64,000 bases of DNA, taken from the NCBI RefSeq assembly GCF_007827275.1, contig NZ_VISE01000001.1, forward strand, positions 62,001 through 126,000. The letters are read 5' to 3'. Below the pieces are notes generated by a model, which searched no databases, had not been told where the DNA came from, and saw only the letters and a program-made list of their open reading frames with translations. This DNA comes from Gillisia sp. Hel_I_86. GTDB taxonomy: Bacteria; Bacteroidota; Bacteroidia; Flavobacteriales; Flavobacteriaceae. Positions 1 to 64,000 of this stretch are shown in pieces. A program made the translations under genes and the position numbers. Each line of letters starts with the position of its first letter. Position 1 is the stretch's first letter.

Positions 1-1334
1 ATCTCTGGATAATGACTTCCAATAATCCCACATTCCAATCCGGCGTGGCATGCAGCCACATCTGCTTTTTCATCAAATAGTTTAGAATATAGGTTATCCA
101 ATACGGTTAAAATATCTGAATTTCTATTTGGTGCCCAACCAGGATAGTCTCCAGATAAAGTAACTTCAAAACCTGCAAGCTCAAAACTGGCTTTTAAAGA
201 ATTTGTAAGATCGTCTTTAGAAGATTCTACAGAAGATCTTGTAAGACATTTTAAATTGATATTTCCATCCTTAATTTCAACTTTTGCCAAGTTATTTGAT
301 GTTTCCACCAAACCTTCGATCTCGGGGCTCATTCTAAACACCCCATTGTGCAAGGCATAGATCGCTTTTAAAATGGTTTCCTGAATATCTGAATCCATCA
401 CCTTTGTAGGAGTATCTACTTTTACTATTTCTAGCTTCATTTTTGGCTCCAACTTCGCATATTCGGTTTTAATGGCCTCAAAATCTTGCACCAATTCAGA
501 TTCAAAAGCTTTGATCTGAAAATCATCTACCATTACCAATGCAACACTTTCTCTAGGTATGGCATTTCTAAGTCCGCCTCCATTTATTTCAGCAATACGA
601 ATCCCGAAATTTTCTGATGCTGCATACAATAGCCGATTCATTAATTTATTGGCATTTCCCAATCCTTTAATAATGTCCATGCCAGAATGTCCACCTTGCA
701 ATCCATTCAGTGTGATTTTAAAGGCACTCATGTCTTCGGGAGCCTCTTCTTGGGTATATTTTCTGGTTGCGGTTACATCTATTCCTCCTGCACAGCCAAT
801 TCCAATTTCATCATCCTCTTCGGTATCCAGATTCAAAAGGATCTCTCCTTTTAATAATCCCGGTTCTAAACCCTTGGCACCAGTCATTCCCGTTTCCTCA
901 TCTATAGTGAACAAGGCTTCAAGAGCGGGATGTTCTATGGTATCACTTTCCAGGATCGCCATTATGGTGGCAACTCCTAACCCATTATCGGCCCCCAAAG
1001 TGGTTCCTTTTGCCCTTACCCAATCGCCATCCACATACATTTCGATTCCCTGGGTATCAAAATCGAATTGTGTCTCATTGTTTTTTTGATGCACCATATC
1101 CAGGTGGGACTGTAAAACCACCGCTTTTCGATCTTCCATTCCAGCCGTTGCCGGTTTCTTGATAATTACATTCCCCACTTTATCCACAAGCGTTTCCAAA
1201 TTGAGTTTGTTCCCAAAGCTTTTCATAAACTCGATTACCCGTTCCTCTTTCTTGGATGGTCGGGGAATTTCATTAAGATCGGCGAATTTGTTCCATAAAA
1301 CTTTGGGTTCTTGTGCTCTTATTTCTTCATTCAT
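1..1334 (-). CDS. pepD: Aminoacyl-histidine dipeptidase (M20 family, PepD-like), 3' end cut off by the window
   Basis: Reading the minus strand from an ATG at 1334 gives an open frame of about 444 codons that runs off the left edge. It is a cytosolic zinc dipeptidase of the M20C (PepD) type, which releases amino acids from dipeptides such as Xaa-His. Metal and catalytic residues are visible: H77 and D79 in SHLDMVH, D116 in GADNGLG, and E146-E147 in DEETG, followed by LNLDTEED. PepD proteins are usually about 485 residues, so some 40 residues are missing. The start gives the family's normal N-terminus (MNEEIRAQEP). A promoter-like TTC-N19-TATCTTTG lies just upstream, and the gene is divergent from the DUF3810 gene. 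The family is certain; the exact substrate is inferred. Confidence 0.93.
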   Translation of the reverse strand, partial: MNEEIRAQEPKVLWNKFADLNEIPRPSKKEERVIEFMKSFGNKLNLETLVDKVGNVIIKKPATAGMEDRKAVVLQSHLDMVHQKNNETQFDFDTQGIEMYVDGDWVRAKGTTLGADNGLGVATIMAILESDTIEHPALEALFTIDEETGMTGAKGLEPGLLKGEILLNLDTEEDDEIGIGCAGGIDVTATRKYTQEEAPEDMSAFKITLNGLQGGHSGMDIIKGLGNANKLMNRLLYAASENFGIRIAEINGGGLRNAIPRESVALVMVDDFQIKAFESELVQDFEAIKTEYAKLEPKMKLEIVKVDTPTKVMDSDIQETILKAIYALHNGVFRMSPEIEGLVETSNNLAKVEIKDGNINLKCLTRSSVESSKDDLTNSLKASFELAGFEVTLSGDYPGWAPNRNSDILTVLDNLYSKLFDEKADVAACHAGLECGIIGSHYPE

Positions 1335-1357
1335 AGTATTAATATTTGCTATATTCA

Positions 1358-1387
1358 CAAAGATATTGGTAATTCACAAACCATGAA
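1358..1387 (-). promoter_or_regulatory. Bacteroidota-type promoter for pepD
   Basis: On the minus strand TTC (1387-1385) is followed after 19 nt by TATCTTTG (1365-1358), which matches the TAnnTTTG -7 consensus exactly and the TTG -33 element in two of three positions. The predicted transcript starts about 15-20 nt before the pepD ATG. Confidence 0.5.
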
Positions 1388-1421
1388 ATTTTGTTGTAGT
1401 TTATTAGAATTAATTTGAAAA

Positions 1422-2495
1422 GTGAGAAATAGAACCACTCTTGTTTTAGCCATTTTATTGCCAATACAAATTGTTGTCATTAAGATTATTTCGGCTTTCC
1501 CAAATTTTATAGAAACATGGTATAGCACAGGGATTTATCCATATATCGCAAAAATAATGCGGTTCTCATTGGGGATATTCCCATTTTCCATAGGAGATCT
1601 TTTATATACTTTTTTTATCATTTCAATAATCAGATGGGTATACATTCGATTTAAAACACAGTTCAGAGGTTTTAGAAAATGGTCTTTGCACCTTCTTGCT
1701 GCCTTTTCTATTATCTATGCGTGTTTTCATATATTTTGGGGCTTCAATTACTACAGGCTTCCACTCCACCGAACTTTAAAAATAAAAAATACTTATACTA
1801 CTGAAGAATTGGTGCTATTAACCGAAACGCTTATTAAAAAGTCCAATCAGGTACATACGGGTTTAGTGGATAACGATTCTCTTAAAGTTGATTATAAATT
1901 TAAAAAAACGTCACTCTTCAGAAAAACCATTGAAGGTTATGAGAGCTTAAGCACTAAATATCCTAAACTTACTTATGAAGGCAAGAGCTTAAAAAGGTCG
2001 CTTTATAGTATTCCACTAACTTATATGGGGTTTAATGGATATCTAAACCCACTTACTAATGAAGCCCAGGTAAATACGCAGATCGTAAAATATAAAATCC
2101 CAACCACTGCCAGTCATGAAATTGGGCATCAATTGGGCTTTGCAAAGGAAAACGAAGCAAATTTTATAGCTTGTTTAGCTACCATAAACCATCCAGATCC
2201 ATATTTTCAATACTCGGGATTCACCTTTGCTTTAAGATATTGTTTAAACGAACTGTATTTGCGGGATCAGGCTAAAGCAGATGAACTTTTAAAGAAGATT
2301 CATCCCGGGATCTTGGCCAATTACAAAGAAGTGAGGGATTTTTGGGAAACGCATCAAAATCCTTTAGAGCCTATTTTTCAGGTTACCTATAATGGCTTTT
2401 TAAAAGCCAACAATCAAGCTGAAGGAATGAAAAGCTACAGTTATGTGGTGGCATTATTGGTCAATTATTTTGATGATGTGGAAAATGCTTTTTAA
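1422..2495 (+). CDS. DUF3810 family membrane protein with HExxH motif
   Basis: The protein has 357 residues and a GTG start. Three hydrophobic segments (about residues 6-26, 47-72 and 89-107) are followed by a soluble domain. That domain holds SHEIGHQLGFAKENEANF, giving H232, E233 and H236 with E243 or E245 as a possible third metal ligand. This is the pattern of a zinc metallopeptidase. The family is DUF3810, common in Bacteroidota, and to my knowledge its substrate is unknown. An inner-membrane location with the HExxH domain outside the first three helices is inferred. It stands alone between the divergent pepD and the amidohydrolase operon. The start has no Shine-Dalgarno sequence, as usual in this phylum. 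Confidence 0.85.
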   Translation: MRNRTTLVLAILLPIQIVVIKIISAFPNFIETWYSTGIYPYIAKIMRFSLGIFPFSIGDLLYTFFIISIIRWVYIRFKTQFRGFRKWSLHLLAAFSIIYACFHIFWGFNYYRLPLHRTLKIKNTYTTEELVLLTETLIKKSNQVHTGLVDNDSLKVDYKFKKTSLFRKTIEGYESLSTKYPKLTYEGKSLKRSLYSIPLTYMGFNGYLNPLTNEAQVNTQIVKYKIPTTASHEIGHQLGFAKENEANFIACLATINHPDPYFQYSGFTFALRYCLNELYLRDQAKADELLKKIHPGILANYKEVRDFWETHQNPLEPIFQVTYNGFLKANNQAEGMKSYSYVVALLVNYFDDVENAF

Positions 2496-2537
2496 GTAAT
2501 TCCCAAATCCATAAAATATTCTTAAATTCAACTTTCT

Positions 2538-2545
2538 TAATTTTG
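2538..2545 (+). promoter_or_regulatory. -7 element of the amidohydrolase operon
   Basis: TAATTTTG matches TAnnTTTG exactly and lies 31 nt before the ATG at 2577. No TTG sits at the expected distance; the nearest is a TTC with a 16-nt spacer, so this is a half-supported promoter. Confidence 0.4.
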
Positions 2546-2576
2546 AAAAACTATCACTTTTAAAACTACCGATTTT

Positions 2577-5552
2577 ATGAGATTAAAACTTCTACTCTGT
2601 TGCCTTGCGATTTTTTCAGGGCTCAACTTGTATGCTCAAGATTACTTTCCAAACAATGATGGTGTAAAATCTGAAAACACCAATTATACGGTTTTCAAAA
2701 ATGCTAAAATTCACGTAGATCCAACAACGATTATAGAAAATGGGATGATCGCGGTGAAAGAAGGTAAAATAACTGCTGTGGGCAAAAGCATTCCTGTTTC
2801 TAAAAACAGTATTGTAATAGATCTGAAAGGTAAAGACGTCTATCCATCCTTTATTGAAATCTATAGTGATTTTGGAATGAAGAAACCAACAAAAGCTAAT
2901 AGCGGTAATGGGCAACCGCAATATAATGCAAGTCGGGAAGGCTATTATTGGAACGATCATATTCGTCCCGAAACAAACGCATTGGAATCTTTCACTTTTA
3001 ATAAGACCGAAGCAGAGAAATTTCAGAAAAACGGATTTGGAGTTGTGAACACGCATCTTGCAGATGGAATTATGCGCGGAACCGGAATGTTGGTAAGCTT
3101 GAATGCTGAAGGGTCTGAGGGAGATCGAATTTTAAAGGACAGATCGGCTAATTTTCTTTCCTTCGATAAAAGTGTCCAATCCAGACAATCCTACCCTACA
3201 TCAATCATGGGCGCAATGGCATTGTTAAGGCAAACCTATATCGATGCCGCTTGGTACGAAAAAGGAAATATCACTAATAAAGATCTCGCTCTAGAGGCCT
3301 TAAATAGAAATAAAAATTTAGTCCAGATCTTCAAGACAGATAATTTATTGGACGAATTAAGGGCCGATAAGGTTGGGGACGAAAATGGGATCCAATACTT
3401 GATTTTTGGTAGCGGAAATGAATTTGAACGAATTGCTGAAATCAAGAATACCGATGCCACGTTTATTATTCCATTGGATTTTCCGGATGCATACGATGTG
3501 GAAAATCCATTTATGGCAAATAATGTGAGTTTGCAAGACATGAAGCGATGGAATCAGGCTCCATCTAACCTAATGCAGCTCGCTAAAAATAACATTCCTT
3601 TTATTTTAACAACCCATAATTTAAAAGATGAAAAAAAATTCAAAGAGAACCTTCTAAAAGCCATTTCTTACGGCTTGGATAAAAACATTGCACTTGCCGC
3701 GCTAACCACGACCCCGGCAAAATTCTTGGGAGAGGAAAATAAATTGGGAGTGATCAAACAAGGGGCTTGGGCGAATTTTTTAATCACTTCAGGAGATGTT
3801 TTTGATAAAGAAACGATCCTATTTGAAAATTGGATACAAGGCCAAAAAGTGGTTCTTGACAATATGAATACTGCAAACCTTGAAGGGAAATACACGTTGG
3901 CGGTAGACGGAAAGAAGTATGACCTGGAAATTACGGGAAAACCAAATGCTCCCAAAGCCGAAGTAAAACTAGGCGATGCTAAGATAAAATCTAAACTATC
4001 TTATACAGATACCTGGATGCAATTACTATTATCGTCGCCAGATTCCACCAAAACAGAATACACCAGATTGGTTGCAAAAGTGACCGATGATACTAATAAA
4101 ATAAATGGCCGAGCTATTTTAAGCAATGGGCAGGAGACTTCTTTCACTGCAACAAAAGCTTCTGATTCAACAAAAGTAGCTAAGAAAAAAGAAGAAGATA
4201 AAAAAGAAACCATTTATCCAATTGTACCATTAAGCTTCCCAAATATGGCATACGGATTTAAGGAACTTCCTAAGCAAGAAGATATTTTATTTAAAAATGC
4301 AACCGTTTGGACGAATACCGACAAAGGAATTTTGGAGAAAGCAGACGTATTAATTAAGAATGGAAAAATTGCCGGGGTGGGCACCAATTTAAATGCGGGA
4401 AAAGCGAAAGTTATCGATGCTTCAGGGAAACATTTAACTACTGGGATTATAGATGAGCATTCACATATTGGAGCCTCCGCCATTAATGAAGCAGGGCAAA
4501 ACTCTACTGCCGAAGTTACCATGGAAGATGTTATAGATCCTACAGATATCAATATTTATAGAAACCTTGCAGGGGGCGTAACCACAATTCAATTATTACA
4601 TGGTTCAGCAAATCCTATTGGAGGGCGTTCTGCGATCATGAAATTAAAATGGGGATCTAATGCGAAGGATATGATCTTCCCGGACTCACCCAAATTTATA
4701 AAGTTTGCACTTGGTGAGAATGTAAAACAATCCAATTGGGACAGTAAAAGCAGGTTTCCACAAACCAGAATGGGCGTGGAACAAGTCTTTACAGATTATT
4801 TTAGTCAGGCTAGAGATTACGAAGCAGCTAAGAAAACCGGCAATTACAGGAAGGATATAGAAATGGAAACTCTTGTTGAAATTTTGAATGGGAATCGGTT
4901 TGTAAGTAGTCATTCATACGTACAAAGTGAAATAAATATGCTTATGAAAGTTGCAGAAGCCTTTGATTTCAGGATCAATACCTTCACCCATATTTTAGAA
5001 GGCTACAAAGTTGCCGATAAAATGAAAGAACATGGTGCGGGAGCATCTACGTTTTCAGATTGGTGGGCTTACAAATATGAAGTAAAGGACGCTATCCCAT
5101 ACAATGCAGCAATCATGCACAATGCAGGACTTACTGTTGCTATTAATAGTGATGATGGGGAAATGAGCAGAAGATTGAATCAAGAAGCGGCGAAAAGTGT
5201 GAAATACGGAGGGGTTTCGGAAGAAGAAGCTTGGAAATTTGTCACTTTGAATCCTGCTAAACTGTTGCATTTGGAGCATCGAGTTGGAAGTATCGAAACT
5301 GGCAAAGATGGGGATGTAGTTTTATGGTCCGGAAATCCATTATCTATTTATAGCAAAGCCGAAAAAACACTTATAGAAGGAACGGTTTATTTTGATATTG
5401 AAAAAGATAAGGAACTTCGGAATGAAATTGCTCAACAAAAGAATATGCTGACCGGGCAAATGCTAAGCGCAAAGAATGGTGGAGCAAAAACACAACCTGC
5501 TACAAAGAAAGAAGATCAAAAAATGCATTGTGACACTTTGGAAACTTATTAA
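2577..5552 (+). CDS. Secreted two-module amidohydrolase
   Basis: This 991-residue protein opens with a signal peptide (about residues 1-20, ending LNLYAQ). Two amidohydrolase-like modules follow. The first (about 35-440) has the small beta-sandwich start typical of the superfamily (NGMIAVKEGKITAVGK), but reads EIYSDFG where an HxH metal motif is expected. A linker of about 120 residues, rich in K, D and T, follows. The second module (about 575-960) keeps the metal site: H628-S-H630 in DEHSHIGA, H779, H805 in FTHILEG and D859 in NSDDGE. It resembles imidazolonepropionase/prolidase-type amidohydrolases of flavobacteria; the substrate is unknown. The next amidohydrolase gene begins 2 bp after the stop, so the two are surely co-transcribed. 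Periplasmic or surface location is inferred. Confidence 0.88.
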   Translation: MRLKLLLCCLAIFSGLNLYAQDYFPNNDGVKSENTNYTVFKNAKIHVDPTTIIENGMIAVKEGKITAVGKSIPVSKNSIVIDLKGKDVYPSFIEIYSDFGMKKPTKANSGNGQPQYNASREGYYWNDHIRPETNALESFTFNKTEAEKFQKNGFGVVNTHLADGIMRGTGMLVSLNAEGSEGDRILKDRSANFLSFDKSVQSRQSYPTSIMGAMALLRQTYIDAAWYEKGNITNKDLALEALNRNKNLVQIFKTDNLLDELRADKVGDENGIQYLIFGSGNEFERIAEIKNTDATFIIPLDFPDAYDVENPFMANNVSLQDMKRWNQAPSNLMQLAKNNIPFILTTHNLKDEKKFKENLLKAISYGLDKNIALAALTTTPAKFLGEENKLGVIKQGAWANFLITSGDVFDKETILFENWIQGQKVVLDNMNTANLEGKYTLAVDGKKYDLEITGKPNAPKAEVKLGDAKIKSKLSYTDTWMQLLLSSPDSTKTEYTRLVAKVTDDTNKINGRAILSNGQETSFTATKASDSTKVAKKKEEDKKETIYPIVPLSFPNMAYGFKELPKQEDILFKNATVWTNTDKGILEKADVLIKNGKIAGVGTNLNAGKAKVIDASGKHLTTGIIDEHSHIGASAINEAGQNSTAEVTMEDVIDPTDINIYRNLAGGVTTIQLLHGSANPIGGRSAIMKLKWGSNAKDMIFPDSPKFIKFALGENVKQSNWDSKSRFPQTRMGVEQVFTDYFSQARDYEAAKKTGNYRKDIEMETLVEILNGNRFVSSHSYVQSEINMLMKVAEAFDFRINTFTHILEGYKVADKMKEHGAGASTFSDWWAYKYEVKDAIPYNAAIMHNAGLTVAINSDDGEMSRRLNQEAAKSVKYGGVSEEEAWKFVTLNPAKLLHLEHRVGSIETGKDGDVVLWSGNPLSIYSKAEKTLIEGTVYFDIEKDKELRNEIAQQKNMLTGQMLSAKNGGAKTQPATKKEDQKMHCDTLETY

Positions 5553-5554
5553 TA

Positions 5555-6877
5555 ATGGAAATGATGAAAAGATTAAAAATAACACTCTTACTAGGAATTT
5601 TAATAATGACTAGTTCAATATATGCACAGCAAACCCCTGCTCCTACTCAAAATGAAGCAGTGACTATTGTAGGTGCGACTGCTCATATTGGAAATGGAGA
5701 GGTCATAGAAAACAGTCTTATAATTTTTGAAAACGGAATCTTAACACAGGTTTTGGATGCTACCACAACCAAAATGCAATACCGGGGAACTGTTATAAAT
5801 GCTGAAGGAAAACATGTGTATCCCGGCTTTATTGCTCCTAACACTACATTAGGTTTAGTAGAAATAGCTTCTCTAAGACCTACAGATGATGAGGATGAAA
5901 TAGGTGAAATGTTGCCACATATTAGAAGTTTGGCAGCCTATAATGCTGAAAGCCAAATTGTAGAAAGTATGAGGCCAAATGGCGTTTTAATTGGGCAAAT
6001 AGTTCCAAGGGGAGGAACAATTTCAGGAACCTCTTCAGTTGTTCAGTTTGATGCTTGGAACTGGGAAGATGCTGCAATTAAGAAAGATGGAGGTCTTCAT
6101 ATTAACTGGCCAAATAGTTTTAAACGTGGAAGATGGTGGTTAGGTGAAGAAAGAGGATTGAAACCAAATGAAAAATATGCCGAAGAGGTTTTAAAACTAA
6201 CACAGTTTTTTAATAATTCCAGAGCCTATGTAGCGGGAGATCAACAGCAAGAAAATTTGCCTTATAAATCTATGGAAACTGTTTTCAATAATGGAAAAAA
6301 AGTATTTGTTCATGTAGATGGAGAACGTGAGATTATGGATGCCATTCAGTTTAAAAAAGACCAAAATTTAAAAGACATGGTAATTGTTGGTGGTTACGAT
6401 GCTGTAAAAGTTGCAGACCTTCTAAAAGCCGAAAACATAGCGGTGTTAGCGCCTCGCCCTCATAAAACACCGAATCAAGATGATGAAGATTATGACTATA
6501 ATTACAAACTTGCCAAGTTACTTACAGATAAAGGAATTTTAGTTGGATTGGAAAGCAGCGGACAAATGGAACGTGCTAGTACCCGAAACTTGCCTTTTTA
6601 TGCAGGAACCGTTGCAGCAAGTGGAATAGATAAAGAAGAAGCCCTAAAATTGATTACTTTAAACAATGCAAAAATCCTAGGAATAGATGACAGGTTGGGA
6701 ACCTTGGAAAAAGGAAAAGATGCTACACTTTTTATTAGTGAAGGGGATGCCTTGGATATGCGAACAAACAAGTTGAGTAAAGCTTTTATACAAGGAAGAG
6801 AATTGAGTTTGGAAAGTCATCAAACTGAGTTATACCATAGGTATTCAGATAAATATGAAAGCCGGAATAAGGACTGA
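5555..6877 (+). CDS. Secreted amidohydrolase-like partner protein lacking HxH
   Basis: The 440-residue product has a signal peptide (about 1-24, cut near SIYAQQ). Next come the amidohydrolase N-terminal beta elements (ENSLIIFENGILTQVLD) and a C-terminal composite-sandwich return (GTLEKGKDATLFISEGD). Where the catalytic HxH should follow GKHVYPGF, the sequence reads IAPNTT, and the late Asp position reads LESSGQ. Only one typical His (VHVDGERE) is obvious. It therefore looks like an amidohydrolase fold with a degenerate metal site, possibly a structural or regulatory partner of the protein encoded 2 bp upstream. Such pairs recur in Bacteroidota genomes. Function is unknown. Confidence 0.82.
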   Translation: MEMMKRLKITLLLGILIMTSSIYAQQTPAPTQNEAVTIVGATAHIGNGEVIENSLIIFENGILTQVLDATTTKMQYRGTVINAEGKHVYPGFIAPNTTLGLVEIASLRPTDDEDEIGEMLPHIRSLAAYNAESQIVESMRPNGVLIGQIVPRGGTISGTSSVVQFDAWNWEDAAIKKDGGLHINWPNSFKRGRWWLGEERGLKPNEKYAEEVLKLTQFFNNSRAYVAGDQQQENLPYKSMETVFNNGKKVFVHVDGEREIMDAIQFKKDQNLKDMVIVGGYDAVKVADLLKAENIAVLAPRPHKTPNQDDEDYDYNYKLAKLLTDKGILVGLESSGQMERASTRNLPFYAGTVAASGIDKEEALKLITLNNAKILGIDDRLGTLEKGKDATLFISEGDALDMRTNKLSKAFIQGRELSLESHQTELYHRYSDKYESRNKD

Positions 6878-6892
6878 TTTTTAGAAGTATTT

Positions 6893-7710
6893 ACATGTCA
6901 AGTTTGAGCGGGATTCCTCCTTTGCCGGAATGACAATGAACCCAGCCCTGTCATTCTGAAAGGAGCACAGCGGATTGAAGAATCTCAATGAAATCATTTT
7001 GTCACATTAAAGACTTCTCGACTCCGCTCGAAGTGACCATAAAAAAGCAACTGTCATTCTGAAAGGTACGAAGTGGAGTGAAGAACCCCTACATGTCAAG
7101 TTTGAGCGGGATTCCGCCTTCGTCGGAATGACAATGAACCCAGCCCTGTCATTCTGAAAGGAGCACAGCGGATTGAAGAATCTCAATGAAATCATTTTGT
7201 CACATTAAAGACTTCTCGACTCCGCTCGAAGTGACCATAAAAAAGCAACTGTCATTCTGAAAGGAACGAAGTGGAGTGAAGAATCCCTACATGTCAAGTT
7301 TGAGCGGGATTCCGCCTTCGTCGGAATGACAATGAACCCAGCCCTGTCATTCTGAAAGGAGCACAGCGGATTGAAGAATCTCAATGAAATCATTTTGTCA
7401 CATTAAAGACTTCTCGACTCCGCTCGAAGTGACCATAAAAAAGCAACTGTCATTCTGAAAGGAACGAAGTGGAGTGAAGAATCCCTACATGTCAAGTTTG
7501 AGCGGGATTCCGCCTTCGTCGGAATGACAATGAACCCAGCCCTGTCATTCTGAAAGGAGCACAGCGGATTGAAGAATCTCAATGAAATCATTTTGTCACA
7601 TTAAAGACTTCTCGACTCCGCTCGAAGTGACCATAAAAAAGCAACTGTCATTCTGAAAGGAACGAAGTGGAGTGAAGAACCCCTACATGTCAAGTTTGAG
7701 CGGGATTCCG
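6893..7710. repeat. Tandem array of a 198-bp unit, four full copies plus a partial fifth
   Basis: The landmark ACATGTCAAGTTTGAGCGGG recurs at 6893, 7091, 7289, 7487 and 7685, exactly 198 bp apart. The copies are nearly identical, with differences such as CTCCTTTGC/CGCCTTCGT and GGTACG/GGAACG. Each unit holds modules of the form TCATTCTGAAAGG...GAAGAATCTC and CTTCTCGACTCCGCTCGAAGTG, the second an inverted repeat. These are the same kind of repeat modules seen in other gaps of the window. A 62-codon open frame recurs in every unit on the minus strand but is a by-product of the repeat. The fifth copy breaks off at about 7710, just before the next gene's upstream region. The array fills nearly the whole 943-bp gap. 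Confidence 0.95.
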
Positions 7711-7758
7711 ATGGGTCGATTCAGCATGACGATTTACTTAAATTCAAATTGAATATAT

Positions 7759-7784
7759 AACCTCTGATAATTTCAGAGGTTTTA
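7759..7784. terminator. Hairpin terminator between repeat array and methyltransferase gene
   Basis: AACCTCTGA (7759-7767) pairs perfectly with TCAGAGGTT (7773-7781) across a 5-nt loop and is followed by TTTAT. It would end transcription coming from the amidohydrolase operon and the repeat array. The U-tract is short, so strength is uncertain. Confidence 0.55.
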
Positions 7785-7790
7785 TATTTG
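7783..7790 (+). promoter_or_regulatory. -7 element upstream of the TrmH-family gene
   Basis: TATATTTG fits TAnnTTTG exactly and begins inside the tail of the hairpin at 7759-7781. No -33 TTG is found at 17-23 nt because that stretch is the hairpin stem. The leader to the ATG would be about 25 nt. Confidence 0.35.
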
Positions 7791-7820
7791 TAACTATCAA
7801 TAAGTACCTATTTTTACAAC

Positions 7821-8627
7821 ATGATCAAACAAATATCCAGCGCGCAAAATCCAGTAGTTAAAAGGCTGCTTCAGCTTCAGGAAAAATCCAGAAACCGAAA
7901 AAAAGAAGGGGTTTTTATAGTTGAAGGTGTTCGGGAAATTCAGCTTGCTTTTAAAGGAAATTATATTTGCGAGGAACTCTTTTTTTGTGATTCTTTATTT
8001 GCTGCCGAAGGTTTGAAGGATCTAAACACGAATCCTGAAAACCATCCTTTGATCACAGAGTTTTCTAAAGAAGTGTATCAAAAAATAGCGTATCGAGGCA
8101 GCACAGAAGGGGTAATGGCTCTTTTTAGATCTAAAGAATTATCACTGGCTTCATTAAAATTAGACTCCAAAAATCCATTGATTTTGGTTGCCGAAGCTCC
8201 TGAAAAACCTGGAAATATTGGAGCGCTTTTAAGAACTGCAGATGCTGCGAAGGTAGATGCCGTGATCATGGCCAATCCTAAAACAGATCTTTTTAACCCC
8301 AATATCATTAGGTCTAGTGTGGGTTGTATTTTTATAAATAATATTGGCGTTGGTACTACTTCAGAAATAATACGACTTTTAAAGCAGAAGAATATTTCAA
8401 TTTATGCTGCTGCACTGCAGGCTTCAAAAATTTATTCTGAAATAGATTTCACTAGTTCTTCTGCAATAGTTGTGGGAACCGAAGCCACAGGTTTAAGCAA
8501 GGAATGGCTAGATAATTCCACCCAAAATATCATAATCCCAATGAACGGGGAGATAGATAGTATGAATGTATCTGTAGCGGCTGGAATTCTAATTTTCGAA
8601 GCCAAACGTCAGCGGGGCTTTAAATGA
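7821..8627 (+). CDS. TrmH/SpoU-family RNA 2'-O-methyltransferase
   Basis: The 268-residue protein methylates a ribose 2'-OH in rRNA or tRNA using S-adenosylmethionine. The N-terminal part (about 1-100) is the substrate-binding domain (SAQNPVVKRLLQLQEKSRNRKK is the usual opening). The C-terminal SpoU domain shows three motifs: PGNIGALLRTADA, GTEATGLS, and the SAM-pocket motif IPMNGEIDSMNVSVAAGILIFE. Together these form the trefoil-knot active site. The exact RNA site cannot be read from sequence; a 23S rRNA target, as for RlmB relatives, is likely. It is transcribed alone or with the downstream M48 gene, 99 bp away. Confidence 0.9.
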   Translation: MIKQISSAQNPVVKRLLQLQEKSRNRKKEGVFIVEGVREIQLAFKGNYICEELFFCDSLFAAEGLKDLNTNPENHPLITEFSKEVYQKIAYRGSTEGVMALFRSKELSLASLKLDSKNPLILVAEAPEKPGNIGALLRTADAAKVDAVIMANPKTDLFNPNIIRSSVGCIFINNIGVGTTSEIIRLLKQKNISIYAAALQASKIYSEIDFTSSSAIVVGTEATGLSKEWLDNSTQNIIIPMNGEIDSMNVSVAAGILIFEAKRQRGFK

Positions 8628-8726
8628 TGCTTTTTAACTGCCAAATAAAGCATTTGGAACAAATTTTGAATTTTATTCAGTAGATAAAACCTATATTAAT
8701 CCCAAACTTTCAAAACCCAATCCTAC

Positions 8727-9959
8727 GTGAGTGCCGAAACCTTATTTTATATTATTGTCGCTATAATTTTAATCGATTTTATAATCGATAAGATTGTAGA
8801 TTCTCTAAATGCAAGTCGGTTTAACGATCCAATCCCAAAGGAATTGGAAGATGTCTACGATGATGCCGAATACCGAAAATCCCAGAATTATAAGAAAGAA
8901 GTGTACAGATTTGGAGTGGCTTCTTCAGTATTTTCCCTGCTACTTTTATTGGGTTTCCTCTTTTTGGATGGCTTTGCCTATGTAGATGGAATTGCTAGTG
9001 GAATCACCGCAAATCCAATATATAAATCCTTGATTTTCTTCGGGATCATTATGTTTGCTAGTGATATCCTTACGCTTCCTTTTTCGTATTACAGCACTTT
9101 TGTGATCGAAGAAAAATATGGATTTAATAAAACAACAAAAAAATTGTTTGTGTTGGACAAATTAAAATCCTGGGCATTAATGATCATTGTTGGAGGAGGA
9201 ATTTTAGCCTTGATCGTTTGGTTTTACCAGTTAACTTCTACAGACTTTTGGTGGTATTCCTGGCTCCTGGTTACGGTTTTCATAGTATTTACCAATATGT
9301 TTTACGCAAAACTCATTGTGCCACTTTTCAATAAGCAATCCCCATTAGAAGATGGATCGCTGCGATCTAAAATTGAAGCCTATGCCAAGAACGTGGGTTT
9401 TCAGTTAGATAATATTTTTATAATAGATGGTTCTAAGCGCAGTACGAAGGCAAATGCCTATTTCTCTGGATTCGGGAAAGAAAAAAGGATCACTTTATAT
9501 GATACCCTGGTTAACGATTTAAATGAAGAAGAGATCGTAAGTGTACTAGCGCATGAAGTTGGGCATTACAAGAAAAAACATATCATTGTAAATCTTCTAG
9601 CTTCAATATTAACCACAGGATTAACTTTATGGGTATTATCCCTATTTGTTGGGAATGCTTTACTTTCCCAAGCATTAGGTGTAGAAAATCCAAGTTTTCA
9701 TATTGGATTGATCGCTTTCGGAATTCTATACAGCCCTATTTCAGAAATAACAGGATTGATAATGAATTATTTATCCAGAAAATTCGAATATCAGGCAGAT
9801 GATTTCGCAAAAAATACACATAATTCAGCATCATTAATTTCAAGTTTAAAAAAATTATCCAAATCCAGTTTAAGCAACTTGACCCCACATAAAGTCTATG
9901 TTTTTATGCATTATTCGCACCCAACCTTGTTACAGCGAATTAAAAACTTAAGCACTTAG
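8727..9959 (+). CDS. M48 family membrane metalloprotease (CAAX-protease/Ste24-like)
   Basis: This 410-residue integral membrane protein has a GTG start. Hydrophobic helices lie near residues 4-20, 70-90, 105-125, 150-172, 180-200, 290-315 and 328-345. The zinc site is H276-E277-x-x-H280 in AHEVGHYKKKH, with the third ligand E354 in KFEYQADDFA, both standard for M48A (Ste24/CAAX prenyl protease 1). Bacterial members are thought to act in membrane protein quality control, since bacteria lack prenylated CAAX proteins. Residues around 40-55 (PIPKELEDVYDDAEYRKSQ) also match the family's N-terminal consensus. It is followed 42 bp later by the SpoT/Rel gene. Confidence 0.92.
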   Translation: MSAETLFYIIVAIILIDFIIDKIVDSLNASRFNDPIPKELEDVYDDAEYRKSQNYKKEVYRFGVASSVFSLLLLLGFLFLDGFAYVDGIASGITANPIYKSLIFFGIIMFASDILTLPFSYYSTFVIEEKYGFNKTTKKLFVLDKLKSWALMIIVGGGILALIVWFYQLTSTDFWWYSWLLVTVFIVFTNMFYAKLIVPLFNKQSPLEDGSLRSKIEAYAKNVGFQLDNIFIIDGSKRSTKANAYFSGFGKEKRITLYDTLVNDLNEEEIVSVLAHEVGHYKKKHIIVNLLASILTTGLTLWVLSLFVGNALLSQALGVENPSFHIGLIAFGILYSPISEITGLIMNYLSRKFEYQADDFAKNTHNSASLISSLKKLSKSSLSNLTPHKVYVFMHYSHPTLLQRIKNLST

Positions 9960-9966
9960 TTTGTAG

Positions 9967-9997
9967 TTGTTTCTTTACAATGTTAATCGTAATTTTA
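9967..9997 (+). promoter_or_regulatory. Candidate promoter for the SpoT/Rel gene
   Basis: TTG (9967-9969), a 20-nt spacer and TAATTTTA (9990-9997, one mismatch to TAnnTTTG) precede the ATG at 10002. The transcript would have almost no leader, so the call is tentative. Confidence 0.3.
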
Positions 9998-10001
9998 AGT
10001 T

Positions 10002-12209
10002 ATGACAGAAGCTGCAGTAGTAAAAGAAAATAAGGAAATTGCGCGCCAGTATAAAGAATTGTTACGCATTAGTTATAGAACCCTATCTAAAGAGGATAAA
10101 AAACTAATTAGATTGGCGTTCGATACTTCTGTAGAAGCACATAAGGATCAGCGCAGAAAATCTGGGGAAGCATATATTTTTCATCCAATTGCAGTTGCAA
10201 AAATTGTAGCTTCAGAAATTGGCTTGGACGCAACTTCTATTGCAGCTGCTCTATTGCATGATGTTGTTGAAGACACTACCTATTCTATCTTGGAAATTGA
10301 GAAGATGTTTGGAAAAACCGTTGCTTTAATTGTAGATGGTCTTACCAAGATTTCCCACTTGCACCAAGATAAGGATGTTTCCCTGCAAGCCGAAAATTTC
10401 AGAAAAATGTTGCTTACCCTTAATGATGATGTACGGGTAATCATTATAAAAATTGCCGATAGGTTGCACAATATGCAAACCATGGATGCCATGAAACCGG
10501 ATAAACAGGTTAAAATAGCTTCAGAAACCCTTTATATTTATGCGCCGCTTGCACATAGAATTGGCTTGTACAGTATTAAAACTGAACTGGAAGACCTCAG
10601 TTTAAAATATACCGAACCAGATGTTTACAATGATATCCTGCAAAAAATACGAGAAAGCAAACAAGAGCAGGACGCATATATAGAAGATTTTACAAAGGTC
10701 ATAAAAGATTCGCTGGATCAAGAGCAGCTGGACTATACCATTAAGGGAAGGCCTAAATCCATTTATTCCATCTGGAGAAAAATAAAGACCCAAAATATCA
10801 CTTTCGATGAGGTCTTCGATAAGTTCGCCGTCCGCATCATTTACAAAGGTGATATTGCAAACGAAAAATTCTTGGCATGGAAAATTTATTCCATAGTTAC
10901 AGACCATTTTAGACCAAATCCTATACGATTACGAGATTGGATCTCTTCTCCTAAATCTACAGGTTACGAAGCCTTGCACATAACCGTAATGGGTCCTAAA
11001 GGAAGATGGGTAGAAGTACAAATACGAAGTGAGCGAATGAATGAAATAGCCGAAAAAGGTTATGCAGCTCACTATAAATATAAGCAAGGCGCAGAGCAGG
11101 AAGAAAAAACCATGGAAGAATGGTTGAACAGATTGCAGGAAGCCCTGGAAAATTCTGAAGCCAACGCTGTGGATTTCGTGGAGCAGTTCAAACTGAATTT
11201 ATATGCAAAAGAGATTTTTGTCTTTACTCCGCAAGGTGATCTAAAATCTTTGCCTAAAGGCGCAACTCCATTAGACTTTGCATTTAGCATTCATACAGCC
11301 GTTGGATTACATACGCGTGGCGCAAAGGTGAACAACAAATTGGTGCCACTAAGCCATGAGTTAAAAAGTGGTGACCAAATAGAAATCATCACTTCAGATA
11401 ACGCAAAACCCAATATTAATTGGTTGGACTATGCAAGTACAGCCAGGGCAAGGTCCAAAATAAAATCTTCTTTAAGAGAAGAGAAAAAAGAACTTGCGGA
11501 AGAAGGAAAAGCTGTTTTAGCGAGGAAATTAAAAGCTCAAAAATTGAGTTTTAATGAGAGCATGATCAATGAACTGGTGATCTATTTTAAATTAAAAACC
11601 AGTCTCGATCTTTTTTATAGGGTTGGTATTGGAAAAATAGACAATAAGAGCTTAAAGGAGTTTACCGCTTCCAGAAGCAATGCCTTTGTGAGCTATTTTA
11701 AAAATAAAATTAGAAAACCTGCCGTTGCAGAAGATCTAAATAAAGAAGAGATCACTTCTAAATACGATCAAATTGTATTTGGAAAAGAAGAAGAGGTGCT
11801 GGATTATAAATTGGCCAATTGTTGCAATCCCATTCCTGGAGATCGGGTATTCGGATTTATAACTGTTAGTGAAGGAATAAAAGTTCATAAAAAGGATTGC
11901 CCCAATGCCATTCAGTTTCAAAGTAATTATTCTTATAGAATAATTCAGGCAAAATGGATAGATTCGTCACAACAAGATTTTAAAGCAGTCATCAATTTAA
12001 CGGGAATAGATAATTTAGGATTGGTAAGTGAGATCACTAAAGAGATTTCAAAAAGCATGAACGTAAACATGCGCAGTATTAATTTTGATAGTGCAGATGG
12101 AGTCTTTATTGGAAAAATAACTGTTATTGTTAAGAACAATTCGATCTTGGATAAACTCATCGAACATCTTAAAAAAATAAGAGGGATAGACAAGGTGTCA
12201 AGGGAATAA
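10002..12209 (+). CDS. spoT: Bifunctional (p)ppGpp synthetase/hydrolase, SpoT/Rel type
   Basis: The 735-residue enzyme makes and degrades the stringent-response alarmone (p)ppGpp. Domains in order: HD hydrolase (about 40-190, with HP at 61 and H86-D87 in LLHDVVEDT, so hydrolysis is probably active); synthetase (about 240-370, with [24 protein letters not shown] and [10 protein letters not shown]); TGS (about 405-465, [23 protein letters not shown]); a helical/zinc-finger-like region with NCCNPIPGD; and a C-terminal ACT domain (about 660-735). Length is normal. It is a long-type Rel, as in most Bacteroidota. The Fur-like and purA genes follow on the same strand. That context is fitting because (p)ppGpp commonly represses GTP and purine synthesis, though I see no direct link here. 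Confidence 0.95.
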
Positions 12210-12214
12210 ACCAA

Positions 12215-12222
12215 TACCTTTG
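12215..12222 (+). promoter_or_regulatory. -7 element upstream of the Fur-like gene
   Basis: TACCTTTG matches TAnnTTTG exactly, 17 nt before the ATG. No -33 TTG is seen at the right spacing. It could give the Fur-like/purA pair its own transcript apart from spoT. Confidence 0.3.
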
Positions 12223-12238
12223 CAAAGGAAGGAAAATT

Positions 12239-12697
12239 ATGAGCAAGAAAAGCGGAAATAAAAATGACCAGGCTGTTGTAAAAAACGTATTCACCAAATT
12301 TTTGGAAGAGAAAGGGCACCGTAAAACCCCCGAGCGCTTTGCTATCCTACAGGAGATCTATAATAATGAAGAGCATTTTGATATTGAGTCGCTTTATATC
12401 AACATGAAAAACAAGAAATATAGGGTGAGTCGTGCCACTTTATATAATACCATAGAATTGCTTTTGGATTGCGGTTTGGTTAGAAGGCATCAATTTGGGC
12501 AGAATCAATCACAATACGAAAAGTCTTATTTCGATAGGCAACACGATCATATCATCTTGACCGATACTGGGGAGGTAATAGAATTTTGCGATCCTCGAAT
12601 TCAAAGTATAAAACAAACGATAGAAGAAGTTTTTAATATTGAAGTTTCTAAACATTCTTTATACTTTTACGGCACAAAAAAACAATCAACTAATTAG
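12239..12697 (+). CDS. Fur-family transcriptional regulator lacking the first CxxC
   Basis: The 152-residue protein belongs to the Fur family of metal-sensing DNA-binding repressors. A winged helix (about 20-90, with [15 protein letters not shown] and [15 protein letters not shown] as recognition region) is followed by a dimerisation domain with the regulatory histidines [15 protein letters not shown]. In typical Fur this last stretch reads CxxCG; here it is TDTG, so the usual structural zinc site is absent. The C-terminus also has no second CxxC. Zinc- or iron-responsive (Fur) versus peroxide-responsive (PerR) cannot be decided. It starts 29 bp after spoT and ends 6 bp before purA, implying co-transcription. 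Confidence 0.88.
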
Positions 12698-12703
12698 ATA
12701 TTT

Positions 12704-13975
12704 ATGGCAGTAGACTTACTACTCGGGTTACAATGGGGAGATGAAGGAAAAGGTAAAATTGTAGATGTATTTACCAAGAAATACGACATAATTGCAAGGT
12801 TTCAAGGTGGTCCAAATGCAGGTCACACATTGGAATTTGATGGTCAGAAACACGTTCTTCACACGATTCCATCCGGGATTTTTCATAAAAACACCATAAA
12901 TCTTGTTGGAAATGGGGTTGTTATAGATCCCGTTATTTTCAAAAAAGAATTGGAGAATTTAGATGCGTTCAAAACAGATTACAGAAAAAATCTTTATATC
13001 TCGAGAAAAGCACATTTGATACTTCCTACTCATAGATTGCTGGATGCAGCTTCGGAAGCTTCTAAAGGAAAAGCCAAGATTGGCTCTACACTTAAAGGTA
13101 TTGGACCAACATACATGGACAAGACCGGGAGAAATGGGATTCGCGTTGGAGATCTGGAATTGGACAACTGGAAAGAGAAATACAGGTTATTGGCAGACAA
13201 GCATGAGGCAATGATAAGCTTCTATAATGTAGATGTGCAATATAATCTTGTCGAATTGGAAACAGAATTCTTTAAAGCTGTAGAGTTGTTAAAATCATTG
13301 AAATTTATTGATAGTGAGCAATATTTACAAGTAGCACAAGAGGAAGGAAAATCTATTTTAGCTGAAGGAGCTCAAGGTTCCTTACTCGATATAGATTTTG
13401 GAACCTACCCTTTTGTTACTTCTTCAAACACGACTGCTGCAGGTGCATGTACAGGTTTAGGAGTGGCACCAAATAAAATCGGGGATGCTTTTGGAATATT
13501 TAAAGCATATACCACCAGGGTGGGAAGTGGCCCCTTCCCTACCGAACTTTTCGATGCAGATGGAGAACGAATGGGGAGAGTAGGAAACGAATTTGGTGCA
13601 ACAACAGGGCGTCCAAGAAGATGCGGATGGCTAGATCTTGTAGCACTTAGATATGCCGTTCAAATTAATGGGATCACGCAATTAATCATGATGAAAGGGG
13701 ATGTGCTAAGCGGATTTAAAACCCTTAAAATTTGTACCTCTTATAAATATAAGGGAGAAGAAATCAAACATTTACCGTACAATATTGAGCCGGAAAATGT
13801 TGCTCCAGTGTATAGAGAATTTAAAGGTTGGAAAGAAGATCTTACTAAAATGACTGATGCTTCTGAACTACCATCTGCATTTATGGATTATGTGAAATTC
13901 TTGGAAGATGAATTAAAAACTCCAATATCTGTGATCTCTGTAGGTCCAGATAGAAAACAGACCATTCACAGATAA
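12704..13975 (+). CDS. purA: Adenylosuccinate synthetase
   Basis: The 423-residue cytosolic enzyme joins IMP and aspartate using GTP, the first committed step to AMP. The N-terminal GTP-binding loop GLQWGDEGKGK places the catalytic D13 and H41 (NAGHTLEF) at their normal positions. GSTLKGIGPTYMDK, AEGAQGSLLDIDFGTYPFVTSSNTTA and the C-terminal GPDRKQTI are all hallmark motifs. Length is normal for PurA. It closes the spoT - Fur-like - purA run, and a 440-bp repeat-filled gap follows. Confidence 0.97.
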   Translation: MAVDLLLGLQWGDEGKGKIVDVFTKKYDIIARFQGGPNAGHTLEFDGQKHVLHTIPSGIFHKNTINLVGNGVVIDPVIFKKELENLDAFKTDYRKNLYISRKAHLILPTHRLLDAASEASKGKAKIGSTLKGIGPTYMDKTGRNGIRVGDLELDNWKEKYRLLADKHEAMISFYNVDVQYNLVELETEFFKAVELLKSLKFIDSEQYLQVAQEEGKSILAEGAQGSLLDIDFGTYPFVTSSNTTAAGACTGLGVAPNKIGDAFGIFKAYTTRVGSGPFPTELFDADGERMGRVGNEFGATTGRPRRCGWLDLVALRYAVQINGITQLIMMKGDVLSGFKTLKICTSYKYKGEEIKHLPYNIEPENVAPVYREFKGWKEDLTKMTDASELPSAFMDYVKFLEDELKTPISVISVGPDRKQTIHR

Positions 13976-14039
13976 TTTATTTTTAATAATATTTAATGTA
14001 TGTCCGTTTTTACTCATAAAATCAAAATTATGAATAAAT

Positions 14040-14285
14040 CGTCATGCTGAACTTGTTTCAGCATCTAACATGAATAGTACCAGACACTCAACTTAGGCCC
14101 TGAAATAAATTACCATTGACGTATTTTTATTTATGAATCCAAGACCCTGAAACCAGTTCAGGGTGACGATGCGGAATTGTCGTCATGCTGAACTTGTTTC
14201 AGCATCCCATCAGCTTATATGAAAAGGACGTCAATTCCCTACACTGGATAATTTTTTTTGTCATGGGTCTCAGGGTGACGAAAGA
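14040..14285. repeat. Cluster of REP-like palindromic modules with one composite ~170-bp element
   Basis: The gap between purA and the OstA-like gene (13976-14415) is mostly repeat DNA. CGTCATGCTGAACTTGTTTC, whose core ATGCTGAA...TTCAGCAT is an inverted repeat, occurs at 14040 and 14181. GACCCTGAAACCAGTTCAGG occurs at 14143. The block 14111-14280, from TACCATTGACG to GGTCTCAGGGTGACG, is repeated almost base for base at 50884-51054 and in reverse at about 25653-25790. I see no coding potential in it. Confidence 0.92.
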
Positions 14286-14368
14286 ACTATATGACTAAAA
14301 GCGGATATTCAGAAAAACAATAATTCTTCTATTATTATTTTCTAGTCATGTTTTTAAAGAACGAACTA

Positions 14369-14398
14369 TTCCCCTTATTAGTCTTTTCATTACTTTTG
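14369..14398 (+). promoter_or_regulatory. Promoter for the OstA-like gene
   Basis: TTC (14369-14371), a 19-nt spacer and TACTTTTG (14391-14398), an exact TAnnTTTG, precede the TTG start at 14416. This supports the assigned start, because an out-of-frame ATG at 14348 lies upstream of the promoter. Confidence 0.45.
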
Positions 14399-14415
14399 AT
14401 TCAAACTTTATAGAT

Positions 14416-16221
14416 TTGAAAATTTATCATCATTTATTCATTCTCCTTTTATGCTTCTTCTGCATTAACAAAAACTACTCACAAGAATCTAAAAAGATCG
14501 ATTACACCAGTGACAGGACATTGAAAGATGAAAATAAATATCCTGGTGCCCTAATATTGAGCAAAGTGACAAATCAGGTTCACTTTATTCATGAAGGGAT
14601 AGAGATATGGTGTGACCAGGCAATTCATTATGATCAAGCAAATTTTTTCAAAGCTTATGGAAATGTTAGGATGCAGCAAGGAGATACAGTCACCATGCAG
14701 AGTAAATATGCAGAATATAATGGTGTTACGCAATTTGCCTTCGCCAGTGGAAATGTAAAAATGAGCAGGCCTCAATCTTCCATAGAAACAGATACCTTGT
14801 TCTTTGACAGAGTAAAACAACAAGCCTATTATAGAAGTGGTGGGACTGTTCGAGATACTGCAAGTGTGCTTACCAGTAGAATTGGTAGGTATTATATGGA
14901 TCAAGATAAGTATTCATTCCTCAGCAATGTAAAGGTGACCAACCCTAAATACACCATAAATTCACAGCAACTGGATTTCTATTCAGATAGTGGTTATGCC
15001 TATCTATATGGCCCAACCACTATTGTAAGCGAGACAAGTACCGTTTATTGTGAGCGTGGGTTCTATGACACTCGCGGGGATGTTGGTTATTTTGTAAAGA
15101 ATTCCAGGATAGATTATGAAAATAGAATACTGGAAGGAGATAGCCTTTATTTTAATCGGGAAAAAAGTTTTGCGTCGGGCACAAACAATATCAAGGTAAC
15201 CGATACTTTAAACCATAGTTTGATCACGGGGCATTATGCGGAGGTCTATCGTGATAAAGATTCTGTTTTTATTACAAAACGTGCTGTTGCCGCCACTTTG
15301 CAGGATAACGATTCTATTTTTATCCATAGCGACACCTTAATGATTACGGGTAAGCCCGAAAATAGGATCGTACGTGGTTTCTATAATGTAAAACTGTTTA
15401 AAAGTGATATGAGTGGTAAAAGCGACTCTATCTATGTTAACCAGAAAAAAGGAATTACAAAACTCATAAATATTGGTGGTGCACCCACAACTTCTGTTTC
15501 TAAAAGACGAACACCTATTATTTGGTCAGATAATAATCAGATGACGGGGGATACCATTCATATTTTAAATAATCCCGAAACCGAGAAATTGGATTCTTTA
15601 AAGGTCTTTTATGATGCATTTCTTATTCAGAAGGATACTATAGAAGGTTATAATCAGGTAAAAGGAAAAGAACTCACCGGGTTATTTGTAAATAATGAAC
15701 TCTACCAGGTAGATATAATTAAAAATACAGAGACTATATATTATAGCCGAAATGAAGAAAAGGAATTGCTTGGCATCAATAAAACCTTGTCGAGCTCCAT
15801 AAAAATCCTTTTCGAAAATAAGGCAATTCGAGACATCTATTACTATAAACAAGTAGATGGCACATTGACGCCTCCTGAAGATTTCCCGCCAAATGCACGA
15901 GAACTCCCAGGTTTTAATTGGCGTGGAGAGGAGCAATTATTACAAAAATCTGATCTTTTCAAAGGTGAAGAACCCCCTAAACTTACAAAAATTAAAGGAA
16001 TACCCTTGCCAGAGGAACAAGAAGACTTTTTTGATGAGACCAATGGAGAACCAACTTTATTGAATGAAAATTCCAGGTTGACCCCAGAAGATCTAAAAGA
16101 TACCAAGGTTGATAGTTTAGGGGTTCCCATAAAAGATGTGGACACATTGCTCTTGGACAAGAAAAAAATATTGAAAAAAAATAAGAAACCTGTAAAAGGA
16201 ACTACAAAAAAATCGGAATAA
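14416..16221 (+). CDS. OstA-like (LptA/LptD N-domain) periplasmic protein
   Basis: The 601-residue protein has a TTG start and a signal peptide (about 1-23, MKIYHHLFILLLCFF then NYSQ). Residues about 45-420 consist of repeated short beta-strand units such as IWCDQAIHYDQANFFKAYGNVRM, the jelly-roll repeat of OstA/LptA that carries lipopolysaccharide across the periplasm. The C-terminus (about 490-601) is proline- and lysine-rich, ending in KKNKKPVKGTTKK. No outer-membrane barrel follows, so it is more LptA-like than LptD-like; its exact role in LPS transport is inferred. The next gene starts directly after its stop codon. Confidence 0.85.
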   Translation: MKIYHHLFILLLCFFCINKNYSQESKKIDYTSDRTLKDENKYPGALILSKVTNQVHFIHEGIEIWCDQAIHYDQANFFKAYGNVRMQQGDTVTMQSKYAEYNGVTQFAFASGNVKMSRPQSSIETDTLFFDRVKQQAYYRSGGTVRDTASVLTSRIGRYYMDQDKYSFLSNVKVTNPKYTINSQQLDFYSDSGYAYLYGPTTIVSETSTVYCERGFYDTRGDVGYFVKNSRIDYENRILEGDSLYFNREKSFASGTNNIKVTDTLNHSLITGHYAEVYRDKDSVFITKRAVAATLQDNDSIFIHSDTLMITGKPENRIVRGFYNVKLFKSDMSGKSDSIYVNQKKGITKLINIGGAPTTSVSKRRTPIIWSDNNQMTGDTIHILNNPETEKLDSLKVFYDAFLIQKDTIEGYNQVKGKELTGLFVNNELYQVDIIKNTETIYYSRNEEKELLGINKTLSSSIKILFENKAIRDIYYYKQVDGTLTPPEDFPPNARELPGFNWRGEEQLLQKSDLFKGEEPPKLTKIKGIPLPEEQEDFFDETNGEPTLLNENSRLTPEDLKDTKVDSLGVPIKDVDTLLLDKKKILKKNKKPVKGTTKKSE

Positions 16222-17409
16222 TTGAAAGAAGATTTTTTTAAATATCAGGCGCAAACAACCCCGCACCCATTGGCAATGGAAATTTCACATGCTAAGGGCT
16301 GCTATATTTATTCCATACAGGGAAAGAAGTATTTGGATTTTGTAGCTGGAGTTTCTGCCTGTAGTTTAGGACACTGCCATCCTAGAGTGGTAAAAGCGAT
16401 AAAAGACCAAGCCGAAAAATACCTGCATGTTATGGTATATGGCGAATATGCTCTCTCCCCTGCCGTTGCCTTGACCAAACTTCTAGCCGAGAATTTACCG
16501 AAACCTCTAAGCAAAACATATCTCACCAATTCCGGTACCGAAGCCATTGAAGGGGCATTAAAGTTAGCCCGCCGATCTACCGGGAGATCTGAAATTATCG
16601 CGGCCAGAATGGCCTATCATGGAAACACCATGGGTTCTTTAAGTTTAATGAGCTATGAAGAACGGGTGGCACCTTTTAGACCCCTTATTGGAGATATTGG
16701 GTTTATAGATTTCAACTCTGAAGAAGATTTTCAAAGCATCACAAAAAATACAGCTGCGGTAATCCTCGAAACCATCCAAGGAGGCGCGGGATTTATAGTT
16801 CCAACTAATAACTACTTACAAAAATTAAAAGCTCATTGCGAAAAAGTAGGTGCTTTATTGATCTTAGATGAAATTCAGCCTGGCTTTGGGAGGACAGGAA
16901 AATTATTTGGGTTCGAACATTACAATATAGTTCCGGATATATTGGTAATGGGAAAAGGCATGGGCGGCGGAATGCCAATTGGCGCTTTCACAGCTTCAGA
17001 AGTTGTGATGGACACACTTATGGACAATCCAAAATTGGGGCATATCACCACTTTTGGAGGTAATCCTGTAATTGCAGCAGCAGCGCTCGCTACTTTACAG
17101 GAAATCACGGAATCTGACCTTATGGCAGAAACGCTTCAAAAAGAAAAATTATTCCGGGAACTTCTTGTGCACCCACTCATTAAAGAAATAAGAGGGATAG
17201 GACTTATGTTGGCTGCGATTACCACTTCAGAAGAAATGGCGACTACAATTATTTTGAAAGCACAGGAGGAAGGACTAATTTTGTTCTGGCTTTTATTTGA
17301 AAAAACTGCCATTAGAATAACTCCTCCCCTAACAATCACAACTCAAGAAATTAAAGAAGGATGTGGCATTATTATTGACATTTTAAATGAAATTGAAAAT
17401 CAATCTTAA
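16222..17409 (+). CDS. Class III PLP-dependent aminotransferase
   Basis: The 395-residue cytosolic enzyme transfers an amino group using pyridoxal phosphate. The fold-type I class III signature LILDEIQPGFGRTGKLFGFE is followed by the Schiff-base lysine K245 in VMGKGMGGGMPIGAF; TNSGTEAIEGALKLAR binds the cofactor phosphate. The closest familiar relatives are acetylornithine/ornithine-type aminotransferases, but there are no arginine-biosynthesis neighbours, so the substrate is open. The TTG start abuts the TAA of the OstA-like gene (zero spacing), suggesting translational coupling. Length is normal. Confidence 0.87.
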   Translation: MKEDFFKYQAQTTPHPLAMEISHAKGCYIYSIQGKKYLDFVAGVSACSLGHCHPRVVKAIKDQAEKYLHVMVYGEYALSPAVALTKLLAENLPKPLSKTYLTNSGTEAIEGALKLARRSTGRSEIIAARMAYHGNTMGSLSLMSYEERVAPFRPLIGDIGFIDFNSEEDFQSITKNTAAVILETIQGGAGFIVPTNNYLQKLKAHCEKVGALLILDEIQPGFGRTGKLFGFEHYNIVPDILVMGKGMGGGMPIGAFTASEVVMDTLMDNPKLGHITTFGGNPVIAAAALATLQEITESDLMAETLQKEKLFRELLVHPLIKEIRGIGLMLAAITTSEEMATTIILKAQEEGLILFWLLFEKTAIRITPPLTITTQEIKEGCGIIIDILNEIENQS

Positions 17410-17508
17410 CTTGTTAATTACTTTGTTAAAAACAATATAGATACCCTTACGGTTTAACTGTTATCCTTTATAACTTTAATACTGTAGAAATCTCGTAATC
17501 CCCAGTGT

Positions 17509-18906
17509 ATGCAATTAAGCCATAACGAAGAAAACAATTTCTCACTTACCCGTTTTGAATCCATGCTAAAAACAAACGATGTGTTGTTTTTTGATTCAGA
17601 AGAATTTGAGGATATCATTCATCATTATTTAGAGAATGGAAAGATTGCATTGGCTAAAAAAGCCGTGAAATTAGGACTGGCCCAACACCCCACTTCTACA
17701 AACTTGAAACTATTTAAAGTTGAAATCCTCGTATTTGAGGATAAATTGGACCTAGCAGATGGTCTATTGAACGAACTACATAATCTGGAATCCTCGAATG
17801 AGGAGATCTTTATACAAAAAGCCAATATTTTTTCCAAAAGGGACGATCATAAAATGGCGATCCAGATGCTGGAACTTGCCCTTGACATTACCCTCGATAC
17901 CGCAGATGTCTATTCCCTATTGGGAATGGAATACTTGTTCTTGGAAGATTTCGAAAATGCTAAACTCAGTTTTATGCAATGTTTAGAAGCAGATGAAGAA
18001 GATTATTCTGCTTTATATAATATCATGTATTGTTTCGATTTTCTTGAACAAAAGAATGAGTCGATTGACTTCCTCAATATGTTTCTTAACAAGAATCCAT
18101 ATTGCGAAGTTGCATGGCATCAAGTTGGAAAGCAATATTTTGACCTTAAACAATTAGATAAAGCCTTAATGGCATTTGATTTTGCCATAATTAGCGACGA
18201 TTATTTTATTGGAGCTTATCTTGAAAAAGGAAAAGTACTCGAAAAATTAGGTCGATATAATGAAGCTATAGAGAATTATAAGATCACTTTAGATCTAGAT
18301 GATCCCACCTCTTTTGCTTATTTAAGAATTGGGAAGTGTTTTGAAAAATTAGGATTGGATGAATATGCATTGGAAAATTATTCCAAAACCGTTCATGAAG
18401 ACCCTTTATTGGATAAAGGTTGGATTGCAATTACAGACTTTTATTTCAAGAAAAAGAACTATCAAAAAGCACTTTATTATATAAATAAGGCAATTAATAT
18501 TGATGAAGAAAATGTTCTTTATTGGAAGCGTTTTGCGAAAATCAATAGCCGACTTAGTTTCTTTGAAGAAGCAGAGCGTGGCTATCAAAAAACCATTGAT
18601 CTTGGAAATTACGAGCTTGAAACTTGGATAAGGCGTTGCGATATCCTTATTAATCTTGGGGAATATGAAACCGCTATCCAGAATTTAATGCAAGCAGTGG
18701 AATTTTACCCGGATTCTGCGGAGATCGAATATCGTTTAGCTGGCTTGTATTTCAACTTAAACGAAGGCGACAAAGGTTATTTTCATTTAAACAATGGGCT
18801 AAAAATAGATTCTGAATATTACATCATTATTGAAGAGCTTTTCCCTAAAATTTTCAGCAGAAAAAGCGTAAAGGAAATTATTAATTCTTACATAAAGACC
18901 TCCTAA
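17509..18906 (+). CDS. Tetratricopeptide repeat protein
   Basis: The 465-residue protein has no signal peptide and is built almost entirely of TPR helices from about residue 25 to 445. Clear units include AYLEKGKVLEKLGRYNEAIE and AYLRIGKCFEKLGLDEYALE, each of about 34 residues. TPR proteins are protein-protein scaffolds; the partner is not deducible. The last residues (FSRKSVKEIINSYIKTS) are not TPR. It stands 99 bp after the aminotransferase and about 135 bp before the DUF368 pair, all on the same strand. Confidence 0.9.
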   Translation: MQLSHNEENNFSLTRFESMLKTNDVLFFDSEEFEDIIHHYLENGKIALAKKAVKLGLAQHPTSTNLKLFKVEILVFEDKLDLADGLLNELHNLESSNEEIFIQKANIFSKRDDHKMAIQMLELALDITLDTADVYSLLGMEYLFLEDFENAKLSFMQCLEADEEDYSALYNIMYCFDFLEQKNESIDFLNMFLNKNPYCEVAWHQVGKQYFDLKQLDKALMAFDFAIISDDYFIGAYLEKGKVLEKLGRYNEAIENYKITLDLDDPTSFAYLRIGKCFEKLGLDEYALENYSKTVHEDPLLDKGWIAITDFYFKKKNYQKALYYINKAINIDEENVLYWKRFAKINSRLSFFEEAERGYQKTIDLGNYELETWIRRCDILINLGEYETAIQNLMQAVEFYPDSAEIEYRLAGLYFNLNEGDKGYFHLNNGLKIDSEYYIIIEELFPKIFSRKSVKEIINSYIKTS

Positions 18907-18936
18907 TTTTTTAATTACTTTTGGAAAGGATTTTTA

Positions 18937-19022
18937 ACCCTCATTGAGGGTCTAATTCCTTGGGGGCTTGCCTCGAAATTTTAAAAGTATTTTCCAAATT
19001 ATACTTTGTGGGCTTGCCCCGA
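18937..19022. repeat. Short palindrome and 46-bp-spaced direct repeat
   Basis: ACCCTCATTGAGGGT (18937-18951) is a perfect palindrome around one central base. GGGCTTGCCTCGA (18964) and GGGCTTGCCCCGA (19010) are near-identical copies 46 bp apart. A similar palindrome, ACCCTCAATGAGGGA, lies at 55292. This repeat runs into the open frame upstream of the DUF368 gene, which argues against a start before 19042. Confidence 0.7.
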
Positions 19023-19041
19023 GGTTATTGATTATTTAAAA

Positions 19042-19989
19042 ATGCAAAGAAGCTTAAAGGATTACCTTACAATTAGCCTTAAAGGAATGGCAATGGGCGC
19101 TGCAGATGTGGTACCAGGAGTTTCCGGGGGGACAATTGCATTTATCACCGGTATTTATCAGGAATTAATTGCTACCATAAGCGGTATAAATTTAGGCCTT
19201 TTCAAAATTTGGAAAGAGCAAGGATTCAGGGCCATGTGGAAAGAAGCCAATGGTGCTTTTCTTGGTGCCCTGCTGTCGGGGGTTTTAATCAGCATTTTTA
19301 CGGTAATGAGGCTTACCAACTATTTGCTGGAAGAACATCCCATTTTAATTTGGTCTTTTTTCTTCGGTTTGATTTTGGCCAGTATCTGGTTTGTTGCTAA
19401 ACAAATCCCAAAATGGAATTTTAAAATTGTATTGGCATTATTGATTGGTGCAGCAATTGCACTTTATATAGTTATGCTTCCACCATTAGGGGCAAACACC
19501 AATCTGTGGTTTTTATTCTTAGCAGGCTCCATTGCTGTTTGTGCTATGATATTGCCAGGAATTTCCGGTGCTTTTATATTGGTGCTGTTAGGTTCTTATA
19601 AAACAATAACAGAAGCTGCGCATGATTTCGAGTTTAAAACCCTTGGTGTAGTTGCATTAGGTGCCATCGCAGGCCTTTTAACCTTTTCCCGCGTTTTAAA
19701 ATGGCTTTTCGATCATTATAGCAGCCTCACTTTAGCGGTGCTAACCGGGTTTATAGCTGGCTCGCTCAATAAAATATGGCCATGGAAAGAAATTTTGGAA
19801 TCTGAACAGATTGGCGATAAAACCATAGTGATAAGAGAAATGTCTGTATGGCCTACAAATTTTTCAGGAGAATCACATGTACTTGCCGCTATTGCATTAA
19901 TTCTTGCAGGATTTACTTTAATTCTTATCTTAGAGCGCGTAGCCACCCAAAAACCAATCGCTCAAAATGCAACAAACCAGGACCTTTAG
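19042..19989 (+). CDS. DUF368 family membrane protein (undecaprenyl-phosphate translocase family), copy 1
   Basis: The ATG at 19042 gives 315 residues; an in-frame GTG at 19006 would add 12 residues encoded by repeat DNA and is less likely. About eight to nine transmembrane helices are visible. Two internally related glycine-proline motifs, VPGVSGGTIAF (near residue 25) and LPGISGAFILVLLGSY (near 175), mark the DUF368 fold. DUF368 proteins (PopT) have been linked to returning undecaprenyl phosphate across the inner membrane for peptidoglycan and glycan synthesis; applying this here is inference. Its 3' end overlaps the second DUF368 gene by 23 bp. Confidence 0.88.
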   Translation: MQRSLKDYLTISLKGMAMGAADVVPGVSGGTIAFITGIYQELIATISGINLGLFKIWKEQGFRAMWKEANGAFLGALLSGVLISIFTVMRLTNYLLEEHPILIWSFFFGLILASIWFVAKQIPKWNFKIVLALLIGAAIALYIVMLPPLGANTNLWFLFLAGSIAVCAMILPGISGAFILVLLGSYKTITEAAHDFEFKTLGVVALGAIAGLLTFSRVLKWLFDHYSSLTLAVLTGFIAGSLNKIWPWKEILESEQIGDKTIVIREMSVWPTNFSGESHVLAAIALILAGFTLILILERVATQKPIAQNATNQDL

Positions 19990-20983
19990 AGACAAAATTT
20001 TTCTAGTACTTAAAGGTTTGGCAATGGGAGCAGCTAATAAAGTTCCCGGCGTTTCTGGAGGTGTGGTAGCCTTTGTTGCCGGCTTTTATGAAGAATTTAT
20101 ATACTCCCTTCAAAAGATCAATCTTAAGGCTTTTAAACTGCTAATAAATGGCAGATTTAGAAGTCTCTTCCAATACGTAAACGGGAAATTCCTAGGCCTT
20201 TTGATTCTTGGAATGGTGATAAGTTATTTTAGTGTTTCCCAATTGCTGGACTATTTGATCGTCCATTATGAACTCTATGTTTGGGCTTCCTTTTTTGGAA
20301 TGATCATTGGATCTATTTATTACATCAGCAAAGATTTCAAAAGCTGGTCTAATCGCAGTATCACCTTTATGATGATGGGTATAGTCGCCGGAATCGCGAT
20401 CAGCTTCTTGGAACCTGCCAGGGAAAATGATAACCTTTGGTTTGTTTTTGTTTGCGGCATTATAGGTGTTTCCGGAATGACGCTGCCTGGGCTATCAGGC
20501 TCCTTCATTCTCATCCTTCTTGGGAATTATGTACTACTGCTTATAGATTCTGTAAATGCCTTATATGATACTATAAAGGATTTACTTCTAATGGATTTTT
20601 CCTTTGTAGACGATTCCCAAAGAATGCGGCTATTGCAGGTGCTCGTGGTATTTTCTTTCGGCTCTTTAGCGGGACTTGTCTCGCTTTCCCATGTACTAGG
20701 CTTCGTTCTTAAACGTTATAAAAAAGAAACCTATTCGGTAATCATCGGATTTATTGCTGGTTCTTTAGGGGTGGTTTGGCCTTGGAAAGAAAAGGTCTAT
20801 AAGCTAGATGCCACGGGCGACTTTATACTGGATGTGCATGGAAATAGGATATTGGATAATTATGACAGATATTTTCCAACATTTGCAACTTCAGAAACAT
20901 GGTTGGCGATCTTTTTCATAGTAATAGGTGCCTTTATAGTATTGGGCTTAGGTTGGTACGAAAATAGAAATAAAGCGGTATGA
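19967..20983 (+). CDS. DUF368 family membrane protein, copy 2
   Basis: This 338-residue paralogue of the preceding gene starts inside it. It carries the same pair of motifs, VPGVSGGVVAFVAGFYEE and LPGLSGSFILILLGNYVLL, in a multi-helix membrane protein. A hydrophilic loop of about 30 residues near 270-300 (KVYKLDATGDFILD) differs from copy 1. The sequences are clearly diverged, so this is an old duplication; a heteromeric transporter or two substrates or conditions are possible. It overlaps aroE by 4 bp, so the three genes are one transcription unit. Confidence 0.88.
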   Translation: MQQTRTFRDKIFLVLKGLAMGAANKVPGVSGGVVAFVAGFYEEFIYSLQKINLKAFKLLINGRFRSLFQYVNGKFLGLLILGMVISYFSVSQLLDYLIVHYELYVWASFFGMIIGSIYYISKDFKSWSNRSITFMMMGIVAGIAISFLEPARENDNLWFVFVCGIIGVSGMTLPGLSGSFILILLGNYVLLLIDSVNALYDTIKDLLLMDFSFVDDSQRMRLLQVLVVFSFGSLAGLVSLSHVLGFVLKRYKKETYSVIIGFIAGSLGVVWPWKEKVYKLDATGDFILDVHGNRILDNYDRYFPTFATSETWLAIFFIVIGAFIVLGLGWYENRNKAV

Positions 20984-21711
20984 AAACCTTTGGCCTAATT
21001 GGAAAGAATATAGATTATTCATTTTCCAGAACGTATTTCAATCAGAAATTTTCTTCTGAAAAAACCGAGGCAAGGTATAAGAATTTTGATCTAATAGATA
21101 TTACCGAATTCCCTAAGCTCCTTAAACAGATTAATGACATTAAGGGTTTTAATGTCACGATCCCATATAAGGAGGTAATTATCCCTTATCTAGATGAAAT
21201 AGATGATACCGCTAGGGAGATTGGCGCTGTAAACACCATTAAAATTAAGGATGATGGAAAATTAATTGGCTACAACACCGATTTTTATGGCTTTTCTGAA
21301 GCGCTAAAACCATATTTGAAGTCCCATCATACCAAAGCACTCATCCTGGGAACCGGAGGGGCTTCCAAAGCAGTATCTTATGCACTTCAAAAATTAGGGA
21401 TTCCAGTAACTTATGTTTCCAGGTCTAAATCCATTCACAATTTTGTTTATTCAGAATTAACTCCAGCAATTATGGAGGAATATAACTTAATCGTTAATTG
21501 TACACCGTTGGGAACCTTTCCCAATATTGAACAGTACCCCCCAATCCCAACTAGATACCTTACACCTAAACACTTGGTTTTCGATCTAATTTATAACCCC
21601 TCTCAAACAAAACTGATGAAACTTGCGTTAAATCAAAATGCGAAAGTTACAAACGGACTAGGAATGTTGGAATTTCAGGCAGAAAAAGCTTGGGAAATCT
21701 GGAATCAGTAA
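20980..21711 (+). CDS. aroE: Shikimate dehydrogenase (short flavobacterial form)
   Basis: The 243-residue cytosolic enzyme reduces 3-dehydroshikimate with NADPH in aromatic amino-acid synthesis. The catalytic lysine lies in GFNVTIPYKE, the substrate Asp in GYNTDFYGF, and the NADP-binding loop in LILGTGGASKAVSYAL. It is shorter than the E. coli enzyme (about 272). Its N-terminus reads GKNIDYSFSRTYFN instead of the usual HSxSPxxHN, the variant seen in flavobacteria. The start overlaps the stop of the second DUF368 gene (ATGA). Confidence 0.92.
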   Translation: MKTFGLIGKNIDYSFSRTYFNQKFSSEKTEARYKNFDLIDITEFPKLLKQINDIKGFNVTIPYKEVIIPYLDEIDDTAREIGAVNTIKIKDDGKLIGYNTDFYGFSEALKPYLKSHHTKALILGTGGASKAVSYALQKLGIPVTYVSRSKSIHNFVYSELTPAIMEEYNLIVNCTPLGTFPNIEQYPPIPTRYLTPKHLVFDLIYNPSQTKLMKLALNQNAKVTNGLGMLEFQAEKAWEIWNQ

Positions 21712-21822
21712 TTTAACATGTTTATTCTTTCAAGCCATAAAATGATGTAAAACCTTGTTAGGTTTTTACGGAGTTGTTATCTTTCAGCAATAATATTTTG
21801 ACGAACCTTAACATTGAAAGAT

Positions 21823-24141
21823 ATGTCTCAGCAAGAAAATGAAAAAATGAAGAATGACGACCTCCCAAAAGAAGATAAAAACACTTCTGAAATAATTACT
21901 TCCGTTAGCGAAGAAACTGTTTCGGAAAAAAACAAGGGGCACAATGAAGATGAATCCAAAGAAAATTCATTTTCAGATACTGAAAAATCCAAAAAAACGG
22001 TTTCAGAAAAGGAAAAATACGAATTGGAACATGCAATGGTAGACGAAAGTGAAACTACTGGCAAGTCCCCTGAAACTGAAGAGAAAGAACACGAACTGAG
22101 TAAAAATCAAGATCTGGACGAAGATGAGGAGAAAGCTCCTGTTTCAACAGAGAAGAAAAGTGTCCAGTCTGAATTTGATGACTCTGTAGCTGAAGATAGT
22201 GAGGATGAAACAACTAAGGAACATGCCATGGTAGACGAAAATGAAACTACCGGTAAGTCCCCTGAAACTGAAGAGAAAGAACACGAGCTGAGTAAAAATC
22301 AGGATCTGGAAGATGAGGAAGAGGGAACTCCAGTTTCAACAGACAAGAAAAGTGTCCAGTCTGAGTTTGAAGATTCGGTAGCAGAAGAAAGCGAGGATGA
22401 AACAACTACCGAACGCCATGGAATCGAAAAGAAGGATTTTCATGCCATGACCAAAGAAGACTTGGTGAAAGAATTGGAAAGGCTTATAAAAGTTGAGAAA
22501 ATTCAAGCTATTAAGGAACATGTAGAAGAAATAAAAGCGGAATTCAATGCCAAGTTCGATGAAGAACTGGAAGAAAAGAAAGAAGAGTTCCTGGCCGATG
22601 GAGGCAATATTATAGATTTTCATTATTCTACGCCAATCAAGAAGGAATTCAATTCCATATATTTTGACTATAAAGAGAAGCGAAACAACTATTACAAGCA
22701 ATTAAAGCAGGATCTGAATAAAAATTTAAATCGCAGGCTTGAGATAATTGAAGAATTGAAAGGACTTTTAGGAGTAGAGGAAAACATTAACACCACCTAT
22801 AAACATTTTAAGGAACTACAGGATAAATGGCGTACGGCAGGTCCAATTCCAAGGGACAAATACAATACGGTTTGGAACACCTACCACCACCATGTAGAAA
22901 ATTTTTATGATTTTTTGCACCTTAACAGGGATTTTCGGGATTTGGATTTTAAACATAATCTGGAGCAAAAATTAAAGATCATAGATCGTGCTGAAGAATT
23001 AACCTTGGAAACAGATTCCAATCGGGCTTTTAGGGAACTGCAAATGCTCCACAAAATGTGGAAAGAAGAGCTGGGACCGGTAGCAAAAGAATTCAGGGAC
23101 GATATTTGGGACCGGTTTAGTGAAGCTACCCGTAAAATCCACGATCTAAGACAATCTTATTATGACGATCAGGATAAAATTCATGAGAAAAACCTTGAGG
23201 TAAAAGAAGGGATTATTGAAAAGCTAAAAGCTATAGCAGAAGGTGAGTACAAATCCCACAGCCAATGGCAACAAAAAATAAAAGAAATAGAAGCCTTAAG
23301 ACAATCGTTTTTTGAAGCAGGAAAAGTACCAAGGGCAAAGAACGAAGCCACTTGGAGTGCTTTTAAACAAGTAGTGCGGCAATTTAACCGTAATAAAAAT
23401 GCCTATTACAAAGCCTTGAAAAAGGATCAATATGAGAACCTTAACAAGAAAAAAGAACTCATAAAAATAGCCGAGGAAAACAAGGACAATGAAGATTTAA
23501 AGGCTACCACGCCCATCATGAAAAAAATACAGACCGACTGGAAAAAAGTTGGTCATGTACCTAGAAAAGACAGCGATAAGGTTTGGAAACAGTTTAAAGC
23601 TGCTTGTAATCATTTTTTTGACCGACTTCATAAAGCGAGCAACCAAGAAAATGAGGAAGAATCCAAAGCATTCGATCAGAAAAAAGAATTATTGGATTCT
23701 TTAAAAGCCATGGAATTTGAGGGAGATAAGAGAAAAGACCTTCCAAAAATCAAGAAGGCCATGGAAGAATGGAAGAATATTGGAAGAGTGCCTTATAACA
23801 AACGCTTTATAGAGGAAAAATTCAATAAAGTACTGGATCAATTATTCTCCAAATTGGATGTGGACCATACCAAAGCCGAGATGATGAAATATGAAAATAA
23901 GATTCAGGCAATAAATGATGCTGACGATGACAAAAAACTGCGAAATGAGCATTATTTCTTGAGCAAGAAAGTTGAAGAAACCAAGGCAGATATACGCCAA
24001 TTAGAAAACAACCTTCAATTCTTTTCGAATGTTAAAGATGACAATCCATTGGTACAAGAAGTTCACAAGAACATCGCAGACCATAAAGAGCAATTAAAGA
24101 TCTGGAAAGAGAAATTGGAAAAAGTGAAGTCTTTGTACTAA
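21823..24141 (+). CDS. DUF349 repeat protein with acidic duplicated N-terminus
   Basis: The protein has about 772 residues. An ATG at 21823 is preferred to the TTG at 21814. Residues about 1-215 are very acidic and low in complexity and include two copies of a 64-residue unit (about 70-133 and 134-197). The rest (about 220-720) holds five or so DUF349 repeats of about 70 residues, recognisable by TAGPIPRDKYNTVWNTY, EAGKVPRAKNEATWSAF, KVGHVPRKDSDKVWKQF and IGRVPYNKRFIEEKF. The C-terminus is a coiled coil (KKVEETKADIRQLENNL). It is soluble with no signal peptide. The family's role is not known to me. Confidence 0.9.
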   Translation: MSQQENEKMKNDDLPKEDKNTSEIITSVSEETVSEKNKGHNEDESKENSFSDTEKSKKTVSEKEKYELEHAMVDESETTGKSPETEEKEHELSKNQDLDEDEEKAPVSTEKKSVQSEFDDSVAEDSEDETTKEHAMVDENETTGKSPETEEKEHELSKNQDLEDEEEGTPVSTDKKSVQSEFEDSVAEESEDETTTERHGIEKKDFHAMTKEDLVKELERLIKVEKIQAIKEHVEEIKAEFNAKFDEELEEKKEEFLADGGNIIDFHYSTPIKKEFNSIYFDYKEKRNNYYKQLKQDLNKNLNRRLEIIEELKGLLGVEENINTTYKHFKELQDKWRTAGPIPRDKYNTVWNTYHHHVENFYDFLHLNRDFRDLDFKHNLEQKLKIIDRAEELTLETDSNRAFRELQMLHKMWKEELGPVAKEFRDDIWDRFSEATRKIHDLRQSYYDDQDKIHEKNLEVKEGIIEKLKAIAEGEYKSHSQWQQKIKEIEALRQSFFEAGKVPRAKNEATWSAFKQVVRQFNRNKNAYYKALKKDQYENLNKKKELIKIAEENKDNEDLKATTPIMKKIQTDWKKVGHVPRKDSDKVWKQFKAACNHFFDRLHKASNQENEEESKAFDQKKELLDSLKAMEFEGDKRKDLPKIKKAMEEWKNIGRVPYNKRFIEEKFNKVLDQLFSKLDVDHTKAEMMKYENKIQAINDADDDKKLRNEHYFLSKKVEETKADIRQLENNLQFFSNVKDDNPLVQEVHKNIADHKEQLKIWKEKLEKVKSLY
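22028..22411 (+). repeat. In-frame 192-bp tandem duplication inside the DUF349 gene
   Basis: The stretch from about 22028 to 22219 is repeated at 22220 to 22411 with an offset of exactly 192 bp (64 codons); for example ATGGTAGACGAAA is at 22036 and 22228. The copies differ at scattered, partly synonymous positions, so the duplication is not very recent. Confidence 0.88.
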
Positions 24142-24176
24142 ACAGCTATATCCATAATTATCATTAAGGCAAAATT

Positions 24177-24648
24177 CGTCATGCTGCACTTGATTCAGCA
24201 TCTTTCTTGATAAACATGAGACCCCTGAAACAAGTTACCATTGACGCAATACATAAGTTACTGATTAATATCTAATTATAGCATCTAATTCCTTGGCCAA
24301 TTTTAATACGCTTTTTGTTCTTATTGCGGTTATTCCAAGAATTTGCAAAACACTCCCTTTGGTCTATAAAGCTTTGATTAATTTTAATGATTGTTCATTT
24401 TTTTGTTTGTCCAAAAAAACGGAACCAAAAAAAGGACACTTTTTTGTAGGTGTTCCCAATTATGCTACCGCGTAATTGGAACCGTACTCCCCTAGCTAAA
24501 TTTTCTCCAAGGCTTCGAAAATTTTACGCTGGGGAAGCACTACACTGCAAAAAAGAAGGTCTTAAAAACGATAGATCTGCTAAGAACCATCATACGTCAA
24601 TTTCCCACGCTGGATAAATTTTTTTATCACAGGTCTCGGGGTGACGAC
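24177..24648. repeat. Palindromic repeat element split by ~340 bp of other DNA
   Basis: The 587-bp gap between the convergent DUF349 and mazG genes begins (24177-24248) with CGTCATGCTGCACTTGATTC and a GACCCCTGAAACAAG/TACCATTGACG segment. At 24593-24648 it resumes with ACGTCAATTTCCCACGCTGG through GGTCTCGGGGTGACG, the right-hand part of the element seen at 14111 and 50884. Between them lie about 340 bp that do not match the element and have no convincing gene. The minus strand near 24275-24345 reads like the last 25-28 codons of a protein (ILGITAIRTKSVLKLAKEL, then stop), perhaps a decayed gene fragment. Confidence 0.75.
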
Positions 24649-24671
24649 AATTAAATATTCTGAATTTATAT

Positions 24672-24703
24672 AAAAAGGCAAAGTTTTAAAACTTCGCCTT
24701 TTT
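24672..24703. terminator. Strong bidirectional terminator between DUF349 and mazG
   Basis: AAAAAGGC (24672-24679) pairs with GCCTTTTT (24696-24703), and AAGTTT/AAACTT extend the stem past one mismatch. Runs of A on one side and T on the other make it usable from both directions, as expected between convergent genes. Confidence 0.8.
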
Positions 24704-24728
24704 ATATATTGTATAAAGGAAACTTTTT

Positions 24729-25502
24729 TTAAAGTGTCTTGGCCTCTTCCCAAAAAACATCCATTTCTGCCAAGCTCATATCACGTAAGGGCGTATTTCT
24801 TTCGTGGGCCTTCCCTTCCAGGTACTGAAATCGTTTAATGAATTTTTTGTTGGTGCGCTCTAAGGCAGTTTCCGGGTTTATATTCAGGAACCTTGCATAA
24901 TTGATCATCGAGAACAAAACATCTCCAAATTCAGCCTCCATTTTATCCGTATCAGCTATATTTACTTCATGCTGAAGCTCTTCCAGTTCCTCCTTCAATT
25001 TTTCAAAGACCTGTTGTGGTTCTTCCCAATCGAATCCTACGCCCGCAACTTTCTCTTGAATCCTACTTGCCTTGACCAAGGAAGGCAAGGAAACAGGCAC
25101 CCCTTCCAAAACGCTTTTTTTACCCTCTTTTAATTTCAGCTTTTCCCAATTTTGTTTGACCTCCTCTTCATTTGCCACTTTTACGTCGCCATAAATATGC
25201 GGGTGGCGATCTATAAGCTTATCACAAATACTATTGGTAAGATCGGCAATATCAAACTGGCTTTTCTCACTTCCAATCTTTGCGTAAAACACAATATGGA
25301 GCAAAATATCACCCAGCTCTTTTTTGATCTCTTCGGGATCATTATCTAAAATAGCATCGCCCAGCTCATAGACCTCCTCTATAGTAAGGTGCCGTAGAGA
25401 CTCCATGGTTTGTTTTTTATCCCAAGGACATTTTTCCCTTAACTCATCCATGATGGTTAAAAGCCTATCTATCGCCTTTAGTTGATCTTGTCTTGAATTC
25501 AT
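24729..25502 (-). CDS. mazG: Nucleoside triphosphate pyrophosphohydrolase MazG
   Basis: The 257-residue cytosolic enzyme hydrolyses NTPs or dNTPs to the monophosphate and pyrophosphate, a house-cleaning role. It has the tandem MazG arrangement. The N-terminal domain has CPWDKKQTMESL, E42-E43 in IEEVYEL, and E62 and D65 in KELGDILLH. The C-terminal domain has VGFDWEEPQQVFEKLKEELEEL and AEFGDVLFSMINYAR. Both retain the EExxE...ExxD metal pattern. Length matches the E. coli type (about 263). MazG can also lower (p)ppGpp levels in E. coli; no such link is shown here. Confidence 0.94.
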   Translation of the reverse strand: MNSRQDQLKAIDRLLTIMDELREKCPWDKKQTMESLRHLTIEEVYELGDAILDNDPEEIKKELGDILLHIVFYAKIGSEKSQFDIADLTNSICDKLIDRHPHIYGDVKVANEEEVKQNWEKLKLKEGKKSVLEGVPVSLPSLVKASRIQEKVAGVGFDWEEPQQVFEKLKEELEELQHEVNIADTDKMEAEFGDVLFSMINYARFLNINPETALERTNKKFIKRFQYLEGKAHERNTPLRDMSLAEMDVFWEEAKTL

Positions 25503-25577
25503 GATACCATGCTTTTTGTAAAAATACGATTGTGGATTTATTTCCGAAGCTAAAAATTTTAGATAATAGCATAAAAG

Positions 25578-25608
25578 AAAGCAGCCTTAAATTGCTTAAA
25601 GCTGCTTT
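25578..25608 (-). terminator. Hairpin terminator stranded downstream of the DUF5606 gene
   Basis: AAAGCAGC (25578-25585) pairs with GCTGCTTT (25601-25608), flanked by A- and T-runs. It is 290 bp beyond the end of the DUF5606 gene, from which it is separated by the repeat block 25653-25847. It would end minus-strand transcription before mazG. Confidence 0.6.
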
Positions 25609-25652
25609 TTAGTATTAATTTTTATATATCCGTTGCTTGTCCTATAATTTTT

Positions 25653-25847
25653 TGTTACCCTGAGATCCGTGATAAAAAAATCATCCAGCGTAGGAAATTG
25701 ACGTGTTTTTTATATAAGCTGATGGGATGCTGAAACAAGTTCAGCATGACGACAATTCCGCATCGTCACCCTGAACTGGTTTCAGGGTCTCTATTTACTG
25801 TGTTGATTCTTAGTGTTATAAGATTCTGAAACAAGTTCAGAATGACG
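25653..25847. repeat. Composite palindromic repeat element, inverted copy, plus an extra module
   Basis: From GTTACCCTGAGATC (25654) to TTTCAGGGTCT (25790) this is the reverse complement of the elements at 14111-14280 and 50884-51054. It includes ATTGACGTG, AGCTGATGGGATGCTGAAAC and CGTCACCCTGAACTGG. A further palindrome, GATTCTGAAACAAGTTCAGAATGACG, follows at 25821-25846. Together with the hairpin at 25578 it accounts for most of the 397-bp gap between mazG and the DUF5606 gene. Confidence 0.9.
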
Positions 25848-25899
25848 TTATTTATCATTTTACGATACTTTACGGATATACAATGATTAATTCAGAAAT

Positions 25900-26337
25900 T
25901 TATTCTTCCTCTTCTGAAGAAGCTTTTTCTTCTGATGTAGCTTTTTCTTCCACAGAAAATTCTGTGAATCCATTTTTCACCAATAAATTATACCATTGGA
26001 TCACTTTTTTGATATCGCTTTGATATACCCGCTCTGCATCATAATCTGGTAAGACCTCAGAAAAATAAGCTTCCAATTCTTTCTTCGAAGCTTTTGCGCT
26101 TATTGCTTCTTTGCCGGCTTCCTTTTCAAACATTTTCTGAAAAATAGTGCCCAAAGGAACTTCTTCAGTATATGTATAGATAGCGATCTCACTCAATAAG
26201 CTTACATTGTGGCGCACATTTACAGCGATTTTCTTCTGATCTATAATGGATTTAGCGATAAAACCACCTCTAGTTTGTGCTGACAACTCATATAATCCCG
26301 GTTTTCCCGAAATTGATAAAATCTTTTCTAAACCCAT
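25900..26337 (-). CDS. DUF5606 family protein
   Basis: This 145-residue soluble protein is conserved in Bacteroidota. The N-terminus MGLEKILSISGKPGLYELSA and the following RGGFIAKSIIDQKKIAV form a small beta domain. Residues about 85-130 are helical, and the C-terminus is acidic (SEEKATSEEKASSEEEE), perhaps a disordered tail. There is no enzyme motif. Function is unknown, though the Lys/Arg-rich beta core resembles an RNA- or protein-binding module. It lies 58 bp downstream of def and has its own promoter candidate in that gap. Confidence 0.8.
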   Translation of the reverse strand: MGLEKILSISGKPGLYELSAQTRGGFIAKSIIDQKKIAVNVRHNVSLLSEIAIYTYTEEVPLGTIFQKMFEKEAGKEAISAKASKKELEAYFSEVLPDYDAERVYQSDIKKVIQWYNLLVKNGFTEFSVEEKATSEEKASSEEEE

Positions 26338-26360
26338 ATTGTATTATAAATTTTGGCTGG

Positions 26361-26390
26361 CAAATATCTATTCTCTCTGCTTAATATCAA
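26361..26390 (-). promoter_or_regulatory. Promoter candidate for the DUF5606 gene
   Basis: On the minus strand TTG (26390-26388), inside TTTTTG, is followed after exactly 19 nt by GATATTTG (26368-26361), one mismatch from TAnnTTTG. The leader to the ATG at 26337 would be about 20 nt. Confidence 0.5.
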
Positions 26391-26395
26391 AAAGA

Positions 26396-26986
26396 TTAAC
26401 GTCCTTTTTTAATCAATGGGAAACGCATCCTATAATCGGCATGCACTTTTCCTTTTGAGATATTTGTCAATTTCCCTTTAATTAATCTTTTTTTAAGGCT
26501 GGATAATTTATCGGTGAACAGGATTCCTTCAATATGATCATATTCATGTTGAATAACCCTTGCGCCTATTCCGTTAAATGTCTTGGTGTGAGATTCAAAT
26601 TTTTCATCCAAATATTCAATTGTAATTGTAGGCTTTCTAAAAACATCTTCCCTAATATCCGGAATACTCAAGCATCCTTCATTAAATGCCCACTCTTCTC
26701 CCTCTTCAGCAATAATCTTAGGATTTATAAAAACCATCTTCATGTTGGCAAGTTGCTCATTTTCTTCTTCACTTAGGTTTTCTTCATCCACAAAAGGGGA
26801 TGGATCTATCATAAACATTCGAATAGCCCTCCCTACTTGCGGTGCAGCCAAACCTACGCCCATCGCCTCATACATGGTTTCCCACATATTTGCAATAAGT
26901 TCATCCAATTTGGGGTAATCTTCTGGGATCTCTTTCCCTTTTTTTCTTAATACCGGATCTCCGTAGGCGACAATGGGTAAAATCAT
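26396..26986 (-). CDS. def: Peptide deformylase
   Basis: The 196-residue enzyme removes the formyl group from the initiator methionine of nascent proteins. All three signature motifs are present: GVGLAAPQVG (Q50), EGCLSIPD (C105 metal ligand) and QHEYDHIEG (H147, E148, H151). An insertion rich in E and N at about 65-82 is common in Bacteroidota deformylases. It lies between ruvX (36 bp upstream) and the DUF5606 gene on the same strand. Confidence 0.96.
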   Translation of the reverse strand: MILPIVAYGDPVLRKKGKEIPEDYPKLDELIANMWETMYEAMGVGLAAPQVGRAIRMFMIDPSPFVDEENLSEEENEQLANMKMVFINPKIIAEEGEEWAFNEGCLSIPDIREDVFRKPTITIEYLDEKFESHTKTFNGIGARVIQHEYDHIEGILFTDKLSSLKKRLIKGKLTNISKGKVHADYRMRFPLIKKGR

Positions 26987-27022
26987 TTTAAAATAAATAT
27001 TGAAAGTTTAATATTGAATTTT

Positions 27023-27430
27023 CTAAGAATATAAATAAGACTGTAAAATAATAGTGGCACTTATTTCGTCTACCAATGCTTTATTTTGGCGCTTTTTCTT
27101 TTTTAGTCCGCTATCTATCATGGTTTTAACTGCCATTTTCGATGTAAAGCGTTCGTCCACTCTTTTTAATTGCATTCCTGGAAACTTTAACGTGAATTTT
27201 CTGATGAATTCTGAAATTGCGACTTCACTTTGGGAAGCAGAATTATCCATTTGTTTAGGTTCCCCCACGAGTACCAGTTCTACATTTTCAGAACCAAAAT
27301 AAGATTCCAAAAACTTCATTAGCTCTCTAGTATCAACCGTAGTGAGACCTGAGGCTATGATCTGCATCTCATCTGAAACTGCAATTCCCGTACGTTTTGT
27401 ACCATAATCTAAGGCCAAAATCCGTGCCAT
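27023..27430 (-). CDS. ruvX: YqgF/RuvX family RNase H-like nuclease
   Basis: The protein has 135 residues counting from the second of two adjacent ATGs. LALDYGTKRTGIAVSDE holds the first catalytic Asp of the RNase H-like fold; VGEPKQMDNSASQ and KRVDERFTSKMA are the other family motifs, with DEISATIILQSYL at the end. YqgF is described as a Holliday-junction resolvase-like enzyme and as a 16S rRNA 5'-end processing factor; which applies here cannot be read. It is the first gene of ruvX - def - DUF5606. Confidence 0.93.
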   Translation of the reverse strand: MARILALDYGTKRTGIAVSDEMQIIASGLTTVDTRELMKFLESYFGSENVELVLVGEPKQMDNSASQSEVAISEFIRKFTLKFPGMQLKRVDERFTSKMAVKTMIDSGLKKKKRQNKALVDEISATIILQSYLYS

Positions 27431-27443
27431 CATAAATTTTAGG

Positions 27444-27475
27444 CAAAGGTAAGGTTTATATCCCTATGCATCCAA
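27444..27475 (-). promoter_or_regulatory. Promoter of ruvX
   Basis: On the minus strand TTG (27475-27473, within TTTTTGG) is separated by 21 nt from TACCTTTG (27451-27444), an exact TAnnTTTG. Spacing is within the 17-23 nt known for Flavobacterium promoters. This is the best-formed promoter in the window. Confidence 0.6.
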
Positions 27476-27493
27476 AAATTGATGTGAAGCAGT

Positions 27494-27501
27494 TATATTT
27501 G
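27494..27501 (+). promoter_or_regulatory. -7 element that decides the dapD start
   Basis: TATATTTG is an exact TAnnTTTG located 16 nt before the ATG at 27517. An alternative in-frame ATG at 27466 would lie upstream of the transcript start, so 27517 is chosen. No TTG is found at the usual distance. Confidence 0.4.
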
Positions 27502-27516
27502 CTAAAAATTATTTAT

Positions 27517-28332
27517 ATGCAATCATTAGAGACTCAAATAACAGCAGCTTGGGAAAACCGGGAGCTATTAAAAGAAGAACCCACGATAAATGCCATTAGA
27601 AAGGTGATCACACTTTTGGATGAAGGAGAATTAAGAGTTGCGGAGCCTACCGCCGATGGTTGGCAGGTAAATGAATGGGTGAAAAAAGCAGTTGTGCTTT
27701 ATTTCCCAATTCAAAAAATGGAAACCTTGGAAGCTGGAATTTTTGAATATCACGATAAAATGCCTCTTAAAAGAGGTTATAAGGAAAAAGGAATTCGTGT
27801 AGTACCAAACGCAGTTGCCAGACATGGTGCTTATATTTCCAGTGGAGTAATCCTAATGCCCAGTTATGTAAATATTGGGGCTTATGTAGATGAAGGGACC
27901 ATGGTAGACACATGGGCAACTGTGGGCAGTTGTGCACAAATTGGCAAAAACGTTCATTTAAGCGGTGGAGTTGGTATAGGTGGGGTTCTTGAGCCATTAC
28001 AAGCTGCACCCGTAATTATAGAAGACAACGCATTTATTGGTTCCCGCTGTATTGTGGTAGAAGGAATTCGCGTTGAAAAAGAAGCTGTTTTAGGAGCAAA
28101 TGTGGTTCTTACCGGTTCTACCAAGATCATTGATGTTACCGGTGCAGAACCGAAAGAAATTAAGGGATACATCCCTTCCAGATCGGTAGTGATCCCTGGA
28201 AGTTATACCAAGAAATTTCCTGCTGGGGACTTTCAAGTTCCTTGTGCTTTAATCATTGGTAAAAGAAAAGAAAGCACCAATAAAAAAACCTCCTTGAATG
28301 ATGCTTTGAGAGAATATAATGTTGCGGTTTAA
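27517..28332 (+). CDS. dapD: 2,3,4,5-tetrahydropyridine-2,6-dicarboxylate N-succinyltransferase
   Basis: The 271-residue enzyme, exactly the usual DapD length, transfers succinyl from succinyl-CoA in lysine/diaminopimelate synthesis, feeding peptidoglycan. An N-terminal helical domain (about 1-95) precedes a left-handed beta-helix made of hexapeptide repeats (about 105-215), with VNIGAYVDEGTMVDTWATVG and HLSGGVGIGGVLEPLQ. FQVPCALIIGKR and a helical tail close it. It is divergent from ruvX. A gap of about 130 bp with hairpin repeats follows before the glycosyltransferase genes. Confidence 0.96.
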   Translation: MQSLETQITAAWENRELLKEEPTINAIRKVITLLDEGELRVAEPTADGWQVNEWVKKAVVLYFPIQKMETLEAGIFEYHDKMPLKRGYKEKGIRVVPNAVARHGAYISSGVILMPSYVNIGAYVDEGTMVDTWATVGSCAQIGKNVHLSGGVGIGGVLEPLQAAPVIIEDNAFIGSRCIVVEGIRVEKEAVLGANVVLTGSTKIIDVTGAEPKEIKGYIPSRSVVIPGSYTKKFPAGDFQVPCALIIGKRKESTNKKTSLNDALREYNVAV

Positions 28333-28345
28333 AATCCCCCTCCGG

Positions 28346-28460
28346 CTTCCCCGAAGGGGAAGGGTAAAAAAACATACAAAAAATCTCTGCCCAAGTTAGG
28401 GAGTAAAATAATATTGTGAAATTAATAAAAAAGTCCCTCCTTTGGAGGGATTTAGGGAGG
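28346..28460. repeat. Two small hairpin repeats in the dapD-GT9 gap
   Basis: CTTCCCC-GAA-GGGGAAG (28346-28362) and TCCCTCC-TTT-GGAGGGA (about 28434-28450) are perfect small hairpins in a C/G-rich context unlike the surrounding AT-rich DNA. A related CCTCTCC-CAA-GGAGAGG hairpin lies at 60671-60687. No U-tract follows, so they are repeat elements rather than clear terminators. Confidence 0.65.
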
Positions 28461-28463
28461 AAA

Positions 28464-29525
28464 ATGAAAATATTAGTGATTCAGCAAAAAATGATAGGAG
28501 ACGTTTTAACATCTTCGATTCTCTTTGAGGCACTAAGAAAAGAATACCCCAATGCGCAATTACATTACTTGGTATATGCACATACGACCCCGGTTCTCGA
28601 ACATAATCCATTTATAGACCAGATTCTTCATTTTGATGACACTACGAAAAAAGCTTTCCAATTCGCCGCTTTTCTGAAACAGGTGAAAAAAGAGCGGTAT
28701 GATGCTGTGATAGATGTTTATGGAAAGTTGGGATCTGCAATTACATCTAAATATTCCAAAGCCAATATTCGGATTTCTTTCGATAAGTGGTATACCAAAC
28801 CCTTTCATACTCATTATTTTAGTAGAAATATTACTGCGCAAACCAATGCGGGACCCGCTATAGAAAAGCGGTTGAGATTATTAAACCCTATCCTGAAACA
28901 TATCCCCAAAGAGATTAAACCCAAAATTTATCTTACTGTAAAAGAAAGATCAAATGCTAAAGAAAAACTAGCCTCTGCAGGAATTGTTGAAGACAAATTA
29001 TTAGTGATGATCTCTGTGTTGGGAAGTACCGATTCCAAAACATATCCTTTTAAATATTTAGCGCAGATTTTAGATCTAATAGCAGCGAAAAAAGAGGTAC
29101 AGCTTCTTTTTAATTATATTCCAAATCAAAAAGAAGATGCCCTTAAAATATACAACTTATGCAATACTCATACTCAAAATTCAATTTTTTTAGATGTGTT
29201 TGGAAGCGATCTTAGGGAATTCTTGGCACTAACTTCTCATTGTGATGCATTAATAGGAAATGAAGGCGGTGCAATTAATATGGGGAAAGCTTTAGACATT
29301 CCAACCTTTTCTATATTCTCCCCTGGCGTACCAAAGGGAAATTGGAGCATTTATGAGAATGGAAGGACGAATGTTTCTGTACATTTAAAAGATTATAAGC
29401 CTGAGCTGTTCGATAAAAATTCCAAAAAAGAAGTGAAAAAAAGATCGAAAGAATTTTATGATCTTTTTCAGCTTTCTTATTTTGATGAAAAACTGTTGAG
29501 TTTCATAAACACGATTAGTAAATGA
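28464..29525 (+). CDS. Glycosyltransferase family 9 (heptosyltransferase-like)
   Basis: The protein has 353 residues from the ATG at 28464; an in-frame TTG at 28416 would add 16 residues translated from repeat DNA. The GT-B fold opens with KILVIQQKMIGDVLTSSILF, matching the heptosyltransferase start where GD binds the acceptor. The C-terminal half holds GNEGGAINMGKALDIPTFSIF, the nucleotide-sugar site. It probably adds a sugar to the LPS core at the inner face of the inner membrane. The next gene overlaps by 4 bp (ATGA), so the two are coupled. Confidence 0.88.
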   Translation: MKILVIQQKMIGDVLTSSILFEALRKEYPNAQLHYLVYAHTTPVLEHNPFIDQILHFDDTTKKAFQFAAFLKQVKKERYDAVIDVYGKLGSAITSKYSKANIRISFDKWYTKPFHTHYFSRNITAQTNAGPAIEKRLRLLNPILKHIPKEIKPKIYLTVKERSNAKEKLASAGIVEDKLLVMISVLGSTDSKTYPFKYLAQILDLIAAKKEVQLLFNYIPNQKEDALKIYNLCNTHTQNSIFLDVFGSDLREFLALTSHCDALIGNEGGAINMGKALDIPTFSIFSPGVPKGNWSIYENGRTNVSVHLKDYKPELFDKNSKKEVKKRSKEFYDLFQLSYFDEKLLSFINTISK

Positions 29526-30556
29526 ATTATCGTTTTTTAATTTATATAAGTCATACCTACGCGTTGCCTATTGGTGCCCCGCTTCAAAAAGAAATTTTAA
29601 GACAAGGGTTTGAAGTAAGATGGTTTTCTGAACTTGAGCCACCAAAAGCTTTTTTCCCTGAACATGGAACGCTAATTACTGATGCGAAAAGTTCGATTGA
29701 GTATGAGCCTCATATTGTTTTAACCATAACCAATGAAGTAGCCGATTTTATACCCGGATTAAAAGTTCAAATTTTTCATGGATTTCTAGCCAATAAACGA
29801 AGCAATAAAAAAGGTCATTTCAGAATTCGTGGATTTTTTGACCTTTACTGCACTCAAGGTCCATCTACCACTAAACCATTTAAAGAATTACAAAGAAAAT
29901 ATAAGCATTTTGAGGTAATAGAGACTGGTTGGTCTAAAGTAGACCCCCTATTCCCTTTAGAGAAAAATTTTAAAGCAAGACCTGTAATATTAATATCATC
30001 CACTTTTTCCCATAAACTAAGCCTTGCCTATAACGATTTAGTAATAAAAGAAATAGAAAGGCTTTCAAAACTTGGAAAATGGGAGTTTAAGGTTATTTTA
30101 CATCCAAAACTGGCTAAAGATAAGATCGAAGCCTTCAAGGCGATTCAAAACGAAAACCTAACTTACCACGATACCACGGATATCATACCGCTCTTTAAAA
30201 AGGCAGATATTATGTTTGCTGATACCACCTCTGCGCTTACAGAATTCATTCTTCAACAAAAACCAGTAGTCACTTTTAAAAATAATAAACCCGGAAAGCA
30301 TTTTATAGATATCACCGAAGTTTCCGAAATTGCAGATGCATTAAGCTTAGCTTTAACAAGACCCAAAAGTGTAATGGCGGCTATTCAGCATTATATAGAT
30401 ATTACCCACCCCTATTCCGATGGGAAATCCAGCCAACGCGTAATTAATAGTTGTATTGAGTTTTTAAACAGCGATAGGTCCTACCTTAAAAAGAAACCTC
30501 TTAATTTGATTAGAAAATTCAAAGTGAGAAAACAGCTTAACTATTTTAAATTTTAA
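29522..30556 (+). CDS. CDP-glycerol glycerophosphotransferase-like (TagB/TagF family) protein
   Basis: The 344-residue protein belongs to the Glyphos_transf group. FHGFLANKRSNKKGHFRIRG holds the conserved HG near residue 82. HPKLAKDK and ADTTSALTEFILQQKPVVTF match the family's C-terminal nucleotide-binding motifs. In Gram-positive bacteria such enzymes build teichoic acids; in Gram-negatives, relatives decorate capsule or LPS with glycerol- or ribitol-phosphate or related units. The donor here is unknown. It is co-transcribed with the GT9 gene and convergent with the next gene, 40 bp apart. Confidence 0.8.
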   Translation: MNYRFLIYISHTYALPIGAPLQKEILRQGFEVRWFSELEPPKAFFPEHGTLITDAKSSIEYEPHIVLTITNEVADFIPGLKVQIFHGFLANKRSNKKGHFRIRGFFDLYCTQGPSTTKPFKELQRKYKHFEVIETGWSKVDPLFPLEKNFKARPVILISSTFSHKLSLAYNDLVIKEIERLSKLGKWEFKVILHPKLAKDKIEAFKAIQNENLTYHDTTDIIPLFKKADIMFADTTSALTEFILQQKPVVTFKNNKPGKHFIDITEVSEIADALSLALTRPKSVMAAIQHYIDITHPYSDGKSSQRVINSCIEFLNSDRSYLKKKPLNLIRKFKVRKQLNYFKF

Positions 30557-30596
30557 AACACTGGTACTCTTTACAATCTACTAGCGGCTTAAGCAA

Positions 30597-31442
30597 CTAT
30601 TTATTATACACCCCAATAAATGTTTTAAAATCTTTATAATGCCGCTTAGATGTGAGATTCAGTCTGTTCTTAAAGCTCAAGAACCTCCAAGAATTAAAGG
30701 GTACTAAACTTCCTATTATTTTTGCTATTCTTGCTTCCGAAATGTGAAATTCATACAGCTTTCTAGGATCTATATCGCCAAAACCAGAAAATCTATTTAC
30801 TTTATTTTTGGAATGAATAATACTTAACCAAAGTCTCTGCTTTTTGATTTTGGTCATGTTTTTCTCATACTTCCAAGAACCATGGCGTTCCCTAAACCAA
30901 ACCGTTTTAAAATCTTCCTTCTTTTCTATAAGGCTCATAAAGGGATTGTTCAATTTCATTAGAATACCCAAACGAGTATTTTTGCCGGTTTCCAGAGTAT
31001 ATCCATCTATAATATCGAGGGCGTGGTGATCTTGTTTTTCAAAATAGCTTTGGATAACCTCTGTATAATTTTCATGAATACAGTCGTCATTATCCAGTCG
31101 GGAGGTAATAATATATTTTTCGGAATCTAGTTCTTTTATATTCTTAACGATCTCCGGCAAAAAATTAGACATCCCATCAATAAAGAAAGGAAAGAAATTT
31201 TTGAATGATTTTCTATATACCTCAACTTTTTGCTTGTAAACCTCGGGCGTATTAATATCAAAAAAGACCAACCATTTAAAATTTTGATTTTTTTGATTCT
31301 TAACTGAACTAAAGCAATAGTTTTCAAATAGATCGAAACGCTCTTCCAACCATTCTTCTGTAAGCACTTTTTCATTGTTCTTTGTTGTAGTCCAATGTTC
31401 TGCTCTTAAGTTAAAACGGGTAAGAATATAATGTTGAAACAT
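30597..31442 (-). CDS. Putative rhamnosyltransferase-family glycosyltransferase
   Basis: The 281-residue protein opens MFQHYILTRFNLR. It carries FKWLVFFDINTPEVYKQKV and SRLDNDDCIHENYTEVI, where DNDD is the DxD-like metal/nucleotide-sugar motif of GT-A enzymes. The overall pattern matches the putative rhamnosyl transferase family (Rhamno_transf, PF11316), judged by eye. No transmembrane segment is seen. It is the last gene of a minus-strand set GT4 - Kdo-kinase-like - this gene. Confidence 0.75.
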   Translation of the reverse strand: MFQHYILTRFNLRAEHWTTTKNNEKVLTEEWLEERFDLFENYCFSSVKNQKNQNFKWLVFFDINTPEVYKQKVEVYRKSFKNFFPFFIDGMSNFLPEIVKNIKELDSEKYIITSRLDNDDCIHENYTEVIQSYFEKQDHHALDIIDGYTLETGKNTRLGILMKLNNPFMSLIEKKEDFKTVWFRERHGSWKYEKNMTKIKKQRLWLSIIHSKNKVNRFSGFGDIDPRKLYEFHISEARIAKIIGSLVPFNSWRFLSFKNRLNLTSKRHYKDFKTFIGVYNK

Positions 31443-31518
31443 AATTTATGATTAAAATCGATTTAGATTGATACTTACATTATAAAGAGTTTCTTGAAAT
31501 TAAACTCCTAGCCTAATT

Positions 31519-32298
31519 CTATAATTTGAATTTTTCCTTTAACCTTTTTTTTCTGAGGTGACCCTCCTGAAATTTACTGGTATAAAACCACATCTTTTCG
31601 AACACTTTGCCACTATCCTCTTCAATGAGATTGGAATATTCGTCTGCCATAAATTCCACCATTTCCTTTTTAGGAGTTAAGCGGGAAAAGTTTTTCATGC
31701 GCTCTTCAAAATTCATTTTTTTAAAATTCATCCTGTTAAGATCTACAAGAAAAAAATCATAAGATTTATTGTTAATCTGTATGAGTGTATTGCCTGGAGA
31801 ATGATCTAAAAACTCAATCCCATTTTCATGAAGCTTATAGGTAAATTGTGTAAAGGCCCTTAAAATTTCCTCATGATTTTCTAAGTTAGGATTAGTTACC
31901 AACTCGCGATATGTTAGATCGTATTTCAAATGTTCACTTATATAGAAACTTTCATTAAATAATGAAGATGATTTGTTTAAAGCATAAGCAACAGGAGCAG
32001 GTGTTCCAATGTTTTTAGACATTAAAATTTGGGCGTATTCAAACGATCTTTCCGCTTTAGATTTTCTGAAATATTTATAAATAACCTGATTGAGTTTATT
32101 GGGAACCTTGAATGACTTTATATTAAGGATCTTACCATTAAGATCAAAAAGTTTTATTTTATTTCGTGCACCACTACCTAGAAGTGTTCCCATGTTATCG
32201 AATGATAGTACAAACTCCAAGATTGTATCTCTCTTATTCTGATATTCTTCTGATAGTTTTATATGCATAATAACCGAGTCAATTTTTTGTAAGTGCAA
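31519..32298 (-). CDS. Kdo/LPS kinase (InaA/KdkA-like) family protein
   Basis: The protein has 259 residues; an alternative Met is at position 11. It has a protein-kinase-like fold. KSFKV (K62/K64) could be the ATP-binding lysine and E84 the helix-C glutamate. FLDHSPGNTLI gives catalytic D165 and N170 with His beside the Asp, and FLVDLNRM gives D186 in place of DFG. These features fit the lipopolysaccharide kinases that phosphorylate Kdo or heptose in the LPS core. It is cytosolic or peripheral at the inner membrane. It starts 17 bp after the GT4 stop, consistent with an operon for core assembly. Confidence 0.83.
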   Translation of the reverse strand: MHLQKIDSVIMHIKLSEEYQNKRDTILEFVLSFDNMGTLLGSGARNKIKLFDLNGKILNIKSFKVPNKLNQVIYKYFRKSKAERSFEYAQILMSKNIGTPAPVAYALNKSSSLFNESFYISEHLKYDLTYRELVTNPNLENHEEILRAFTQFTYKLHENGIEFLDHSPGNTLIQINNKSYDFFLVDLNRMNFKKMNFEERMKNFSRLTPKKEMVEFMADEYSNLIEEDSGKVFEKMWFYTSKFQEGHLRKKRLKEKFKL

Positions 32299-32315
32299 TA
32301 ATTAGATTTAATATA

Positions 32316-33422
32316 TTAATCTTGTAAGATCTTATTATAATGCGCATAAGTATCGAATACAAACTTTTTTTCTGTAAACTTATTAAAGAACAAATCACTA
32401 GCATTATTAGCGAAATTTTTCCCAATTCGTTTATCATTTTTCAATTTAGAAATACTTTCAGCTAAACTTTTAAAATCTCCAACCTCAGCTACATAAGCAT
32501 GCGTACCATGTTTCACACAATCATCAACTAATCCAACTTTTGTAGATACAACCGGGATTTTGTGTTTAAATGATTCTAAAATAACCGTAGGGCCTCCCTC
32601 CCTTTCTGATGTTAATAAAAAAACATTGAATTGAGGGTGAAGGGAATGAGTGTTATCCGAAAATCCTAGAAATGTAATATACTGCTCTAAATTATATTTT
32701 TTTATCATTTCCCTTAGAGATTCTGTCCTTTTAGAGAAATACCCTATTTGCACTAGGTGAATATCCCTGATATTTAAATTATTAACTAGGTAATTAAGTG
32801 TTTCAACCAGCAAGGGTAGATTCTTTGCTCTTGTATGATTGGCAATATTACCAATTATAAAAGTAGAAATATCAACGTTTAATACCTCTTTTAAATTTAT
32901 TTCAACTGGACTTTTATATACCTTCTCGGTTACACCATCATAAATGACGGAAAGTTTATGATAATTTTTTGAATTGAGGACAGTTTTAAAATATTGCATC
33001 ACGTATGCTGAAACGCAAACTATACTATCGATACCCTTATAATTATATTTAATCCGGCTTAAAAAACTTGTTTTTCTGCTTACTGCTTTTTTTGAAAAAA
33101 TAACTTTGACTCCTAATTTGTGAAAAATATCTGTAACAACATAGCCAGTTAAACTGGCACTTGTATGGAGGTGTATCAAATCTATTTTTTGCGAAATAAC
33201 TATTTCTTTTAAAAATTTTATATACTTTTTAGAACCATGTCTGCATTTTGGAATTGGTAATATTGTAATATCCGTTTGGCCAAGTTTTTCAATTAAAGGT
33301 GAATTATTGAAACAAAAAAAACTTTGCTTGACATTATAATCCTGAAGTCCAATAATTAAAGAAAGTAATTGTTGTTCATTACCTCCCCAAACATGGGCTC
33401 CAGAAATGTGAAGTACATTCAT
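32316..33422 (-). CDS. Glycosyltransferase family 4, copy A
   Basis: The 368-residue protein has a GT-B fold. The N-terminal part begins MNVLHISGAHVWGGNEQQLL with the glycine-rich acceptor loop. The C-terminal domain has IIGNIANHTRAKNLPLLVE and the retaining GT4 motif E-x7-E in EGGPTVILE. The sugar and acceptor are unknown; LPS core or O-chain is likely from the neighbours. It is clearly paralogous to the divergent GT4 gene at 33656. To the eye its codons are more AT-rich than those of flanking housekeeping genes, which is common for surface-glycan genes and may mean transfer. Confidence 0.88.
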   Translation of the reverse strand: MNVLHISGAHVWGGNEQQLLSLIIGLQDYNVKQSFFCFNNSPLIEKLGQTDITILPIPKCRHGSKKYIKFLKEIVISQKIDLIHLHTSASLTGYVVTDIFHKLGVKVIFSKKAVSRKTSFLSRIKYNYKGIDSIVCVSAYVMQYFKTVLNSKNYHKLSVIYDGVTEKVYKSPVEINLKEVLNVDISTFIIGNIANHTRAKNLPLLVETLNYLVNNLNIRDIHLVQIGYFSKRTESLREMIKKYNLEQYITFLGFSDNTHSLHPQFNVFLLTSEREGGPTVILESFKHKIPVVSTKVGLVDDCVKHGTHAYVAEVGDFKSLAESISKLKNDKRIGKNFANNASDLFFNKFTEKKFVFDTYAHYNKILQD

Positions 33423-33541
33423 ATTTTATATTCAATTTATAACAAAGATAAAATAAGTAGCAACAATCCATTTGGCACTTATCTAAATACTTAAATTTAA
33501 AATGAAATTGCTTATCGCAACAAAGAGATGTAACTACTAAA

Positions 33542-33572
33542 TTCGAAAATGAAATAAAAATATGTAATTTTG
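33542..33572 (+). promoter_or_regulatory. Promoter candidate for GT4 copy B
   Basis: TTC (33542-33544), a 20-nt spacer and TAATTTTG (33565-33572), an exact TAnnTTTG, lie in the divergent 233-bp gap. On the other strand TATCTTTG (33450-33443) lies 20 nt before the copy A gene but without a well-spaced -33 box. Confidence 0.45.
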
Positions 33573-33655
33573 AAGCAGCGTATTTTAAGTACTTCTTTTT
33601 TATCTGAAGATTGCATTTAAATGAATACTATCTTTCAACTTACCAGTCTTTATTA

Positions 33656-34765
33656 ATGAAAATCCTACATATTTCTGCAGTTAAAAGTTGGGGAGGTGGC
33701 GAGAACCATATAGAGAACCTTTGTAAGGAGCTTCACAAAATAGCTCCTTCCGTGCAAAACACGGTTTTATGTGTGAAAAATGGCCTTTTTCATAGGAAGC
33801 TTGTCAATTCAGAAATATTTTATGAAACCGTTTCTATTAATTTTAAAATGGATCTAAGGTTCTGTTTTAAAGTGATTGAAATTTGTAAAAAAAAACAAAT
33901 AGATCTTATTCATATACATGATAGTACAGCGCTAACCTTGTGTATCATGGCAGATCACCTATACAACTTGCCTCCATTTGTTTTCAGCAAAAAAACCACA
34001 TTTCCCATAAGGTCTCGTAAGCAGACGCTTTATAAATACAATTATAAAAAAATAAAAAAAATCCTTTGCGTTTCTGAAGCTACCAAAGCGATTACGGCAG
34101 TTAATGTTAATGATCCTAAAAGATTGGTGTCTATCTATCATGGCACAAAAGTTAATGATTATGATACTACTGAAACTTTAAGTTTAAGAGAGCACTACAA
34201 CATTGAGCATTCAAAACGGATCATTGGGAATATTGCCAATCATAATTGGCCGAAAGATCTGGATACTTTTATAAAAGTTGCCAACACTTTGGTAAACGAA
34301 AGGGGAATTAAAGACCTTCATTTTATTCAGATTGGCAACTACACTACCGAAACTTCGGTTCTTATCGAAAAAATTGAAAGATTAAAGCTTTCTAAATATA
34401 TCACATTAACCAATGTAATTCCAAATGCTTCAAAGCTAATTCCTCAGTTCGACATTTCTTTAATTACCTCAAAAAGCGAAGGTGTCCCACAGTTTATTTA
34501 TGAATCTTTTTTACATAGAACCCCTGTGATCAGTACAAATGTTGGGGGTATTGCAGAAATTATAGAACATAATATCAATGGATTTTTATCCCCTTCTGGT
34601 AATTCCGAAATGCTTTCAGATTTGGTTATCGAACTATTAAATAATTCAGAATTAATAGAGAAATTCACAGCTATTTCCTTTAAAAAAATTCACGATAAAT
34701 ACACCACAGAGATGATGGCTACTAAAACTTTACAAGAATATAAATTGGTTCTCAATGGAAAATAA
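33656..34765 (+). CDS. Glycosyltransferase family 4, copy B
   Basis: The ATG at 33656 gives 369 residues starting MKILHISAVKSWGGGENHIE, aligned with copy A; an upstream in-frame TTG (33611) is unlikely. IIGNIANHNWPKDLDTFI and the catalytic EGVPQFIYE (E-x7-E) parallel copy A closely. The two genes are therefore an old duplication, now divergently transcribed. The acceptor is unknown. Its 3' end overlaps the TsaC/Sua5 gene by 11 bp, which ties a glycan gene to a tRNA-modification operon, probably by chance of genome packing. Confidence 0.88.
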   Translation: MKILHISAVKSWGGGENHIENLCKELHKIAPSVQNTVLCVKNGLFHRKLVNSEIFYETVSINFKMDLRFCFKVIEICKKKQIDLIHIHDSTALTLCIMADHLYNLPPFVFSKKTTFPIRSRKQTLYKYNYKKIKKILCVSEATKAITAVNVNDPKRLVSIYHGTKVNDYDTTETLSLREHYNIEHSKRIIGNIANHNWPKDLDTFIKVANTLVNERGIKDLHFIQIGNYTTETSVLIEKIERLKLSKYITLTNVIPNASKLIPQFDISLITSKSEGVPQFIYESFLHRTPVISTNVGGIAEIIEHNINGFLSPSGNSEMLSDLVIELLNNSELIEKFTAISFKKIHDKYTTEMMATKTLQEYKLVLNGK

Positions 34766-35327
34766 TATTAAGCAAGAAATAGAAAATACCCTTGCAGTTT
34801 TAAAAAAAGGAGGAATTATTCTATATCCTACAGATACCATATGGGGTATTGGCTGTGATGCCACAAATCCTGAAGCTGTTGCAAAAGTTTATAAGCTAAA
34901 AAAGAGGGAAGAAAAAAAAGCGATGATCTGTTTGGTCAACTCTGTGAAAATGCTGGAACAGTATGTAAATAAAATTCCCAATATCGCATACGATCTCATA
35001 GATTATGCGGTTAAACCCACCACTATCATTTACGATGATCCTATAAAAGTTGCAAACAATCTTATTGCAGAAGATGAAACCTTGGCAATTCGTGTGGTAG
35101 CCGATAAATTTTGCGAACCCTTGATCTATAAATTTAGAAAAGCCTTGGTATCCACCTCTGCAAATATCAGCGGCGCGCCAAGCCCAAAATCTTTTTCGCA
35201 AATAAGCCCGGAAATTTTAAAAGGTGTGGACTATATAGTAAATTTGCAGCATTCAAAAATATCAGAGCAACCCTCCTCTATTATCAAGATTGGTAAAGAT
35301 GGAAGCGTTAAAGTGATTCGACAATAA
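34755..35327 (+). CDS. L-threonylcarbamoyladenylate synthase (TsaC/Sua5/YciO family)
   Basis: The 190-residue enzyme makes threonylcarbamoyl-AMP from threonine, bicarbonate and ATP for t6A modification of tRNAs that read ANN codons. GGIILYPTDTIWGIGCDA is the nucleotide-binding entry, KKREEKKAMICLV the KxR-S-like region, and STSANISGAPSPKSF the threonine-site motif. It is the short TsaC-like form without the Sua5 extension. It lies 3 bp before the CCA-type gene, so two tRNA-maturation genes are neighbours. Confidence 0.9.
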   Translation: MENNIKQEIENTLAVLKKGGIILYPTDTIWGIGCDATNPEAVAKVYKLKKREEKKAMICLVNSVKMLEQYVNKIPNIAYDLIDYAVKPTTIIYDDPIKVANNLIAEDETLAIRVVADKFCEPLIYKFRKALVSTSANISGAPSPKSFSQISPEILKGVDYIVNLQHSKISEQPSSIIKIGKDGSVKVIRQ

Positions 35328-35330
35328 AAT

Positions 35331-36794
35331 ATGCCTAAAAACAAAAACTACAAGTCCGCTTTAAAACACCCCATTTTTAAGATCATCTCGCAAGCAGCAG
35401 GTAATTTAAATTTGAAAAGTTACGTAATAGGAGGATTTGTAAGGGATTTTCTGCTTGACCGGGGACAACCAAAAGATATAGACATTGTTGCCATTGGAAG
35501 TGGAATTGAATTGGCAACCGAAGTCTCCAAGTTGTTGCCCAATAATCCAAAAGTCCAGATTTTCAAAACCTACGGTACCGCAATGCTTAAAGCCTTCGAT
35601 TTGGAGATCGAATTTGTGGGTGCCAGAAAGGAAAGTTATACAGAAGACAGTAGAAATCCTGTTGTAGAAAATGGAAGTTTGGAAGACGACCAAAAAAGGC
35701 GCGATTTTACGATAAACTCGCTGGCGTTGAATTTAGAAAAACCGCATTTTGGAGCGATGGTTGATCCCTTTAATGGTATCGAAGATTTGAAAAACCAACT
35801 GCTTCGAACCCCACTGGATCCAGGTATCACGTATTCTGATGATCCTCTTAGGATGTTAAGGGCGATACGTTTTGCCACGCAACTTCATTTTAAAATTGAA
35901 CCAAAATCCTTGGCTTCAATTTCCAAAAATAAAAATCGGATCAAGATCATTTCCAAAGAACGGATCATAGACGAGATCCACAAGATCCTTCTCTCAGAAA
36001 AACCATCTATAGGATTTGCATTATTGCACAAAACTGGGCTTTTGCCCCTAACCTTTCCGCAGTTGACCGCCTTGGAAGGAATTGAAGAAATAGAAGGTCA
36101 AAAGCATAAAGACAATTTTTGGCACACGCTGGAAGTTGTGGACAATATTTCTAAAAATACCGATGACCTTTGGTTGCGGTGGGCGGCATTGTTACATGAT
36201 ATAGGAAAAGCACCCACCAAAAAATTCCATAAAAAGATTGGATGGACCTTTCACGGGCATGAATTTGTTGGTTCAAAAATGGTGTACAAGCTTTTCAAGC
36301 AAATGAAAATGCCATTGAACGATAAGATGAAATTAGTTCAGAAACTCGTTTTAATGAGTTCCAGGCCTATTGTTATTTCAGATGAAAATGTAACCGATTC
36401 TGCAGTAAGAAGATTGGTTTTTGATGCAGGGGATGATATTGAAGATCTCATGACCCTTTGTGAAGCGGATATCACCACTAAAAACCCGAAACGATTTAAA
36501 AAATACCATAACAATTTTAAAAAGGTTCGCGAGAAAATAAAAGAAGTTGAAGAGAAAGATCATATCCGAAACTTTCAGCCACCGGTTTCCGGCGAAGAAA
36601 TCATGTCATTTTTCAACTTAAAGCCTTCCAGGGAAATTGGGGTTATTAAAGAGGCCATAAAAGAAGCAATTTTAGAAGGGGAAATTCCAAATGAACATGA
36701 AGCTGCAAAAGCGTATATGCTAAAAAAAGGAAAAGAACTTGGACTTAAGCCCTCTGCTGAAAAATCCCCAGAAAACAAAGGAAAAATATCATGA
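35331..36794 (+). CDS. CCA-adding enzyme / poly(A) polymerase-type tRNA nucleotidyltransferase with HD domain
   Basis: The 487-residue enzyme of nucleotidyltransferase class II adds or repairs the 3' CCA of tRNA. YVIGGFVRDFLLDRG is the nucleotide-binding loop; D49 and D51 in PKDIDIV bind the catalytic metals. RRDFTINSLALN and DPLRMLRAIRFA follow. An HD domain (about 255-400) has WHTLEVVDN, LLHDIGK and GHEFVGSK. A Lys-rich tail ends the protein. The stop overlaps the start of ctaA by 4 bp. Confidence 0.93.
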   Translation: MPKNKNYKSALKHPIFKIISQAAGNLNLKSYVIGGFVRDFLLDRGQPKDIDIVAIGSGIELATEVSKLLPNNPKVQIFKTYGTAMLKAFDLEIEFVGARKESYTEDSRNPVVENGSLEDDQKRRDFTINSLALNLEKPHFGAMVDPFNGIEDLKNQLLRTPLDPGITYSDDPLRMLRAIRFATQLHFKIEPKSLASISKNKNRIKIISKERIIDEIHKILLSEKPSIGFALLHKTGLLPLTFPQLTALEGIEEIEGQKHKDNFWHTLEVVDNISKNTDDLWLRWAALLHDIGKAPTKKFHKKIGWTFHGHEFVGSKMVYKLFKQMKMPLNDKMKLVQKLVLMSSRPIVISDENVTDSAVRRLVFDAGDDIEDLMTLCEADITTKNPKRFKKYHNNFKKVREKIKEVEEKDHIRNFQPPVSGEEIMSFFNLKPSREIGVIKEAIKEAILEGEIPNEHEAAKAYMLKKGKELGLKPSAEKSPENKGKIS

Positions 36795-37804
36795 AAGACA
36801 ATAAAAAGGTAGTTTACTGGCTCTTCTTGGGCTGTTTCCTCATTTTTATTATGGTAATTGTAGGGGGAATCACCCGTTTAACACACTCGGGCCTATCCAT
36901 TTCAGACTATAAGCTTATAAGTGGGACGATTCCACCATTAAATGAACAGGAATGGATGGCTGCTTTTGAACTTTACAAACAATACCCCGAGTATCAAAAA
37001 TTGCATACTCATTTTGGTCTTGAAGATTTTAAAGATATTTACTTTTGGGAATGGTTCCATAGGGTAATTGGCAGGTTGATTGGAATAATTTTTTTAATCC
37101 CTTTCCTGTATTTTATTTTTACCCGCCAACTCTCCAAGCCGACAATAAAAAAATCCCTTATTTTACTTGGACTTGGGGCTTTTCAGGGTTTTTTGGGCTG
37201 GTATATGGTAAAAAGTGGGTTGGTGGATATGCCCTGGGTAAGCCATTATAGATTGGCGATGCACTTAACCACTGCATTTATAACCTTTGCATATGCTTTA
37301 TGGGTAGCATTGGACCTCATTTATCCCGAAAAAAAACCTATAGAAGTCCCATTTAGAAACCTAATTAGATGGGGAATGGGTCTCTTATTGTTGCAAATAA
37401 TCTGGGGCGCGTTTGTTGCAGGATTGGATGCCGGCTGGATCCATAATACCTGGCCACTTATGAATGAAGGTAAATTGATTCACGAAACCGTGTATGTTGA
37501 AAAATCCCCTCTTTGGAAAAACTTTGTGGAAGGAAAAAGCGGGGTGCAGTTTATTCATAGATATCTCGCATATCTGGTTGTGGCGGTAATAATTTTTATC
37601 TGGTATAGATCCAAAAAGATGGTTTTAACGCTTCCCCAAAAGAATGGGATATCTGCATTATTGTTCTTGGTATTCCTTCAATTTTTACTTGGTGTGCTCA
37701 CCCTAGTGTACGCCGTGCCTACCTGGCTTGGGGTCTCACACCAGATAGGAGCATTTTTTCTACTGGCGGCAATGACTTTTACCTTGCACAGATTTACTAA
37801 ATAG
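36791..37804 (+). CDS. ctaA: Heme A synthase (CtaA/COX15)
   Basis: This 337-residue inner-membrane enzyme oxidises the methyl group of heme O to make heme A for aa3-type cytochrome oxidase. About eight helices carry the heme-ligand histidines: FWEWFHRVIGRLIG, WVSHYRLAMHLTTA, FIHRYLAYLVV and GVSHQIGAFFLLAAM. The N-terminus MVIVGGITRLTHSGLSI matches the eukaryote-like COX15 type. Transcription is joined to the CCA gene by the overlap. No heme O synthase gene (ctaB) is in view. Confidence 0.94.
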   Translation: MKDNKKVVYWLFLGCFLIFIMVIVGGITRLTHSGLSISDYKLISGTIPPLNEQEWMAAFELYKQYPEYQKLHTHFGLEDFKDIYFWEWFHRVIGRLIGIIFLIPFLYFIFTRQLSKPTIKKSLILLGLGAFQGFLGWYMVKSGLVDMPWVSHYRLAMHLTTAFITFAYALWVALDLIYPEKKPIEVPFRNLIRWGMGLLLLQIIWGAFVAGLDAGWIHNTWPLMNEGKLIHETVYVEKSPLWKNFVEGKSGVQFIHRYLAYLVVAVIIFIWYRSKKMVLTLPQKNGISALLFLVFLQFLLGVLTLVYAVPTWLGVSHQIGAFFLLAAMTFTLHRFTK

Positions 37805-37827
37805 GCTGGGTTTCTAATCTAAAACAG

Positions 37828-37835
37828 TATATTTG
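37828..37835 (+). promoter_or_regulatory. -7 element upstream of the pRiA4b ORF-3-like gene
   Basis: TATATTTG is an exact TAnnTTTG 23 nt before the ATG at 37858. A matching -33 box is not seen. Confidence 0.35.
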
Positions 37836-37857
37836 CAGACCAAATTTTACAGTAGTT

Positions 37858-38367
37858 ATGGTTTATAGATTTAGAGTTATTTTGGATACGCAAGATGACG
37901 TTTTTAGGGATATTGAAATATTGGAAGAGAGCACATTGGAAGATTTTCATAACGCTATCGTGAATGCTTTTGGTTTTGATGGAAATGAAATGGCAGCTTT
38001 TTACATTAGCGATGAGGAATGGAACCAAGGCGAAGAAATATCCCAGTTCGATCTTGGGGAAGACCTTGGCTCTGTTAGGTTAATGAACGAAACCACGCTG
38101 GATAGCGTAGTTTCTAAGAAGCAGAGGAAACTGATCTATGTGTACGATTTTCTAAGCATGTGGACATTCCTGATTGAATTGGCCGATATCGCTGAAATTG
38201 AAGATGGTCGGGATTACCCTAACCTGATGTATGTGCATGGCCAAATCCCTGCCGATGCGCCAGATAAAGAATTTATAGCCGATAAAAATGAGTATGATGA
38301 CGACGATGATTCAGGTTTGGACCTCGACAACTTTGATGACCTTTCTTACGACGATATTTGGAACTAG
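37858..38367 (+). CDS. Plasmid pRiA4b ORF-3 family protein
   Basis: The 169-residue soluble protein shows the ORF-3 fold pattern. YRFRVILDTQDDVFRDIEI opens a beta region. LEDFHNAIVNAFGFDGNEMAAFYI and EEISQFDLGEDLGSVRL follow, then KLIYVYDFLSMWTFLIELADI. The C-terminal 25 residues are almost all Asp, Leu and Ser (DDDDDSGLDLDNFDDL). The family was named from a plasmid and is sometimes found beside insertion sequences, but no transposase is near, so this looks like a resident chromosomal gene. Function is unknown. Confidence 0.82.
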   Translation: MVYRFRVILDTQDDVFRDIEILEESTLEDFHNAIVNAFGFDGNEMAAFYISDEEWNQGEEISQFDLGEDLGSVRLMNETTLDSVVSKKQRKLIYVYDFLSMWTFLIELADIAEIEDGRDYPNLMYVHGQIPADAPDKEFIADKNEYDDDDDSGLDLDNFDDLSYDDIWN

Positions 38368-38417
38368 GCCCTCATTTACACTCAGGTATGGTAGTTAATA
38401 ACTAATCATGACTTTCT

Positions 38418-38480
38418 GTTCAAGGTTCAAGGTTCAAGGTTCAAGGTTTAAAATTACTTCTCAATACTCAATACTCAATA
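38418..38480. repeat. Two arrays of 7-bp tandem repeats
   Basis: GTTCAAG is repeated four times without error (38418-38445). CTCAATA is then repeated three times (38460-38480). Both units are exactly seven bases. They lie in the 146-bp gap just upstream of the nucleoid-associated protein gene. Confidence 0.95.
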
Positions 38481-38513
38481 CTATTATCTAAAACCTAATA
38501 TCTCAAGTCTAAA

Positions 38514-39572
38514 ATGATCAACCTATATAACGCACAAATCGAGTCCCTTTCTATTCATAGGGTTGGAAATAAGAGCAGAAACGAAAATATTTTCCTTTCT
38601 GGTGCTCCCTTCGAATTGAATGATGAAATCGCTCCTTTGATCAAAGAATATTTCTTGAAATCTTTCAGGGAAAAAGAAGAGAATTATTATCAGTTTGCCC
38701 ATGAAACCGATTTGGAATTCAATGAGTTATATAACTTGGCAAATCAAATTTTTGATGCTCCCGAGACGGTCCATGAGGTTTCAAAAAAAATAACCACTTT
38801 ATTATTTGAGCAATCCTCCCATCCGCATATTAAAAGTGGGGAGGTGTATGTTGTTTATTTTGAAAACATGCTGTTGGATAATGAAAAGGTTTCAGCGATC
38901 GGGATCTTTAAATCTGAATTAAAACATGATTTTCTTCAGTTTCAAGAAAATGGTTCATTGCTGGAAATGGTAATTCAACAAGGGATCAACCTCCAAAAAA
39001 TGGATAAAGGAGCCTTGATCTTCAATAAAAATAGGACTGAAGGCTACAAGATCCTTTCCGTAGATTCCAATAGATATGACACCAAATACTGGTTGGAAAA
39101 TTTTCTTGGCGTAGATGTATTGGCAGATGAAAATTTCTATACCAAGAAATATTTAAAATTTTGCCAGAACTTTGCAAAAGATGTGGTGCTCCCTGCCGAA
39201 GACAAAAAAGAAGAAGTGATGTTCATGAACAGAAGTGTGGATTATTTCGCGAAAAACGACGCTTTTGAGGAAACCAATTTCTTGAATTCCGTAATCGACA
39301 ATCCAGATTTAATTCCTGAGTTTAGAAATTACAAACAAGAAAAAGCGCCAAAATATAAAATTGAAGATCTAACTGAATTTAATATTGCAAACGCGGCCGT
39401 CACTTCCGCAAGAAAGTCTATTAAAAACACCATTAATTTGGATACCAACATTCAAATTAAAATGGATTTTATCAATCCGGAATCTGCCCAGAAATTTGTT
39501 GAAAAAGGATGGGATGAGGAAAAACAGATGTATTACTACCTGGTATACTTCAATAAAGAAGAAAAGAGTTAA
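38514..39572 (+). CDS. Nucleoid-associated protein (NdpA/YejK family)
   Basis: The 352-residue cytosolic protein belongs to the 37-kDa nucleoid-associated family. The start MINLYNAQIESLSIHRVGNK and the block GEVYVVYFENMLLDNEKVSAIGIFKSE are typical. Residues about 235-330 are a charged helical domain. The role in DNA organisation is known only broadly. Its 3' end overlaps the convergent unknown gene by 4 bp. Two heptanucleotide repeats lie in its leader. Confidence 0.87.
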   Translation: MINLYNAQIESLSIHRVGNKSRNENIFLSGAPFELNDEIAPLIKEYFLKSFREKEENYYQFAHETDLEFNELYNLANQIFDAPETVHEVSKKITTLLFEQSSHPHIKSGEVYVVYFENMLLDNEKVSAIGIFKSELKHDFLQFQENGSLLEMVIQQGINLQKMDKGALIFNKNRTEGYKILSVDSNRYDTKYWLENFLGVDVLADENFYTKKYLKFCQNFAKDVVLPAEDKKEEVMFMNRSVDYFAKNDAFEETNFLNSVIDNPDLIPEFRNYKQEKAPKYKIEDLTEFNIANAAVTSARKSIKNTINLDTNIQIKMDFINPESAQKFVEKGWDEEKQMYYYLVYFNKEEKS

Positions 39573-40633
39573 AATCTTTTCTTCTTCAAGTTTACGTTTT
39601 CATAATTTCTTTTTACAAATTCCAATGCGGTCCTTAAAATTTGGCCCATGGTCTTAGCTCTCTTAAATTTCATGTCATTAGTAAATGCATAAAGATCCTT
39701 TCGAAGCATTTTAACATTTTCTGCAGTAGAGATATTATCATTGATCATACACCTAACCAGTTCCTTAAAACGGGCTTGGGCATTGATCATTCTCTTGGCC
39801 AGCAAGGAGCGCTCTTCTTTTCTATATTGTTCTATGGAACTATGTTCTAATTTTTGGGTCACCAACTCTACCATTTTAAAATTCTCCTTGAAAAATTGAG
39901 GCCTATACACCTTTAAATTACCTTCATAGCACTGCTGATCAAAATCTATAGCCCGAATGGTATATTCCACATGATCAAAATCGTGGGTAGGGATCACCAC
40001 ATAATTATAGGAACGCATATCGCCAAGCAGTCTCATGGTACAGCGCTCGTTAAATTTTACAAACTGTTTTGCTATTTGGGTTTTTGCACGTTCGTCGCAA
40101 AGAGGGAGTTCATCTTGGATAAATACATCTCCAGGAATTCCAGCAATATGTTCTTCTATTAAGGTGTCTTTGTAAACAAGAAAATTGATCCTATGCGGAG
40201 ATAAAAGATGCTCAAATTCCAATCCATAAACCCTGGAAGCATCGGCTATCTTTACATAGAAATAGATGAAACTATCATTTAGGGTGTTTCTAACCCGAAT
40301 TCTAAAAGGTTTCGAATTTCCGAAAGTGCAATAATCAATAGCATCTATATTCAGGTAAGGAAGTGAATCATCACTACCATCGGAGTGCAATATGGTATAC
40401 ACATATTTTAAAGACTCATCAATTTCGTTTCGCTCGCTATCAGAATAATAGCAACGCACCCATAATGTATCTTCTTCATGTTGATCGTAAACCACTATAG
40501 AACCAGAAAACCTCAACAGATCGTCATAAAAAACAGGGATTTTAGTATGCCTGTTATATTTCTCCAAATATTTATACAAACGTTCATTTACTGGAAAGGA
40601 AGGCTTTTTCCTCGACATTAAATTTTCTTCCAT
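39569..40633 (-). CDS. Unknown protein with kinase-like catalytic motifs
   Basis: The 354-residue soluble protein (alternative start at M6) belongs to no family I recognise by name. The first 100 residues are mixed alpha/beta. From about 120 to 245 the order of motifs resembles a protein-kinase or aminoglycoside-phosphotransferase fold. It has YFYVKIA (K128, ATP lysine?), LIEEHIAG (E160-E161, hinge-like), LLGDMRSYNYVVI (D205 and N210, catalytic loop GDxxxxN) and IRAIDFDQQ (D230-F-D232, DFG position). Residues 265-354 are strongly basic and helical, a possible nucleic-acid-binding tail. It has its own TTC-N19-TATTTTTG promoter. The kinase reading is inference; a non-catalytic fold relative is possible. 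Confidence 0.6.
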   Translation of the reverse strand: MEENLMSRKKPSFPVNERLYKYLEKYNRHTKIPVFYDDLLRFSGSIVVYDQHEEDTLWVRCYYSDSERNEIDESLKYVYTILHSDGSDDSLPYLNIDAIDYCTFGNSKPFRIRVRNTLNDSFIYFYVKIADASRVYGLEFEHLLSPHRINFLVYKDTLIEEHIAGIPGDVFIQDELPLCDERAKTQIAKQFVKFNERCTMRLLGDMRSYNYVVIPTHDFDHVEYTIRAIDFDQQCYEGNLKVYRPQFFKENFKMVELVTQKLEHSSIEQYRKEERSLLAKRMINAQARFKELVRCMINDNISTAENVKMLRKDLYAFTNDMKFKRAKTMGQILRTALEFVKRNYENVNLKKKRF

Positions 40634-40648
40634 TTCTTAGGGTTTTTT

Positions 40649-40678
40649 CAAAAATACAGTATCTGTTTCACTTCTGAA
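40649..40678 (-). promoter_or_regulatory. Promoter of the unknown kinase-like gene
   Basis: On the minus strand TTC (40678-40676), a 19-nt spacer and TATTTTTG (40656-40649), an exact TAnnTTTG, precede the ATG at 40633 by 15 nt. Confidence 0.5.
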
Positions 40679-40725
40679 GTAACAAAACGTTAACTTCGAC
40701 GTCCTATTAAAAAATTCAGAGTAAT

Positions 40726-41628
40726 TTGGAAACAATTCTTACTATAAATCAGCTTACCAAAAAATATGGAAGTTTAACAGCGGTAAACAACCTATCCTTT
40801 ACAATTAAGAAAGGGAATGTTTATGGCATTTTAGGGCCTAACGGAAGCGGAAAATCCACCACCTTGGGAATGGTGCTAAATGTGGTAAATAAAACCAGTG
40901 GGGATTTCCATTGGTTCGACGGTTCCAATTCTACCCATGAAGCCTTAAAGAAAGTAGGGGCTATTATCGAGCATCCTAATTTCTATCCTTATATGACCGC
41001 GGCCCAAAACCTTGCATTGGTTTGTAAGATCAAGGAGATCTCAAAAAACAAAATTGAAGAGAAACTTGAGATTGTAGGACTGCTGGATAGAAAAGATAGT
41101 AAATTTAGGACCTTCTCTTTAGGGATGAAACAACGCTTGGCGATCGCCTCTGCCCTCTTGAACGATCCGGAAATCCTGATTTTAGATGAGCCCACCAACG
41201 GCTTGGATCCACAAGGCATCCATCAAATTAGAGAGATTATTCGAAAAATCGCATCCATGGGCACCACTATTCTTTTGGCCTCTCATTTATTGGATGAAGT
41301 AGAAAAAGTTTGCACCCATGTGGTGATTATTAGAAAAGGCATTAAACTGTATAGCGGCAGAGTGGATGAAATGAATGCTAGTCATGGCTTTTTCGAGCTA
41401 AAAGCAAATGATCTGGTCAAACTTCAGCAATTGTTGGAAGATCATCCCTCTATTGGAAAAATTACCGTAAACGAAGGGCTTTTAACTGCTATTTTGGAAG
41501 AACCCATGAACGCCGATGATTTAAACTCGTTCCTCCATCAAAGAGGAATGACACTCTCCTATTTGGTAAAAAGAAAAGAAAGCCTGGAAGAGCAATTTTT
41601 ACAATTAACCAACCAAACCGCCCAGTAG
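40726..41628 (+). CDS. ABC transporter ATP-binding protein
   Basis: The protein has 300 residues with a TTG start. It has all ATPase motifs: Walker A GPNGSGKS (37-44), the signature FSLGMKQRLA, and Walker B with D-loop ILILDEPTNGLDP, followed by the switch histidine in LLASHLLDEV. The C-terminal 80 residues are the extension typical of ABC-2-type exporters with bacitracin/antibiotic resistance-like organisation. It abuts its permease gene with zero spacing (TAG then ATG). The substrate is unknown. Confidence 0.93.
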   Translation: METILTINQLTKKYGSLTAVNNLSFTIKKGNVYGILGPNGSGKSTTLGMVLNVVNKTSGDFHWFDGSNSTHEALKKVGAIIEHPNFYPYMTAAQNLALVCKIKEISKNKIEEKLEIVGLLDRKDSKFRTFSLGMKQRLAIASALLNDPEILILDEPTNGLDPQGIHQIREIIRKIASMGTTILLASHLLDEVEKVCTHVVIIRKGIKLYSGRVDEMNASHGFFELKANDLVKLQQLLEDHPSIGKITVNEGLLTAILEEPMNADDLNSFLHQRGMTLSYLVKRKESLEEQFLQLTNQTAQ

Positions 41629-42465
41629 ATGTTACGATTATTACAAATAGAATTACACAAATTAAAATATAGCAGATCGGCCAAGATCCTTATTAGCACC
41701 TATTTTATCTTAATTACTTTTATTGCCTTGATCGCTTCTATAGAATTTGATTTGGGGCCTGTACATTTTAGGTTAGCAGATCAAGGAATTTTTAACTTTC
41801 CTTTTATTTGGCATTTCAACAGTTATATAGCCGCTGTTTTAAAGCTGTTTCTGGCCATAGTTATAGTTTCTATGATGTCGAACGAATATAGCCATAGAAC
41901 GCTGAAACAAAACCTTATTGATGGTTTAAGCAAAAAGGAATTTGTTTTATCAAAATTCATCACAGTGCTTTTATTTGCTGTAATATCAACACTTTTCTTG
42001 GTAATTGTCACCCTTCTGTTAGGATATTCATTTTCAGATTACACCGAAGTATCCATTGTATTTTCAGATATGGAATACATAGTGGGGTATTTTATCAAAC
42101 TCTTGGGGTTTTTCTCATTCTGTATGTTCATAGGGATTTTAATAAAGCGTTCTGCCTTTGCTTTAGGCTTTCTGTTTATTTGGTGGATCTTCGAAGGAAT
42201 TCTATACGGAGTATTAAATTTTAGATTGTTTAGGGATAGTGACGTTCCTGAGAATATTATGCAGTTCTTTCCTTTAACCGCCATGAGCAATATTGTGGTT
42301 GAACCCTTTTCCCGGTTAAATTTCATTAAAACAGCAGCCACACAAATTGGGGAAGAATTGGACAAAGATTATGGGGTGCATTGGTATCAGTTATTAATTG
42401 TAATAGTTTGGACGCTTATCTTTGTATATTTATCCTTTGCCCTTTTGAAGAAAAGAGACCTATAA
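41629..42465 (+). CDS. ABC transporter permease (ABC-2 type)
   Basis: The 278-residue integral membrane protein has about six helices (near 20-40, 60-85, 108-135, 150-180, 180-200 and 250-272). It begins MLRLLQIELHKLKYSR, the usual short cytosolic lead of these permeases, and contains MSNEYSHRTLKQNLIDGLSK, a coupling-helix-like segment. It pairs with the ATPase directly upstream. A small gap with a partial palindromic repeat follows. Confidence 0.88.
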   Translation: MLRLLQIELHKLKYSRSAKILISTYFILITFIALIASIEFDLGPVHFRLADQGIFNFPFIWHFNSYIAAVLKLFLAIVIVSMMSNEYSHRTLKQNLIDGLSKKEFVLSKFITVLLFAVISTLFLVIVTLLLGYSFSDYTEVSIVFSDMEYIVGYFIKLLGFFSFCMFIGILIKRSAFALGFLFIWWIFEGILYGVLNFRLFRDSDVPENIMQFFPLTAMSNIVVEPFSRLNFIKTAATQIGEELDKDYGVHWYQLLIVIVWTLIFVYLSFALLKKRDL

Positions 42466-42560
42466 TGTAAAAATTAATAGCCGTAAATATTCATACTGTA
42501 CTGTTTGGACATCACCTTGAAGTGGTTTGTGGATCTAAGCTGTGAAGAAATTTGATTCAT

Positions 42561-42595
42561 CTTAGATACTGAAAAAAGTTCAGAACGACGATCTA
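42561..42595. repeat. Isolated palindromic repeat module
   Basis: TACTGAAAAAAGTTCAGAACGACG has the same TCTGAA/TTCAGA-type arms as the large clusters but degenerated, in the 202-bp gap after the ABC permease gene. Confidence 0.6.
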
Positions 42596-42667
42596 GTAAC
42601 GAATTCAATTTTATGTGCAAAAACGGATATACAAAATTTTAATAAGCTTATAGCTCGATTTAATTCT

Positions 42668-44275
42668 GTGAAAAAAATAGTAGTATTTTATATCATTATT
42701 CTTGCCTCCTCTCCCGATTTTTGGGCACAATCGGGCTTAAATGATTGCAATGGAGCAATCAAGGTTTGTGGGGATGGAGCTTTATCTACCAATGCAAACG
42801 GGGTTGGAATTCAAGAATTAAGCGGATCAAATTCTTGCAGCAGCCAAGAAAACAACAGTATTTGGCTGGAAATTGAAATCACCAAAAGTGGAACTTTGGG
42901 ATTCGATCTTATTCCAACCAGATCTGATATTAACGTGGATTATGATTTCTTCATCTATGGACCCAATGCCAGTTGTGGAAATCTCGGTTTTGCCATTCGT
43001 TGTTCTACTACCAACCCAAACGCGGCTGGACTCTCAGATAATCATACAGGAATGCGGGAAGGAGAAATGGATATTAGTGAAGGACCGGGTGAATTGGGAA
43101 ATAGTTACGTTAAGCCCTTGGATGTATTGCCAGGGGAAACCTATTTTATTGTAATAGACAGACCAATAGGTTCGAGTCCCTTCAATTTAAATTGGACAGG
43201 AAGTTCTACTGTGGGGTCATTCCCATTTCCCGATGGCCCAGATGTAAATCCTGCCACAGATATAGAGAAGTGCAATGCCAACGGGATCACAGATTTCGAT
43301 GTTTTTACCACGCAACAGGAAATCACAACTCAAAACCAAACCAGTATCAGTTATTTTGAAAACCTTGCAAGTGCCATAGATAATTCAAATCCAATCTTGG
43401 GTTTATATACCAGTATTACGCCCAGAAAAACGATCTATGCCCGGGTAGAAAATGATGTAACGGGGTGTTATAAAATAGTGGATTTTGATCTTATCATTAA
43501 TGACGGCCCCATTATCAATCCTACGTGCACCCTTAATTTATGCGATATTGATTTCAGCGGAAATGAAGCGGTCTTCCTACCAACAATAGATAATGAAATT
43601 TTAAATGGATTGCCCGCCAATGGATACGTCATGAGTTATTACGGAGCTCTGGCAGATGCGCAAAGTAAAACTAATCCACTTTCAGAAAATATAAACACAA
43701 CAGGCGAGCAAATTTTTGCACGTGTGGAAGAGCTAAATAATGAGCAATGCTATAATATTTCTGAAGTAAGCCTTATTCTGAATACTCCTCCCCAAATTGA
43801 AAACCTCAATATCGCTCAAGCTGAAGTTAATGCAAACAGTAATACCATAACCTTAAATCTAGGGGCTTCTGAAGCTTATGAATATGCCTTGAACAATATT
43901 GATGGCCCTTACCAAACAAGTAACGTTTTTCAGAATGTAGAATCGGGGTTTGCAACGCTTTATATTCGCGATGAGCAGCAATGTGCCATTATTTCTACCA
44001 GTATTGCGGTACTGGGGTACGATAATTATTTTACTCCCAACAATGATGGAATCAACGACCTTTGGAAAATTAAAGGGCTTGATAAGCTATTGGAAGGCAA
44101 TGATTATATCTCCATTTTTGACCGATATGGAAAATTATTGAAGCAGTTAAAAAGTTCGGATAATGGCTGGGATGGTACTTTTAATGGAAAGGCTTTGCCG
44201 TCCGACGATTATTGGTTCCAGGCTTCGCTTAGAAATGGACAAGAATTTAAGGGCCATTTTAGTCTTATTAGATAA
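42668..44275 (+). CDS. T9SS type B-sorted secreted protein (gliding-motility-associated C-terminal domain)
   Basis: The protein has 535 residues, a GTG start and a signal peptide (about 1-20, to FWAQ). A beta-rich module with paired cysteines (DCNGAIKVCGDG, SNSCSSQENNSIWLEIE, NASCGNLGFAIRC) forms the N-terminal half, followed by Ig-like repeats. The last 85 residues (from about 451) are the type B C-terminal domain (YFTPNNDGINDLW, ISIFDRYGKLLKQL, GWDGTFNGKALPSDDYWF) that directs export through the type IX system and surface attachment or release. The ligand or role of the body is unknown. The short length suggests an adhesin-like surface protein. Confidence 0.92.
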   Translation: MKKIVVFYIIILASSPDFWAQSGLNDCNGAIKVCGDGALSTNANGVGIQELSGSNSCSSQENNSIWLEIEITKSGTLGFDLIPTRSDINVDYDFFIYGPNASCGNLGFAIRCSTTNPNAAGLSDNHTGMREGEMDISEGPGELGNSYVKPLDVLPGETYFIVIDRPIGSSPFNLNWTGSSTVGSFPFPDGPDVNPATDIEKCNANGITDFDVFTTQQEITTQNQTSISYFENLASAIDNSNPILGLYTSITPRKTIYARVENDVTGCYKIVDFDLIINDGPIINPTCTLNLCDIDFSGNEAVFLPTIDNEILNGLPANGYVMSYYGALADAQSKTNPLSENINTTGEQIFARVEELNNEQCYNISEVSLILNTPPQIENLNIAQAEVNANSNTITLNLGASEAYEYALNNIDGPYQTSNVFQNVESGFATLYIRDEQQCAIISTSIAVLGYDNYFTPNNDGINDLWKIKGLDKLLEGNDYISIFDRYGKLLKQLKSSDNGWDGTFNGKALPSDDYWFQASLRNGQEFKGHFSLIR

Positions 44276-44290
44276 GAGCATGACACCTAT

Positions 44291-44320
44291 TTGAATAGGC
44301 AGGATATTTGCTTATTTTCG
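44291..44320 (+). promoter_or_regulatory. Promoter of uvrB
   Basis: TTG (44291-44293), a 19-nt spacer and TATTTTCG (44313-44320, one mismatch) lie 20 nt before the ATG at 44341. An earlier in-frame start at 44308 falls inside this promoter, so 44341 is preferred. Confidence 0.5.
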
Positions 44321-44340
44321 TCAGGCTAAGAAAAAGATTC

Positions 44341-46344
44341 ATGAAATTCAAAATCAAATCCGATTACAAACCTACCGGTGACCAACCACAAGCGATAAAA
44401 AAGCTGGTTTCAGGAATCGATGGAAACGAACAATACCAAACTTTATTGGGGGTCACCGGTTCCGGTAAAACCTTTACAGTTGCCAATGTTATTGAGGAAA
44501 TTCAGCGACCAACGCTGGTTTTGGCACATAACAAGACACTTGCTGCGCAGCTTTATTCTGAATTCAAACTATTCTTCCCAGATAACGCTGTGGAATATTT
44601 TGTGAGTTATTATGATTATTATCAACCCGAAGCTTTTATTCCAAGTTCTGGAACCTATATAGAAAAAGATCTTTCCATCAACGAAGAACTCGAAAAGCTT
44701 CGTTTAAGCACTACCTCTTCCCTGCTAAGCGGAAGGCGTGATATTATTGTAGTGGCATCTGTTTCCTGTTTGTATGGAATTGGAAATCCTGTGGAATTTA
44801 AAAAGAATGTAGTTTCTATTGAAAAGGATATGCATATTTCCAGGACCAAATTGCTGCACAGGTTGGTTCAGAGTTTATATTCCAGAACTGAAGCAGATTT
44901 TAGCCATGGTAATTTCAGGATAAAAGGAGATACTGTAGATGTCTTTCCCAGTTATGCCGATAATGCCTTCAGGATTCACTTTTTTGGAGATGATATTGAA
45001 GAAATAGAAGAGTTTGATCCTAAAACCAATGAAGTCTTAGAGAAATACGATAAATTAAATATCTATCCTGCAAATATGTTCGTCACCTCTCCAGATGTGC
45101 TTCAAGGCGCCATCAGGGAGATCCAGGATGATCTTGTGAAGCAGGTTGATTATTTCCAAGATATTGGAAAACATTTAGAGGCAAAACGTTTGGATGAACG
45201 CACCAATTTTGACCTGGAAATGATTCGGGAACTGGGGTATTGTTCAGGGATCGAGAATTATTCCCGCTATCTGGATGGAAGGCTATCCGGCACTAGGCCA
45301 TTCTGCTTATTGGATTATTTTCCAGACGATTATTTGATGGTGGTGGATGAAAGCCACGTTACCATTCCACAAGTACATGCTATGTATGGCGGTGACCGCT
45401 CCAGAAAAGAAAATTTAGTGGACTACGGATTTAGATTACCTGCTGCCATGGATAACCGACCTTTGAAATTCGAGGAATTTGAAGCCCTTCAAAATCAGGT
45501 GATTTATGTAAGTGCCACGCCTGCAGATTATGAACTACAAAAGACCGAAGGAATTTATATAGAACAAGTAATTAGGCCTACAGGATTGTTGGATCCTATT
45601 ATAGATGTTCGTCCAAGTTTGAATCAGATAGACGATTTAATCGAGGAAATTCATCTTAGGACAGAAAAAGATCAGCGGGTATTGGTTACCACACTTACCA
45701 AAAGAATGGCCGAGGAATTGACCAAATATCTTACCCGCATAAATGTGAGATGTAGATATATCCATTCTGATGTGGATACGTTGGAACGTGTGGAAATTAT
45801 GCAGGATCTACGAAAAGGGATTTTTGATGTGCTTATTGGAGTGAATTTATTGCGGGAAGGCTTAGATCTTCCAGAAGTATCATTAGTGGCTATTTTGGAT
45901 GCAGATAAGGAAGGTTTTTTAAGAAGCAACAGATCGTTAACACAAACTATTGGTCGTGCTGCCAGGCATTTAGAAGGCAAGGCCATCATGTATGCAGATA
46001 AAATTACGAACAGCATGCAAACAACCATCGATCAAACCAACTACAGGCGCGAAAAACAGATCGCATACAATACAAAGTACAATATAGAGCCCAAGGCATT
46101 AATAAAAGCTATTGAAAGTTCTTTGGTAGGTAAAAAACTGGATCCTTATGTGATAGAAACTGCACCAACTTTAAAAGCAGCCGAAAAAGAAACAGAATAT
46201 TTTAGCAAACCCCAATTGGCAAAACGAATTCGCACCAAACGGAAGGAAATGGAAACGGCGGCAAAAGAACTTGATTTTATGAGTGCGGCAAGACTGCGAG
46301 ATGAAATTAAAATGCTTCAAGATAAAACCAAGGCATTAAGTTAA
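44341..46344 (+). CDS. uvrB: Excinuclease ABC subunit B
   Basis: The 667-residue cytosolic helicase-like subunit of nucleotide excision repair verifies damage and loads UvrC. Helicase motifs are clear: GVTGSGKTFT (motif I), the beta-hairpin region YYDYYQPEAFIPSSGTYIEK, VVDESHVTIPQ (motif II), VSATPADYE, and GVNLLREGLDLPEVSLVAI and TIGRAARH (motifs V and VI). The C-terminal UVR domain (KEMETAAKELDFMSAARLRDEI) contacts UvrC. It appears to be a single-gene unit; no LexA-type operator was recognised. Confidence 0.97.
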   Translation: MKFKIKSDYKPTGDQPQAIKKLVSGIDGNEQYQTLLGVTGSGKTFTVANVIEEIQRPTLVLAHNKTLAAQLYSEFKLFFPDNAVEYFVSYYDYYQPEAFIPSSGTYIEKDLSINEELEKLRLSTTSSLLSGRRDIIVVASVSCLYGIGNPVEFKKNVVSIEKDMHISRTKLLHRLVQSLYSRTEADFSHGNFRIKGDTVDVFPSYADNAFRIHFFGDDIEEIEEFDPKTNEVLEKYDKLNIYPANMFVTSPDVLQGAIREIQDDLVKQVDYFQDIGKHLEAKRLDERTNFDLEMIRELGYCSGIENYSRYLDGRLSGTRPFCLLDYFPDDYLMVVDESHVTIPQVHAMYGGDRSRKENLVDYGFRLPAAMDNRPLKFEEFEALQNQVIYVSATPADYELQKTEGIYIEQVIRPTGLLDPIIDVRPSLNQIDDLIEEIHLRTEKDQRVLVTTLTKRMAEELTKYLTRINVRCRYIHSDVDTLERVEIMQDLRKGIFDVLIGVNLLREGLDLPEVSLVAILDADKEGFLRSNRSLTQTIGRAARHLEGKAIMYADKITNSMQTTIDQTNYRREKQIAYNTKYNIEPKALIKAIESSLVGKKLDPYVIETAPTLKAAEKETEYFSKPQLAKRIRTKRKEMETAAKELDFMSAARLRDEIKMLQDKTKALS

Positions 46345-46483
46345 AATAAGTTTTTGGGTTAATATTTAATCTTATTGTGTTAATAATTTTTGTAATTAAC
46401 TAAAAATCAACTATCTAATTTAATACCTTTCAGTATTATTTTCACATTAACCCTACTTATTGTGGTGGTTAATTGTGTTGTAA

Positions 46484-47695
46484 ATGAAATGTTATTTAAT
46501 TGCTTTTCTTTCTATACCATTTTTGGCTGTTTGCCAAGTTGGTATAAATACGTCTTCTCCCAAGGCCCAATTAGATATTGTAGCAATTTCCCCCGACAAT
46601 CCGTTGATGATTGACGGACTCTTGATTCCAAGAATCCAAAAATTTCCAATGGAACCTCCCGCTAAAGACCAGCATGGTATGCTGGTCTTTTTAAATTCCA
46701 ACGTGACAACTCAAAAAAGTGGATTTTACTTTTGGAACAACGATTCGCAAAAATGGGAAGCTCTGTCTGGAAATGCTTCAGAAAATTTCTATAAACCAAC
46801 CACCACCGTAAGTCCAAATAATATCACTGATGCCATATATAGAAATGGAAATATTGGAATTGGTACCCAAGATATTACTTCAAAATTACAAATAGCTTTA
46901 AACTCTACTTCGGAAGCAGCGATCAAGAAAGGTTTGGAAGTTGATAATAATAACCCTGCTGTAGATAATCTCACAACTTATGGGATTATTAGCGACAACC
47001 GTAGTGCTACGAATGGAACTAAATATGGCTTCAAAAATAATGTGGGTGGTATTGGTACGGGAATCCATTATGGGATTTTTAATGAAACCTATCAGAATTC
47101 TGGAACCAATGATATTTATGGAATATATAATAGAGTTGGTAAGACCTTCGGAACCAATAGCAGCAATTATGGAGTTTATAGCGAAATAGGGCAAATTACT
47201 GGTACCGGTAAAATATATGGAGTTTATAGTGTGGCTTACGGAAGCAATCCCGATAAAGTATATGCCGGTTATTTCGCAGGAAGGGTGGGAATTGGTAATA
47301 CACCCACAGAAGAATATATCTTTCCCGCCACCAGAGGAAGTAATTCCCAGACATTGACCTTAGACTCCTCAGGAAATATGAACTGGACGTACCCCAATGC
47401 ACAAAATTATGTAACTACAGGAAGTGCAACCGGAGATTTTGTAATAACAGAAGATGTTGGAACTTTACGTATTAACAATGATTTGAGCCAAATAATAATT
47501 CCTCCAGCAAATCTTAATAAAGGGCGAATTATTAGACTTATTGGATGGGATGGAATTGGAAACAAGAATTTTGTGTTTTCCAATGCAGATAATTTGTATG
47601 ATGTACGCAACAAGGTAAATGTTACTGGCATTGGAGCCAACCAAATTTTCACGATCCAGAGTGCGGGGAACCGCTGGATTTTGTTGAATAAGTAA
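46484..47695 (+). CDS. Secreted flavobacterial repeat protein of unknown function
   Basis: The 403-residue protein has a signal peptide (about 1-18, to AVCQ) followed by VGINTSSPKAQLDI, a start common to many secreted Bacteroidota proteins. The middle (about 165-275) carries loose repeats of about 22-25 residues built around YG(I/V)(Y/F) (IHYGIFNETYQ, DIYGIYNRVGK, SNYGVYSEIGQ, KIYGVYSVAYG), suggesting a beta-solenoid like phage-tail or adhesin shafts. No type IX sorting domain is seen at the C-terminus. A 139-bp AT-rich leader containing the inverted repeat TAATAC-N6-GTATTA (46421-46438) precedes it. Function is unknown. Confidence 0.8.
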   Translation: MKCYLIAFLSIPFLAVCQVGINTSSPKAQLDIVAISPDNPLMIDGLLIPRIQKFPMEPPAKDQHGMLVFLNSNVTTQKSGFYFWNNDSQKWEALSGNASENFYKPTTTVSPNNITDAIYRNGNIGIGTQDITSKLQIALNSTSEAAIKKGLEVDNNNPAVDNLTTYGIISDNRSATNGTKYGFKNNVGGIGTGIHYGIFNETYQNSGTNDIYGIYNRVGKTFGTNSSNYGVYSEIGQITGTGKIYGVYSVAYGSNPDKVYAGYFAGRVGIGNTPTEEYIFPATRGSNSQTLTLDSSGNMNWTYPNAQNYVTTGSATGDFVITEDVGTLRINNDLSQIIIPPANLNKGRIIRLIGWDGIGNKNFVFSNADNLYDVRNKVNVTGIGANQIFTIQSAGNRWILLNK

Positions 47696-47717
47696 AAAGC
47701 GCCAATAGGCGCTTTTT
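47694..47717. terminator. Bidirectional rho-independent terminator
   Basis: AAAAAGCGCC (47694-47703) and GGCGCTTTTT (47708-47717) form a perfect 10-bp stem with a 4-nt loop between the convergent secreted-protein and hsp20 genes. It is the clearest terminator of the window. Confidence 0.88.
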
Positions 47718-47740
47718 ACTTAGAACCTTGCAATGTAGTA

Positions 47741-48184
47741 TTACTTAATTTCAATCATTCGTTTTGCCCGTTGTTTGGCTTCTTCCTTCTTAGGAAGTTT
47801 AATTTCCAGGACTCCATCCTTATAAGCAGCAGAGATTTTCTCGCTTTCTACCGATTCAGGCAAACTAAAGGCTCTCCTAAAATTAGTGTAATTAAATTCT
47901 TTTCTTGTAAATCTTCCGTTAGTATCGGTAGATTCATGTTCTAATTTTTCTTCAGAAGAGATGGTTAGTACATTGTTATCCAATTCGATATTGAATTGTT
48001 TTTTGGATTTTCCAGGTGCTGCAACCGCAACAAAAAAATTCTCATCGGTTTCCTGAATATTCGCCGCAGGAATACGAGTACCAATGTTTCCTACATTTGA
48101 GGTACCACCGGACCAATCGTTCTTGAAAATATCGTCAAAAACAGATGGTAACCATTCATCTTCATTTCTCTTAATTAAATTCAT
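47741..48184 (-). CDS. Hsp20/alpha-crystallin family small heat-shock protein
   Basis: The 147-residue cytosolic chaperone holds unfolding proteins in solution. A short N-terminal arm (MNLIKRNEDEWLPSVFDDIF) precedes the alpha-crystallin domain (about 38-135) with NIQETDENFFVAVAAPGKSK, FRRAFSLPESVESEKISAAY and the conserved KDGVLEIKLPK. No CIRCE or HrcA-type operator was found in the 200-bp upstream gap, which is AT-rich and otherwise unremarkable. Confidence 0.93.
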   Translation of the reverse strand: MNLIKRNEDEWLPSVFDDIFKNDWSGGTSNVGNIGTRIPAANIQETDENFFVAVAAPGKSKKQFNIELDNNVLTISSEEKLEHESTDTNGRFTRKEFNYTNFRRAFSLPESVESEKISAAYKDGVLEIKLPKKEEAKQRAKRMIEIK

Positions 48185-48384
48185 AACATCAAATTTTTAG
48201 TTGAACATCATTTTACATATACTCAGCAAAAAAAATTCCAATCCGTTCTTCAAGTCAAAATGACCTGAAACCCATTGGTTTAACTGACTTTTTGTCTTTT
48301 GGGATTTAGTCAAAAATCAAATAAATGTGAAGTATATTAGTGACCCATTCTGAAAATGGTATTTTTAAGGTCTGAAATCATTTT

Positions 48385-49695
48385 ATGAAAAAACTATTTT
48401 ATCGTAGCCTTTCCTTTTTTAATACCATAGAAAGTAAAATTGCGTTTTATCCTACAGTTTTAGCTTTATTGGGAATCTTCTTTGCTTTTCTTTTAATATA
48501 CCTTGAGAGTTTGGGGGTTTCCAAATATCTATTGGAAAAAGCTCCCATCCTTGTGGTGGATAATGGCAACACAGCCATGACCATACTTTCAGCATTGATC
48601 TCCGGTCTAATTTCTGTTATAGTATTTAGCTTTTCCATGGTGATGCTTTTATTGAGTCAGGCCTCGAACAATTATTCTCCAAGGCTGTTACCAGGGTTAA
48701 TTTCAGACAGGAAGCACCAGATCATTCTAGGCATCTATCTTTCTACTATTCTTTACAATATTTTTATATTATTTTCCATACAACCTACGGGGGATAAATA
48801 TCAAATCCCCGGCTTTTCGGTATTAATAGGTATTTTAGGCACTGTGATATGCATTTATGCCTTTATCTATTTTATTCATAATATCTCCCAGTCCATCCAA
48901 ATAAGCAATATTCTAAAGAAAATCTATACCCAATCCAAAATTAGATTAACAGAAGTTATAGAAAAAGAAACCCCACATTTATCCCCTTTTCCAGATAGTG
49001 AGGACTGGCATGAATACCACTCAGAGAAAAATGGCTATCTACAAAATATTTCCTATACCAGTATGATTGGTTTTAGTAAAGAAAACGACACTAAACTCCA
49101 TATACTCCCATATAAGGGCAGCTTTATTTTAAGCGGAATCCCCTTGTTCAAATCCCAGAAAGAGCTTGGCAAAAAGCAGGTAGACCAAGTATTGCAAAAT
49201 ATTAGCTTTGCACGGGAAGAATTGGTAGAAGACAATTATGTTCTAGGTTTCAAGCAAATTACCGAAATAATTTTAAAGGCGATGTCCCCTGGGATCAACG
49301 ACCCGGGAACTGCCATAAATGCAATAGATTATCTTACGGAATTGTTAGCCTTGCGAATGCAAAAAAAGGATATCAATGTAATCCGTAAAGAAGAGGTGCC
49401 TTATGTAAAGATCAACACCGTAGATTTTAAAGATCTTCTCTATCAAGTTATGGTAGCCATTAGGACCTATTGCAAGCATGATGTTACCCTGTGCCAGAAA
49501 TTATTGGTGATGTTGCATTATTTACTTCAACAAAAAACCTATAATGAAGATTATTATGATAATATAAAAGAGGAAGCTGCAGTCCTACTGGCAGATGCAA
49601 AAGAAGCCATTACAAATCCTACCGATATAGATAGACTGACCAACTTGGCAAAAACTTTTACCTTTCAATTAAATCATGCCGCCAAAAATGAATAA
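48385..49695 (+). CDS. DUF2254 family membrane protein
   Basis: The 436-residue inner-membrane protein has helices near 20-40, 63-90, 112-132 and 145-170. A large cytosolic domain follows with FKQITEIILKAMSPGINDPGTAINAIDYL, the family signature. Function is unknown. Its last codons overlap the esterase gene by 8 bp from the start chosen there, suggesting co-expression. Length is normal for the family. Confidence 0.88.
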   Translation: MKKLFYRSLSFFNTIESKIAFYPTVLALLGIFFAFLLIYLESLGVSKYLLEKAPILVVDNGNTAMTILSALISGLISVIVFSFSMVMLLLSQASNNYSPRLLPGLISDRKHQIILGIYLSTILYNIFILFSIQPTGDKYQIPGFSVLIGILGTVICIYAFIYFIHNISQSIQISNILKKIYTQSKIRLTEVIEKETPHLSPFPDSEDWHEYHSEKNGYLQNISYTSMIGFSKENDTKLHILPYKGSFILSGIPLFKSQKELGKKQVDQVLQNISFAREELVEDNYVLGFKQITEIILKAMSPGINDPGTAINAIDYLTELLALRMQKKDINVIRKEEVPYVKINTVDFKDLLYQVMVAIRTYCKHDVTLCQKLLVMLHYLLQQKTYNEDYYDNIKEEAAVLLADAKEAITNPTDIDRLTNLAKTFTFQLNHAAKNE

Positions 49696-50512
49696 ACATT
49701 TTTTGAAAATATTGTTTGTTGTTGCAACGATCCTTTTTGCACTTCCAACGATGGCGCAAACAACAGCATCGAAAAATGTAAGCACCTTTACTATCGATGC
49801 TCCCAAGTTGGACACTATTAAAAAAATCTGGATCTATTTACCGGAATCTTACAACACTTCAAACAAGAAATTTCCCGTGCTATATTTGCAAGATGCTCAA
49901 AATTTATTCAATGCCCATATATCCTACGCGGGAGAATGGAAAGTAGATGAGGCTTTGGACAGTCTCAAGCTGGATCTCATTGTAATTGGGATTGAACATG
50001 GAAATGAAAAACGCGTGGACGAATTAACCCCTTTTCCTCATCCAGAACATAAAGGAGGAAAAGCAAATGATTATTTGGAATTTATTCTAAAAACGCTAAA
50101 ACCAAAGGTGGATTCCCTTTACAATACTTCTACTATTGCTGAAAATACTTTTATTGGCGGTAGCTCTTTAGGCGGGCTTTTCTCTTATTATGCCACTTTG
50201 AAGCATCCAGATGTTTTTGGAAAAGCGATTATCTTCTCGCCTAGTTTTTGGTATTCTGAAGACATTTTCGATTTAACTGAAAGTATAAAATCAAATAGTT
50301 TTTCCAAAACTGAACTCTATTTTAGAGCGGGGGAAAAAGAAAGCGAAACGATGGTACCGCTGATGTTTAAAATGAAAGAATTGCTTAGCTGTAAGTTGAA
50401 TTCTGAAGCGCAATTAAATATAGCTTCCATTCCCAATGGCGAACATAACGAAGCGCTTTGGGCAAAAGTGTTTCCAGATGCAGCACTTTGGTTATTGGAA
50501 TTGGATAAATGA
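49688..50512 (+). CDS. Secreted alpha/beta hydrolase, esterase D type
   Basis: The ATG at 49688 gives 274 residues with a good signal peptide (about 1-24, to PTMAQ); an ATG at 49676 would add four residues and overlap further with the DUF2254 gene. The esterase (PF00756-like) fold is shown by PVLYLQDAQNLF and the nucleophile elbow FIGGSSLGGLFSYYA (S160). A later Glu/Asp and the His in GEHNEALWAKVFPDAALW complete the triad. Such enzymes cleave acyl esters, including siderophore or polysaccharide esters; the substrate is unknown. Confidence 0.88.
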   Translation: MNKHFLKILFVVATILFALPTMAQTTASKNVSTFTIDAPKLDTIKKIWIYLPESYNTSNKKFPVLYLQDAQNLFNAHISYAGEWKVDEALDSLKLDLIVIGIEHGNEKRVDELTPFPHPEHKGGKANDYLEFILKTLKPKVDSLYNTSTIAENTFIGGSSLGGLFSYYATLKHPDVFGKAIIFSPSFWYSEDIFDLTESIKSNSFSKTELYFRAGEKESETMVPLMFKMKELLSCKLNSEAQLNIASIPNGEHNEALWAKVFPDAALWLLELDK

Positions 50513-51145
50513 TCTGAAAAGAACCACAATGTAAATCTTTACAGAATACTTATTTAAAAAGCCACGAATTCACGAATCATCTTTAAATAATTCTGGATTG
50601 ACCATAAAATATCATGAACAGTTAAAAGACCTCATTCTGTCCCGATAATCACGAAGATCGAATTGTCATTCTGGACATAATGAAGAATCTCAATGGAGCA
50701 TTATTCATTGAAATGTAAAGGGATCCTTCCTTCGTCGGGATGACAAGTTAGTGTTGCAATGTCCCTTCCAGCGCAGTCGAGAAGTCGTTCTGTCCCGATA
50801 ATCATGAAGATCGAATTGTCATTCTGAACATAGTGAAGAATCTCAATGAAGCATTATTCATTGAAATATAAAGAGATCCCTCCTACCATTGACGTATTTT
50901 TATTTATTTGCGAATCCAAGACCCTGAAACCAGTTCAGGGTGACGATGCGGAATTGTCGTCATGCTGAACTTGTTTCAGCATCCCATCAGCTTATATAAA
51001 AAACACGTCAATTCCCTACGCTGGATAATTTTTTATCATAGGTCTCAGGTGACGAGATAATTTATATGAGAGAAAAAGCGCTTACATAATGTAATTCGTG
51101 AATTTATGGCCAATATTTTAAAAGAGTGCCACTACTTAGAGCGGA
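50513..51145. repeat. Repeat-filled gap: 153-bp direct duplication and a composite palindromic element
   Basis: No gene lies in these 633 bp. The block 50634-50726 (TTCTGTCCCGATAATCACGA onwards, including GTCATTCTG...GAAGAATCTCAATG) recurs at 50787-50879, exactly 153 bp on, with a few changes. The stretch 50884-51054 is a near-identical copy of the 170-bp element at 14111. The sequence between the copies contains TTCGTCGGGATGACA and CAGTCGAGAAGTCG, the same vocabulary as the 198-bp array at 6.9-7.7 kb. It separates the convergent esterase and DUF885 genes. Confidence 0.93.
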
Positions 51146-52975
51146 CTATGTTGTTTTCTTGGATTGTACCCATTCCTGCACCATTTCTTCCAATACATTT
51201 AACGGTACTGCGCCATTGGTAAGAACTACATCATGAAATTCCCTAATATCGAAATCTTCACCTAATTGAATCTTGGCCTCTTCCCGTAATTCCACGATCT
51301 TATTCATCCCGATCTTATAAGCAGTAGCCTGTCCCGGCATCACGATATGTCGCTCTACCATTTTCACGCAATCACTTTCTGCATTTGGGGTATTCTCCTT
51401 ATAATACGCAATCCCTTCTTCCCTGGTCCATTTTTTAGAATGGATTCCGGTATCTACAACTAATCGGCACGATCTCCAAAGTTCCATCGCCAATCTTCCA
51501 AAATCTGAATAGGGATCTTTATAAAAGCCTATTTCCTTTGGTACTAATTCACTGTACAATCCCCAACCTTCTACATATGCAGTATAAAAAGAGAATTTTC
51601 TAAACATGGGAATGCTATCCAATTCTTGGGCAATCGCAATCTGCATATGGTGCCCGGGAATGCCTTCATGAAAGGCCAAAGCTTCCATCTGATAGGTTGG
51701 CATCGCCTCCATGTCGTATAAGTTTGCATAATAGGTTCCCGGTCTGGACCCATCGATCGCCGGAGCTTGATAAAAGGCTTTTCCTGCACTCTTTTCCCTA
51801 AATGCTTCCACCGCTTTTACAACAATATCTGCTTTGGGCTTTGTGATAAAAAGATCGTCCAGCTTTCCTTTCATTTTATTGATTAGCTTGGTAGCTTCAG
51901 ATAAATAGCGTTTTTTTCCTTCTGCAGTATTTGGATAATAAAATTGCTTCTCTGTTCTCATAAACTCAAAGAAATCTTGTAAAGATCCTTTAAATCCAGT
52001 CGTTTTCATGATCTCCTCCATTTCGCCATGAATTCTGGCAACCTCGCTTAATCCTATTTCATGAATCTCATTTGCATTGAGATCTGTCGTAGTTATCCTT
52101 TTTAGCCTATTTTTGTAAAAAGCTTCCCCTTTGGGAAATTTCCAAGCTCCATGATCTGTCGTGGCACGCTGCTGTTGATCTTCCAATGTGGCAATTAAAT
52201 TCTCATAAGCAGTTCTAACGGAAGTATTCAAGGCATTCTCGGCTTTATTAATAAGTTTTAAATGGTCTGCTTCTGGCAATTTCAATCCTTTTACTTTCAA
52301 TTTAAAATCTTCTAAAAGCGCACTCGCCTCCTTGGAATTTGTAAATGGCCTTCCTTTTAGAACATTCCTTGAATCATCGATCACTTTTTCGAAAACGAAT
52401 TTTGGGGGCAAAATGCCATTTTGTTCCCTCACTTTTAATCCTTCTACAATTTGCTCCATTGCCTTTGGCAACCCATTCAATCTTTCAATATATGCTTCGG
52501 CATCCGGTATAGAATCTATGCGATGCATATTAATCAAAAATGCAGGTAATTCTGTATGATATCCATGCATCTGATTGATGGGATAATTATAGAAACGGTA
52601 CTCATAATCGGCGATTTCCTCTTTGAGATTTTGCTTAAATAACCGGTAACTTAATTCGGTCTGATCATCCAAGGCTAGCTCATCTACCTTTTCCATATAC
52701 GCTAATCGCTTTTTCGATTTTTCAAGATCATCTGTATATTTTTGGGAAGAGAAATCGTCCCATTTTCCATAATTGGTCTTTCTCCCCAATCGGGTTTGCA
52801 TCATGGGGGAATCAGCCAGGTCCTTTTCGAATTCAGCTTCAAAATAATCGTTTAATTCCTTAGAACTTCTCTCAATTTCTTCTGAAGAAAGGTCTTCACT
52901 TTTCTTGTCCTCTTCGCAAGAAACCAAACTGCTTAGGAACACAAGGGCCAAAAATCCTTTTAATATATTTTTCAT
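51146..52975 (-). CDS. DUF885 family lipoprotein, metallopeptidase-like
   Basis: The 609-residue protein has a lipoprotein signal (LALVFLSSLVSC, lipid-anchored Cys at about 20). The DUF885 domain fills the rest. It shows AFHEGIPGHHMQIAIAQEL (H436, E437, H442), an HExxxxH variant of a zinc site, and a downstream Glu in YVEGWGLYSE that could be the third ligand. The family is related to M32-type carboxypeptidases and is probably an outer-membrane- or periplasm-anchored peptidase. It stands between two repeat-bearing gaps. Confidence 0.88.
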   Translation of the reverse strand: MKNILKGFLALVFLSSLVSCEEDKKSEDLSSEEIERSSKELNDYFEAEFEKDLADSPMMQTRLGRKTNYGKWDDFSSQKYTDDLEKSKKRLAYMEKVDELALDDQTELSYRLFKQNLKEEIADYEYRFYNYPINQMHGYHTELPAFLINMHRIDSIPDAEAYIERLNGLPKAMEQIVEGLKVREQNGILPPKFVFEKVIDDSRNVLKGRPFTNSKEASALLEDFKLKVKGLKLPEADHLKLINKAENALNTSVRTAYENLIATLEDQQQRATTDHGAWKFPKGEAFYKNRLKRITTTDLNANEIHEIGLSEVARIHGEMEEIMKTTGFKGSLQDFFEFMRTEKQFYYPNTAEGKKRYLSEATKLINKMKGKLDDLFITKPKADIVVKAVEAFREKSAGKAFYQAPAIDGSRPGTYYANLYDMEAMPTYQMEALAFHEGIPGHHMQIAIAQELDSIPMFRKFSFYTAYVEGWGLYSELVPKEIGFYKDPYSDFGRLAMELWRSCRLVVDTGIHSKKWTREEGIAYYKENTPNAESDCVKMVERHIVMPGQATAYKIGMNKIVELREEAKIQLGEDFDIREFHDVVLTNGAVPLNVLEEMVQEWVQSKKTT

Positions 52976-53020
52976 ATAGTCATTTTTGATTGTCCGTAAA
53001 GTATCATAAACCGATAAAGG

Positions 53021-53134
53021 ACGTCATTCTGTTCCGATAGCTATCGGAATTGTTTCAGAATCTCATAATAAGGTAAATCAATACAACAAATTGAGACCCT
53101 GAAATATCCCGACGCTTCGGGACAGGATGACGAG
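53021..53134. repeat. Two palindromic repeat modules with exchanged inner hairpins
   Basis: In the 217-bp gap between DUF885 and CocE genes, CGTCATTCTG...CAGAATCTC encloses the perfect 14-bp palindrome CCGATAGCTATCGG (53034-53047). The following GAGACCCTGAA...GGATGACG encloses TCCCGA-CGCT-TCGGGA (53107-53122). The outer arms are those of the other repeats in the window; the inner hairpins are different. Confidence 0.85.
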
Positions 53135-53192
53135 ATAACTATCGTGATAAGAACGGATATATATATTAATCGTTTTAATTTATATTAATACA

Positions 53193-55049
53193 CTATTGCT
53201 CTTGAAACACAGAGAACTCAATTTTAGAATCTCCATAAACAGTATGGGTTTGTTTTTTGAAATCTCCTTCTTCAGCCTTAAAAATATTTGGCACAAAAGT
53301 CTGCGGATTAAGATCTATTAGTGGAAACCAAGTACTCTGCACCTGAATTTGCAGTTTATGGCCCTTCTTAAACGTATGGTTGATATCCTGCAAAGTGATA
53401 TCTACCGATGTTTTTTCTCCTGGTTTAAAAGGTTCCGGGTTCTCGAAACTATTTCTAAAACGGCCCCTCATTACTTCGCTACGCACCATCATGTGGTAAT
53501 TGCCCATTTTTAAATATGCTTGGGTTTCCTCGGTATCTTCAGCATCTGCAGGGTATACGTCTATCACCTTCACGATCCAATCTGCATCGGTTCCTGTGGT
53601 GGCAACATATAAATGCGCTTGAATAGCGCCTACCAAACTCATATCTTCCTCCAAAACAGGGGTTTCATAAACCAATACATCGGGTCTTCTCGCAGAAAAC
53701 CGCTGATCATCTGTCATATACTTTCTTGGTGTGAATACCATTTTAATATCTTCTGAATAAGGGACCGGTTTTTTAGGGTCACTCACAAAAGTTTGGTTTT
53801 CTTCTGAAGCAATTTCGGTAAGCGTTTGATCAGCTCCTAAAAACCAGGTTTTTTTAACTGTTCCTTTTGGAGGCCATTGCTCGAAGCTACCCCATTTTTT
53901 ATTACCTGTATCGTAAACATAAGCTTCTGGCAAACCAGAATCTTTAGTGCCGGGACCTTTCAAAAAATGATTGAAGAATTTGGTTTCAATATCTTTTTGA
54001 TAGTTTTTAGAGATATCATCCCCAAAATATACATTTCCGATTGCTTGCCTTTTAGAATCCCTGGCCCAATCGCCATGGCTCCAAGGCCCAAATACAATGG
54101 TGTTGTAATTGTCACTTTTCGCCTCGATATTTTTATAGGATTCAAAAGGGCCATACAAATCTTCGGCATCAAATAATCCTCCAACGATCATCACTGCCGG
54201 TTTTATATCTTTTAAATGCTGAATTAGTCCCCTGGATTTCCAGAATTCATCATAACTGGAATGCTCCTTTAACTGTGTCCAAAACACATTGTCTTCTTTA
54301 TAATATTTGTCCAAGTTGCTCAACGGGCCATTATCCAAAAAGAATTGATATTGATCTTGGGTTCCCAACTCCGGGAATTTGTACCAAGAAGTATCGGAAG
54401 GGGTGGATTTTTCGTATCCAAAAACGGCAGTTGCCCTCCAATAGCTCAATAAATAAGCGCCATTGTGGTGGAAGTCATCAAAAAAGAAATCCCCAATCCC
54501 CGCTTGTGGAGAAACCGCTTTTAAAGCAGGATGTGCATCCAGCAAAGAATACAAGGCATAATAACCAGGGTAAGAGATACCCCAAGTTCCCACTTTCCCG
54601 TTGTTGTTTTTAGTGTTTTTCAACAACCAATCTATGGTTTCGTAGGTATCACTAGCTTCATCTATTTGTTTTCCTTTTTTCTTGGGGATATAAGCACGCA
54701 TATTATCGTACACCCCTTCGCTCATCCATCTTCCACGAACATCTTGATATACAAAGATGTTTCCTTCTTTCATTAAATATTCATTGGGGCCGATCTTCGA
54801 TCTAAATTCATCTTTTCCATACGGTCTGGAACTGTACGGGGTACGTTGCAATAAAATTGGGTATTTCTTGGAAGTATCCTTCGGGGAATAGATAGTGGTA
54901 TGTAATTTTATACCATCCCGCATCGTGATCTCGACTTCTTGTTTGGTATAATTATCGGCTACTTGATAATCCTCCTCAGTTTGGGAGTATACTGATAGGG
55001 GTAGGAAAAGGCTTATTATAAAAATAAGTGGGAAATAGGTTAATTTCAT
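53193..55049 (-). CDS. CocE/NonD family hydrolase (X-Pro dipeptidyl-peptidase type)
   Basis: The 618-residue secreted serine hydrolase has a signal peptide (about 1-22, to VYSQ). The alpha/beta domain begins EVEITMRDGIKLHTTIYSP; the nucleophile is S159 in VGTWGISYPGYY. A C-terminal jelly-roll domain (about 420-615, with GAIQAHLYVATTGTDADWIVKV) is typical of PepX/CocE. It could cleave acyl or prolyl bonds in the periplasm; the family covers cocaine esterase, glutaryl-7-ACA acylases and X-Pro peptidases, so the substrate is open. A DUF885 peptidase lies downstream. Confidence 0.9.
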   Translation of the reverse strand: MKLTYFPLIFIISLFLPLSVYSQTEEDYQVADNYTKQEVEITMRDGIKLHTTIYSPKDTSKKYPILLQRTPYSSRPYGKDEFRSKIGPNEYLMKEGNIFVYQDVRGRWMSEGVYDNMRAYIPKKKGKQIDEASDTYETIDWLLKNTKNNNGKVGTWGISYPGYYALYSLLDAHPALKAVSPQAGIGDFFFDDFHHNGAYLLSYWRATAVFGYEKSTPSDTSWYKFPELGTQDQYQFFLDNGPLSNLDKYYKEDNVFWTQLKEHSSYDEFWKSRGLIQHLKDIKPAVMIVGGLFDAEDLYGPFESYKNIEAKSDNYNTIVFGPWSHGDWARDSKRQAIGNVYFGDDISKNYQKDIETKFFNHFLKGPGTKDSGLPEAYVYDTGNKKWGSFEQWPPKGTVKKTWFLGADQTLTEIASEENQTFVSDPKKPVPYSEDIKMVFTPRKYMTDDQRFSARRPDVLVYETPVLEEDMSLVGAIQAHLYVATTGTDADWIVKVIDVYPADAEDTEETQAYLKMGNYHMMVRSEVMRGRFRNSFENPEPFKPGEKTSVDITLQDINHTFKKGHKLQIQVQSTWFPLIDLNPQTFVPNIFKAEEGDFKKQTHTVYGDSKIEFSVFQEQ

Positions 55050-55355
55050 CTGGTTATATTATTTGTTATCAATAGGATGTATGCGATTCGCCAATTTGCA
55101 TTTCGGTTAGTAACCAAATAAACATACGGGCTCATTTCATAGTTTCAGATTTTAAAAAACTAAAGATAGAGAATCAAGAACCTCGATACAAGCCCAAAAT
55201 ATATGAATGGCAAAAATACTTATAAAAATTAGAAGCATCCCGGGGTACCCTATCTGGACAAGGCAACTGCCCAACTGGTCAGGTAGGTCGAACCCTCAAT
55301 GAGGGATTAACGGCTTAAGCTTGAAAAATATAAACCCCTACTCTACATCCATTTT
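55050..55355. other. 306-bp gap with a palindrome, no gene seen
   Basis: The gap contains ACCCTCAATGAGGGA (about 55292-55306), close to the palindrome at 18937, and a GC-richer stretch (CATCCCGGGGTACCC, 55227 onward). The remainder is AT-rich. No open frame or terminator hairpin stands out. Confidence 0.55.
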
Positions 55356-57338
55356 TTAGAGTCCTTGACGAAGCCATTCCAAAAATTCTTTAGAATCTGG
55401 AGTATAGCCAATAGGTGAATTCAGTAAATTTAGTTCAGTATCCAGCAACACATAAAAAGGCTGTGAATTATTCTGAAAATTCACTGTTTGGAAGGTTGCC
55501 CATTTATCTCCAATCGTTTTGATCTTTTTAATACTTCCATTTGCCCGAACATAGTTAAATTGTTCATGCTCGGGTAGTTCTTCCCGATCATCCACATATA
55601 AAGAAACAAGGATATAATCGTTCTTTAGTACCTCATAAACCTCTGGGTTGCTCCATACCTGTTCTTCCATTTTTCGGCAATTCACACATGCCCACCCGGT
55701 AAAATCTATTATGATTGGTTTATTCTCTTGTCTGGCGATCTCCAAGCCCTTTTCCCAACTTTTATATGCCTTCAACCCAAGTGGGCCCTGCGTGTCTTTT
55801 TCGTACACACTATAGAACAATGGAGGGGGAAATCCGCTTAGAAGTTTAAGATTGGCAAATCCTGAATTTGTTATGCCAGGAAAGAGATACAGTACAAAGA
55901 TAAAGGTAAGGACCCCAAAACCAAATCTGGATTTGCTCAACTTCTTTTTTGGGCCATCATGGGGAAATCTTATTATTCCGAATAAATAAAGCATCAATCC
56001 AATTCCAACCAAGATCCAGATCCCAATAAAGATCTCCCTTTTTAGGAGCCCCCAATGCTCTACAAGATCTGCATTGGAAAGGAATTTAAAGGCAAGTGCC
56101 AATTCTATAAACCCAAGTACCACTTTAACGGTATTCAACCAGCCTCCACTTTTTGGCAACGAATTCAACCAATTTGGGAACAAGGCAAACAATGCAAAAG
56201 GCAAGGCCAAGGCAAGGCCAAAACCTCCCATTCCAAAGGATAGCTGCATTGCCCCTCCATTACTGCTTAACGACCCTCCCAATAAAGATCCCAAAATAGG
56301 ACCTGTACAAGAGAAAGAAACCAAAGCCAAGGTAAGCGCCATAAAAAAGATGCCTACCACCCCTCCAATACTGGAAGCTTTATCGTCCATTTTATTGCTC
56401 CAAGAGCTCGGTAAAGTGATTTCATAATACCCAAAAAAGGAGAATGCGAACACTATAAAAATCACAAAGAATATGATATTCAGGGTAACGTTGGTGGAGA
56501 TGTTATTTAGGATCTCCGGTGCCAGACTATCTAAAAGATGAAAAGGAACGCTTAATAATAAATATATCAAAAATATAAATAGCCCGTAGAGAATGGCATT
56601 TACCAATCCTTTTTGTTTGCTTTTTGCACTTTTCGTGAAAAAGGAAACCGTTAATGGGATCATAGGAAATACGCAAGGTGTTAATAAAGCGATCAAGCCA
56701 CCCAAGAATCCTAAAAGGAAAATGGTGATAAAACCTTCCTTTTCCTCCCCTTCCGGTTTGTAGGTTTCCCAACCCTTCATGCCTATACTAAGTGCTTCTG
56801 TTTTTGCCAGATCTACAGGAGTGATTTCTTCATTTGCATATCCCTTAACGGTTTTATTTGCCGCCACAGAAATTTGAAATGGAACCGTATCTGGAGGCAA
56901 GCACATGGTATCGTCACACACCATAAATTCCACTTCAACTTCAATGATCGCATTGGGATCTATAACTTTTATGGTCTGAAAAAATTCAGCTTTATCTTCA
57001 AAATATTTGATCTCCATCCCAAAGACCTCATCGTAATAGGTAGGCACATTAGGTTCGGATGTTTCTCCCACCAACTCGTAAGTAGCACCCGAATTATTAA
57101 AGGTGAAATTAGTAGCTATTGGACCTCCTTCTTCTACATCCTGGGAATATAAATGCCAGCCTTTATCTAATTTCGCCGTAAATTTTAGCTTATAAATACT
57201 ATCGTTTTCCTTTTCCAAATGGGAATCCCAAGTAATAGGTTCCTCGATTTGTGGCTCTTCATCGGAAGATGTGAAAACCTGAGAAACTAGGGTTATAGGA
57301 AAAATTAATAAGAGGAGCAGTGACCAGAAATATTTCAT
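55356..57338 (-). CDS. DsbD-like thiol:disulfide interchange protein
   Basis: The 660-residue inner-membrane protein carries reducing power from cytosolic thioredoxin to the periplasm. After a signal peptide (about 1-20) comes an N-terminal DsbD-alpha-like domain with a cysteine pair in MVCDDTMCLPPDTVPF. About eight helices follow (about 205-465), with TPCVFPMIPLTVSFFTKS and FSCTGPILGSLLGG carrying the transmembrane cysteines. The C-terminal thioredoxin domain has GWACVNCRKMEEQVW (CxxC). The layout matches full-length DsbD. It overlaps tilS by 4 bp. Confidence 0.93.
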   Translation of the reverse strand: MKYFWSLLLLLIFPITLVSQVFTSSDEEPQIEEPITWDSHLEKENDSIYKLKFTAKLDKGWHLYSQDVEEGGPIATNFTFNNSGATYELVGETSEPNVPTYYDEVFGMEIKYFEDKAEFFQTIKVIDPNAIIEVEVEFMVCDDTMCLPPDTVPFQISVAANKTVKGYANEEITPVDLAKTEALSIGMKGWETYKPEGEEKEGFITIFLLGFLGGLIALLTPCVFPMIPLTVSFFTKSAKSKQKGLVNAILYGLFIFLIYLLLSVPFHLLDSLAPEILNNISTNVTLNIIFFVIFIVFAFSFFGYYEITLPSSWSNKMDDKASSIGGVVGIFFMALTLALVSFSCTGPILGSLLGGSLSSNGGAMQLSFGMGGFGLALALPFALFALFPNWLNSLPKSGGWLNTVKVVLGFIELALAFKFLSNADLVEHWGLLKREIFIGIWILVGIGLMLYLFGIIRFPHDGPKKKLSKSRFGFGVLTFIFVLYLFPGITNSGFANLKLLSGFPPPLFYSVYEKDTQGPLGLKAYKSWEKGLEIARQENKPIIIDFTGWACVNCRKMEEQVWSNPEVYEVLKNDYILVSLYVDDREELPEHEQFNYVRANGSIKKIKTIGDKWATFQTVNFQNNSQPFYVLLDTELNLLNSPIGYTPDSKEFLEWLRQGL

Positions 57339-58648
57339 AAAGAGTAGGTAATTTTTATTATTTTTTGAGAAGGATCTGTAATCGCAAATCTATTATCTGC
57401 GCGCTGATTTATAACCCAAACGATATCTTCATTGGAACACAGCAACCAGCAATTTTCCTTCTCGGGCAAAGATAATTTTTTGTCTTTAAAAAAGTCGCTT
57501 AACTTTTTCTTTCCTTTCATTCCAAACGGATAAAAGAAATCACCCTCCTCCCATTTTCGCAAAATCAATGGGTATTGGAGCAATTCTTTGTTTACATAAA
57601 TGCTATTTGGGGTATCATTGGCAATTTTGTCCACTTCAGAAATTGTGAACCTGCCCATTGGCAACATAATAATTCGCTCTCCTTCCCGAATCCCATATTT
57701 CTGAAGCTTATCTTCGGCAGGGATCTCGGTTAAAAGCAAGACTTCTCGGTCTTTAATGAGTCTGTGGGTTTCAGAAAGGACCATTTTTCCGGTTTGCGCA
57801 TCCAACAGTTGATACACGTCATCCCATTCAGAAAAACCGAAGGTCTTCAACAATTGATATAAAACCGCTTTTTGATTAGGAAGTTTTTTCAAATACTCCA
57901 CTTTTAGCTCGTACCCATATTTGTTTTTGGAAACAATCTCAGGATAGATCAACCCCATATAGTCTTCAACCAAATTCGAGCTTTCTGTAAGGTGCGATTG
58001 CGTATTCTGAAAACCCTCCAATAACCGCGGATTCAACTTCTCTAAAACGGGGATAACCTCATGACGGATTGTATTCCGAAGGTATTTATTGGAAGCGTTG
58101 CTGCTATCTTCTCTCCAAGTAATTTTATGATCGTGCGCATATGTTTCGATCTCTTTTCTCGAGAAGGAAAGCAAAGGCCTAACCACCGAGTTATTTACCG
58201 CTTTAATCCCGGTAAAACCCTCCAAGCCACTTCCTCGAACCAGATTGATCAAAAAAGTTTCCAGATTATCATTGGCATGATGTGCTGTTAGCACGTAATC
58301 GAACTTCATAGCAACACTCAGCTCTTCGAACCAGTGATATCTTAATTCCCTGGCCGCCATTTGGATGGAAATTTTAGCATTTTCAGCAAAAGTAGTCGTG
58401 TCGAAATTTTCGATATAAACTTCTACATCTAGTTTTTCGGCTAGATCCAGAACAAATTCCTCATCGGCATCACTTTCTTCAGCCCGAAGGTCAAAATTAC
58501 AATGTGCAATGGAAAAATTCAATTTAGCAAGTTTACAGAGATGAGCCAAAACCACGCTATCCACTCCCCCACTAACTGCCAGCAATAATTTGCCCTGACA
58601 TAAAAAAGGGAATTGAGATTTCAGGTGATTTTTGAAGGCTTTTTCCAT
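57335..58648 (-). CDS. tilS: tRNA(Ile)-lysidine synthetase
   Basis: The protein has 437 residues from the ATG at 58648; an upstream TTG at 58657 is less likely. The enzyme puts lysine on C34 of tRNA-Ile(CAU), changing its identity. The N-terminal PP-loop ATPase has LLAVSGGVDSVVLAHL, the ATP motif HCNFDLRAEESDADEEFV, and TAHHANDNLETFL. The C-terminal TilS substrate domains are present (FYPFGMKGKKKLSDFFKDKK). A -7-like TATCTTTG (58662-58655) sits just before the start. It is the third gene of the FMN reductase - pabB - tilS - dsbD-like set. Confidence 0.94.
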   Translation of the reverse strand: MEKAFKNHLKSQFPFLCQGKLLLAVSGGVDSVVLAHLCKLAKLNFSIAHCNFDLRAEESDADEEFVLDLAEKLDVEVYIENFDTTTFAENAKISIQMAARELRYHWFEELSVAMKFDYVLTAHHANDNLETFLINLVRGSGLEGFTGIKAVNNSVVRPLLSFSRKEIETYAHDHKITWREDSSNASNKYLRNTIRHEVIPVLEKLNPRLLEGFQNTQSHLTESSNLVEDYMGLIYPEIVSKNKYGYELKVEYLKKLPNQKAVLYQLLKTFGFSEWDDVYQLLDAQTGKMVLSETHRLIKDREVLLLTEIPAEDKLQKYGIREGERIIMLPMGRFTISEVDKIANDTPNSIYVNKELLQYPLILRKWEEGDFFYPFGMKGKKKLSDFFKDKKLSLPEKENCWLLCSNEDIVWVINQRADNRFAITDPSQKIIKITYSL

Positions 58649-58729
58649 AAGCTTCAAAGATAAGAAATAAGCCTGTTTTAAGACTTGACAAAAAGAGAAG
58701 TTTTAATATGCTACATGCCAAGTTTGTAT

Positions 58730-60034
58730 TTAAGGTCCTAACGCTTCCAGCATCGCCTTCGCCTTTAATTGGCATTCTTCATATTCCTGTTCAGGAATAG
58801 ACCTGGAAGTGATTGCGCCACCTACTGAAAATGAGACATATTGAGAGTTTGCATTGTAAAGGATACTTCTAATCACTACATTAAAATCGAAATCGCCTTC
58901 GGGGGTAAAATAGCCCACTGCGCCACTGTAAAGTCCGCGTTTGCTTTCTTCCAATTCTTCAATAATTTTCATGGCAGAAATCTTAGGTGCGCCCGTCATA
59001 CTTCCCATTGGGAACGTAGCTTTTAGCACTTCTACGGGGGTACAACCTACTTCGAGTTCTGCTGAAATAGTTGAAATTAACTGATGTACCTGTTTAAAGG
59101 AATATACTTTACAGAGTTCGGCTACGTGCACACTCCCTTTTTTTGCAACTCTGGAAATATCGTTACGAACCAGATCTACGATCATCACATTTTCAGAAAG
59201 TTCTTTTGGGTCTTTTGCCAGCAACTCCACTATTTTTTGATCCTCCTCTTCAGTTGTTGCCCTTCTTGCAGTTCCTTTGATGGGTTGGGAAATCACTTTA
59301 TTGCCATCCTTTTTTATATAGCGTTCCGGGGATGCCGAAAGCAAATAATAATCTTCCAATTTTAAAAATGAAGCAAAAGGCGGGGAAGAAATTGCATTGA
59401 GGTTCTGAAACACGGTTGAGGGATCTATCGCCTTGTTTTCAGCATAATATTCCTGACAAAAGTTAGCTTCGTAAATATCCCCTCTATGGATATGTTTCAG
59501 CATTTCTGAAACTTTTTGGAGATATTCTTCTTTGGATATTCTTGTTCGAACAGGTGAAAGTTCATTTTTTTCTTCAGAAGAAATAGTTTTTGAATCTAAA
59601 TCTGGCTCAAGGATTTCTTCATAATCTGAAACCATCTCAGCATCGACCATTTTCAGGTAACGGAATTCAACTTTGTCCTTACCTACTAAAATCAATTTTT
59701 GAGGCTGAAAAAAGTACAGATCTGGAAACTTCAATCCGTCGAAATTCTTCGAATTCAAATTCTCGAGATCATTTTTAAGATCATAAGAAAGGTACCCAAA
59801 GATCCAATCTTTGGTGATTTCCTGATATTCCTTTAATTGATCGAAAGCTCCGTGATAATCGGTTTTTAGAGCGGTAAAGGCTTCCACGGCAAGAACCGCT
59901 TCAAAATTAGAGGCCGTTTGCGGGTAATTATTACTATCGAGCCAAGCGATCTCATGGAATTGTGCACTCCATTTAAAAAGCTTCTTTTTGAATGCGGTTG
60001 GGTCTTCTAGTAAAAATTGGGTAGTAGTACGCAC
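58730..60034 (-). CDS. pabB: Aminodeoxychorismate synthase component I (anthranilate synthase I family)
   Basis: The 434-residue chorismate-binding enzyme, with a glutamine amidotransferase partner, makes 4-amino-4-deoxychorismate for folate. The C-terminal domain shows IHRGDIYEANFCQEYYA, PIKGTARR, MIVDLVRNDISRVAKKGSV and GSMTGAPKISAMKIIEELE, all family hallmarks. An N-terminal part of about 160 residues is typical. PabB rather than TrpE is favoured by the absence of trp neighbours and by the length, but is not proven. It starts immediately after the FMN reductase stop. Confidence 0.86.
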   Translation of the reverse strand: MRTTTQFLLEDPTAFKKKLFKWSAQFHEIAWLDSNNYPQTASNFEAVLAVEAFTALKTDYHGAFDQLKEYQEITKDWIFGYLSYDLKNDLENLNSKNFDGLKFPDLYFFQPQKLILVGKDKVEFRYLKMVDAEMVSDYEEILEPDLDSKTISSEEKNELSPVRTRISKEEYLQKVSEMLKHIHRGDIYEANFCQEYYAENKAIDPSTVFQNLNAISSPPFASFLKLEDYYLLSASPERYIKKDGNKVISQPIKGTARRATTEEEDQKIVELLAKDPKELSENVMIVDLVRNDISRVAKKGSVHVAELCKVYSFKQVHQLISTISAELEVGCTPVEVLKATFPMGSMTGAPKISAMKIIEELEESKRGLYSGAVGYFTPEGDFDFNVVIRSILYNANSQYVSFSVGGAITSRSIPEQEYEECQLKAKAMLEALGP

Positions 60035-60571
60035 TTAATCTTCAATTTCATGCGCAAAGGTAGTCAAGACATCTTCAATTCCCATATTCAATACTTCATT
60101 TTGAATGCTATCATTTTCAAAATTATCGTTGAAGGAAGGAAAACTAAAGCTTTCTATAATTTGCCCACCAAATCTCGGTAAAATTCCTTTGGTATATTCC
60201 AACGAAGATGCAGCGCCACGGGCTCCCGGAGAAGTGCTCACCAAAAGGATTTTTTTATGTGCCAAAAAATTTCGATCCAAGCGGGAAAGCCAGTCAAGGA
60301 TATTCTTGAAAAATGCAGAAACCATCCCATTATGCTCATTCACAGAGATCATCAATGCATCATGTTCAGAAATGAGGTTTTTAATCACCTGGATATCCAA
60401 GGGAAAACCATTGGTGCTTTGTTTATCTACACTGAACATTGGGATGTCGTAATCTCTTAATTTAATGATTTTGATATCATGGCCATTAATTCTATTGGCT
60501 ATATGCCTGATAAATTGTTGATTGATGGATGTACTGCTATTGGAGCCTGCAAAGGCCAAGATCTTTTTCAT
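60035..60571 (-). CDS. NADPH-dependent FMN reductase
   Basis: The 178-residue flavodoxin-fold protein has the FMN phosphate loop FAGSNSSTSINQQFIRHIA and the second flavin contact VNEHNGMVSAFFKNILDWLSR, followed by STSPGARGAASSLEY. It is cytosolic and reduces FMN or quinone-like acceptors with NADPH; the acceptor is unknown. It is the first gene of the minus-strand set and has its own promoter. Confidence 0.92.
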   Translation of the reverse strand: MKKILAFAGSNSSTSINQQFIRHIANRINGHDIKIIKLRDYDIPMFSVDKQSTNGFPLDIQVIKNLISEHDALMISVNEHNGMVSAFFKNILDWLSRLDRNFLAHKKILLVSTSPGARGAASSLEYTKGILPRFGGQIIESFSFPSFNDNFENDSIQNEVLNMGIEDVLTTFAHEIED

Positions 60572-60591
60572 AGTGGGTATTTCATGGATTT

Positions 60592-60599
60592 CAAAAATA
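60592..60599 (-). promoter_or_regulatory. -7 element of the FMN reductase operon
   Basis: On the minus strand TATTTTTG (60599-60592) is an exact TAnnTTTG, with a TTA (one mismatch) 19 nt further upstream. The leader to the ATG is about 20 nt. Confidence 0.5.
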
Positions 60600-60644
60600 C
60601 CTATTTATTGGGATACTTTAAAAATAAAAAAAATCTCCTCACCC

Positions 60645-60687
60645 AGAACTGCCAAAAAGGGCAGTTCTGACCTCTCCCAAGGAGAGG
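60645..60687. repeat. Two consecutive hairpin repeats
   Basis: AGAACTGCC-AAAAA-GGCAGTTCT (60645-60667) and CCTCTCC-CAA-GGAGAGG (60671-60687) are perfect stems in the 261-bp gap between divergent genes. The second resembles those at 28346-28450. Neither has a U-tract. Confidence 0.75.
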
Positions 60688-60790
60688 TGAAACCGAAACC
60701 CCGAGGCAGAGCCATCAGAGAATTTTATATATTAAAAATCCCTTTAAAACAAAAGCTGAGTATTTCCATACCTTTTTTATCTTATTCCTT

Positions 60791-60815
60791 AGCTGCAAAA
60801 CTTATCTTTGCAGCT
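60791..60815 (+). promoter_or_regulatory. Inverted repeat overlapping the helicase promoter
   Basis: AGCTGCAAA (60791-60799) and TTTGCAGCT (60807-60815) are perfect inverted 9-mers with a 7-bp spacer. The exact TAnnTTTG box TATCTTTG (60803-60810), with a TTA at 60782-60784 and an 18-nt spacer, lies across the right arm. This suits an operator or RNA-level control. Confidence 0.5.
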
Positions 60816-60832
60816 AATTAAAACAAACTCAG

Positions 60833-62182
60833 GTGACTTTTCAGGATCTTAATTTAAATACCCCATTATTAAATGCGTTGGAAGATTTAAAATTCCACAC
60901 GCCTACACCTATTCAGGAACAGGCATTTTCTTCTATAATGTCCGGGAAAGATGTAGTGGGAATTGCACAAACGGGAACTGGTAAAACATTTGCATATATG
61001 TTGCCTATTCTTAGGATGCTTAAATATTCTGAACAAAAGAACCCGAGAGTTTTAGTTTTAGTACCTACCAGGGAATTGGTGGTACAGGTAAGGGAAGAAA
61101 TAGAGAAATTAACTGCCTACATGAATACCCGTAGTACCGGGATATATGGGGGAACCAATATCAATACACAACATTCCGATCTGCTTCAGGGATTGGATAT
61201 TATTGTTGCTACTCCAGGAAGATTGTACGATCTTATTTTGCGCCGTGCAGTACAAATGAAATCTATCCAGAAATTGGTGATAGATGAAGTAGATGTCATG
61301 TTGGATCTAGGTTTTAGATTTCAGATAAACAATATTATTGAATTGCTTCCGCAAAACAGGCAGAACATTATGTTCTCTGCCACGATGACCGAAGCGGTTG
61401 AAGAAATTATAGACATCAGCTTTAAACAGCCCGTAAAAATATCGGTTGCCATTAGTGGAACTCCGCTGGACAATATCGAGCAACGAGGTTATAGAATAGT
61501 GAATTTCCATACGAAAGTCAATTTCCTGAGAGATTTATTAAAAGATAAAGAAACCTATACCAAAGTGCTTATTTTTGTAGCTTATAAGCGTTTGGCCGAC
61601 AGGCTATTTGAAAGTTTAGCAGAGGAATTCCCAGAGGAATGTACCGTGATCCACTCCAACAAAACTCAGAATTACAGGTTGCGAAGCATAAAACAATTTG
61701 GGGAAGGCTTTAGTAGGATTCTTGTGGCTACAGATGTTATGGCGCGTGGATTGGATATAGAAAACGTGTCTCACGTTATAAATTTTGATACGCCGGAATA
61801 CCCGGAGAATTACATGCATCGAATTGGTAGAACCGGACGTGCGGAAAAAGAAGGAATCTCTTTTCTTTTAACTACAGAAAAAGAAGAGGATAATTTAGAG
61901 AGGATCGAAAATCTTATGAAGATGAAGGTGCCTCAATTCGAGTTGCCGGAAACTGTGGAGATCTCTACAATTCTTATACCTGAAGAGCAGCCTAAGATCT
62001 TTGAAATAAACAATCCCCGGAAAAGGCGTGATGAGGATGCGCCTGGTCCTGCATACCACGACAAAAGTGAGAAGAACAGCAAGGAAAATCTTGGAGGATC
62101 TTATAGACGTGAAATCGCCAAAAAGTATAAGAAGCCTCAAACCCGAGGAGACAAGGGTGCGAATAGACGCCACAAAAAATAA
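60833..62182 (+). CDS. DEAD-box RNA helicase
   Basis: The 449-residue protein has a GTG start. It unwinds RNA duplexes using ATP, in ribosome assembly or mRNA decay. Motifs in order: the Q motif (FHTPTPIQEQAF), AQTGTGKTF, PTRELVVQ, TPGR, DEVD in place of DEAD, SAT, RGLDIENVSHVINFD and HRIGRTGR. The C-terminus from about 390 is basic and disordered (KKYKKPQTRGDKGANRRHKK), probably RNA-binding. The DEVD change keeps the two acidic catalytic residues. An inverted repeat overlaps its promoter. Confidence 0.94.
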   Translation: MTFQDLNLNTPLLNALEDLKFHTPTPIQEQAFSSIMSGKDVVGIAQTGTGKTFAYMLPILRMLKYSEQKNPRVLVLVPTRELVVQVREEIEKLTAYMNTRSTGIYGGTNINTQHSDLLQGLDIIVATPGRLYDLILRRAVQMKSIQKLVIDEVDVMLDLGFRFQINNIIELLPQNRQNIMFSATMTEAVEEIIDISFKQPVKISVAISGTPLDNIEQRGYRIVNFHTKVNFLRDLLKDKETYTKVLIFVAYKRLADRLFESLAEEFPEECTVIHSNKTQNYRLRSIKQFGEGFSRILVATDVMARGLDIENVSHVINFDTPEYPENYMHRIGRTGRAEKEGISFLLTTEKEEDNLERIENLMKMKVPQFELPETVEISTILIPEEQPKIFEINNPRKRRDEDAPGPAYHDKSEKNSKENLGGSYRREIAKKYKKPQTRGDKGANRRHKK

Positions 62183-62210
62183 AAGGTCAACTTTTTAACA
62201 ATTTGTTTTT

Positions 62211-63098
62211 ATGAAAAATGTAGCAATACATAGAGTGGAAAATGAACTTTTAAGTATTGGCATAAAATCTATTGGTGCCGAACTCTGCAGTATAGTAAAT
62301 AAACTTAACGGGAAAGAATATATTTGGCAAGGCGATCCTGCATATTGGGAAAGTCACGCTCCCAACCTATTTCCGATTATTGGTGCCCTAAAAAATGACA
62401 CCTATATTTTTGAAGGTTCAAGTTATCATATGCCCAAGCATGGCTTTTTTAGGAATAATGAAGATGTGATTCTTAAAAGCAAAGCTCAGGATCGGCTGAC
62501 TTTCAGTTTGAAATACGCTGAGGACACCTTGAAAAATTATCCTTTTAAATTTGAATTGGAAATCAGTTTTATACTGAATGAAAGAACTTTAGAAGTAAAA
62601 CACGAAGTATTCAATCTGGATACCAAGGAAATTTATTTTTCAATTGGAGGGCATCCGGCTTTTAATGCGCCACTTTTTCCAGGAGAAACCTATGAGGATT
62701 ACTATCTGGAATTCGACCAAAAAATGGAACTGAACACGTGTGTTTTATCTAACGAGGGTTTAATTTCCAATATTTCTGAAGCAGTTTTAAAAAATGACGA
62801 CAAGATCAATTTGAGAAAAGACCTTTTCGATAATGATGCTCTTATTTTTCAAGACATTCCTTCTAAAAAAGTGAGCCTTAACAGTAATCATTCCGGAAGG
62901 ATCTTAAGCCTAAGTTATTCTGACTTTAATAATTTGGGGATTTGGGCTAAACCCAATGCGCCTTATGTATGTATAGAACCTTGGTTGGGAATAGCAGATA
63001 TCGAGGGCACCGACCAAAATTTTAAAACTAAAAAAGGCATTAATAAATTAATGCCTACCCATAGTTTTTGCGCTACCTACATGATCGAAATAGCTTAG
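62211..63098 (+). CDS. Aldose 1-epimerase family protein
   Basis: The 295-residue protein has a galactose-mutarotase-like beta-sandwich. ENELLSIGIKSIGAELCSIV opens it. MPKHGFFRN and GGHPAFNAPLF carry the histidines expected for sugar binding, and WAKPNAPYVCIEPWLGIAD holds the catalytic Glu. It interconverts alpha and beta anomers of a sugar, or of a hexose-6-phosphate in the YeaD subgroup; the exact sugar is unknown. It is cytosolic and follows the helicase after 28 bp. Confidence 0.9.
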   Translation: MKNVAIHRVENELLSIGIKSIGAELCSIVNKLNGKEYIWQGDPAYWESHAPNLFPIIGALKNDTYIFEGSSYHMPKHGFFRNNEDVILKSKAQDRLTFSLKYAEDTLKNYPFKFELEISFILNERTLEVKHEVFNLDTKEIYFSIGGHPAFNAPLFPGETYEDYYLEFDQKMELNTCVLSNEGLISNISEAVLKNDDKINLRKDLFDNDALIFQDIPSKKVSLNSNHSGRILSLSYSDFNNLGIWAKPNAPYVCIEPWLGIADIEGTDQNFKTKKGINKLMPTHSFCATYMIEIA

Positions 63099-63107
63099 TT
63101 TTATCTT

Positions 63108-63215
63108 TTAACTTTTGTTTTTCTTCTTGGCAGCTTTTGCAGCACGCTTTTCTTTTAAGCTCAACACAGGTTCTTTCTTTGCTGAATTTTTTGAAGGGGA
63201 TTTTTCTTTGGCCAT
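63108..63215 (-). CDS. Small basic protein of 35 residues
   Basis: An ATG at 63215 on the minus strand opens 35 codons ending TAA at 63108. About a third of the residues are Lys (MAKEKSPSKNSAKK at the start, KEKRAAKAAKKKNKS at the end), and there is no Cys or Trp. It is convergent with the epimerase gene, ending 10 bp from it. The Ala/Lys-rich tail resembles small ribosome- or nucleic-acid-associated proteins. Function is unknown; that it is translated at all is inferred from the clean frame and composition. Confidence 0.6.
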   Translation of the reverse strand: MAKEKSPSKNSAKKEPVLSLKEKRAAKAAKKKNKS

Positions 63216-63939
63216 GATTTCTTGTTATTAAGAATTATACCTTAAAAGTATGGAAAGTTTTAATAGGTTGAAAACTATTATTGAAGAGTTCTACATAAAA
63301 CTAATGTTAGGCTGAGCCTGTCGAAGTTGTAGTTGAAAAGAAAAGTGGGTTTCGAGCTATTAGATTAGCATCATTATATTTAATGCTAAATATTGATTTC
63401 ACCCAACGGATTAACCTATTAATTGAACAAAATAGGATATTAAAGGCCTAATCAATAAAGTAAACAGCTGTTCTATAAACGAATAACATAACTGATGGTT
63501 CAAAAGTATTTGGAACACCATCAGGACAAGCCTAATTCAGGGAAAGGCAACTGACTATTAGAATAATATATGATAAGAATTTCATTCTTTTGTTTAAAGC
63601 TATAAATTTGAAATCCATAATGGTTTATTGAAAACTTAAGATTGTTTGAAGGTGCTTTAACCATATCACAAGGCTTAGACTATCCTTGGTTCAAAATAAT
63701 CTATTGCTTATATCTCATCTATTGGCTTTTGGCAAGCAAGAGGAAAACCATCGATATTAGATGGGCCAACTGTCAAAACCCTTTAGGTGTTTATTTATTT
63801 GATGCCTTATAAATAATCAAAGTTGAATTTAAGTAAAATTACATCTAAATAGAAATAAGCTAAAATAGATAAATCCTGTTGAAAAAGTTTTTAGGTTTGT
63901 AAATTAGATAAGAACTATTTAATTCACTAAACAAAAAGG
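63216..63939. other. 724-bp gap without a recognisable gene
   Basis: The stretch is AT-rich with stops in all frames at short intervals. It holds one imperfect hairpin, TGATGGTTC (63493-63501) with GGAACACCATCA (63512-63523). A TAGGTTTG box (63892-63899) matching the -7 consensus lies 41 nt before the last gene's ATG. There are scattered palindromic traces but none of the window's main repeat family. It may be a long regulatory region, a decayed gene or an unrecognised RNA. Confidence 0.5.
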
Positions 63940-64000
63940 ATGAGTAAGTATTTAAAATCAATCGGACTGGTCGTAATTTTCCTTTTAACTTTTACAAGTT
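63940..64000 (+). CDS. Start of an exported protein, cut by the window end
   Basis: An ATG at 63940 opens MSKYLKSIGLVVIFLLTFTS, a typical signal-peptide start, in 20 codons before the window ends. A -7-type TAGGTTTG precedes it at 63892. Identity cannot be guessed. Confidence 0.55.
   Translation, partial: MSKYLKSIGLVVIFLLTFTS

Follow-up and report, generated by a model that had tools for sequence, protein, structure and literature searches.

The gene on the reverse strand at 39569-40633 raises the question of what protein it encodes and on what substrate that protein might act. The window, a stretch of 64,000 nucleotides, is part of a Bacteroidota genome that consists of one contig of 4.25 Mb, and the named homologues closest to the protein come from Gillisia. 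The original prediction described an unrecognised protein with ordered kinase-like motifs whose gene overlaps that of a nucleoid-associated protein (NA37), and proposed a new kinase-like family acting on nucleic acid or a nucleoid partner. The features of the locus are as follows.

38514..39572, + strand: NA37 gene, convergent neighbour (PF04245, E = 3.9e-56; 3' ends overlap by 4 bp)
39569..40633, - strand: gene of the putative kinase-fold protein, 354 aa, ATG start (ORF call, orthologues, dN/dS)
40355..40633, - strand: N-terminal region, residues 1-93, predicted mostly helical (model and 37-member alignment)
40250..40252, - strand: K128, proposed as the lysine for the ATP phosphates, in strand three of the N-lobe sheet (invariant; predicted strand 121-129)
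40211..40213, - strand: E141, proposed partner of K128 in the next predicted helix, 132-144 (invariant in the 37-member alignment)
40151..40156, - strand: E160-E161, proposed hinge at the end of strand 157-161 (E160 invariant, E161 92%)
40004..40024, - strand: GDMRSYN (204-210), proposed catalytic loop (G204, D205 and N210 invariant; variants in other branches)
39938..39946, - strand: DFD (230-232), proposed metal-binding equivalent of DFG (invariant)
39572..39889, - strand: C-terminal basic helical region, residues 249-354 (five to six predicted helices; 25 K+R, 13 D+E)

The ORF is a real gene under strong conservation, with a dN/dS of about 0.025 (0.024 and 0.027, pairwise for two Gillisia orthologues, synonymous sites being saturated for others). 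The ORF and the motifs K128, E160-E161, GDMRSYN and DFD lie where they had been placed before, and the overlap with the NA37 gene is confirmed as the four bases 39569-39572 (ttaa), the NA37 stop being at 39570-39572 and that of the kinase-fold ORF at 39571-39569. This ttaa is a four-base palindrome that serves as overlapping stop codons for both convergent genes. An ABC transporter gene starting at 40726 is divergent from the kinase-fold gene, which has no co-directional neighbour on its own strand and thus looks monocistronic in the window. A gene for a PRiA4_ORF3-like protein (PF07929, window 37858-38367) is a conserved neighbour in Flavobacteriaceae and stays where NA37 is missing.

The kinase-fold gene is carried by 77 of the 296 genomes of the order and by 99 of 395 Bacteroidota genomes, almost always in a single copy, and orthologues at 82-93% identity are present in almost every genome sampled from the genus. 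No copy was found on the plasmids, phages and viral contigs searched, and the family is chromosomal and usually single-copy. Some close relatives lack the gene, so it is probably dispensable. In one genome of the same genus (G013, L147:3880-4934), it is split over frames by apparent frameshifts, which could reflect recent loss or a sequencing error. Genome G400 carries two copies (L188 and L189); the second, a paralogue, has diverged very far (end branch 2.3-2.5), yet its catalytic residues are kept.

The original prediction had tied the kinase idea to a two-lobed fold and to the conservation of D205, N210, D230 and D232; such a fold is predicted, as described below, and all four residues are invariant across phylum-wide homologues. 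Among 137 homologues, K128, E160, D205, R207, Y209, N210, D230, F231 and D232 are invariant. In a 37-member phylum-wide alignment that extends to other classes, and whose members share 39-93% identity with the window protein, K128, E160, G204, D205, N210, D230, F231 and D232 are invariant and E161 is conserved at 92%, and R207 and Y209 are no longer invariant once these other classes are included. K10, R28, Y36, T56 and W58 of the N-terminal region are also invariant in this alignment. In 200,000 random draws of positions with matching residue types, the conservation of the motif set was never reached, and the kinase-like motif pattern is beyond chance. The GDMRSYN loop, described earlier as unusual, is present but less odd than claimed: most of class Bacteroidia has GDMRSYN or GDMRAYN, while GDMHSGN, GDMHAGN, GDMHTGN or GDMHSSN is found elsewhere, another branch of the phylum thus reading GDMH[SAT]GN. 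The catalytic-loop motif of PI3K is GDRHxxN, to which the GDMHSGN variant is close. The basic helical tail also holds up, with 25 K+R versus 13 D+E over residues 249-354 of a protein that is mildly basic as a whole (pI 8.0).

The protein is indeed unrecognised, since no curated family or PDB chain matched it significantly: Pfam, NCBIfam, PHROG and PADLOC gave no significant match, and neither did the PDB, whether searched by sequence or by two profiles. The best PDB match, a C2H2-type protein (E = 0.14), and the best single-member Pfam match, LOH1CR12 (E = 0.00064, 1 of 28 members), were judged to be chance. In the Pfam scans, APH (PF01636) was not matched, and no match to PF00454 (PI3_PI4_kinase), HipA_C (PF07804) or CotH was found at E ≤ 1. 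The PF00454 profile also stayed silent over 148 Bacteroidota genomes, some of which carry the kinase-fold gene, and by this profile the protein falls outside the family. By hhalign, the best local matches to APH (E = 0.17-0.18, 10 columns; GDMRSYNYVV on GDLWNGNFII) and HipA_C (E = 0.09, 15 columns) fall on the catalytic loop and are not significant, which is consistent with a kinome survey (PMC1821047) in which PI3K, treated there as eukaryote-specific, has no sequence similarity to other families outside a few key motifs. No published description of the Bacteroidota family was found in the open-licence PMC literature. BT4322, a lipid kinase of Bacteroides (PMC12280919), is a DgkB/SphK-fold protein and is unrelated.

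AlphaFold2 models were obtained for the window protein with 48 orthologues (pLDDT 81.1, pTM 0.82) and for a Tenacibaculum orthologue with 61 others (pLDDT 80.7, pTM 0.79). The predicted N-lobe has three strands with K128 on the third, the helix 132-144 and two strands up to E160, followed by helices, GDMRSYN, two strands, DFD and a helical C-lobe, and this kinase-type order is repeated in the Tenacibaculum model. Confidence is medium for both models and drops near residues 41-60, 201-210 and 231-250; two of these three segments are at the active site. Foldseek found 72 and 129 PDB matches for the two models at E ≤ 0.001, all of those listed being kinase-fold, with low TM-scores (0.24-0.41), and Jak-family pseudokinase domains (JH2) head both lists. 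Viral predicted structures that matched are mostly generic Ser/Thr kinases. The best 50 entries listed by VIA-align 2 are all PI3K/PI4K/PIKK for both models, the comparison covering Foldseek's top 1000 chains, in which PI3K entries are numerous, so that another kinase family may match as well. VPS34 leads for the window protein (7rsj; Z 13.7, 4.3 Å, 273 aligned residues), residues from 17 on aligning with VPS34 from about 396, and again for the second orthologue (Z 14.0, 4.3 Å, 272 aligned). Models that lack a clear match usually reach Z 7 to 8, which both scores exceed, but both lie close to the 14 cited for mostly helical models; the present model is mixed, with a sheet-bearing N-lobe. APH, HipA, CotH, RIO and KdoK are absent among the structural matches listed, a listing that leaves all five possible. 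The conserved lysine, catalytic Asp...Asn and metal Asp (K128, D205, N210 and D230, all invariant) occur in the order of the PKL superfamily. The models indicate that the protein likely has the two-lobed kinase fold of this superfamily, and they support a PI3K-like structure.

The kinase part of the earlier proposal of a new family is therefore supported by the two predicted models, the kinase-fold structural matches and the invariant residues. From the conservation, predicted fold, distribution and gene neighbours, we infer, with a probability of about 0.75, a soluble, catalytically competent ATP/Mg-dependent PKL phosphotransferase that forms its own family and is structurally nearest to PI3K/PI4K/PIKK. 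The same topology in two models, structural matches to kinase folds only, the invariance of D205, N210, D230 and D232, the low dN/dS, the likeness of GDMHSGN to GDRHxxN and the gene pair with bshA argue for a kinase; the fact that no kinase family is matched significantly by sequence or profile, the silence of PF00454, the low TM-scores, the weak spots at the active site and the absence of bshA linkage in class Bacteroidia (see below) weigh against this reading. ATP would bind between the two lobes, where K128, probably held by E141, would position the alpha and beta phosphates, with E160-E161 as the hinge. D205 may act as the catalytic base, N210 and D230 would bind Mg, and D232 would take the place of the DFG glycine. 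The substrate site may be shaped by the basic C-terminal helices and the post-DFD segment QQxYEG...YxPxxxxEN.

The best clue to the substrate is bshA (TIGR03999), a biosynthetic gene of bacillithiol synthesis. It lies directly upstream of the kinase-fold gene, on the same strand and with short gaps, at nine loci (L179, L180, L181, L183, L184, L185, L187, L190 and L191) of seven GTDB families outside class Bacteroidia (f28, f40, f44, f54, f56, f58 and f68), in which the catalytic loop reads GDMHSGN. The kinase-fold gene is not beside bshA in families f33 and f52, and no such linkage occurs in class Bacteroidia, the window being no exception. In the family tree, the bshA-linked genes group together in one branch with strong support (100/100), and the pair may thus be an arrangement inherited once. 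Because bshA is present in 379 of 395 genomes, its co-occurrence with the kinase-fold gene carries no information; none of the 16 genomes without bshA carries the kinase-fold gene, versus about 4 expected, a comparison confounded by phylogeny. The pair is a stronger functional clue than the NA37 overlap and a lead to bacillithiol or redox metabolism, and its conservation in other classes of the phylum suggests that the substrate is a metabolite, lipid or regulator tied to envelope/thiol metabolism rather than DNA.

The protein could also represent a kinase family of the PI3K/PI4K lineage itself, native and phylum-wide, that phosphorylates an endogenous bacterial lipid or a bacillithiol-related molecule; we consider this fairly unlikely. 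It is rather unlikely that the kinase is nearer to the APH/choline-kinase cluster than to PI3K and phosphorylates a small metabolite. The best APH profile match sits exactly on the catalytic loop, GDMHSGN also resembles the APH motif HGDxxxxN and the bshA neighbour is biosynthetic, but that match is not significant and the leading VIA-align 2 entries are PI3K-type, although APH may be missing among the chains compared. Chances are low that the protein is a pseudokinase, a nucleotide-binding regulator of another protein that transfers no phosphate: the lead of JAK-family pseudokinase domains in Foldseek, R207 and Y209 of the Bacteroidia branch at positions where an H and a small residue are usual, and D232 in place of the DFG glycine fit this, but under relaxed catalysis one would not expect the lysine, the catalytic Asp, the Asn and the metal Asp to be invariant phylum-wide, as all four are. 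It is very unlikely that the protein is a Ser/Thr kinase of the HipA-like kind with a role as persistence toxin or stress regulator; such a kinase would belong to the same superfamily, and the best local match to the HipA profile covers the catalytic loop, but this match lacks significance, a distinct HipA gene (PF07804) is present in the host, no conserved small partner gene adjoins at 48 diverse loci, and the gene is phylum-wide, chromosomal and found on no plasmid. The host HipA_C gene is located at G000:C1:2476313-2476945.

The proposed action on nucleic acid or a nucleoid partner finds no support. NA37 adjoins the kinase-fold gene at only 9 of the 48 loci, all in Flavobacteriaceae, and each gene occurs without the other. 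Of the 77 carriers in the order sample, 70 also have NA37, which occurs in a further 48 genomes that lack the kinase-fold gene. Within Flavobacteriaceae there is no association, because NA37 is present in 44 of 45 carriers (the exception being G119) and in 4 of 5 non-carriers (G204, G244, G269 and G289). Small genomes that lack both genes probably account for much of the order-wide co-occurrence, and the overlap with NA37 is a synteny that only part of one family retains. The two genes are convergent, not co-transcribed. That the protein works with NA37 or on nucleic acid is thus very improbable, the overlapping stops, the order-wide co-occurrence and the basic tail notwithstanding.

The ATP/Mg-dependent phosphotransferase favoured here would represent an enzyme-like family that is present in about a quarter of sampled Bacteroidota and for which there is no name, no Pfam model and no relative of solved structure. 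Should it prove active, the bacterial kinome would gain a family on the PI3K-like side of the superfamily, which is sparsely populated, and if it is of the PI3K/PI4K lineage, a group otherwise known mainly from eukaryotes, it offers a non-eukaryotic view on the origin of PI3K-type kinases. The bshA pair makes its function testable.

Compared with known systems, the protein is best matched in both models by the PI3K/PI4K/PIKK catalytic domain (PF00454; VPS34, PI4KB, p110, mTOR and SMG1), with about 272 residues aligned at Z 13.7-14.0 and GD-[MR]-[RH]-x-x-N followed by IDF-[DG] type motifs in equal order. However, identity in the aligned rows is 7-13%, PF00454 does not detect the Bacteroidota protein, and DFD stands in place of DFG; the protein is also bacterial, about 354 aa long, and has no lipid-binding or HEAT-type regions. 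Next to the GDRHxxN loop of PI3K, its own loop reads GDMRxYN or GDMH[SAT]GN. APH/choline kinases (PF01636) share GDxxxxN and IDxD-type motifs with it at the superfamily level but give no significant profile match. The same level of likeness is seen for HipA-type kinases (PF07804), which are also bacterial, but again no profile match is significant and the kinase-fold loci show no toxin-antitoxin organisation. The Jak-family JH2 domains have the top Foldseek E-values, but their TM-scores (by query length) are about 0.24-0.32, and in contrast to them the Bacteroidota protein keeps all catalytic-type residues.
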